Below, one piece after another: positions 1 to 14,331 of a stretch of DNA of 14,331 nucleotides. The number at the start of each line of letters is the position of its first letter. Position 1 is the first letter of the stretch. A program made the translations under genes and the position numbers. The notes beneath the pieces were generated by a model, which was given only the letters and a program-made list of their open reading frames with translations, had not been told where the DNA came from and did not search any database. The DNA comes from Acidimicrobiia bacterium (GTDB lineage Bacteria; Actinomycetota; Acidimicrobiia; Acidimicrobiales; Ilumatobacteraceae). The stretch spans positions 1 through 14,331 of the forward strand of contig RGSV01000011.1 in assembly GCA_010025655.1 (NCBI GenBank), written 5' to 3'.

Positions 1-627
1 GTGACCAGAACGGTTGACACCGTTGAGTACCGCCACATCAAGCAGTCGGGTGGTTCGGGTCAGTTCGCGGTGGTGAAAATCACCGTCGAGCCGAACCCTG
101 GCAAGGGTTACGAATTCGTCGACGACATCACGGGCGGTCGCATTCCGCGTGAATTCATCCAGCCGACGAACCAAGGTATTCAGGCTGCACTCGACAACGG
201 CGTGCTCGCCGGCTATCCGACCGTCGATGTGAAGGTCAGCCTCGTTGACGGTCAGTACCACGACGTCGACTCGAACGAAATGGCGTTCAAGATCGCCGGT
301 CAGATGGCGTTCAAGAAGGCGGCGGCGATGGCTCGCCCCGTGCTCTTGGAGCCGATCATGGCGGTGGAAGTCGTGACGCCTGAGAACCACATGGGTGACG
401 TCATTGGTGACTTGTCCAGCCGTCGCGGTCGAATTGAAGGCATGGAGGCCAATGGCAATTTCCAGAACGTGCGTGCGCAAGTGCCGCTTTCGGAAATGTT
501 CGGATACAGTACAGACCTGCGTTCTCGCACCCAAGGGCGCGCGACGTACACCATGCAATTCCACTCGTACCAGCAGGTGCCTGAGGCCATCTCGCAAGAG
601 ATCGTCAAGCGCGTGCGCGGGGAATAG
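1..627 (+). CDS. fusA: Elongation factor G, C-terminal part (5' end outside window)
   Basis: EF-G is the GTPase that drives tRNA-mRNA translocation on the ribosome. Only the last 208 codons are present, covering most of domain IV and domain V. The GTP-binding domain lies upstream of the window. Visible family motifs are KQSGGSGQF (about residues 14-22), the domain IV tip YHDVDSNE (87-93 of the fragment, whose His88 matches the E. coli His583 region), LLEPIM (115-120), [12 protein letters not shown] (132-143) and [14 protein letters not shown] (162-175). The GTG at position 1 is an internal Val codon and not the start: the sequence before VEYRH aligns inside the conserved ET(I/V)..xV stretch of the family. 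It ends with TAG and is followed after 47 bases by tuf, the usual str-operon order. Identification is very secure. Confidence 0.98.
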
Positions 628-674
628 CCAACCACCAGTCTCAACAAAGAAAGCAACACAGGAGAGAAACAGCA

Positions 675-1859
675 ATGTCGAAGGGTAAATTCGAGCGCAA
701 CAAGCCCCACGTCAACATCGGAACGATGGGCCACATCGACCACGGCAAGACCACCTTGACCGCGTCGATCTCCAAGACACTCGCCGACAAGGGTCTGGCC
801 GAGTACACGCCGTTCGATCAGATCGACAAGGCGCCAGAAGAGAAGGCGCGCGGTATCACCATCTCGATCGCCCACATCGAATACGAGACCGAGAAGCGCC
901 ACTACGCGCACGTCGACATGCCGGGCCACGCCGACTACATCAAGAACATGATCACCGGTGCTGCCCAGGTTGACGGTGCGATTCTCGTCGTCGCCGCCAC
1001 TGACGGCCCGATGCCGCAGACCCGTGAGCACGTGCTGTTGGCTCGCCAAGTCGGCGTGCCCTACATCGTGGTCGCCCTGAACAAGGCCGACATGGTCGAT
1101 GACGAAGACATGTTGAGCCTCGTCGAAGAAGAAATTCGTGACCTGCTCACCATGTACGAATTCCCGGGCAAAGACGTGCCGGTCGTGCGCGTCTCGGCGC
1201 TGAAGGCGCTCGAAGGCGATGCCGCTTGGCAAGAAAAGATCATGGAGCTGATGAAGGCCTGTGACGACTACATCCCCGAGCCCAAGCGCGAGCTCGACAA
1301 GCCGTTCCTCATGCCGATCGAAGACGTGTTCACCATCACTGGTCGTGGCACCGTCGTGACCGGCAAGGTCGAGCAGGGCAAGGTCAACACCGGCGACGAA
1401 ATTGAAATCGTCGGACTGCGTGACACCCAGAAGACCGTCTGCACGGGCGTCGAGATGTTCCGCAAGCTCCTTGACGAAGGTCAGGCTGGCGACAACATCG
1501 GCGCGCTCTTGCGCGGCACGAAGAAAGAGGACGTCGAGCGTGGTCAGGTGCTCTGCGCCCCTGGCAGCATCACCCCGCACACCAAGTTCGAGGGTCAGGT
1601 GTACGTCTTGAAGAAGGAAGAGGGTGGCCGTCACAAGCCGTTCTTCAACAACTACCGTCCGCAGTTCTTCTTCCGCACCACCGACGTGACCGGCACCATT
1701 CAGTTGCCGTCGGGCACCGAAATGGTGATGCCCGGTGACAACGTGGTGATGACGGTCGAACTCGGTAAGCCGATCGCCATGGACGAAGGTCTGCGCTTCG
1801 CGATTCGCGAAGGTGGCCGCACCGTCGGTGCCGGTCGCGTGACGAAGATCCTGCAGTAA
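675..1859 (+). CDS. tuf: Elongation factor Tu
   Basis: EF-Tu delivers aminoacyl-tRNA to the ribosomal A site as a GTP complex. At 394 residues it is full length. The G motifs are GHIDHGKT (19-26), Thr62 in the switch I ITI, DMPGH (81-85), NKAD (136-139) and SAL (174-176). Domain 2 begins near residue 210 ([11 protein letters not shown]) and domain 3 near 303 (KFEGQVYVL), ending in the typical [12 protein letters not shown]. Isoleucine in GHIDHGKTT and ITISIAH are actinobacterial traits. The start is fixed by AGGAG at 660-664, ten bases before ATG, and by the family N-terminus [10 protein letters not shown]. Odd: Met82 replaces the nearly universal Cys of VDCPGH (E. coli Cys81). It lies between fusA and rpsJ, so the str and S10 units are directly adjacent. 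Confidence 0.99.
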
Positions 1860-1898
1860 GCATCAACGGATCAACACAGGAACACAGGCTCACTCACC

Positions 1899-2213
1899 AT
1901 GGCGCAAAAGCAGGGCATTCGCATCCGCCTCAAGGCGTTTGACCATGCCGTGCTCGACAACGAGTCGCGCAAGATCGTCGAGACGGTCGTGCGCACTGCC
2001 GCCACGGTGCGCGGGCCGATTCCGCTGCCCACCGACAAGCACCGTTACACGGTGATTCGTGGTCCACACGTCGACAAAGACTCGCGCGAACACTTCGAAA
2101 TGCGCATTCACAAGCGCATCATCGACATTGTCGATGCCAACGCCAAGACGGTCGAGACGCTGCAGCGCCTTGAGATTGCCGCCGGCGTTGACATCGAAAT
2201 CAAGATGAACTGA
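1899..2213 (+). CDS. rpsJ: 30S ribosomal protein S10 (uS10, NusE)
   Basis: S10 is a protein of the 30S head and, as NusE, also a partner of NusB and NusG in antitermination. It is 104 residues, the usual length. The fold is recognisable from [10 protein letters not shown] (8-17), the loop with RGPIPLPT (38-45) and the C-terminal [13 protein letters not shown]. The start ATG gives the family N-terminus [11 protein letters not shown]. The Shine-Dalgarno match is poor (only AGG around 1886-1888). Normally rplC follows immediately. Here rpsJ is separated from rplC by a protease gene and a leader, so it may be transcribed with tuf and not with the rest of the S10 set. A small CGCC/GGCG hairpin (2221-2234) without a T-tract lies just after the stop. 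Confidence 0.98.
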
Positions 2214-2248
2214 GCCCCCGCGCCTCGAGCGGCGATAGACAACTACTC

Positions 2249-3397
2249 ATGAGTTACGTGCTGCCCCCGCCGCCACCCTCGGAGTATGAGTCGGCGCACT
2301 CAGGTCAGTCGTCGGCCAAGCCACGGTTGTGGCGCATCGCATTGCTCGCCGTGCTGCTCTCGGTGATCTCAGGCTTCATCGGTGGTGTGATCGCCACACA
2401 ACTTGACGAGACGACGGCTGCGACAGATGAGCCGTACACGCAGGTGACCTCAGCGCCAGTTGTGTCTGATGCTGAGGCGAGTGACGCGACGTCGGTGGCG
2501 CTTGTCGCGCAGCGTCTGGCCAACAGCGTCGTCACGATCTCCGCGCAGGTAAGCGGTGCAATGGGCGATGGTGAAGCAACGGGCACTGGTGTGGTGATCA
2601 CCAGCAGCGGTGAGATTCTCACCAATGCACACGTCATCGAAGGTGCGACGGAAGTGCGTGTGCGGTTCGCCAACGACACCGAACCGGTCGACGCTCGCGT
2701 GTTGGCCTTCGACACGGGCAACGATCTTGCGTTGCTCAAGGTGAACGCGAGCAACCTCGTGGCTGCAACATTCGCCAAGCCTGGCAGCGTGCGTGTCGGC
2801 GACCCAGTGGTGGCCATCGGTTACGCCCTGGCTCTCGATGGTGGCCCCAGCGTGACGACCGGAATCGTGTCGGCACTGAAGCGCACGATCTTCACCGACT
2901 CCGGTGCGCTGAACAGTCTCATTCAAACCGACGCTGCAATTTCGTCGGGCAATTCTGGTGGTCCGCTCGTGAATCTGCGTGGTGAGGTCGTGGGCATCAA
3001 CACCGCCGTAGCCCGTGGCGATTCGAGTTCTTCGGCGAACAACATCGGCTTTGCGATCTCGGTTGACGAGACGCTGACCGTGCTCGAGCAGCTGCGTAGT
3101 CAGGCGGCCGGCGAAGAGCGCACCGAGGGGTTCCTCGGTGTCAGCATCGACTCGCGCACCGATGGTGGCGCTGGCTCGATCATCACGACCGTGCAACCCG
3201 ATTCTCCAGCCGAGGCAGCAGGCATCCTCGAGGGTGACGTGGTGCTGGCGGTCGACGGCGAGCCGGTCAACGGCCAGGCGGGCCTGGTGGCCGCAATACG
3301 TGACCGCAACCCCGGTGACACCATCGAGATCGACCTCGTGCGTGACGGTGAACGTCTCACGGTGTCGGCCACGCTGGTCGCCCGCCCCAAGAATTAG
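2249..3397 (+). CDS. Membrane-anchored trypsin-like serine protease with one PDZ domain (HtrA/DegP family)
   Basis: This is a probable extracytoplasmic quality-control protease of 382 residues. The N-terminus is short, cytoplasmic and proline-rich (five consecutive prolines at 6-10). One hydrophobic segment at about 29-50 acts as signal anchor, followed by a Ser/Thr/Ala-rich linker to about 85. The chymotrypsin-fold domain (about 86-285) has a complete catalytic triad: His128 in TNAHVIEG, Asp159 in GNDLALLK and Ser236 in SSGNSGGPL. One PDZ domain (about 293-380) includes GFLGVSI, SPAEAAGI and GDVVLAVDGEPV. The length fits single-PDZ actinobacterial HtrA/PepD-like proteins, but no specific orthologue can be named. 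It starts 35 bases after rpsJ with a weak ribosome-binding site, and a strong hairpin follows its stop. Its position inside the S10 gene order is unusual. Substrates are unknown. Confidence 0.93.
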   Translation: MSYVLPPPPPSEYESAHSGQSSAKPRLWRIALLAVLLSVISGFIGGVIATQLDETTAATDEPYTQVTSAPVVSDAEASDATSVALVAQRLANSVVTISAQVSGAMGDGEATGTGVVITSSGEILTNAHVIEGATEVRVRFANDTEPVDARVLAFDTGNDLALLKVNASNLVAATFAKPGSVRVGDPVVAIGYALALDGGPSVTTGIVSALKRTIFTDSGALNSLIQTDAAISSGNSGGPLVNLRGEVVGINTAVARGDSSSSANNIGFAISVDETLTVLEQLRSQAAGEERTEGFLGVSIDSRTDGGAGSIITTVQPDSPAEAAGILEGDVVLAVDGEPVNGQAGLVAAIRDRNPGDTIEIDLVRDGERLTVSATLVARPKN

Positions 3398-3406
3398 CCG
3401 CCTGGC

Positions 3407-3431
3407 ACGGCGCCGTACGGTACGGAGCCGT
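3407..3431 (+). terminator. Hairpin just after the protease stop, possible terminator without T-tract
   Basis: A near-perfect inverted repeat begins ten bases after the protease stop codon: ACGGC, one G/A mismatch, CCGT, loop ACGGT, then ACGG and GCCGT. That makes nine base pairs around a five-base loop. No run of T follows (next bases AGGGAAG), so it would be a hairpin-only or Rho-assisted 3' end, a processing barrier or an RNA stabiliser and not a classical intrinsic terminator. The stem is seen directly; the function is inferred. Confidence 0.45.
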
Positions 3432-3565
3432 AGGGAAGAGCCAGTCACCGCCCCTCGCTCGGGTGAGCCACCGCCTCGGGTGGGGTAGGCGTAAACGCCC
3501 GATAGCGTGCCAAGTCGCGTTTGGAGGGGCTCACGCCACTTCATTCGCAGTCGTCAGTTGATACC

Positions 3566-3581
3566 GCGGGGCGTGCTCCGC
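3566..3581 (+). promoter_or_regulatory. Leader hairpin carrying a second copy of both terminator arms
   Basis: GCGGGGC (3566-3572) and GCTCCGC (3575-3581) form a tight stem with one G-U pair. The same two 7-mers form the outer stem of the terminator at 3643-3673, in reverse order. The first can therefore pair with 3643-3649, with two more C-G pairs possible across a one-base bulge (3564-3565 with 3651-3652). The second can pair with 3662-3668. Either pairing would stop the terminator forming, which is the arrangement expected of an antiterminator. The sequence identities are seen; the switching is inferred. Confidence 0.45.
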
Positions 3582-3642
3582 ATCCAATTGATGTCTGTGT
3601 GCGCCTGATTCGTCAGGTACCTCACAGCGAAAACGATCTCGG

Positions 3643-3673
3643 GCTCCGCCGGCTGTGCCGTGCGGGGCTTTTT
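3643..3673 (+). terminator. Intrinsic terminator or attenuator 106 bases before rplC
   Basis: The 5' arm GCTCCGC CGGC (3643-3653), loop TGT (3654-3656) and 3' arm GCCG, bulged T3661, GCGGGGC (3657-3668) give an eleven-pair stem with one G-U, followed directly by five T (3669-3673). This is the textbook layout of a Rho-independent terminator. It stands between the protease and rplC. Because no good promoter is visible downstream, it more likely attenuates a leader transcript than simply ending the upstream unit, but both are possible. Confidence 0.72.
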
Positions 3674-3779
3674 CGTGGAAGCGAAACGAGACCGCAGTCG
3701 CGGTGCGGGCACACGAAGCAGAGAACAACGTCGCGACGGCACCGTCACGACAACGAAGTCGCAACAGAAAAGGTTCACC

Positions 3780-4421
3780 ATGGCACAGAAAGCGATCGTC
3801 GGCGAAAAGGTCGGCATGACGCAAGTGTGGACGAACGACCGTCGCGTCGTGCCCGTCACCGTCTTGCGCGTCGAGCCCGCTCGCATCGTGCAGGTGAAGA
3901 CGAATGCCACCGACGGCTACAACGCTCTGCAAGTGACCTTCGGTCAGAAGGACGAAAAGAAACTCACCAAGGCCGCAGCGGGCCACTTCGCGAAACACAA
4001 CGTGGCACCCGGTCGTCGTCTCGTTGAATTGCGCCTCGATTCAGTCGACGGCTTTGAAGTCGGACAGGAAATCGGCGTTGACAAGTTGGCGGCGGGCGAA
4101 ATCGTCGATGTCACCGCCGTCAGCCGTGGTAAGGGTTTTGCTGGTGGCATGAAGCGCCACAACTTCCAAGGCCAGGGTGCGGCACACGGTAACCACAAGC
4201 ACCACCGCGCCCCAGGTTCGATTGGTCAGCGCTCATTCCCTGGTCGCGTGTTCCGTGGCATGCGCATGGCGGGTCATCTCGGCCACCAACAAGTCACCAT
4301 CATGAACCTTGAAATCGTGCAGGCCGATGCCGAGCGCAACCTGTTGCTCGTGAAAGGTGCTGTACCTGGCCCCAACGGTGGCGTCGTCATCGTGCGCAAC
4401 GCAGTGAAGGGCGGCAAGTAG
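3780..4421 (+). CDS. rplC: 50S ribosomal protein L3 (uL3)
   Basis: L3 is an early-assembly protein of the large subunit that reaches towards the peptidyl transferase centre. It is 213 residues, standard for bacteria. Motifs are the N-terminal IVGEKVGMTQVW (6-17), SRGKGFAGGMKRHNF (115-129), HRAPGSIGQ (142-150), FPGRVFRGMRMAGHLG (153-168) and NLLLVKGAVPG (187-197). The ATG at 3780 is chosen because it gives the family N-terminus MAQKAIVGEK and has AGG six bases upstream. The frame is open back to 3660, but that extension runs into the terminator and is not family-like. The residue aligned by eye with E. coli Gln150, the PrmB methylation site, is Ser152. It heads the packed operon, two bases before rplD. 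Confidence 0.98.
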   Translation: MAQKAIVGEKVGMTQVWTNDRRVVPVTVLRVEPARIVQVKTNATDGYNALQVTFGQKDEKKLTKAAAGHFAKHNVAPGRRLVELRLDSVDGFEVGQEIGVDKLAAGEIVDVTAVSRGKGFAGGMKRHNFQGQGAAHGNHKHHRAPGSIGQRSFPGRVFRGMRMAGHLGHQQVTIMNLEIVQADAERNLLLVKGAVPGPNGGVVIVRNAVKGGK

Positions 4422-4423
4422 TC

Positions 4424-5047
4424 ATGGCGAAACTCACGATGAAGAACCCCGCCGGCAAGAACGCCGCCAGCATCGAGTTGTCGGATGATTTCTTTGGCGT
4501 CGTGCCGAACGTCGCCGTGATGCACCAGGTCGTGGTCGCCCAGCTGGCTCATCGTCGCGCCGGTACCCAGAGCACCAAGGGTCGCGCCGAGGTCAGTGGT
4601 GGTGGCAAGAAGCCGTTTAGCCAAAAAGGCACGGGTAACGCCCGTCAAGGCTCGATTCGCGCGCCGCAGTTCGTCGGTGGTGCAGTCACGCTCGGCCCGA
4701 CGCCACGCAAATACAGCCAGCGCACCCCGAAGAAGATGGTGCAGTTGGCGTTGCGTTCGGCGCTTTCTGATCGCGCCCGCGACGGCAAAGTTGTGGTTGT
4801 CGACGCCTGGTCGTTCGATAAGCCGAGCGCCAAGGCCGGTGCTGCGGCACTCGCCGCCCTCGGCACGAGCGGCAAGGTGATGGTCGTCGTGAAGAGCGCG
4901 ACGAGCGACGCCGCCAAGAGCCTGCGCAACCTTGCCGATGTGCAGGTCGTGCTGACGAGCGAACTCAACGCCTACGACGTGCTCGTCAACGACTGGATCG
5001 TGTTCTCGCAAGACAGCCTGCCCACCAGTGCCGGAGGTGCGAAGTGA
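4424..5047 (+). CDS. rplD: 50S ribosomal protein L4 (uL4)
   Basis: L4 binds 23S rRNA, and its long loop lines the constriction of the exit tunnel. In E. coli it also represses its own operon through the S10 leader. It is 207 residues. The tunnel loop runs from about 50 to 98 and includes the basic KK (62-63), [15 protein letters not shown] (67-81) and GPTPRKYSQ (91-99). The globular domain follows with LRSALSDRA. The start ATG is two bases after the rplC stop. The end overlaps rplW by four bases (GTGA), implying translational coupling. If the leader upstream of rplC is an attenuator, L4 is the first candidate ligand by analogy with E. coli. That is inference only. Confidence 0.98.
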
Positions 5048-5334
5048 AAGATCCACGCGACGTCATCATCCGCCCAGTCGTGTCGGAAAAGAGCTACGCC
5101 GGCTCGAGCGTGGGTGTGTACACCTTCGAAGTGCACCCCTCAGCCAGCAAGCCTGAGATTCGCGACGCCGTGCAGCGCATCTTCAACGTGAAGGTCGTGA
5201 AGGTCAACACCTTGAACCGCCAGGGCAAGCGCCGCATCACTCGCGGCACGAATCGAGTCGGTGTGCGAGATGGTTCGAAGCGGGCCATCGTCACACTCGC
5301 CCCCGGTCAACAGATCCCGCTGTTCGAGAACTGA
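5044..5334 (+). CDS. rplW: 50S ribosomal protein L23 (uL23)
   Basis: L23 sits at the tunnel exit and is the docking site for trigger factor and SRP. It is 96 residues, usual for the family. Recognisable elements are [12 protein letters not shown] (6-17), [18 protein letters not shown] (26-43), [12 protein letters not shown] (47-58) and a basic loop [13 protein letters not shown] (61-73). The GTG start at 5044 lies inside the rplD stop region (four-base overlap) with GGAGG at 5033-5037, six bases upstream. This is the only start that gives the conserved N-terminus. Confidence 0.97.
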
Positions 5335-5341
5335 GCGCACC

Positions 5342-6178
5342 ATGGCCATTCGTAAACGTCGCCCCACGAGCAGCGGTCGTCGATTCCAGACCTCGGCTGA
5401 CTTCTCGGAAGTCACCAAGCACCGCCCAGAAAAGTCGTTGCTCACATCGAAGCCCGAGCGCGGCGGTCGCAACGCGTCGGGTCGCATCACTTCACGCCAC
5501 AAGGGTGGCGGACACAAGCAGCAGTACCGCATCATCGATTGGAAGCGCGGCAAAGACGAAGTTCGCGCCAAGGTTGCCGCCATTGAATACGACCCCAACC
5601 GCACCTGTCGTATCGCGCTCTTGCACTATCTCGACGGCACCAAGGCGTACATCTTGGCGCCGAAGGGTCTCGAGGTCGGTCAGCATGTCGAGAGCGGTCA
5701 GCGCGCCGATATCAAGCCTGGCAACGCGTTGCCGCTGCGTTTCGTGCCCGTCGGCACCGTCGTGCACAACGTCGAAATGCGCCCCGGCCAAGGTGGTCGC
5801 ATCGCGCGTTCGGCCGGAGTGTCGGTGCAGCTCGTCGCCAAAGAAGGTGACTTCGCCACACTGCGTATGCCGAGCAGCGAAATGCGCCGCGTGCCCATCG
5901 ACTGTCGCGCCACAATCGGCGAAGTCGGCAACGCCGAACACGAACTCGTCAAGATCGGTAAGGCCGGTCGCAACCGTTGGAAGGGTGTGCGCCCGCAGTC
6001 GCGAGGTGTTGCGATGAACCCTGTCGACCACCCGCTCGGTGGTGGCGAAGGCAAGACCTCGGGCGGTCGTCCGGCGGTGTCGCCATGGGGCAAGCCCGAG
6101 CGCCGTACGCGCAAGAAGTCAAAGGCGTCGCAGCAATTCATCGTGCGCCGTCGTCGTTCAGGAAAGGCACGTGGTTAA
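5342..6178 (+). CDS. rplB: 50S ribosomal protein L2 (uL2)
   Basis: L2 is the large-subunit protein needed for subunit joining and peptidyl transferase assembly. It is 278 residues, normal. Motifs are [18 protein letters not shown] (42-59), the central SH3-like domain with [15 protein letters not shown] (138-152), [14 protein letters not shown] (156-169) and the C-terminal [10 protein letters not shown] loop (221-231). The start ATG 5342, seven bases after rplW, gives the family N-terminus; an in-frame extension into rplW is not credible. Odd: the nearly invariant HPHGGGEG reads HPLGGGEG, with His230 (E. coli His229) kept but Leu232 replacing the second His. A few residues on, the usual GGRHPV reads GGRPAV. 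Both changes lie in the loop near the peptidyl transferase centre. Confidence 0.98.
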
Positions 6179-6181
6179 CGC

Positions 6182-6493
6182 ATGGCTCGCAGTCTGAAGA
6201 AGGGTCCGTTCGTGGACGAGCATCTCTTGAAGAAGCTCGATGCGATGAACGAGAGCGGCGACCGCAAACCGATCAAGACGTGGTCGCGTCGCTCGACGAT
6301 CATTCCCGACATGGTGGGCCACACCTTCGCCGTGCACGACGGGCGCAAGCATGTGCCGGTGTATGTCACTGAGTCGATGGTCGGTCATAAGTTGGGCGAG
6401 TTCGCCAACACCCGCACCTTCAAAGCCCACGCCAGCTCGGAGAAGATGGCTGGCACTGAGGCCGCTCCTGCGGCACCTGGAGCCTCGTCGTGA
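6182..6493 (+). CDS. rpsS: 30S ribosomal protein S19 (uS19)
   Basis: S19 lies in the 30S head with S13 and contacts the A-site finger. It is 103 residues, against about 93 in most bacteria. Core motifs are [10 protein letters not shown] (3-12), [25 protein letters not shown] split over 32-56, [18 protein letters not shown] (58-75) and RTFKAH (77-82). The final 15 or so residues are an Ala/Pro/Ser-rich tail not part of the core. It starts three bases after rplB. Its last four bases (GTGA) overlap the GTG start of rplV, so the two are probably translationally coupled. Confidence 0.97.
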
Positions 6494-7056
6494 CCGGCCC
6501 GAAGCTGAACGAAGCCAATCGCGTCGCTGGCACCCGCGGCGGAGTCAAGGCCCAGTTGCGTTGGGTGCGCATGTCCGCGTCGAAGTTTCGCCCGGTGCTC
6601 GACCAGATGCGCGGTCTCGACGTGACGAGCGCCCGTGAGCTGCTCAGCCTGCACGAAGTCGGAGCAGCCGCGATCATTCAGAAGCTGCTCAAGTCGGCGG
6701 TCTCAAACGCCGTGGCAAACAACGAGATGGACGAAGAGAAGTTGTACGTGAAGGCGTGCTTTGCCGACGAGTCACCAACGATCAAGCGATTCCGTCCGCG
6801 TGCTCGTGGACGCGCCAATACGCGTCTGCGTCGCGGTGCTCATGTCACCATCGTCGTCGACGAGATGGATGAGAACACATTGAAGACGCTCGCAGCCCAA
6901 GGCGGCACCGAGAAGTCAGACCGCCGCAAGCGTGTGGCGGCCAGCCAGGCTCGTGCCGCCGCTGCGGCAGCCACTGATGCCAAGAGTGAGGCCACCTCCG
7001 CCGACGCGGGCGAGGCAACAGAGTCGAGTGCAGCAACGAACGAGGAGTCGAAGTAA
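6490..7056 (+). CDS. rplV: 50S ribosomal protein L22 (uL22) with long C-terminal tail
   Basis: L22 spans the large subunit, and its beta-hairpin lines the exit tunnel. The core runs from about residue 19 to 125: [19 protein letters not shown] (20-38), [12 protein letters not shown] (67-78) and the tunnel hairpin [13 protein letters not shown] (97-109). The protein is 188 residues against about 110-130 typically. It has roughly 18 extra N-terminal residues and a tail from 126 of Ala, Ser, Glu and Lys that ends acidic. The GTG at 6490 is preferred: it overlaps the rpsS stop and has GGAG seven bases upstream, and the next in-frame start (6571) would cut into the core. It ends in TAATG, sharing a base with rpsC. 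Confidence 0.97.
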
Positions 7057-7919
7057 TGGGTCAGAAGATCAATCCCTACGGCTTCCGCCTCGGCATCACG
7101 ACCGAGTGGAAGAGCAAGTGGTTCGCCGGCAAAAAGCAGTATCGCGAATACCTCACCGAAGACTGGAAGATTCGCGGCTATCTGATGAATCGCCTCGCTG
7201 ATGCCGCCGTCAGCCGCATCGACATTGAGCGCACGATCGATAAGTTGCGCATTGATATTCACACGGCTCGCCCAGGCGTGGTCATCGGCAAGGCCGGTGC
7301 CAAAGCCAACGAGTTGCGTGAGCACCTCTCGGCACTCACGGGCAACAACAAGTTGCAGTTGAACATCAACGAGATCAAAGACTCTGAACTCGATGCGGCT
7401 CTCGTCGCGCAGGGCGTGGCCGATCAGTTGGCCAACCGCGTGGCATTCCGCCGCGCGATGAAGCGCGCCGTGCAGAACGCACAAAAGGCCGGAGTGCAGG
7501 GCATTCGTATCCAGTGTTCGGGTCGCCTCGGCGGCGCCGAGATGACTCGTCGAGAGTGGTATCGCGAAGGTCGCGTTCCGCTGCACACATTGCGCGCGAA
7601 CATCGATTACGGCTTCCGCGAAGCCATCACGTCGGCCGGTCGCGTCGGCATCAAGGTGTGGTTGTACAAGGGCGAGATCCTGCCGTACTCGACCGACACT
7701 GCCGATCGCGCTATGCGTGAAGCGCAGATGGCAGCCGGAGACACGATGGCGGCTGCACCGCGCTCGGCCAGCGTGATCACCTCTGCCGGTCCGCGCGACG
7801 AAAATGACCCGCTCGTGCCCGAGGCCGACCAGCTCATGGAGACCTTGATCGACGCTGAAGAAGAGATCGAGCGTCGCTTGAGTGACTCCACCGAGACCCC
7901 GCACTTCAAGAAGGACTGA
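7056..7919 (+). CDS. rpsC: 30S ribosomal protein S3 (uS3)
   Basis: S3 lines the mRNA entry tunnel and takes part in mRNA unwinding. It is 287 residues. The order is N-terminal [13 protein letters not shown], then a KH type-2 domain whose GxxG loop is GKAG (78-81). Next is the FRRAMKRA helix (131-138), whose basic residues match the E. coli helicase-related Arg131, Arg132 and Lys135. The C-terminal domain has [15 protein letters not shown] (149-163), [12 protein letters not shown] (170-181) and KVWLYKGE (200-207). From about 210 on there is a long, mostly acidic, non-core tail, as in many actinobacteria. The start ATG overlaps the rplV stop by one base, with GAGGAG at 7042-7047. Confidence 0.98.
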
Positions 7920-7921
7920 CC

Positions 7922-8338
7922 ATGTTGCAACCGAAGAAAGTGAAGCACCGCAAACACCATCGCGGTCGCATGAAGGGTGAGTCGAAGGGCGCGCGCGAGT
8001 TGGCGTTCGGTGAATACGGCATTCAAGCCCTCGAACCGGGCTGGGTGACGTCACGCCAGATCGAAGCAGCTCGTATCGCGATGACCCGTCACATCAAGCG
8101 CGGTGGCAAGGTGTGGATCAACGTGTTCCCCGACAAGTCGGTGACGAAGAAGCCCGCCGAAACTCGCATGGGTAGCGGCAAGGGCAACCCTGAATTGTGG
8201 GTCGCCGTCGTGAAGCCTGGCCGCATCCTCTTTGAGTTGTCATACCCCACATCGGATGTTGCGACGCAGGCGCTCAGCCGTGCGGTGCAGAAGTTGCCGA
8301 TCAAGTGCCGAATCATTCACCGTGAGGAGGGCATCTAG
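7922..8338 (+). CDS. rplP: 50S ribosomal protein L16 (uL16)
   Basis: L16 assembles late and helps position tRNA in the A site of the large subunit. It is 138 residues, standard. Motifs are [19 protein letters not shown] (1-19), [14 protein letters not shown] (24-37), [21 protein letters not shown] (43-63) and [15 protein letters not shown] (81-95). The Arg of RMGSGKG, hydroxylated in E. coli by YcfD, is conserved. AAGGA at 7911-7915 lies six bases before the ATG. It sits two bases after rpsC and two before rpmC. Confidence 0.98.
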
Positions 8339-8340
8339 TC

Positions 8341-8589
8341 ATGGCCGAGAACCTCGACAAGTCGATGCAGGAAATCAACGAACTCGACCTCGCCGGTCTG
8401 GTGGAGCTGTTGGAGAACCTGAAGCAAGACTCGCTCAACGCGCGCTTCAAGCTCGCCACGGGTCAGTTGACCGACACCGCCAGCATCGGTGCGCTGCGCA
8501 AGCAGATCGCGCGCGTCAACCTGGCAATTCGCGCCAAGGAAATCGCTGCTGCTGAGGCAGCCAGCACCACGTCGAAAGCGAGCCGCTGA
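8341..8589 (+). CDS. rpmC: 50S ribosomal protein L29 (uL29)
   Basis: L29 is a small two-helix protein beside L23 at the tunnel exit. It is 82 residues, slightly longer than the 60-70 typical because of a short N-terminal extension (MAENLDKSM) and an Ala/Ser/Thr-rich end. The core is [19 protein letters not shown] (12-30), [12 protein letters not shown] (32-43) and [16 protein letters not shown] (52-67). GAGGAGG at 8324-8330 within the end of rplP provides a strong ribosome-binding site ten bases before the ATG. Its stop shares one base with the rpsQ start (TGATG). Confidence 0.96.
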
Positions 8590-8855
8590 TGCCCGAGACC
8601 ACCGAACGCAACGCCCGCAAAGAGCGCGACGGTCTCGTCGTGTCGAGCAAGATGAACAAGACCATCGTCGTCGCCTTGGTCGAGCGCGTGCGACACCCGA
8701 AGTACGACAAGTTCATCACCCGCACCAAGAAGTTGTACGCCCACGACGAGGCCAATGAAGCCAAAGTGGGAGACCGCGTGCGTGTGGTTGAGACTCGTCC
8801 GCTCAGCAAGACCAAGCGCTGGCGCGTCGTCGAGATCTTGGAGCGTGCGAAATGA
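8589..8855 (+). CDS. rpsQ: 30S ribosomal protein S17 (uS17)
   Basis: S17 is an OB-fold primary 16S rRNA-binding protein. It is 88 residues. The family signature is clear: [21 protein letters not shown] (10-30), [20 protein letters not shown] (35-54), [19 protein letters not shown] (60-78). The start ATG 8589 overlaps the rpmC stop by one base. The end overlaps rplN by four bases (ATGA), so translation of rpmC, rpsQ and rplN is probably linked. Confidence 0.97.
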
Positions 8856-9220
8856 TCCAGCAAGAGAGCCGCCTCAAGGTGGCCGACAACAGCGGAGCAC
8901 GCGAAGTGCTCGTCATCAAGGTGCTGGGCGGCACGCGTCGCCGCTATGCCTCGATTGGCGACGTCTTCATCGGCACGGTCAAAGATGCGATTCCCGGCGC
9001 CGGCGTGAAGCAGGGCGAAGTGGTGCGTTGCGTCGTAGTGCGTGTCGCTAAAGAGAAGCGCCGCCCAGACGGCAGCTACATCCGCTTTGATGAGAATGCA
9101 GCCGTCTTGATCAAGGAAGATCTGACCCCACGCGGCACCCGAATCTTCGGGCCAGTCGGTCGCGAACTGCGCGACAAGAAGTTCATGCGCATTGTCTCGC
9201 TGGCTCCGGAGGTGTTGTGA
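8852..9220 (+). CDS. rplN: 50S ribosomal protein L14 (uL14)
   Basis: L14 lies at the subunit interface, forms bridge B8 and is the docking site of the silencing factor RsfS. It is 122 residues, exactly the bacterial norm. Motifs are [19 protein letters not shown] (1-19), VIKVLGG (22-28), [14 protein letters not shown] (37-50), [17 protein letters not shown] (53-69) and [15 protein letters not shown] (94-108). Starts inside the rpsQ stop (ATGA), with GGAG at 8840-8843. Confidence 0.98.
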
Positions 9221-9221
9221 C

Positions 9222-9524
9222 ATGAAGTTGCGCAAAGACGACGTCGTGCGAGTCATTCGCGGCAAAGACCGCGGCAAAGAGGGCAAGATTCTGCACGTCT
9301 TGCCGGCGGCGAACAAGGTCGTAGTCGATGGTCTGAACATTGCCAAGCGCCACACCGCGCGACGCAACGAGAAAGACAAGAGTGAAATCAAAGAAATCCC
9401 TATGCCGATGCCGGCGTCAAATGTGATGCTCGTACACAAGGGCAAAGTCACGCGCATCGGCTTCAAGATCGACGCCAAGGGCAACAAGGTGCGCGTCGCA
9501 CGCAGCACAGGAGACGAAATCTGA
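9222..9524 (+). CDS. rplX: 50S ribosomal protein L24 (uL24)
   Basis: L24 is an assembly initiator that binds 23S rRNA near the tunnel exit. It is 100 residues. The KOW motif is evident in the N-terminal half: [21 protein letters not shown] (8-28), then [14 protein letters not shown] (33-46), [17 protein letters not shown] (66-82) and KVRVAR (88-93). The start ATG 9222 is chosen over an in-frame upstream start in rplN because it gives MKLRKDD and has GGAGG at 9208-9212. It ends in TGATG shared with rplE. No zinc-binding cysteines are present. Confidence 0.97.
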
Positions 9525-10150
9525 TGGCTACCTCGTACGTTCCCCGCTTGAAGTCGCACTACCGCGACGTCGTGCGTGCCGAACTCATGCAGTCGCTCGG
9601 CGTGAAGAACCCGATGCAGGTACCCACGATCGAAAAGATCGTCATCAACATGGGTGTCGGCAAGGCGACCCAGCAGGCCTCCTTGCTCGACGGAGCAGTT
9701 GCCGACTTGACCGCGATCACTGGGCAGAAGCCCATCGTCACCAAGTCACGCATCGCTATCGCATCGTTCAAGGTGCGCGAAAACCAGGCGATTGGCGCCA
9801 AGGTGACGCTGCGCGGTGACCGCATGTGGGAGTTCTTCGACCGCCTGCTCGCCGTGGCGATTCCCCGCATTCGCGACTTCCGCGGTCTGCCCGGTCGGTC
9901 GTGGGACGGGCACGGCAACTACACCTTCGGTCTCACCGAGCAGATGGTATTTATGGAGATCAATTACGACAAGGTCGACGTGCCGCGCGGCATGGACATC
10001 ACCATCGTGACGACGGCCAAAGACGATCTCACCGGCAAGGCCTTGCTTGATGCGTTCGGTTTCCCGTTCCGCAAGGGCGAGATGCCGGCCTCGACGAAGC
10101 GCACGAAGAAGCAAACCAAGAAGAAGTCAGTCGTTCAGAGCAACTCGTAA
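9524..10150 (+). CDS. rplE: 50S ribosomal protein L5 (uL5)
   Basis: L5 is part of the 5S rRNA complex and contacts P-site tRNA and S13. It is 208 residues, against about 180, the excess being a Lys/Thr-rich C-terminal tail (from about 187). Motifs are [11 protein letters not shown] (38-48), [11 protein letters not shown] (66-76), [17 protein letters not shown] (82-98), [18 protein letters not shown] (104-121) and [13 protein letters not shown] (127-139). The start shares a base with the rplX stop. AGGAG (9509-9513) lies ten bases upstream. Confidence 0.98.
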
Positions 10151-10170
10151 CAAAGGACAACACACACCAC

Positions 10171-10356
10171 ATGGCCAAGAAGTCTCTCCGCAACAAAGCA
10201 GCGGCTACACCGAAGTTCAAGGTGCGCTCGTACACGCGCTGTCAGCGCTGTGGGCGCGCCCGTGCGGTGTACCGCAAGTTCGGGTTGTGCCGCATCTGCT
10301 TGCGCGAGTTGGCGCATGCGGGCGAGATTCCTGGTCTGCGAAAGTCGAGCTGGTAG
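10171..10356 (+). CDS. rpsZ: 30S ribosomal protein S14, zinc-binding type (uS14, type Z)
   Basis: This is a 61-residue S14 of the 30S head with an intact zinc ribbon: Cys24 and Cys27 (CQRC), Cys40 and Cys43 (CRIC). It continues with [17 protein letters not shown], the standard type-Z ending. The short zinc form is usual in the spc operon of Gram-positive bacteria; the longer zinc-free form would be elsewhere in the genome, if present. It starts 20 bases after rplE with AAAGGA at 10152-10157, a rather long 13-base spacing. It ends four bases before rpsH. Confidence 0.98.
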
Positions 10357-10360
10357 GCGC

Positions 10361-10762
10361 ATGATTACTGATCCGATTTCCGACATGCTCACCCGCATTC
10401 GCAACGCCAACTCGGCGATGCGCGACGAAGTGACCATGCCTTCTTCGAAGCAGAAGGTGGCGCTGGCCGACATTCTGAAGAAAGAGGGCTACATCGCCGA
10501 TTTTCAGTTGGTCGATGGCGTCGCCAGCGGCACCAAGGTGCTGAAGATTCAGATGAAGTACTCCGATGACCGTCGCCGCACGATCTCGGGAATCAAGCGC
10601 GTGTCGACACCCGGCCTGCGCATCTACCGTCGTGCGACCGACGTGCCCCGCGTTTTGGGCGGTCTCGGCGTTGCTGTTCTTTCTACGAGTCACGGACTCA
10701 TGACCGACCGCGAGGCGCGCAAGCGCAACGTTGGTGGCGAAGTCATGTGTTACGTCTGGTGA
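10361..10762 (+). CDS. rpsH: 30S ribosomal protein S8 (uS8)
   Basis: S8 binds the central domain of 16S rRNA; in E. coli it is the repressor of the spc operon. It is 133 residues, normal. Motifs are [17 protein letters not shown] (1-17), [22 protein letters not shown] (24-45), [17 protein letters not shown] (75-91), [22 protein letters not shown] (98-119) and the terminal GGEVMCYVW. The start ATG is four bases after rpsZ with no clear Shine-Dalgarno. An upstream in-frame start inside rpsZ is not family-like. An S8 binding site could exist near rplE by analogy with E. coli, but I could not identify one. Confidence 0.98.
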
Positions 10763-10775
10763 ATCGGAGCACATC

Positions 10776-11318
10776 ATGTCACGCGTAGGCAAAGCAGCCA
10801 TCACGATTCCGCAGGGAGTCGAAGTCACCATCGGTGCCGAGAGCATCACCGTGAAGGGTTCGAAGGGCACGCTTGTGCGTCCGATTCCCGCCGGTATCTC
10901 GGTCAAGAAGGTCGAAACCTCGCTCGTCGTCGAGCGGGCCGGCAGTGGTCGCGACGAGCGTTCGCGCCACGGAATGTTGCGCGCAATGATTCGCAACATG
11001 GTTGACGGTGTCACACAGGGCTACGCCCGCGAACTCGACATCATCGGCGTCGGTTATCGCGCCGTCGCCAAAGGTCAAGACAAGCTCGAGTTGTCGCTCG
11101 GCTTCTCGCACTCGGTGCCGTACGTCGCCCCGAAAGGAATCACCTTTGAAGTTCCGCAGCCGACGCGCATCGTGGTCAAGGGCGCCGACAAAGAACTCGT
11201 CGGTCAGGTTGCAGCCGAGATTCGAGCATTCCGCTCGCCTGAGCCGTACAAGGGCAAGGGCGTGCGCTACGTGAACGAGCGTGTCTTGCGCAAAGCCGGC
11301 AAGACGGGCAAGAAGTAG
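10776..11318 (+). CDS. rplF: 50S ribosomal protein L6 (uL6)
   Basis: L6 is a two-domain protein near the factor-binding site and the sarcin-ricin loop. It is 180 residues. Motifs are [17 protein letters not shown] (1-17), [12 protein letters not shown] (25-36), [24 protein letters not shown] split over 66-89, [21 protein letters not shown] (92-112) and the C-terminal [18 protein letters not shown] with RRKAGK-type ending (150-180). The ATG at 10776 has GGAG (10766-10769) six bases upstream and matches the family N-terminus, so the longer frame beginning inside rpsH is discarded. Confidence 0.98.
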
Positions 11319-11329
11319 GAGATTCGACC

Positions 11330-11698
11330 ATGACCACCATCGCCAAGAAGCGTCACGACAGCCGACTTCGCCGCCATCGTCGCGTGCGAAAGAAGATCCA
11401 TGGCACCGCACAGCGTCCCCGCCTTGCGGTCTACCGCAGCAACAAGCACCTCGTCGCCCAACTGATCGACGACGATTCGGGTCGCACGATCGTGTCGGCG
11501 TCTTCGCTTGAGGCCGAGTTCCGCGGCAAGCAGAGCGGTGGCAATGTTGCAGCGGCAAAAGCCGTCGGCGGTCTGGTTGCCCAGCGCGCCAAGCAAGCCG
11601 GAATCAGCAAAGTGGTCTTTGACCGCGGCGGATTCCTCTATCACGGACGTATCGCAGCGCTCGCCGAAGCGGCGCGCGAGGGAGGACTGGAGTTCTAA
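11330..11698 (+). CDS. rplR: 50S ribosomal protein L18 (uL18)
   Basis: L18 binds 5S rRNA together with L5. It is 122 residues. A basic N-terminal arm ([18 protein letters not shown], 6-23) precedes the core: [20 protein letters not shown] (29-48), TIVSASSLE (53-61), [18 protein letters not shown] (75-92) and [25 protein letters not shown] (96-120). AGGAG (11317-11321) overlaps the rplF stop codon and lies eight bases before the ATG. The TAA stop shares one base with the rpsE ATG. Confidence 0.98.
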
Positions 11699-12336
11699 TG
11701 ACCGACGTACAGCAACCAGAAGCAACTGAGGGTCGCGACCGTCGCGATCGTCGTGACCGTCGCGAGCGCAAGCCGCGCGAGCCACGCCCCGAAGCCAAGC
11801 CAGGCGAGTTCGGTGAGTCGCGTGTCGTGCACGTGAACCGCGTCGCCAAAGTGGTGAAGGGTGGTCGTCGCTTCCAGTTCGCCGCCATCGTCGTGATTGG
11901 TGACAAAGCCGGTCGCGTGGGCCTCGGCTACGGCAAGGCGCGTGAAGTGCCACTCGCCATTCAAAAGGGCACCGAAGACGCCAAGCGCAACATCTTCCAC
12001 GTCGCGCTTGCAGGCCCGACCATTACGCACGCCATCGAAGGCGTCAACGGTGCGGCACGAGTGCTGTTGAAGCCCGCTGCCCCTGGTACCGGTGTCATCG
12101 CCGGCGGTGCTGCACGCATCATCCTCGAAGAAGCGGGCATCAAAGACGTGCTTGCCAAGTCGCTGGGTTCACCGAACTCGATCAACGTGGCCCGCGCGAC
12201 CATCAACGGGTTGCGTTCGCTGTTGCGCCCCGACGAAGTCGCCAAGCGTCGCGGTCTCTCTGAAGACGAGTTCGTGCCACGCGGCATGCTGCGTGCCTAC
12301 AACGAGTCGAAGAAGCAGCGAACACAGGCCCGATAA
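11698..12336 (+). CDS. rpsE: 30S ribosomal protein S5 (uS5)
   Basis: S5 is a 30S body protein that affects decoding accuracy and lines the mRNA entry site. It is 212 residues, against about 165 in E. coli. The extra length is a charged N-terminal arm of about 40 residues with four tandem Arg-Asp-Arg-like triplets (13-24). The core has [19 protein letters not shown] (48-66), [15 protein letters not shown] (77-91), [19 protein letters not shown] (129-147) and a C-terminal [10 protein letters not shown]. The spectinomycin loop KGGRRFQF is normal. GGAGG at 11681-11685 and GGAG at 11689-11692 lie upstream; the start overlaps rplR by one base. Confidence 0.98.
11734..11769 (+). repeat. Four tandem 9-base repeats inside rpsE (Arg-Asp-Arg repeat)
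   Basis: Four consecutive 9-mers, CGCGACCGT, CGCGATCGT, CGTGACCGT and CGCGAGCGC, encode RDR, RDR, RDR and RER (residues 13-24 of S5). Copies differ at one or two bases, mostly silently, so selection on the protein repeat is plausible. Copy number could vary among relatives by slippage. Confidence 0.85.
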
Positions 12337-12345
12337 GGAAGCACC

Positions 12346-12543
12346 ATGAGCAAGACCATCACCGTTCGCCAGAAGCGTTCGCAAATCGGCAGCATGCCCA
12401 AGACCCGCGCCACCATGCGCGCGCTCGGCTTGCGCAAGATCGGCGACACCAACACGCTGCCTGACCGCCCCGAGATTCGCGGCATGATTGCGCGCGTACC
12501 GCACCTCATCGACATCGTCGTCAATGACGGGAAGGGCAGCTGA
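12346..12543 (+). CDS. rpmD: 50S ribosomal protein L30 (uL30)
   Basis: L30 is a small large-subunit protein, here 65 residues, the usual size. Clear family features are TITVRQKRSQIG (4-15), TRATMRALGLRKIGDTNTLPD (20-40), IRGMIARVPHLIDIV (44-58). AAGGAA (12335-12340) overlaps the rpsE stop codon and lies five bases before the ATG. It sits between rpsE and rplO in the canonical spc order. Confidence 0.97.
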   Translation: MSKTITVRQKRSQIGSMPKTRATMRALGLRKIGDTNTLPDRPEIRGMIARVPHLIDIVVNDGKGS

Positions 12544-12545
12544 TC

Positions 12546-13034
12546 ATGCGCGTCGACCAGATGGGTCCCAAGCACGGGGCGAAGAAGTCACGCAAGCGCG
12601 TGGGCCGTGGTATTGGCGGCAAGGGCGGCAAGACCGCCGGTCGTGGTACCAAGGGTCAGTACGCCCGCAACACCGTGGCGCGCGGCTTTGAAGGTGGTCA
12701 GATGCCCCTCAAGCAACGCGTGCCGAAGTTGAAGGGCTTCAACAACCCGTTCCGTGTTGAGTATCAGGCGATCAATCTCGACACACTCGATGCACTTGGT
12801 GTCAGTGAAATCACAGCCGAGATGCTCATCGCCAAGGGCCTCATTCGCAAGGGCAACCTCGTGAAGGTGCTCGGCCGCGGCAAGGTCTCGAAGGCCCTGT
12901 CACTTTCGGTGCATGCGGTGTCGCAGACGGCCCAAGAGGCCATCACGGCAGCGGGCGGCAAGATCACCATCTTGCCCAAGCCGTTCCGCGGTGTGCGTCC
13001 GCCGGCCAGTGGCAGCCAGTTCACGAACCGCTAG
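12546..13034 (+). CDS. rplO: 50S ribosomal protein L15 (uL15)
   Basis: L15 is a late-assembly large-subunit protein with a long Gly/Lys/Arg-rich arm. It is 162 residues. The arm has KHGAKKSRKRVGRGIGGKGG (9-28), GRGTKGQYAR (32-41) and GFEGGQMPLKQRVPKLKGF (47-65). The globular domain follows with INLDTLDAL (76-84), LIRKGNLVKVLGRGKVSKALSL (98-119) and AITAAGGKI. The start ATG is two bases after rpmD. The 30-base gap to secY has no hairpin. Confidence 0.97.
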   Translation: MRVDQMGPKHGAKKSRKRVGRGIGGKGGKTAGRGTKGQYARNTVARGFEGGQMPLKQRVPKLKGFNNPFRVEYQAINLDTLDALGVSEITAEMLIAKGLIRKGNLVKVLGRGKVSKALSLSVHAVSQTAQEAITAAGGKITILPKPFRGVRPPASGSQFTNR

Positions 13035-13064
13035 TTTTCGCTCTCAAGAGATCGGAGAACAACG

Positions 13065-14327
13065 ATGTTCGCACGGATCAAGAGCCTGTTCACCGTCGCC
13101 GACCTGCGCAACAAGGTGCTCTTCACGCTCTTTATTTTTGCGATCTACCGCATCGGCGTGACCGTGCGTGCCCCAGGCGTCGATGCTCAGGCCGTCAGCC
13201 AGTTGCGTGAAGCATCGCAGTCACAAGGTGCACTCGGGTTCTTGAACCTGTTTTCGGGCGGCGCCTTCGGCAGCTTCTCGATCTTCGCCCTCGGCATCAT
13301 GCCGTACATCACCGCCAGCATCATCATGCAGGTGCTCACCGTCGTGATTCCAAAACTCGAGCAGTGGCAGCAAGAGGGAGCAGTAGGTCAGCGCAAGATT
13401 ACGCAGTGGACCCGCTATGTCGCTGTCGCCATTGCCACCCTGCAGGCTGCCGGTCTCACGTTCATCTTTGGTCAGGGCAACGGCTCGGCGTTCTTTGGTG
13501 CCGCCGCCACGGTGCCCGATGTCGTGTTGCTCGACCCGTTCATGCCACGTGCGTTGATCGTGATTCCGTCGCTCGTTGCGGGCACCACGATGCTGATGTG
13601 GCTGGGTGAGTTGATCAGCCAGCGTGGTATCGGCAATGGCATGTCGATGCTCATCTTCGTGTCGGTTGTCAGCGACCTGCCGTACTCGTACTACTCGCTC
13701 TTGCAGAGCAAGAAAGTGGTCGTCTTCGTCGTGCTCATCGGTGTGTCGCTGCTGATCCTCGCTGCAGTCGTGCGCGTCGAGCTGGCGCAGCGCCGAATCC
13801 CGGTGCAATTTGCCAAGCGAGTGGTCGGTCGTCGTCAGTTCGGTGGGCAATCGACCTATATTCCGTTGAAGGTCAACCAATCGGGTGTCGTGCCGATCAT
13901 CTTTGCGTCATCGGTGCTGCTCTTGCCAGTGTTGCTGTCAAACATGCTCGGTAGCGCTGAGGGTTGGCGCGGGTCGGTCGCTCGCTTCGTCGACCAATAT
14001 CTCATCAACAGTCAGAACTTGTTGTACATCTCGATCTTCTTCGTGATGATCATCGCCTTTGCCTACTTCTACAACTCGATTGCCTTTGATCCGATTCGTC
14101 AGGCCGACCAGTTGCGCAAGCAGGGTGGCTTTGTGCCCGGTATTCGTCCGGGGCCGCAGACCGAGTCGTTCCTCGGCAAGACGGTCAACCGCATCACCTT
14201 GCCAGGCGCACTCTTTGTCGCATTCATTGCCATCACGCCGTACATCATCTTGTGGGTCGGTGACGTGCAGACCTTCCCGTTCGCCGGCACGACGGTGCTC
14301 ATCGCCGTGGGTGTCGCGCGCGGGTGA
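13065..14327 (+). CDS. secY: Protein translocase subunit SecY, 3' end missing or corrupted
   Basis: SecY is the central channel of the Sec translocase in the cytoplasmic membrane. It starts at ATG 13065 with GGAG seven bases upstream. Membrane segments are visible at about 17-36, 72-95, 114-137, 163-181, 192-207, 217-237, 269-293, 319-339, 375-397 and 405-418. The plug region NLFSGGAFGSFSIFALGIMP (61-80), the cytoplasmic loop QRRIPVQFAKR (242-252) and ADQLRKQGGFVPGIRPG (347-363) match the family. The frame stops at codon 421 after VGVARG, where the family continues GVAL(D/E)TM(K/R)QIE for about 20 more residues. The last ~12 bases coincide with the window end, so this is most likely a contig-end error and not a real truncation. 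Treat as partial. Confidence 0.95.
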   Translation: MFARIKSLFTVADLRNKVLFTLFIFAIYRIGVTVRAPGVDAQAVSQLREASQSQGALGFLNLFSGGAFGSFSIFALGIMPYITASIIMQVLTVVIPKLEQWQQEGAVGQRKITQWTRYVAVAIATLQAAGLTFIFGQGNGSAFFGAAATVPDVVLLDPFMPRALIVIPSLVAGTTMLMWLGELISQRGIGNGMSMLIFVSVVSDLPYSYYSLLQSKKVVVFVVLIGVSLLILAAVVRVELAQRRIPVQFAKRVVGRRQFGGQSTYIPLKVNQSGVVPIIFASSVLLLPVLLSNMLGSAEGWRGSVARFVDQYLINSQNLLYISIFFVMIIAFAYFYNSIAFDPIRQADQLRKQGGFVPGIRPGPQTESFLGKTVNRITLPGALFVAFIAITPYIILWVGDVQTFPFAGTTVLIAVGVARG

Positions 14328-14331
14328 GATC

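Follow-up and report, generated by a model that had tools for sequence, protein, structure and literature searches.

Does the long ribosomal-protein operon that starts at rplC in this Acidimicrobiia genome have a leader RNA of its own and, if so, how would that leader act? The window, that is, the whole 14,331-nucleotide stretch of DNA analysed here, comes from a 1.52-Mb assembly. In it, tuf (675-1859) and rpsJ (1899-2213) are followed by a gene for a trypsin/PDZ (HtrA-like) protease (2249-3397) and then, after a gap of 382 nucleotides, by rplC (3780-4421, plus strand; Pfam Ribosomal_L3) and rplD (4424-5047, plus strand; Pfam Ribosomal_L4, E 1.1e-61), encoding the ribosomal proteins L3 and L4. 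Our Pfam check covered these five genes; from gene order and translation, we take the reading frame upstream of tuf to be the end of fusA and the genes after rplD, as far as secY, to be those of an S10-spc-type operon. The count of 21 genes from rplC to secY agrees with the list of open reading frames, the names being given by gene order. In the putative controlled unit, rplC is the first gene and rplD, the second, encodes the candidate regulator.

The answer that we favour, and hold to be reasonably probable, is that nucleotides 3585-3681 form a cis-acting ribosomal-protein leader of the rplC-secY operon, acting as an attenuator in the genus of the window. We read it as such because a covarying RNA precedes the same ribosomal-protein operon, behind what appears to be its own promoter. 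The conserved element lies directly before rplC and consists of a hairpin (P1), a linker and a second hairpin (P2), all on the plus strand. P1 (3593-3628) comprises the pair G3593-C3628, the stem 3595-3599/3623-3627, an internal loop, the pair G3603-C3620 and the stem 3604-3608/3613-3617, closed by a TTCG loop. The single-stranded linker (3629-3642), GAAAACGATCTCGG in the window, has a consensus that begins with ACAACCGAA and is conserved in our alignment A1. P2 (3643-3668) has the arms GCTCCGC/GCGGGGC and an inner stem CGGC/GCCG; it is followed by a run of five T (3669-3673) and by a tail (3674-3681; CGTGGAAG) with the consensus GCGTGAA, also conserved in A1. Nearly all loci in relatives show the same block: (C)AAYCGACGTC, P1, the linker ACAACCGAA, P2 arms GCTCCGC/GCGGAGC and the GCGTGAA tail, the internal loop of P1 reading NNNG on one side and NACC on the opposite one. 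The arm sequence of P2 is nearly invariant across the order, with three arm pairs being C-G in all 81 leaders aligned. Such invariance would carry little information on pairing and suggests instead a constraint on the arm sequence itself. A regulatory leader had already been placed before rplC, and not before rpsJ, in the original prediction, and we find it there; P1, the conserved partner of the terminator, had been overlooked.

Of 100 genomes searched, 93 yielded an rplC gene (that of the window among them), and 90 rplC regions were analysed, leaving out three with a partial gene (G026, G049 and G067). A model built from 30 leaders finds 87 of the 90 loci, the window among them, at E <= 2.2e-5; this includes 57 of the 60 loci not used in building it, some of which are close kin of those used. 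The exceptions are L083, with a weak match (24.5 bits), L085, with no match, and L090, with a partial one. Alignment A3 holds 81 of the 90 loci, since L006, L014 and L025 were omitted as near copies and L050, L060, L081, L083, L085 and L090 as weak, cut or missing. The distance from rpsJ to rplC could be measured in 27 of the 90 loci, where rpsJ falls in the stretch, and varies from 173 to 2823 nucleotides; these 27 all have a clear leader except L083, L085 and L090, which are counted in that range. A protease match between rpsJ and rplC is absent in some relatives. As both gap size and protease presence vary, the interval looks tolerant of insertions, with the leader staying with rplC.

Is this element a structured RNA? 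In the MAFFT alignment A1, which was not fitted to any structure, 95.6% of the cells pair, and two-sided changes occur at 13 of the 21 pairs (77 cells, against 20.9 ± 3.5 in shuffled alignments). The covariation score of 0.389 compares with 0.155 ± 0.012 after shuffling and with at most 0.106 when the structure is slid along the alignment. For P1 alone, in 40 sequences, two-sided changes are found at 9 of the 11 pairs (83 cells against 23.0 ± 4.1). In a mutual-information scan run with no structural input, six pairs from the P1/P2 helices come first (z 9.8-13.4). Several column pairs outside the helices (71-82, 82-103, 17-113 and 91-106) also score high, a sign of shared descent. Columns 18-48 and 19-44, in the internal loop of P1, covary in the same scan, mostly without standard pairing, which suggests a structured loop. 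Mapped on a tree of the L3 protein, A3 yields at least 102 double switches from one Watson-Crick pair to another, 85 in P1 and 17 in P2, a count that leans upward because A3 was fitted to the structure. Covariation thus backs a structured RNA, strongly for P1 and thinly for P2. The comparison of relatives that had been proposed as a check of the original prediction is therefore favourable to P1, less so to P2, and goes against the upstream arms at 3566-3581, which are not conserved within the genus. We also tried a third hairpin at the GCGTGAA tail and did not adopt it: 78.9% of its cells pair against 74.8% in shuffled alignments (19 of 500 being as high), two-sided change is seen in 2 of 3 pairs, and the signal is weak at best.

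Where would transcription of this RNA begin? An EM motif search upstream of P1 returned CCGATAGCGT, represented in the window by CCGATAGCGTGC (3499-3510, plus strand), with TAGCGT at 3503-3508 as the putative -10 element. Scored with a matrix derived from these very sequences, the -10 exceeds 5 in 56 of 81 leaders, compared with 6 of 81 shuffled ones. The triplet TTG, which was not used in the motif search, lies 16-18 nucleotides upstream of the -10 in 32 of 56 relatives, against 0-4 of 56 at each of the other spacings from 8 to 31. At the corresponding -35 position (3480-3485, plus strand), many relatives have TTGNNN and the window has a weak GTGGGG. An earlier consensus promoter scan of the window had found none, since the motif differs from its E. 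coli counterpart. From the position of the motif, the most likely start of rplC transcription is near 3515, which would give the rplC-secY unit a 5' UTR spanning 3515-3779 on the plus strand. Between P2 and rplC, a -10 of the conserved type is absent from the window and present in 1 of the 81 leaders, in agreement with the earlier statement that no convincing promoter separates the terminator from rplC. With a putative promoter upstream of P1 and such -10 elements nearly absent after P2, the 21-gene unit most likely must pass P2, as had been proposed.

The original prediction also called 3643-3673 an intrinsic terminator. Within the genus this reading fits the sequence: the hairpin is followed by a T-run, the longest within 8 nucleotides after P2 measuring 5-6 in 11 of 11 members (the window and 10 others, out of 12 genus members with rplC, L006 being omitted as a near copy). 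It does not extend further. The run is 3 long in 31 and 4 long in 4 of the 39 other family members, 0-2 in 26 of 31 members of the order, and never above 4 in the 70 leaders outside the genus; for these counts a text pattern defined where the stem ends, and one row was truncated. As the long U-run is limited to the genus, P2 qualifies by its sequence as a standard intrinsic terminator only there and, with no long U-run after P2 elsewhere, attenuation would not be the ancestral mode. Outside the genus, P2 would either terminate with help or do something else.

In energy terms, 3640-3676 folds at -22.0 kcal/mol, against a mean of -14.1 for shuffled sequences. Shorter stretches fold as P1 plus P2, unlike the whole of 3515-3800, where pair probabilities are 0.06-0.08 for the lower stem of P1, 0.63 for P2 and 0.97-1.0 for an upstream hairpin that we call P0. 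In this longer fold, a longer version of P0 is possible at 3554-3592, in which CAGTTGAT pairs with ATCCAATTG and the hairpin reaches the 5' flank of P1; P0 in this form would compete with P1.

Could P0 be the antiterminator of a two-state switch? This was the core of the original prediction: copies of the two terminator arms at 3566-3581 would pair with the arms themselves, making terminator and antiterminator mutually exclusive. The window reads GCGGGGCGTGCTCCGC at 3566-3581 and GCTCCGCCGGCTGTGCCGTGCGGGGCTTTTT at 3643-3673, and the duplication is real: each 7-mer occurs twice on the plus strand of the window (3566 and 3662 for one, 3575 and 3643 for the other) and once elsewhere on the opposite strand. 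Chance recurrence of GC-rich 7-mers had been given as the main weakness. Both recur in 5 of 20,000 dinucleotide-preserving shuffles of 3509-3641, rarer than a chance explanation would have it, yet the two arms are not independent; since a hairpin that copies one arm also copies the other, the coincidence, though real, is modest. P0 (3566-3581, plus strand) turns out to be a variable, genus-level feature outside the conserved element. Several genus members have some hairpin at this site with other arms; both 7-mers are found in 1 of 11 members, the window only, while L003 has one of them and L002, the closest relative (rplC 98% identical), has GTGGGG/CCCCAC at the 3566-3581 site. Folds in which the antiterminator pairings are forced reach -56.2 and -55.1 kcal/mol, about 14 worse than the -70.0 of the terminator fold. 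With both the genus comparison and the fold energies disfavouring it, we reject the copied-arm switch, which we now consider close to untenable.

Without the copied arms, P2 might still be no more than the terminator that ends the rpsJ-protease unit and play no part in regulating rplC. Its position after the protease gene and its good hairpin and U-run in the genus would suit such a role; but this account does not explain why a conserved promoter motif precedes P1, why P1 covaries, why P1-P2 stays with rplC while the upstream region changes, or why the long U-run is confined to the genus, and we regard it as highly improbable. A leader sensing a signal other than a ribosomal protein, be it a small molecule, a Nus factor or a trans-acting RNA, would account for the possibly aptamer-like aspect of P1, with its conserved internal loop and its two covarying, mostly non-standard column pairs, and for the lack of any rRNA resemblance above chance (see below). 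Such a signal is nonetheless improbable, given that the strong matches examined sit in front of rplC in an operon for ribosomal proteins, a kind of operon usually controlled through feedback by one of its own products.

A more serious alternative, although in our opinion an unlikely one, is a post-transcriptional leader: a ribosomal protein bound to P1-P2 would repress translation of rplC or alter the decay of the message, P2 contributing to the site of binding and the U-run being incidental. The near-invariant arms of P2 fit recognition better than a plain terminator stem, a long U-run is absent outside the genus, and in 34 of 81 leaders only 18-59 nucleotides lie between the end of P2 and the start codon. 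However, the full range of this distance is 18-154 nucleotides, so there would be no fixed blocking of the ribosome site, and the 5-6 T after P2 in every genus member would have to be a coincidence. These observations can also be arranged in an evolutionary scenario, which we put forward tentatively, as a possibility. The recognition hairpin P1 would have been kept class-wide while the expression platform evolved: P2 would ancestrally be a sequence-specific element other than an intrinsic terminator (serving protein contact, assisted termination or translation control), would have gained a U-run and become an attenuator in the genus of the window, and would have been lost or replaced in a few families. 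It would let the acquisition of a U-run be traced on a tree within one family of leaders.

Returning to the leader as an attenuator in this genus, we propose the following course of events. Transcription would start near 3515. A ribosomal protein encoded by the operon, when in excess over rRNA, would bind P1 at its internal loop, perhaps contacting P2 as well; the bound leader would favour a stop of the polymerase at P2 and its U-run, and stopping there would lower the expression of the 21 genes. In relatives beyond the genus, where P2 has no long U-run behind it, the same leader would have to rely on a weaker or assisted terminator or on a step after transcription. By analogy, the most likely ligand is L4, with L3 as second candidate, L4 being favoured as the protein known to regulate the S10 operon of E. 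coli, a system marked by L4 binding and NusA dependence. Whether the partner is L3, L4 or another ligand would also help to tell how frequently leaders of unrelated origin have converged on a single protein.

How does this leader compare with known ones? In Rfam 15, the window has 0 matches at the gathering cut-off; a relaxed threshold gives 3 matches in 3380-3800, all far below the cut-off, and 11 matches in 17 relatives, none of them at the leader. The suggested comparison with Rfam ribosomal leader families therefore yields no family that matches at the leader. No description of this leader appears among the matches listed in the literature searched, a search with most subscription papers outside its scope. 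Table 1 of Eckert and Weinberg 2020 (PMC7247131), as far as that table goes, includes no S10-operon leader for Actinobacteria. The best reading, as far as Rfam and the literature searched go, is that the rplC leader is a previously undescribed ribosomal-protein leader of class Acidimicrobiia.

The E. coli S10 leader is alike in serving an S10-type operon that encodes L3 and L4, and in having a regulatory site upstream of a terminator-type hairpin; it differs in its position before rpsJ, the Acidimicrobiia leader being before rplC. In the view given in PMC10931766 (section 3.3), L4 bound to upstream elements probably helps the polymerase stop at the attenuator hairpin, and the L4 site of E. coli is reported there as not widely conserved, even within gammaproteobacteria. 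An intrinsic terminator like that of the E. coli leader is present, judging from the letters, in 11 of 11 members of the window's genus and not in the 70 other relatives. The hairpins of the E. coli leader resemble P2 and P1 by eye only: in the locus examined (L318, 2840-2905, minus strand), GCTCC/GGAGC is followed by TACGTAAGAAC, with a neighbouring CTACC strand. Neither of our two covariance models matches the E. coli S10 leader. A GCTCC/GGAGC hairpin within 200 nucleotides before rpsJ was found in 0 of 30 gammaproteobacterial loci (rpsJ was present in 98 of 114 genomes); by eye, most of these 30 loci have the end of a tuf-like reading frame before rpsJ. The L4 r-leader of Archaeoglobi, as described in Table 1 of PMC7247131, precedes the same first genes (rplC, rplD, rplW, rplB), with L4 as proposed ligand; it belongs to an archaeal lineage, and we compared it by description. 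The Firmicutes S10 r-leader and the Peptostreptococcaceae rpsJ motif (RLC-47-1) are likewise leaders of S10-type operons (PMC7247131 and PMC11109978); compared again by description, they differ in belonging to other phyla, and the rpsJ motif in preceding rpsJ.

Does the leader mimic rRNA? The full model, the P1 model and strand-wise matrices gave nothing above chance against four 23S loci, so that mimicry offers no basis for assigning a ligand. The only suggestive place is in domain I of the 23S rRNA of L091 and L093, where GGAACGTCGCGCCACA is close to the 3' strand of P1. In L091 this site scores 8.8 bits (E 0.79) with the full model and 7.4 bits (E 3.7) with the P1 model; by matrix it ranks second in L093 and falls outside the four best in L091, L092 and L094. 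Domain I of 23S is named as an L4 target in the literature.

How far does the leader extend? Model R2 has a match in at least 182 of 395 sampled genomes of the class. This is a lower bound: incomplete genomes are numerous, stricter filters were applied, and G106, at the least, was missed. That genome belongs to genus g121 of the same class, where the leader takes a less G+C-rich form (L144 and L146): the whole-genome search found G165 and missed G106. In a sample of the phylum, 38 of 396 genomes match, of which 29 belong to the class. The full-model matches outside the class, in 9 genomes, are weak (25-31 bits) and have no rpsJ or rplC within 3 kb or up to the contig end. With P1 alone as model, 11 genomes of the phylum outside the class match at E <= 0.05, with no L3 or S10 gene in these loci, the best one (G693, 39 bits) included. 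Among the best whole-genome matches, rplC is the next gene in 42 of 42 loci, many of these from genomes already used.

We also selected 29 genomes, 24 listed without a match in the class or phylum sample and 5 with one, of which 26 gave an rplC gene. Among the class loci examined outside the order, 13 have no leader; in every one of them no more than about 60 nucleotides separate rpsJ from rplC, and no P1 match precedes rpsJ. Since the leaderless class loci examined outside the order have rpsJ and rplC joined, the leader appears to go with a separate rplC unit, which suggests that control sits at rplC where the two genes have separated. Two loci of the order, L141 and L142 (the same genome as L085), have a gap between rpsJ and rplC and no leader match. 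Five others in the class (L138, L139, L145, L148 and L149) have a recognisable P1 and no P2, as seen by eye and in weak matches. Acidimicrobiia are known mostly from uncultured genomes; for this class, the element described here would be the leader RNA of a very long ribosomal-protein operon.

A DNA pattern confined to the leader, with 20 fixed bases, was also run on a genome collection that by its own description covers 84,980 species. Among the matches listed, rplC lies 46-264 nucleotides downstream in 67 of 80 loci; of the remaining ones, 2 run into the end of the contig and 11 lack rplC at that place. Most of the listed records with the leader in front of rplC bear the title Acidimicrobiia, Acidimicrobiales or a taxon within them, or Actinomycetota and the like. 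Two records titled Bifidobacterium breve and Acidobacteriota (L258 and L268) carry the leader together with an rplC 61-68% identical to that of the window, and their titles are probably wrong.
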